Shown here: positions 1-14,778 of the stretch, piece by piece
Layout: the number at the start of each line of letters is the position of its first letter
Numbering within the stretch: position 1 is the first letter of the stretch
DNA from: a bacterium
Lineage (GTDB): Bacteria > CAIWAD01
Length of the DNA stretch: 14,778 nucleotides
Direction: 5' to 3'
NCBI GenBank assembly: GCA_030685015.1
Contig: JAUXWS010000031.1
Span: forward strand, 1 to 14,778
Notes under the pieces: generated by a model
Database searches by the model: none
What the model saw: only the letters and a program-made list of their open reading frames with translations
What the model was told of the DNA's origin: nothing
Translations under genes and position numbers: made by a program

Positions 1-1211
1 TGCCGGGCGGGGCCTACTACATCGTGGTCGAGCACGTGGGCTCCACCGACGTGACGACGCCCAAGACCTACGCCCTCTCGCTGGTCTGCAGCGGCGACCC
101 CTGCAGCGGCCACCTGCCCAACACCTGTGCCGGCACGCCCGAGGCGGCACCCAACGAGGGCTGGAACGCCACGCCGCCCAACGGCAACTACGGCCTCATC
201 GGCTTCTATGAGACCATCTGCGGCACGGTGTGGGCCAACGCCGGCCAGCGCGACATGGACTGGTTCCGCTTCACCCTGGCCCACCCCGCCACCGTGACCA
301 TCAGCTGCGAGATCGACGCCTTCGACGCCGCCCTCTTCCTCACCAACTTCGACACGGCAGGCGCCGTCCTGGCCGAGGTCAACGACGCCCCGGCCTGCGC
401 GCCGGAGACCCTCACCTATGTGAACCTGCCGGCGGGCGACTACTACGCCGTGATCGGCCACAGCAGCTTCGACGGCGTCCCCGAGCCCCAGAACTACGCC
501 CTCAGCCTGCGCATCGGCAGCCCCCAGGGCGCCTGCGAGGGCATGCAGGACGTGGGCGACTTCCACGACATCGTCACCTTCAGCCGGCCCGCCCCCGCCT
601 TCTACCACCACAACGGCACGGGCTGTCCGGGCGGCATCTCCAGCCCCGGCCTGGACGAGGTGATCCGCCTCAACCTGACCCAGACCACCAGCCTGCAGAT
701 CACCCTGCACGGCGAGGGCCTGGCCGACGAGGTCATCCTGCTGCTGGGCAACTGCGCCCAGCCGGGCACCAGCTGCGGCGCCGCCGTCAACCAGCACGGG
801 GCCAATGCCGGCAGCGAGGTGCTGACCCTGCCCAATCTGACGGCGGGCGACTACTTCATCGTGGCCGACTTCGCCGGTCCCGGCGAGACGGCGCCCTACT
901 TCCTCTCCATCGTGGACATGAACTCGGGGCTCGACGGGTCGCGGCCCCTGGCCTTCGAGCTGGAGCCGGCCCATCCCAACCCCTTCAACCCGGTCACCAC
1001 CATCAGCTGGCTGCAGCCGGGCCTGGCCGAGGCCAGCCTGCGCGTCCACGACATGCGGGGCGCGCTGATCGAGGAGCTGGACCTTGGCGTGCGCGGCGCC
1101 GGCCGTCACCAGATCCAGTGGGACGCCTCGCGCCACTCCAGCGGCGTCTACATCTACACCCTGACGGCGGGCGCCGAGCGCCGGACGGGCAAGGCCGTCC
1201 TCGTGAAATAG
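1..1211 (+). CDS. Secreted multi-domain protein with PPC-like repeats and C-terminal sorting domain (5' end missing)
   Basis: The frame is open from the first base (first whole codon at 3) to TAG at 1209-1211, so only the last 402 codons are in the window; the in-frame GTG at 24 is internal. At least three repeats of a beta-rich module resembling the bacterial pre-peptidase C-terminal (PPC) fold can be seen. Each ends in a G-(A/D)-Y-Y/F signature: PGGAYYIVV near 3-30, LPAGDYYAVIG near 426-458 and LTAGDYFIVAD near 837-869. Paired cysteines suggest an extracytoplasmic location. From about 955 the protein ends in a module with HPNPFNPVTTISW, a DMRG turn, SGVYIYTL and a terminal KAVLVK. This is the FlgD-Ig-like/type IX sorting-domain pattern of FCB-group bacteria. 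The catalytic or binding function would be upstream and cannot be told. Surface or secreted location is inferred from family knowledge. A strong hairpin follows the stop. Confidence 0.85.
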   Translation, partial: PGGAYYIVVEHVGSTDVTTPKTYALSLVCSGDPCSGHLPNTCAGTPEAAPNEGWNATPPNGNYGLIGFYETICGTVWANAGQRDMDWFRFTLAHPATVTISCEIDAFDAALFLTNFDTAGAVLAEVNDAPACAPETLTYVNLPAGDYYAVIGHSSFDGVPEPQNYALSLRIGSPQGACEGMQDVGDFHDIVTFSRPAPAFYHHNGTGCPGGISSPGLDEVIRLNLTQTTSLQITLHGEGLADEVILLLGNCAQPGTSCGAAVNQHGANAGSEVLTLPNLTAGDYFIVADFAGPGETAPYFLSIVDMNSGLDGSRPLAFELEPAHPNPFNPVTTISWLQPGLAEASLRVHDMRGALIEELDLGVRGAGRHQIQWDASRHSSGVYIYTLTAGAERRTGKAVLVK

Positions 1212-1235
1212 GTACCGCCACATCCGCATCCACCC

Positions 1236-1261
1236 GAAGGGGGTCCCATGGGGCCCCCTTC
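1236..1261 (+). terminator. Intrinsic terminator-like hairpin after the secreted protein gene
   Basis: An 11-bp stem, GAAGGGGGTCC (1236-1246) with GGGCCCCCTTC (1251-1261), closes a CATG loop and contains one T-G pair. It starts 25 bases after the stop codon. The following bases are only weakly T-rich (cttgtg), so termination efficiency is uncertain. Confidence 0.6.
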
Positions 1262-1291
1262 CTTGTGGGCGCTCCGGCACGCCAGCAGGAA

Positions 1292-1322
1292 GCCCTCCCC
1301 CCGGGCAAGGCGGAGGGAGGGC
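1292..1322 (-). terminator. Terminator-like hairpin downstream of nrfA
   Basis: The arms GCCCTCCCCCCG (1292-1303) and CGGAGGGAGGGC (1311-1322) pair over 12 positions with one mismatch around a 7-base loop. It lies 23 bases past the nrfA stop on the minus strand and faces the hairpin at 1236-1261, as expected between convergent genes. The T-run is poor. Confidence 0.5.
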
Positions 1323-1344
1323 CTGGCTGATTGGTGCAGATCGC

Positions 1345-2763
1345 TTATCGCTTGGCTTGCAGCGCCGCCACCTGGCCCTGGCGCGCCAGGTCGATGGCCT
1401 CGCCCAGGATGCGCGCCGCCTCCTGCGGCGCATGGAAGCCCATCGAATTCTCGGCCGCGATGTAGTCCAGGCGCCACTGGGCGGCCCGTTGCAGCTCGCG
1501 GGCGGGATTGAGCGCCAGGCTGTCCACCCCGGCCGCCTTGGCGGCGACGATGGCGTCAAGCAGGTCCACAAGGGCGGCGCCACCCAGCTGGAGCAGATGG
1601 TGGTTGCGCTCCTGGATCAGGTCGACGCGCGCCAGGATCTCAGCCTCCGGGAAGTGGTGGCAGGTCTGGCAGGCGCGATTGACGTTGAGCAGCGGGCTGC
1701 GCACCCAGTGGTCGCTCACCTTGGTGGCCCCATCCCGCATGTAGGGCATGTGGCAATCGGCGCAGGAGACGCCGCTGCGGGCATGGACGCCCTGGCTCCA
1801 CAGCTCGAACTCGGGGTGCTGGGCCTTGAGGATCTCGGCGCCGCTCTCCTTGTGCACATAGTCGAAGAAGCGCTTGCCGTCGGAGAAGGTCGTGCCGTTC
1901 CAGTGCGCCTCCAGATCCTCCATCTTGAGGCCCTTGCCCCACGGGAACTCCAGGGGCATCCTGCTGCTGCAGTAGTACTCCACGTGGCATTGCCCGCAGA
2001 CAAAGGAGCGCATCTCCTGCCGGGTGGCGTCGGTGTTCGGATCGTAGGGCGCATGGCGCGGACCCTGCCGCCAGTGCTCGATGGAGGGCATCATGGGCAA
2101 GGGGGCGTCGGATCCGGCCAGGGCCTGGATGCCCTGGATGAAACCCGGCCGCGTGACGCGCAGGGCCATGGTGGCCGGGTCATGGCAGTCGGCGCAGGTC
2201 ACCGGGTGGGCGTGGCCCATCTCGTGAAGCTGCTGGTTCATCTCCTGATAGCTGAGCTTGTAGCTTTCCTCGAAACCCTTCATGGCGTCGCCGTCGCCCA
2301 GCTTGCGGTAGAGGGGCATCACGGCGGCATGGCAATGCAGGCAGGAGCCGGATTGCGGCCTGGTGAGGCGTTGGGTGGCCTCCTGGTCCGCCAGCATGTA
2401 GGCGTGGCCGCGCCGGTCGCGGTAGTCGATGGAGAAAGCGTAACCAAGGAAGATGCGCTTCAGCCAGGGATCCCGCTCGATCTTCTCGTCGGGCAGGGCC
2501 TCGCTGCCGCCATGACCGCCGAAGCGGGTCCGCGTGGCGATGGCCGTCCGCTGGTAGGCGTCGTACTGACGCGGCCAGTTCTTGCCCCAGACGGCGGGGT
2601 CGGTGACATCGTCCCCCACCTCCACCACGCGCAGATAGGGGCTGCGAGCCTCGCCCTTGCGCTCGAAGATGCTCACCAGCAGGCCGGTGGCGCCCGCCGC
2701 CGCTCCCGCCACGACCACCAGCAGCACCCAGAAGGCCGGTCGCTTCGCCAAGGATGTCGTCAT
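1345..2763 (-). CDS. nrfA: Cytochrome c nitrite reductase, catalytic subunit NrfA (pentaheme, ammonia-forming)
   Basis: The 472-residue product reduces nitrite to ammonium with six electrons in the periplasm, taking electrons from NrfH. Residues 11-33 form an N-terminal membrane anchor/signal segment. Five heme sites are visible: CLHCH 141-145, CADCH 190-194, CGQCH 256-260, CADCH 334-338 and CQTCH 365-369. The active-site and calcium-site residues of characterised NrfA are present: E262-Y263 after heme 3, and K313, Q315 and H316 in KAQHPE. R132 is the likely catalytic arginine. Heme 1 has histidine instead of the lysine of the classical CxxCK site, which marks the CxxCH branch of the family. 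Length is normal. The ATG overlaps the nrfH stop (ATGA, 2760-2763) and is preceded by GGAAGGGAG. No Nrf assembly genes or regulator are in the window. Confidence 0.95.
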
Positions 2764-3290
2764 CTGCCGCTCCCTTCCACATGCCAGTTCCGCTCCGGGC
2801 CGCCCAGGCCCACCTGTTCACCGTGTCCCACCGCCGCGTGGCAATGCACGCAGGTCAAGGCGTCCGCATCCGTCGTCGCCCCCGCCAGCAGCTCGTGCAC
2901 CATCTCCCCGTGGCAACGCAGGCAGTTCTCCTGCAGGATGCGCGCGTTGCCCGGCTTGATGAGGATGGGTTCGTGGAAATCCTCCAGCGTGAAGCCCTTG
3001 GAATGGTGCCATCCGTTGGAAGCCTTGGCCAGGTACTTGGGCAGGAGGGCGATGGGCAGATGGCAGTCCACGCAGACGGCCGTTCCGTGGTGGCTGGCCT
3101 TCTGCCAGCTGTCGTACAGCGACTGCATGATGTGGCAGTTGGCGCAGGCGGCCGGGTCGGTGCTGAAGTAGGAAAGGCCTTCCCCGTAATGGAAGGTGAA
3201 GGCGCCCACCCCCAGGGCCAGGCCGCCCAGCACCGCCAGGATGATCGCGCCGCCTTCCAGGCCGCCACGCGCCCGCTTGGACTCGTCCAT
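2760..3290 (-). CDS. nrfH: Tetraheme quinol dehydrogenase NrfH (NapC/NirT family)
   Basis: The 176-residue product oxidises membrane quinol and passes electrons to NrfA, forming the membrane-bound NrfHA complex. A single N-terminal transmembrane helix spans about residues 12-34. Four heme motifs follow: CANCH 49-53 (then IM, the CxxCHxM pattern with a methionine ligand typical of NrfH heme 1), CVDCH 73-77, CLRCH 123-127 and CVHCH 147-151. The ATG at 3290 is preferred because AGGAGG (3298-3303) lies 7 bases upstream; a start 12 codons earlier has no such site. The stop overlaps the nrfA start, so the two are translationally coupled. Length is slightly above the usual 150-170 residues because of a [13 protein letters not shown] tail. 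Confidence 0.95.
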
Positions 3291-3354
3291 GCCGCATCCT
3301 CCTCTGGCCGCATCACCTAATCCCATTCAAAGGTGGGCGTTTCAGGTTAAAGAA

Positions 3355-3504
3355 TCAACAGCCGTGGCGGGGTCCTGCCCGCGACCGCTCCTTTTCGCAC
3401 CTCAGGCCGAGGACCACCAGAGCCACGAGCAGGGCCGGGTAGTACACGCAACCCGCGCCCGACATGGCGCGCACGGACAGGCGCCGCGGCGTCAGCACAT
3501 TCAC
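3355..3504 (-). CDS. Candidate 49-residue single-span membrane protein upstream of nrfH
   Basis: An open frame runs from GTG at 3504 (AAGGA at 3514-3518, 9 bases upstream) or ATG at 3465 (no clear ribosome site) to TGA at 3355-3357. It would give a peptide with a basic N-terminus (LTPRRLSVRA), a hydrophobic stretch (YYPALLVALVVLGL), a Cys and a charged C-terminus (EKERSRAGPRHGC). This looks like a small inner-membrane protein. It lies in intergenic DNA, not opposite a gene. About 86% of its third codon positions are G or C against about 55% of second positions, which resembles coding DNA. It is on the nrfHA strand, 64 bases before nrfH. I recognise no family. It could be a chance frame in GC-rich DNA, and it overlaps the imuB promoter region. 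Confidence 0.35.
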   Translation of the reverse strand: MNVLTPRRLSVRAMSGAGCVYYPALLVALVVLGLRCEKERSRAGPRHGC

Positions 3505-3516
3505 CCGATTTCGTCC

Positions 3517-3545
3517 TTGCCCTCCGCCTGTCTGTTCACTATGTT
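3517..3545 (+). promoter_or_regulatory. Sigma-70-like promoter of the imuB operon
   Basis: TTGCCC (3517-3522) and TATGTT (3540-3545) are separated by 17 bases, each matching four of six consensus positions. Transcription would start near 3551-3553, within a few bases of the imuB ATG at 3554, implying a leaderless or nearly leaderless mRNA. No Shine-Dalgarno sequence is visible before that ATG, which fits. Confidence 0.45.
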
Positions 3546-3552
3546 ATGAACA
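3533..3552. promoter_or_regulatory. Inverted repeat TGTTCA-N8-TGAACA, candidate SOS/LexA-type operator
   Basis: Perfect 6-base arms (3533-3538 and 3547-3552) flank 8 bases and cover the proposed -10 element and transcription start of imuB. Imu/DnaE2 operons are typically LexA-repressed, and GTTC/GAAC half-sites occur in several known LexA motifs. The outward GTTC-N10-GAAC spacing does not match the Bacillus (GAAC-N4-GTTC), alphaproteobacterial (GTTC-N7-GTTC) or E. coli (CTGT-N8-ACAG) forms. The repressor's identity is therefore inference. Confidence 0.5.
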
Positions 3553-3553
3553 A

Positions 3554-4765
3554 ATGGACAGCATCCACTCCTCACGTTTCCTCGCGCTGCGCTTCCCCCA
3601 TCTGCTGGCCCAGGTGGAATGCCGGCTCAACCCCGCCTTGCGGGGGATGGCCTTCGTGGTCGCCACGGGGCGGGAGCCGCGCTCCCAGGTGCTGGGCCTC
3701 TCCCCCGCCCTCCCGGCGGAGGGCGGCCGCGGCGCGCCACTGGCCTCCTGGTTGCGCCGGAGGCCGGGCCTGCTGGTGGTCGAGGGGCGGCCGGAGCGGG
3801 CGGAGGCCCTTCTCACGGCGGCCCGGCAGCGCCTGGAAGCCTTGGCGCCCGGCCTGCGCGAGGAGGGGGGGCACTTCCTGCTCGACTTGCGCGGCAGTCG
3901 CCTGCTCCACCCCGAGGAGGCGGAGCTGGGGCGGCGTCTCCTGCGGGAATTGCGCGAGGGGGACCAACTGACGGCCGCCGCCGGCATCGGCTCCACGCCG
4001 CTGGCCGCCCAACTGCTGGCCCGTCGCGCCCGCCCGGGGGAAGTCCACATCGCCGCGGGGGCGCAGGAGCGCGCCCTGCTGGACGACTTCCCCCTGGCCG
4101 GGCTGCCGGGCTTGGCGCCCTCCCTCCTGGCGGCCCTGGCCGAGATCGGCGTGTGGCGCGTCGGGGAGGCCCGCGGCCTTCCCGCCGGGCGATTGCGCTG
4201 CTTTCAGGGGGAGGCCGGGCTGCGCCTGGCCGCCCTGCTCCAGGATCTCGCGGACACGCCCCCGCCCGCCGCCGCCCCCGCCGGGCTTCGCCGCCGCTTG
4301 CCCGAGGACAGCGCCGATCCGCTCCTGCTCGAATCCTGCCTGCTGGACCTGCTGGAGATCCTCCGCCTCCGCCTGCGGGAGGAGGAGCGGCGTCCCCGCC
4401 GGCTCGAACTCGCTCTCTTCTGGAACGATGGCCGCGTCCAGCGGCGGGGCGTCGGCGTCAGGGCCGCCGCGGGGGAAAGCGGTCGCCAGGCCCTGCGCCG
4501 CTGCGGCCTGGCGCTGCTGCACCGGTCCCTGGCCGAGCGACGCCTGCGGGTCCGCGAGGTGGCGGCGGAGCTGCTCAGCGACCGGGAGGACGGCCAGCTG
4601 GCGCTCTTCGGCGGCGGGGGCCGGGCCGTGGCGGCGGAGGGCGGTACGCGCGAGCGGTGCCTGGACGCGGCCTTGCTCCAGCTTCGCCGTCGCTGGGGAC
4701 CGCAGACCGTCCGCCTGGGCTTGCACGGCTTGAACCAAGACCTGAGAGAAAGGAATCGACCATGA
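3554..4765 (+). CDS. imuB: ImuB-like catalytically dead Y-family DNA polymerase
   Basis: The 403-residue product resembles ImuB, the hub of the DNA-damage mutasome that links DnaE2 to the sliding clamp. Where active Y-family polymerases have DxDxFFAxVE, this protein has LALRFPHLLAQVE (residues 10-22), without the catalytic aspartates. The SxDE motif is also absent around HFLLDLRGS (107-115). The palm segment AAAGIGSTPLAAQLLARRA (141-159) and a helix-hairpin-helix-like LAGLPGLAPSLL (181-192) remain. QLALF (348-352) fits the beta-clamp-binding consensus. The start at 3554 places the fold at residue 8, as usual; an upstream in-frame ATG at 3464 would add 30 unrelated residues. The stop overlaps the next start (ATGA, 4762-4765). 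No imuA precedes it. Confidence 0.85.
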   Translation: MDSIHSSRFLALRFPHLLAQVECRLNPALRGMAFVVATGREPRSQVLGLSPALPAEGGRGAPLASWLRRRPGLLVVEGRPERAEALLTAARQRLEALAPGLREEGGHFLLDLRGSRLLHPEEAELGRRLLRELREGDQLTAAAGIGSTPLAAQLLARRARPGEVHIAAGAQERALLDDFPLAGLPGLAPSLLAALAEIGVWRVGEARGLPAGRLRCFQGEAGLRLAALLQDLADTPPPAAAPAGLRRRLPEDSADPLLLESCLLDLLEILRLRLREEERRPRRLELALFWNDGRVQRRGVGVRAAAGESGRQALRRCGLALLHRSLAERRLRVREVAAELLSDREDGQLALFGGGGRAVAAEGGTRERCLDAALLQLRRRWGPQTVRLGLHGLNQDLRERNRP

Positions 4766-4899
4766 CCAGCCTGACCCTGACTCACGCCCGGCGGCCGGGC
4801 GGCATCCGCCAGTTGGCCCGCGGCGCCGCGGGACTGCTGGCCACCGGCCTGCGCGCCGCCGGCGAGGGCGTCTACCGCCTCTTCGTGCCGGCCTGGTAG
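4762..4899 (+). CDS. Unrecognised 45-residue basic amphipathic-helix protein between imuB and dnaE2
   Basis: The ATG overlaps the imuB stop (ATGA, 4762-4765), and AGAAAGGA lies 7 bases before it. The next gene, dnaE2, starts 29 bases after the TAG, so this is a middle gene of the operon. Forty-three of 45 codons end in G or C, as in its neighbours. Residues 15-41 place I15, L18, A22, L25/L26, L30, A33, V37 and L40/F41 on one face and R16, R20, R31 and R39 elsewhere, predicting a basic amphipathic helix. The C-terminus is YRLFVPAW. There is no signal peptide and no convincing transmembrane span. I know no family for it. Possible roles are a mutasome adaptor replacing part of ImuA or an SOS-induced small division inhibitor; both are inference from position. 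Confidence 0.75.
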   Translation: MTSLTLTHARRPGGIRQLARGAAGLLATGLRAAGEGVYRLFVPAW

Positions 4900-4928
4900 G
4901 CCCCTGTCCCGCGCGGCTCGGGAGATCC

Positions 4929-7900
4929 ATGCTCGAGGTCCACAGCCACTTCAGTTTTGGGCGCGGCTGCCATGGCGTGGAGGAGCTGCTCCGGGCCGCC
5001 GTCGGGCGCGGCTGGCCGGCCCTCTCCCTCTGCGACGACCGGGGCCTCTACGGCATGGTCGAGCTGGAGCGGGCCGCCCGGCGGCTGCGGGAGGAGGAGC
5101 GGCCGATCCGGCCGGTGCTGGGCCTGCGTCTTCCCCGTCTGGGCGGTGCGCTGGTGCTGGCCGAAGGACGCGACGGCCTGGCCGAGCTCTGCCGACTCGC
5201 CACGCTGGACCATCTGGGCGCGGGCTGGGAGTCGGGTCCGCCCAGCGGCTGGGCGGCGCGGGACATCCCCCTGATGGAACCGCCCGACCCGGAGAGCGGG
5301 GAAGAGGGGGCGGCGGAGCCGCCGGCGGGGCTCGATCCGGCGACGGAAACGCCGCTCGCCGTCCTGCTCGAGGCCTGCCGGGAGCTGCGATCCTGCCACC
5401 TGGTGTTGCCGGGGGCGGCCCTGCCGCACGTCTGTCCCGCCGGGCGGCCCCTCTTCCTTCCGGCCGGGGATCGCGCCAGCGTCGGCCTGGATCCGGGCCG
5501 CGGGCGCGTCGCCGCCAACCGCCTGTGGGCGGAAGCCCGCCGTCTGGGTCTGCCCGTGGTGCCCCACGGCGTCACCGACTACCTCGACGCCGCCGATGCG
5601 CCGCTCCATCAGCGCATCCGCGCCCTGCACGAGAACACCAGCCGCCAGCGCATCCTCCTCTCCGGGCGCTGGAATCTGCGGGGCGGCCTGCCATCCTACC
5701 AGGAGTTCATCCAGCCCTTCGCCGCCCTGCCCGCCGCCCGGCGCCGGCTGGAGGACCTGTGGGAGCGCTGTCCGCTGGGCGTGGAGACGGGGAAGCTGCA
5801 TCTGCCGCGGCCGGACGGCGACGGCGACCATCTGGCGCGCCTGGCGGCGCTCTGCCGGGCCGCCCTGCCCCGCCTCTATCCGGCCCCCGGACCCTGGCGG
5901 CGACGCGGGCCGGGAGGGCGTCCGGGCAGCGTGGGCCTCAGCACGCCGGCCGACGCCGAGGCGCGGCTGGGGCGGGAGCTGGCCGTGATCGGGCGGCTGG
6001 GCTTTGCCGGCTACTTCCTCGTCGTGCGCGAGATCACCGAGTTCGTGCGCCGGGAGGGCCTCCCCATGATCGGCCGCGGCAGCGCCGCCAATTCCCTCGT
6101 CGCCTACTGCCTGGGCTTCACCGAGGTGGATCCGCTGCGCCATCGCCTGTCCTTCGAGCGCTTCCTCAATCCCTGGCGCTCGACCCCGCCCGACATCGAC
6201 CTCGACTTCAGCTGGGCGGACCGCGACCGCGTGTTGCGCTTCGTGCTGGAGCGCTTCGGCGCCGACCGGGCGGCCCTCCTCTGCACCACCGTGACCCTCG
6301 GGCCGCGGGGCGCCCTGCGGGAGTTGGCCAAGGTGGAGGGGCTGGGCGGCCGCGAGCTGGAGGAGCTGACCCGCCACTTCCCCCGCGGCGTCCACGACTG
6401 GGAGAGCGAACTGCGCGACCACCCGGCGCGCTACGGCCTGCGCCCGGAACTCGAGCCGCTGCGCGGCCTGCTGCCCTGGGTGCGACGCCTTGTCGGGCTG
6501 CCCCGGCATCTGGGCATCCACGTGGGCGGCGTGCTCGTCACGCCCGGCCCGCTGACGGACTGGCTGCCGCTCCAGCGGGCCGGCCGCGGCGTCACCGTCA
6601 CCCAGCTCGACATGCACCCCGTCGAGGAGCTGGGCCTGCTCAAGATCGACCTGCTGGCCCAGCGCGGCCTGGGCGTCTACGCCGACCTCGCCCGCGGCGA
6701 CCGCGCCGCCGGTCGGGAAGCGCCGCCCGTCACGCCCTACGAGCTGGAGCGGGATCCCGCCACCGCCGCCCTCATCCGCCACGGCCGCACCATGGGCTGC
6801 TTCTACATCGAATCGCCCGGCATGCAGGCCCTCCTGCGCAAGCTGCGCTGCGACAGCTTCGAGGACCTGGTGGCGGCCAGCTCCATCATCCGCCCCGGCG
6901 TCTCGGAGTCCGGCATGATGCAGGCCTACGTCGAGCGCCACCGGCGGGTGGCCGGGCTGCCTCCCGGCGCCGCCTGGCCTTTCGCCTTTCCGCACCCGCG
7001 GCTGCGGGACCTGCTCGAGGACACCTACGGCGTGATGGTCTACCAGGAGGATGTCATGCACGTGGTCAGCGGCCTGGCGGGCATGAGCCTGGCCGAAGGG
7101 GATCTCCTGCGCCGCGCCATGAGCGGCAAGGGCACGGACCCCGTCGCGCTGGCCACTCTCGAGGACCGCTTCCTGGCGGGCTGCGCCGCGGGCGGGGTGC
7201 CCTCCGCCACCGCCCGCGAGGTGTGGCGCCAGATCGCCTCCTTCGCCGGCTATGCCTTCTGCAAGGCCCACAGCGCCAGTTTCGCCGTGCTCAGCTACCG
7301 CCTCGCCTGGTACAAGGCGCACCAGCCCGCCCACTTCCTGGCCGCCGTGCTGAGCAACCAGGGGGGCTTCTTCTCCAGCGCCGCCTACGTGCAGGAAGCC
7401 CGGCGGCTGGGCTTGGCCGTGGCCGGACCCTGCCTCGTCCACGGCGGCGACCGCTACACGGGGGAGGCGGGACGGCTGCGGGTGGGATGGCAGCAGATCC
7501 GAAGCCTGGCCCGCGCCACGCGGCGCGCCATTCTGCTGGAGCGCGCGGAGCGCTCCTTCGCCAGCTTGGCCGATCTGCGCCGGCGCAGCGGCGCATCGGC
7601 CGCCGAGCTGGAGCAGCTCATCCACGCCGGGGCCTGCGACGCGCTGGCCGGGCCGGGGGATCCCCGCGAGCGCCGACCGGCCCTGCTGGCCCGGCTGCGC
7701 CTCGAGGAAGGGGTCGCAGGGGCGCGGGCCGCAGGGTCGCGGGCCGGACAGGCCTCGCTTTTTGCCGCCATCGACGAGGCGCCGCCCGCCACCGGGCGCT
7801 GGAGCTGGATCGAGCTCTGGCTGCGCGAACGGGAGGCCCTCGGCTTCGGGATCAGCCGCCATCCCCTGGAGCTTTTTGACTTCGGCGATCTGCCGGCGCG

Positions 7901-8225
7901 CTGCGTGACGGCCGGGGAGCTGTCCGGCCAGGTGGGCCGCCGCGTCAGCATGATCGGCTGGAAGTTCGCCCACAAGACGATCCGCACCCGCCGGGAGAAG
8001 CAGCGCATGGCCTTCCTCTCCCTCGAGGACCGCACCGGCACCTGGGAGGCCGTCCTCTTCCCGGAGTGCTGGGAGCGCCATGCCCTGCTCACGCGCGGCC
8101 AGGGGCCCTTCCTCCTCGAGGGCCGGGTGGCGCAGGAGGCGGGGGAGCCCATGCTCGAGGTGGAGGCGATGCGGCCGGCGGGCCGGCTGTCCGAGCTGGC
8201 GGCGCGGGAGGCGGGCGCCGCCTGA
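4929..8225 (+). CDS. dnaE2: Error-prone DNA polymerase III alpha-type subunit DnaE2
   Basis: The 1098-residue C-family polymerase is the catalytic partner of ImuB in translesion synthesis. Domains in order: PHP (about 1-230), beginning HSHFSF; palm with GRGSAANS (382-389), PDIDLDF (421-427; catalytic D424 and D426) and the third aspartate D574 in LLKIDLL; fingers with YQEDVM (705-710) and FCKAHSASFAVLSYR (777-791); a clamp-binding motif QASLF (941-945); and an OB fold (about 1003-1078). The PHP motif usually read as TDHDxLYG is CDDRGLYG here (35-42), so its metal site looks degenerate. A low-complexity Pro/Glu/Gly insert occupies about 102-142. The length and operon position after imuB fit DnaE2 better than replicative DnaE. 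The ATG follows GGGAGA (4920-4925). The stop is one base from the convergent GH20 stop. Confidence 0.9.
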   Translation: MLEVHSHFSFGRGCHGVEELLRAAVGRGWPALSLCDDRGLYGMVELERAARRLREEERPIRPVLGLRLPRLGGALVLAEGRDGLAELCRLATLDHLGAGWESGPPSGWAARDIPLMEPPDPESGEEGAAEPPAGLDPATETPLAVLLEACRELRSCHLVLPGAALPHVCPAGRPLFLPAGDRASVGLDPGRGRVAANRLWAEARRLGLPVVPHGVTDYLDAADAPLHQRIRALHENTSRQRILLSGRWNLRGGLPSYQEFIQPFAALPAARRRLEDLWERCPLGVETGKLHLPRPDGDGDHLARLAALCRAALPRLYPAPGPWRRRGPGGRPGSVGLSTPADAEARLGRELAVIGRLGFAGYFLVVREITEFVRREGLPMIGRGSAANSLVAYCLGFTEVDPLRHRLSFERFLNPWRSTPPDIDLDFSWADRDRVLRFVLERFGADRAALLCTTVTLGPRGALRELAKVEGLGGRELEELTRHFPRGVHDWESELRDHPARYGLRPELEPLRGLLPWVRRLVGLPRHLGIHVGGVLVTPGPLTDWLPLQRAGRGVTVTQLDMHPVEELGLLKIDLLAQRGLGVYADLARGDRAAGREAPPVTPYELERDPATAALIRHGRTMGCFYIESPGMQALLRKLRCDSFEDLVAASSIIRPGVSESGMMQAYVERHRRVAGLPPGAAWPFAFPHPRLRDLLEDTYGVMVYQEDVMHVVSGLAGMSLAEGDLLRRAMSGKGTDPVALATLEDRFLAGCAAGGVPSATAREVWRQIASFAGYAFCKAHSASFAVLSYRLAWYKAHQPAHFLAAVLSNQGGFFSSAAYVQEARRLGLAVAGPCLVHGGDRYTGEAGRLRVGWQQIRSLARATRRAILLERAERSFASLADLRRRSGASAAELEQLIHAGACDALAGPGDPRERRPALLARLRLEEGVAGARAAGSRAGQASLFAAIDEAPPATGRWSWIELWLREREALGFGISRHPLELFDFGDLPARCVTAGELSGQVGRRVSMIGWKFAHKTIRTRREKQRMAFLSLEDRTGTWEAVLFPECWERHALLTRGQGPFLLEGRVAQEAGEPMLEVEAMRPAGRLSELAAREAGAA

Positions 8226-8226
8226 C

Positions 8227-10509
8227 TCAGCGCGGCTGTTCGTCCTGTCGCGCCAAGCGGCAGCCCAAGGCCAGGAAGCGGGCGTCGGCCGGGCCCCGGG
8301 CCTCCAGGCGGCAAGCTCCACCGCGCAGGTCCAGCCAATCCAGGCGCAGGTGGTGCCATCCCGCGGCCAGGCCCACCATCCCATCCGCCCGGTCGCCAGG
8401 GGCGAACCCGTCGTGGTCGGCCACCAGGTGGCCGTCCAGCCACAGGCGCGCCGGACTGTGGGCGAAAATCCGGAAACGCCACGGGCCGGTCTGCTCCGCC
8501 CTCAACAGGCACTCGCGGCGCAGCCCGACCCCGGCCGGCGGTGGGGCGACGAGGTCTTCCTCCGTCTCGTCCCGGCCAGTCCCTTCGCGTACCCTTGCCA
8601 GGTGGGCCACCACAGCCGCCACCGGCCAGTCCAGATCCTCCGTCCACCAGGGAGGCATGGCCTCGTCGACCTGGACCCGCGCCCAGTCCGCGTGGGGCGC
8701 CCGCAACCAGCGACAAGCCACGGCGGGTCCGTCGGCCGCCTGGACCTCCCGGGCCGCCAGCGCGTCCTCCCACCGCAGCGGAACGGGGACCGGGCGGCTG
8801 GCGAGGCCGCCGGGCAGCACTTGCCGCGCCAGCAGAGTCTGCCGGCGGCCGGCAGCCTGGACAAGCCTGAGCGGCAGTCTGTCCGGCGAGGCGCCCGGCG
8901 CCGGTGCCCACCGCGTCGCCGGATCCTCCTCCAACCACGCCTCCAGCCGCGCGCCGGGCAGGGTGGCGCGCAGGATCAGGCAGATCTCCTCCCCCGGCTT
9001 GGCCAGGGGCGCCCCTTCGACCGCCGGAGGGTCCACCCGCCCGCTCCAGCCGCGCTCGCGCTGGCGCTGGAGGATCTTCGGCAGGCGCCGGGCGAGGCCA
9101 CCCTCCCCCTCCGCCTCCTCCGGGCCGTGCCAGAGGGCCTCCATCAGGGCGGCGAGGCGGGGCTGGAGGCGCTCCATGAGCAGGGCTTCCGTCGCGACGT
9201 ACTCGGTCCACAAGTTGCCCTGCGCGCCGAGCAGGCGCCCGCTGGCGGCCGGCGGCAGGTGGAGGGCCGGGTCGAAGGCCCGCAGCGCTTGCCAGGGGTT
9301 GTGCCCGCCGATGGCGCGCGCCTGTCCCGGCGCCCGGTCCGGGTAGTGGTCCAGGTAACAAGGGTCCTGGGGGCAGGCCACCGTCTCGTGGCCAGCCGCC
9401 AGGGACCGCCGGACTGCCTCGTCCCCCCGCCAGGCGAAGATGAGGGCGTCAGCAGGGACGCCGGCTTCCAGAGCCTCATCCCAGAAGGCGCCACGCCGCC
9501 CGACGGCGGCCAGGCGGGGGGCCGCCTGGCGCAACCACCAGGCCGCCAGTCCGGTAGGCGCCAGACCCTCGCGGCGGGCCAGCTCCCTGCAGCGCGGGCA
9601 GACGGCCCAGGCGGCCGGGGAGATCTCGTCACCGCCCAGGTGGACGATGGGAAAGGGGAAGAGGGTGGTCAGGCCGTCCAGCAGCTCCTCCAGGAAGGCA
9701 AGGGACTCAGGGCGACCCAGGCAGAGCACATGGTTGTGGCAGCCCCAGGCGCGGGGCACCTCCCGCGGAAGGCCATCGCAGGAGAGGGCGGGGATCGCCG
9801 CCAGCAGGGCGCCGCAGTGGCCCGGGAGGTCCACCTCGGGCAGGATCTCCACGCCCAGCTCCCGCCCCGTGGCAACCAAGCCCCGCAACTCCTCCGCCGT
9901 GTAGCAGCCGCCGTGGCGGGAGCCGTCGGGTTCCGTGCGCCAGGCCGCAACCGCGGCCAGCTCCGGGCGGCCGGGCAGGGGCAGGCGCCAGCCCTGGTCA
10001 TCCGTGAGATGTAGATGGAGGAGGTTGAATCCGTGGTGCGCCAGCTCATCGAGGATTCGTTCGACCACGGGAACAGGCCAGAAATGGCGGGCGCAGTCCA
10101 ACATCAACCCGCGCCAGGCGTGGCAGGGCTCGTCTTCCAGTTCCAGAGCGGGCAGCTCCTCCGCTTCCGTGAGCGCCGCCAGCAGCTCGACACCGCGGTG
10201 GAAGCCCGCCTCGCCGCCCGCCTCCAGGCGAGCCCCACCGGAATCAAGGCGCAGGCGGCAGGCGGCCACCGCCTGGCCGGCATCGTGCACAAGTTGCAAG
10301 CGGTGGTCCGCTCCACCTTCCTGGACAAGGCCCCGCCGCGCCAGGTGGGCCTCCACCCGCCGGCACTCCTCAGCAGCCAGGCCGGCGCCTGCCGCGCCGG
10401 AATCCAACCACGTGAAGGGAAGGGGAAAACGTCGCGCCGGGAGCTTGCCGGGCAGGGCAAGCCAGCGGCGGGGCAGGGGTGAGAGGGAGGCGGGCAGTTG
10501 CCAACTCAT
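8227..10509 (-). CDS. Beta-N-acetylhexosaminidase, glycoside hydrolase family 20
   Basis: The 760-residue enzyme should remove terminal beta-linked GlcNAc or GalNAc from chitin-type, glycan or peptidoglycan-derived oligosaccharides by substrate-assisted catalysis. Residues about 25-125 form the GH20b-like N-terminal domain. The catalytic barrel starts at RGLMLD (133-138). HLTDDQGWR (167-175), the catalytic pair D294-E295 in HLGGDE, and the substrate tryptophan region QGNLWTEY (430-437) follow. A beta-rich C-terminal segment around 665-740, including RLWLDGHLV, resembles a PA14-type carbohydrate module. No signal peptide is evident, so it may be cytoplasmic or exported otherwise. The start has TGAGG 7 bases upstream. 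A hairpin with a T-run sits directly before that site. Specificity cannot be read from the sequence. Confidence 0.9.
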   Translation of the reverse strand: MSWQLPASLSPLPRRWLALPGKLPARRFPLPFTWLDSGAAGAGLAAEECRRVEAHLARRGLVQEGGADHRLQLVHDAGQAVAACRLRLDSGGARLEAGGEAGFHRGVELLAALTEAEELPALELEDEPCHAWRGLMLDCARHFWPVPVVERILDELAHHGFNLLHLHLTDDQGWRLPLPGRPELAAVAAWRTEPDGSRHGGCYTAEELRGLVATGRELGVEILPEVDLPGHCGALLAAIPALSCDGLPREVPRAWGCHNHVLCLGRPESLAFLEELLDGLTTLFPFPIVHLGGDEISPAAWAVCPRCRELARREGLAPTGLAAWWLRQAAPRLAAVGRRGAFWDEALEAGVPADALIFAWRGDEAVRRSLAAGHETVACPQDPCYLDHYPDRAPGQARAIGGHNPWQALRAFDPALHLPPAASGRLLGAQGNLWTEYVATEALLMERLQPRLAALMEALWHGPEEAEGEGGLARRLPKILQRQRERGWSGRVDPPAVEGAPLAKPGEEICLILRATLPGARLEAWLEEDPATRWAPAPGASPDRLPLRLVQAAGRRQTLLARQVLPGGLASRPVPVPLRWEDALAAREVQAADGPAVACRWLRAPHADWARVQVDEAMPPWWTEDLDWPVAAVVAHLARVREGTGRDETEEDLVAPPPAGVGLRRECLLRAEQTGPWRFRIFAHSPARLWLDGHLVADHDGFAPGDRADGMVGLAAGWHHLRLDWLDLRGGACRLEARGPADARFLALGCRLARQDEQPR

Positions 10510-10523
10510 GGCCGGGCCTCATG

Positions 10524-10554
10524 AAAAGGGGACGGACCGTGATCGATCCGCCCC
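10524..10554 (-). terminator. Intrinsic terminator/attenuator-like hairpin before the GH20 gene
   Basis: On the minus strand GGGGCGGA pairs with TCCG-T-CCCC (8 bp, one bulged T, 10-base loop; plus-strand 10528-10554) and is followed by TTTT (10527-10524). It lies 180 bases after the bacterioferritin stop and only 14 bases before the GH20 start, so it could end bacterioferritin transcription, attenuate GH20, or both. An alternative GGACGG/CCGTCC pairing competes for the same right arm. Confidence 0.55.
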
Positions 10555-10575
10555 CGTCCGATGCTGTCTCGATTG

Positions 10576-10638
10576 CCAGCTGTTGAGCTGGAACCTTCCA
10601 TGGGAATCGCGCCCATGTCAAGACTGGTTTTCGCGAAA
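10576..10638 (-). other. Two stem-loops and a palindrome in the bacterioferritin-GH20 intergenic leader
   Basis: This stretch holds CCAGCT-(4)-AGCTGG (10576-10591), CATGGG-(7)-CCCATG (10599-10617) and the perfect palindrome TTTCGCGAAA (10629-10638). On the minus strand TTGACA (10621-10616) could be a -35 element, but no acceptable -10 follows at 16-18 bases. There is no convincing gene in 10555-10734. Confidence 0.4.
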
Positions 10639-10734
10639 TCCCAGCGCAACCTGGCGCCATGTGCACGGAAGCTGCGAGGCAACCGGGCCGACCAGGGCGA
10701 CGCGGACCGCGAAGCAGCCAGGATCGTCAAGCTG

Positions 10735-11229
10735 CTAGGCCGCGCCGGGATGGCCGCCCTTCTTGCTGCGCTCGATGGACTGCAGCGCCAGGTAGCGGTC
10801 GCCGTAGCGCGTGAGGTTGTCCAGCTCCTGCTCGAACTCGTTGTAATGCCTTTCCTCGTCCTCGACAAGGCTCTCGAAGACCTTCTTGGAGACGGCGTCG
10901 GCGGCAGCCCCGCACTCGTTGGCCCACAGATTGTAGTCGCGGGCACTCTCCTCCTCCATCTTCATGGCGAGGGCCAACATGTCCTGCACCTCGGTCTTCT
11001 GCAGGACCTCGACGGCGGGCTTCATGAAAACCTGTCCCTTGAGGAAGAGAATGCGCTCGGCCAGGCGCTCGACGTGGATCATCTCCTCGATGGCGATGCG
11101 CCGGAACAGGCTGGAGAGCAGCTCCAGGCCCTGGTCGTCGCAATGAAAATGGAAGAACATGTACTGATGGACGGCGGCCAGCTCGTCGGCGACCGCCTTG
11201 TTGAGCAGCTCGATGCTCTTGGGGTGCAT
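10735..11229 (-). CDS. bfr: Bacterioferritin
   Basis: The 164-residue ferritin-like four-helix-bundle protein would form a 24-subunit cytoplasmic iron store with ferroxidase activity. Ligands match the bacterioferritin pattern: E16 in DELAAVHQY, E49 and H52 in EEMIHVE, E92-E94 in MEEESARDYN, and E125 and H128 in EDEERHYNEFE. M50 falls where the bridging-heme methionine ligand lies in E. coli Bfr, so heme binding is plausible. The ATG at 11229 is preferred because GGAGA (11236-11240) lies 6 bases upstream and MHPKSIELLNKAVADEL matches the usual N-terminus. An upstream in-frame ATG at 11253 lacks a ribosome site. It lies 81 bases after the class V PLP enzyme gene on the same strand, so co-transcription is possible. 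Confidence 0.88.
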   Translation of the reverse strand: MHPKSIELLNKAVADELAAVHQYMFFHFHCDDQGLELLSSLFRRIAIEEMIHVERLAERILFLKGQVFMKPAVEVLQKTEVQDMLALAMKMEEESARDYNLWANECGAAADAVSKKVFESLVEDEERHYNEFEQELDNLTRYGDRYLALQSIERSKKGGHPGAA

Positions 11230-11310
11230 GTCGATTCTCCGGAACTTGTCCATTTGTTTGATGCAAGGTAGCCGGCCGCGGCTGAATTCAAAAGCTCCTG
11301 CCGCCCGGCA

Positions 11311-13041
11311 TCAGGCCCCGCCGTGCGGCATGTCGAAGAACTGCAGGCGGCCCGCCTCCCCCTCCAGCTCCGCCAGCGGCACCGGGTGCCGCATCCGCTC
11401 GTCGGCCAGGGCCTCCGCCTCGGCCAGCTGGTCCCGGTAGAGGCGCCGGCGCAGGCCGGCGTCCAGGCTGCGCTGGTCCGGGCAGCCACAGCCCAGGGCC
11501 TTGTCCAGGGAGAAGCTCTCGAGGGCGCCGTCGTCCGCGCCATGGGTCCAGGCCGAGCTGCGCGGATCGAAGTGGTAGTCCCCCAGGAAATCGTGTCCGC
11601 GCCGGGCCACGAAATCCACGGCATCCATCAGGAACTCGGCCTCGGGGTCGTCCATCGTGTAGTGGAAACCCACCCGGCACCACCCCGGCTTGATGCCCTG
11701 CCAGCCGTCCAGGATGCAGCGGCGGAAGCGTTCGGAGGTGTCATCGTCGATGCCCAGCAGCAAGTGGCCATAGGGACCGGCGCAGGAGCAGCCCGCCCGC
11801 GACTGGACGCCGAAGAGGTCGTTGAGCAGCACCGTGACCAGGCGTGGATGGAGGTAGCGGCCGCCCGGCCGCCGCACGTTGAAGGAGACGATGCCGATCT
11901 GGCGGGCGGGATCCGGATGGCCCAGCACGTCGATGGCGGGATTGGCCCGCCAGCGGGCGAGGGCCCGCTCGAGCAGTTCGCGTTCGCGGGCCTCGATGCG
12001 CGCCACGCCCACCGCCTCCTTCACCAGGAAGGCGAGGGCGGCCTTCATGGTCTGCAAGACGGCCGGCGTGCCGGCCCGTTCCCGCTCCTCGATGTCCACC
12101 ACGAAATCATGGGCGCGGGGGCTGACGTAGGAGACGGTGCCGCCCCCCGCCACGCTGGGCGGCAGGTCGCGCCGGTAGATGCGCTCGTTGAAGACGAGGA
12201 TGCCGGCCGAACCCGGCCCGCCCAGGAACTTGTGGGGCGAGAGGAAGACGGCGTCCAGGCTGGCGTCCTCGCCGGGTGCGGCGGGCGCCGGATTCATGTC
12301 GATGGCCACGTAGGGTCCGCTGGCGGCATAGTCGAAACAGGCCAGGGCGCCGTGCCGGTGCAGCAGCACGGCGATCTCGCGCACGGGGCTGATCCGGCCC
12401 GTCACGTTGCTGGCCGCCGAGAAGCTGCCGATGACGAGGCGGCCCGCCAGGTCCGGGGCCCGCAGCAGCTTCGCCAGATGGGCCAGGTCGATGTCCCCCC
12501 CATCGTCCAGCCCCACTTCGCGCACCGTGGCCAGGCCCTGGCGCCAGCTCACCTCGTTGCTGTGGTGCTCGTAGGGCCCGACCAGGACGACGGGCTGGCG
12601 GGTGGACAGGAGATCCCTCAGACGGGCCTCGCCGCCCACCCCGAACAGGCTGGATAGCAGGCCGCCCAGCAAGTCGCGGGTGGCGGGGGGAATCATCACG
12701 CCGACCAGCTGCTGGAACTTGTCGATGGCGGCCGTGGAGCCGCTGCCCGTGGCGATGATGCGGCCGTGGGAGCCGGCGTTGACCGCGTCCTTGATGACGC
12801 GCTCGGCCTCGCGCAGGAGGTGCGTCATGGAGCGGCCCGTGATGTCGTCCTCCGTGTGCGTGTTGGCGTAGTTGCGCTGGAGGTGCATGAGATAATGCTC
12901 GACGAAGTCCAGGCATCGTCCGGAGGCCGTGTAGTCGCCGTAGACCATCAGGCGCTCCCCGTAGGGGGTCCTGATCACGGTGTCGGCGCCGACGATGTGG
13001 CGCCGCAGGACCGCCGGATCCAGGCGGGGCAGGCTCGGCAT
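11311..13041 (-). CDS. Class V PLP-dependent aminotransferase/cysteine-desulfurase-like enzyme with C-terminal extension
   Basis: The 576-residue product has the class V (NifS/SufS-like) fold. ATGSGSTAAIDKF (97-109) is the phosphate-binding turn, H159-H160 lie where the ring-stacking histidine is expected, D237 in CFDYAASG contacts the pyridine nitrogen, and K271 in LSPHKFLGGPGS is the Schiff-base lysine. The loop GVQSRAGCSCAGPYGH (411-426) has cysteines C418 and C420 where desulfurases carry their catalytic cysteine. Class V enzymes are usually about 400 residues; here about 120 residues follow the core, including CGC (518-520) and a charged helix (about 525-560). The start at 13041 follows GGGAGGAATCC. 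A cysteine or selenocysteine substrate is likely but not proven. No sufBCD or iscU lies in the window. Confidence 0.85.
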   Translation of the reverse strand: MPSLPRLDPAVLRRHIVGADTVIRTPYGERLMVYGDYTASGRCLDFVEHYLMHLQRNYANTHTEDDITGRSMTHLLREAERVIKDAVNAGSHGRIIATGSGSTAAIDKFQQLVGVMIPPATRDLLGGLLSSLFGVGGEARLRDLLSTRQPVVLVGPYEHHSNEVSWRQGLATVREVGLDDGGDIDLAHLAKLLRAPDLAGRLVIGSFSAASNVTGRISPVREIAVLLHRHGALACFDYAASGPYVAIDMNPAPAAPGEDASLDAVFLSPHKFLGGPGSAGILVFNERIYRRDLPPSVAGGGTVSYVSPRAHDFVVDIEERERAGTPAVLQTMKAALAFLVKEAVGVARIEARERELLERALARWRANPAIDVLGHPDPARQIGIVSFNVRRPGGRYLHPRLVTVLLNDLFGVQSRAGCSCAGPYGHLLLGIDDDTSERFRRCILDGWQGIKPGWCRVGFHYTMDDPEAEFLMDAVDFVARRGHDFLGDYHFDPRSSAWTHGADDGALESFSLDKALGCGCPDQRSLDAGLRRRLYRDQLAEAEALADERMRHPVPLAELEGEAGRLQFFDMPHGGA

Positions 13042-13149
13042 GGATTCCTCCCGTTCAACCGGCCCAAGGTCATGAAGTGCGGGGAGACAGGGGGCGCCCC
13101 GGGTGGCCTGGGCGGTGACCGGGGCGCGGCTGCGCCCGGCCGGAAGGAA

Positions 13150-13221
13150 TGACCCCAAGGGGAATCGAACCCCTGTTGCCAGAATGAAAGCCTGGAGTCC
13201 TGACCGCTAGACGATGGGGCC
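13150..13221 (-). tRNA. tRNA-Glu (TTC)
   Basis: Cloverleaf on the minus strand with acceptor GGCCCCA/TGGGGTC (one G-T pair), anticodon loop CTTTCAT giving TTC, and T-arm AGGGG-TTCGATT-CCCCT. The discriminator is A. CCA is not encoded. Last gene of the tRNA cluster. Confidence 0.95.
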
Positions 13222-13231
13222 GACAAGCAAG

Positions 13232-13306
13232 GGTGGAAGATGGGACTTGAACCCACGACCTCCTGGGCCACAACCAGGCGCTCTAACCGACTGAGCTACA
13301 TCCACC
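13232..13306 (-). tRNA. tRNA-His (GTG)
   Basis: The cloverleaf includes the extra 5' G (G-1, from 13306) opposite C73 (13232) that identifies tRNA-His. Anticodon stem CCTGG/CCAGG encloses loop TTGTGGC (anticodon GTG). The acceptor GTGGATG/CTTCCAC has a T6-T67 mismatch. CCA is not encoded. Confidence 0.95.
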
Positions 13307-13318
13307 GTCAAGACCGAC

Positions 13319-13391
13319 CGCGCCCGGAAGGAATCGAACCTTCAACCTACGGCTTAGAAGGCCGGTGCTCTATCCATTGAGCTACGAGCGC
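13319..13391 (-). tRNA. tRNA-Arg (TCT)
   Basis: Acceptor GCGCTCG/CGGGCGC, D-arm GCTCAATGGATAGAGC, anticodon loop CTTCTAA (anticodon TCT) and T-arm GAAGG-TTCGATT-CCTTC. The first anticodon-stem pair (C27-T43) is mismatched. Discriminator G; CCA is not encoded. Confidence 0.95.
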
Positions 13392-13407
13392 CGTACGCGC
13401 CGCGGAG

Positions 13408-13481
13408 TCGGGGCGACTGGATTCGAACCAGCGACCTCCTGCTCCCAAAGCAGGCGCGCTACCAGACTGCGCAACGCCCCG
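13408..13481 (-). tRNA. tRNA-Pro (TGG)
   Basis: Acceptor CGGGGCG/CGCCCCG, anticodon stem CCTGC/GCAGG with loop TTTGGGA (anticodon TGG) and T-arm GCTGG-TTCGAAT-CCAGT. The discriminator is A and CCA is not encoded. First gene of the cluster, directly downstream of a sigma-70 promoter. Confidence 0.95.
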
Positions 13482-13500
13482 CCGCAATGAACAGGCCATG

Positions 13501-13529
13501 ATTGTAGCATGGGGCCAAGGAATGTGCAA
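13501..13529 (-). promoter_or_regulatory. Sigma-70 promoter of the Pro-Arg-His-Glu tRNA operon
   Basis: On the minus strand TTGCAC (13529-13524) and TACAAT (13506-13501) are exactly 17 bases apart, close to consensus. Predicted transcription start is near 13494, about a dozen bases before the mature 5' end of tRNA-Pro. There is no stop or promoter between the four tRNAs, so one primary transcript is likely. Confidence 0.8.
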
Positions 13530-13639
13530 CGGGCGGAAGCGGGAGGGCCAGCTTTCCGCCTCACGGCGGGAGAGACCGCGACCCGTGGGATGGCCACCCC
13601 GCGCCATCCGGACGGGCCAAGCCAGCCATCATCGGCATA

Positions 13640-13667
13640 GGGGTGCCGGGGAATCCCCGGCATCCCC
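13640..13667 (-). ncRNA. Group II intron domain VI with branch-point A
   Basis: On the minus strand GGGG-AT-GCCGGGG-ATT-CCCCGGC-A-CCCC forms two stacked helices of 4 and 7 bp. The unpaired A (at 13644) on the 3' side is the expected lariat branch point, eight bases from the proposed 3' splice site, counting inclusively. Confidence 0.7.
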
Positions 13668-13674
13668 TGCCACA

Positions 13675-13704
13675 CCACCCGGCATGCGGGTCCGCACCGG
13701 GCGG
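13675..13704 (-). ncRNA. Group II intron domain V catalytic hairpin
   Basis: The minus-strand hairpin has outer helix CCGCCCGG/CCGGGTGG (one G-T pair), a bulge, and an inner TGCG/CGCA helix. It begins 15 bases after the maturase stop codon. The size and two-helix layout match domain V, and the first strand contains a CGC triad of the kind reported for bacterial IIC-type introns. Confidence 0.75.
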
Positions 13705-13719
13705 TTCGAATGGTTGATG

Positions 13720-14778
13720 TCACGTGGCGAGTCGGGGTAGCCCCAACTCGTCGAAGAAACGGATCGGCAGGGCCTTGTTCAGGAGCAGGGCCGAATTCCT
13801 CCACCAGCTGCGTGTGCAGGCCGCCACTCTCGCTGCTTCATCCTGGGACAGTCCCAGTTGACGCAGCTGCCGAAAGGTGGTCCTGCCCCGCTTCCAGTGT
13901 TTGAGTTGCAGTGCCCGCAGCCGGTGGCGGATCCATTCATCCAGCGTAGCCAAGGCCTTGGGCGTGTCAGCCAGGCGGAAGTACGCCTTCCATCCCGGCA
14001 GGTAGCTCCTCAGCTCTTGCACCACCTGGGACAGACTCCGCCCCCCACTGCGTCGCGTCGTGTGACGCACCCGCTCCTTCAGCTTGTCCTGGGCTTTCCT
14101 GGCCACCCGGCGCTTCACCACACCGCCGGGTCCCAGCCAGAAGTTGTAGCCCAGCACCTTGCGGCGCGTCGCCAGATCCACCGCGCTCTTGGCCTCGTTC
14201 ACCTTCAGATGGAGTCCCGTGAACAGCCGCCGCAACCAGCCCATCACCCGTTCCCCGGCCCGACGGCTTCGCACATAGACGTTGCAGTCGTCCGCGTAGC
14301 GGATGAAGGCGTGGCCGCGACGTTCCAGCTCCCGGTCCACCTCGTCCAGCAGCACATTGGCCAGAAGCGGTGACAAGGGCCCGCCCTGCGGCGTGCCCTC
14401 GTGCCGTTCCACCACCACCCCGCCGGACATCAGCCCGGCCTTCAAGTAGCGGCGGATCAGTCCCAACACCCGACGATCCGAAATCCGAGCCGCGAGCCGT
14501 CCCATCAGCACGTCGTGGTTGACCCGGTCGAAGAAGGTCTCCAGATCCGTGTCCACCACCCAGCGCTTGCCGTCCTGGATGTGCCGCTGCGCGGCGCGGA
14601 TCGCCTCGTGCGCGCTTCTCCCTGGACGGAAGCCGTAACTGTGCCGTGAGAAGGTCGGGTCGAACAGCGGTTGCAGGACCTGAAGCAGGGCCTGCTGGAT
14701 GAAACGGTCCAGCACGGTCGGGATGCCCAACCGGCGCATCTCGCCCTTGCCTTTCGGGATGAGCGCCTCCTTCACCGG
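13720..14778 (-). CDS. ltrA: Group II intron reverse transcriptase/maturase (N-terminus missing)
   Basis: The frame is open through the window edge; the GTG at 14775 is internal, and about 60-80 N-terminal residues are expected to be missing. Numbering from 14775, RT motifs run in order: RRLGIPTVLDRFIQQ (14-28), SYGFRPGRSAHEAIR (46-60), VVDTDLETFFDRVNHD (73-88, catalytic D76), GTPQGGPLSPLLANVLLDE (127-145) and YADD (160-163, catalytic aspartates). The thumb/maturase X domain covers about 225-320, with SLSQVVQELRSYLPGWKAYF. It ends at FDELGLPRLAT without an HNH endonuclease domain, as in endonuclease-minus bacterial lineages, which tend to use replication forks or terminators for insertion. 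It would splice the intron RNA and copy it into DNA. All visible catalytic residues are intact. Confidence 0.93.
   Translation of the reverse strand, partial: PVKEALIPKGKGEMRRLGIPTVLDRFIQQALLQVLQPLFDPTFSRHSYGFRPGRSAHEAIRAAQRHIQDGKRWVVDTDLETFFDRVNHDVLMGRLAARISDRRVLGLIRRYLKAGLMSGGVVVERHEGTPQGGPLSPLLANVLLDEVDRELERRGHAFIRYADDCNVYVRSRRAGERVMGWLRRLFTGLHLKVNEAKSAVDLATRRKVLGYNFWLGPGGVVKRRVARKAQDKLKERVRHTTRRSGGRSLSQVVQELRSYLPGWKAYFRLADTPKALATLDEWIRHRLRALQLKHWKRGRTTFRQLRQLGLSQDEAARVAACTRSWWRNSALLLNKALPIRFFDELGLPRLAT

Follow-up and report, generated by a model that had tools for sequence, protein, structure and literature searches.

A probable ImuA-less translesion operon with an SOS micro-gene found so far in one genus of the bacterial lineage CAIWAD01

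An operon from an uncultivated bacterium very likely encodes a LexA-controlled translesion module of the ImuA-less DnaE2–iPolY–RecA type, in which an inactive Y-family polymerase (iPolY) is paired with DnaE2. The new element is a genus-specific SOS micro-gene inside this iPolY–dnaE2 operon, found so far in one genus. The absence of ImuA is not new, because ImuA-less modules of DnaE2 with PolY or iPolY and RecA were already described in 2019 and 2026 (PMC6511836, PMC12926913). On balance, we favor a DnaE2–iPolY–RecA module to which a genus-specific SOS microprotein has been added that would tune the complex. The operon adds an uncultivated lineage to the known ImuA-less mutasomes and is tied to lexA through a shared box. 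Its compact SOS microprotein carries one conserved peptide, RLFVPxW, whose partner is directly testable.

The window, i.e., the whole stretch of DNA analyzed, comprises 14,778 nucleotides of the forward strand of contig JAUXWS010000031.1 (assembly GCA_030685015.1; GTDB lineage CAIWAD01). For convenience, the genome of origin is labeled G000, its two congeners G001 and G002, and a family-mate from another genus of the same family G003. The earlier note described an operon of imuB, a 45-residue gene, and dnaE2. All three genes are real and follow one another in this order on the plus strand, the imuB-like gene encoding the inactive PolY. The features are as follows.

3533–3552, no strand assigned: LexA (SOS) box TGTTCA-N8-TGAACA, a perfect palindrome; the other perfect copy in the genome precedes lexA.
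3554–4765, plus strand: inactive Y-family polymerase (ImuB-like iPolY) without ImuB-C; 403 aa, Pfam IMS 4.9e-10, catalytic acids missing in the PolY alignment.
4595–4609, plus strand: β-clamp-binding motif QLALF, iPolY residues 348–352; QLRLF, QLPLF, and QLDVF in relatives.
4649–4720, plus strand: RecA-NT-like motif RERCLDAALLQLRRRWGPQTVRLG, iPolY residues 366–389; aligned to the N-terminus of the organism's own RecA, core invariant in the genus.
4762–4899, plus strand: 45-residue micro-gene with the conserved C-terminal YRLFVPAW; slot, Shine-Dalgarno sequence, and tail common to the two congeners, the tail occurring in such a setting nowhere else.
4929–8225, plus strand: dnaE2, error-prone C-family polymerase of a non-DnaE2A clade; 1098 aa, assigned by Pfam, NCBIfam, and tree, a separate dnaE existing.

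The nrfH and nrfA genes lie upstream of imuB in divergent orientation. The ATG of nrfH is at about 3290, which leaves about 263 bases to imuB, as the earlier note had it; neither this gap nor the rest of the window holds imuA. The nrfHA pair (cytochrome c nitrite reductase; 1345–3297, minus strand) adjoins the mutasome operon, and an nrfH-like sequence is also found upstream of the operon in G002, not in G001. A group II intron reverse transcriptase/maturase (RVT_1 and GIIM) occupies the end of the window (13720–14775, minus strand).

The genome of origin contains two perfect LexA-box palindromes, one at the operon and the other immediately before lexA. G001 shows this pairing as well. In G003, boxes precede both the iPolY–dnaE2 operon and lexA; in G002, the box of lexA is perfect and that of the operon is weaker. 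TGTTCA-N8-TGAACA is the LexA box of this lineage. Since the same box precedes the operon and lexA, the iPolY–micro-gene–dnaE2 operon is very probably under SOS control, as judged from sequence. No such box lies within 400 bases upstream of recA. The box at the operon ends one base before the ATG of imuB and leaves no room for a leader; imuB may therefore be transcribed without one, or its actual start may lie elsewhere. In G002, iPolY starts slightly further downstream, with AGGA upstream.

Pfam and NCBIfam assign the product of 3554–4765 to the Y family, and alignment to active PolYs reveals that its catalytic acids are replaced. The RecA-NT-like motif LDAALLQLRRRWGPQTVRLG aligns to ALKDTISQIDKEFGKGSVMRLG of the organism's own RecA. 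In a shuffling test, 15 of 2000 shuffles score at least as high as this motif, against none of 2000 for the G001 motif. The protein ends 14 residues past the RecA-NT motif and has no DUF6504 match, indicating that ImuB-C is absent from iPolY. As it ends just after RecA-NT without ImuB-C, the "ImuB" is better called an inactive PolY. AlphaFold predicts iPolY poorly (mean pLDDT 53.6), and only the region 244–342 is usable. A plasmid search with iPolY yields no matches.

The product of 4929–8225 is assigned to DnaE by Pfam and NCBIfam, and the separate dnaE is located elsewhere in the genome (G000:C97). In a tree without the published labeled references, DnaE2 groups with ImuA-less, PolY-linked DnaE2s and outside the ImuA-linked clade (DnaE2A), a placement that is compatible with DnaE2B and with DnaE2X. 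In a wider search, many other families have dnaE2 immediately preceded by a PolY gene whose product carries a RecA-NT-like tail. The role of RecA-NT has been established for ImuB–ImuA′ (PMC11791113), and in the ImuA-less type RecA is thought to bind the RecA-NT motif of PolY (PMC6511836, PMC12926913). From its motifs, the present module likely uses RecA as the substitute for ImuA.

To search for ImuA, we used NF033429, PF00154, and a profile built from five proteins annotated as ImuA in alpha- and betaproteobacteria. NF033429 alone is a weak test, because none of 14 control genomes passes its cut-off. In the genome of origin (97% complete), the two congeners, and G003, whose completeness ranges from 90 to 98%, the three profiles retrieve RecA as the sole match, together with weak sub-threshold matches. 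The possibility raised earlier that imuA is encoded elsewhere in the genome, for which the earlier note proposed a search for ImuA and ImuA′ homologues, is thus not supported. ImuA might have been missed in an incomplete genome or be too diverged, given that the genomes are drafts and that the actinobacterial ImuA2 type, absent from the profile, is a residual gap. However, all four genomes lack it, and DnaE2 systems without ImuA are common (PMC12926913), which makes this explanation very improbable.

The micro-gene occupies the same slot in all three genomes of the genus. The congener versions encode 68 and 46 aa, and each has a Shine-Dalgarno sequence. All three proteins end in [VI][YH]RLFVP[AG]W, whereas their N-termini diverge. 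The third-position GC content of the micro-gene (GC3 0.96) is like that of the neighboring genes. Conservation of the slot in three of three genomes, together with this GC3, indicates that the micro-gene is more than a chance reading frame; it is a genuine coding sequence. The micro-protein is small, fast-evolving, and cationic, and is predicted to fold into a short and a long helix (helix 13–41) followed by a short free tail. It has no significant match in Pfam, NCBIfam, PHROGs, or the PDB. Scanning 84,980 species for the tail retrieves the two congeners and five matches in short frames away from dnaE2. With one mismatch allowed, a search of 41 whole genomes retrieves the genus only, apart from a single match that lacks a stop codon and comes from an unrelated genome.

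The "tiny coupled gene" of the earlier note is therefore real, but the coupling is not general: the start overlaps the imuB stop as ATGA in the genome of origin only, and in the congeners it lies about 30 nt past that stop, preceded by its own Shine-Dalgarno sequence. We consider it improbable that the reading frame serves mainly translation, by coupling or spacing iPolY to dnaE2, with an unimportant peptide. The ATGA overlap and the short distance to dnaE2 are in line with such a role. However, spacing and overlap are not kept across the genus, and the tail is kept as amino acids despite synonymous codon differences and three different stop codons among the three genomes.

Outside the genus, the micro-gene is absent. 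The gap between iPolY and dnaE2 in G003 spans 376 bases and contains no micro-gene, and the PolY–dnaE2 gaps of other relatives contain no comparable small gene. In the G003 gap (G003:C9, about 8185–8570), there are ACGGAG-rich repeats in both orientations; they may represent a dispersed repeat that has inserted at the slot occupied by the micro-gene in the sister genus. Comparison of the imuB–dnaE2 neighborhoods, which the earlier note had proposed, thus places the small gene in both congeners and nowhere beyond the genus. As regards the two observations that the note had named as counting against its reading, an imuA elsewhere and the absence of the small gene from related operons, the outcome is mixed: imuA is not found elsewhere, and the congeners have the small gene, which is missing outside the genus.

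As its other option, the earlier note suggested a reduced mutasome partnered by a micro-protein, which would be a new variant. The mutasome is indeed reduced, lacking ImuA in four genomes, but this lack belongs to a known type, and nothing shows that the micro-protein replaces ImuA. For it to bridge iPolY to RecA or DnaE2 in ImuA's stead would fit the absence of ImuA, the place of the gene in the operon, and its co-conservation with iPolY–dnaE2 in the genus. However, 45 residues are too few for a RecA fold, the retained RecA-NT motif points to RecA itself, and PolY–dnaE2 pairs occur without a comparable small gene in many other families. Moreover, ImuA is also missing from the family-mate, which has no micro-gene; replacement is therefore unlikely, and we give it only a slim chance. 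The micro-protein is a lineage-specific, SOS-linked accessory that has not been demonstrated to substitute for ImuA.

In its boldest form, the favored reading would make the RLFVPxW micro-protein a dedicated regulatory subunit of a four-part, ImuA-less DnaE2–iPolY–RecA mutasome, with some 45 residues doing the work done elsewhere by UmuD′, YqjX, or ImuB-C; we consider this possible, but less likely than not.

The main rival reading is that the micro-protein is an SOS checkpoint protein, namely a small membrane division inhibitor similar to SidA, SosA, or YneA, placed in the operon only for co-regulation. It shares with these inhibitors a short length, a link to SOS, and poor conservation, and its cationic, helical character, its control through the LexA box of the operon, and the lack of a SulA match in the genome of origin are all compatible with such a function. 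Inhibitors of this kind are small and variable in sequence and are frequently encoded close to lexA; in SosA, signals for activity and turnover reside in the C-terminus (PMC6851548). The G001 version contains a strongly hydrophobic segment and is the only one hydrophobic enough for a membrane helix. However, the maximal 19-residue Kyte-Doolittle means of the G000 and G002 versions (0.83 and 0.41, respectively) are below transmembrane strength, so that, unlike SidA, SosA, and YneA, the micro-protein has no consistent transmembrane segment, which argues mildly against this function. In addition, we find no sequence similarity to known inhibitors, and the gene is part of the mutasome operon rather than a neighbor of lexA. 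We consider the checkpoint function possible, but unlikely.

For the translesion module with an accessory microprotein, we observe the gene content, the LexA box, the motifs, the absence of ImuA, and the conservation of the small gene; all physical interactions are inferred. Upon SOS induction, the inactive PolY would be made and dock on the clamp via QLALF. Its RecA-NT motif would bind the terminal protomer of the RecA filament, with RecA in the place of ImuA, and DnaE2 would thereby be brought to the lesion. Our best guess for the micro-protein is that its invariant RLFVPxW tail binds iPolY, DnaE2, or the clamp and modulates the complex, much as models propose for the arms at the N-termini of UmuD′ and YqjX; we give this role somewhat less than even odds. 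Two points count against it. We know of no documented clamp- or PolY-binding motif that the tail resembles; RLFVPxW is not adopted as a clamp motif, the usual leading Q being missing. Moreover, G003 has the same LexA-boxed iPolY–dnaE2 pair and no micro-gene, so the core does not need the micro-protein.

The genome of origin has a second LexA-boxed translesion cluster (G000:C6, 1174–4841, minus strand), in which lexA is followed by a standalone ImuB-C-like (DUF6504) gene, then by two short ORFs, and finally by the gene of an active Y-family polymerase. An ImuB-C-like protein of about 84 residues, whose DUF6504 match falls just under the Pfam cut-off, is encoded downstream of lexA in G000, G001, G002, and G003. 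The active PolY lies further along in G000, G002, and G003, and the G001 contig ends inside the ImuB-C-like gene. In two further genomes, G004 and G005, a PolY gene comes after the ImuB-C-like gene. Comparison of the lexA-linked protein with fused ImuB-C by hhalign is weak (E 0.0009, probability 23%); therefore, its ImuB-C-like identity is based on the DUF6504 matches in five of five members of the set and on the place after lexA. This standalone protein may join iPolY–DnaE2 or serve the active PolY further along the lexA operon.

The lexA cluster resembles the lexA–imuB-C–polY operon of Geobacter (PMC6511836). With the ImuA–ImuB–DnaE2 mutasome, the iPolY–dnaE2 operon shares an inactive PolY with clamp and RecA-NT motifs, DnaE2, and LexA control, but it has neither ImuA nor a fused ImuB-C, and its DnaE2 is of another clade. 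It is like the DnaE2B–iPolY–RecA module (Streptomyces coelicolor DinB2 and Geobacter bemidjiensis DinB2 types; PMC6511836, PMC12926913) in having an inactive PolY beside DnaE2, the RecA-NT motif, no ImuA, and no fused ImuB-C, and differs in the genus-specific micro-gene and in a standalone ImuB-C-like protein encoded elsewhere. The DnaE2X–iPolY–ImuB-C–RecA module (Kyrpidia type) likewise combines iPolY, DnaE2, RecA, and a standalone ImuB-C-like protein in the genome; here, however, the ImuB-C-like gene lies outside the operon, downstream of lexA, in a cluster with an active PolY.
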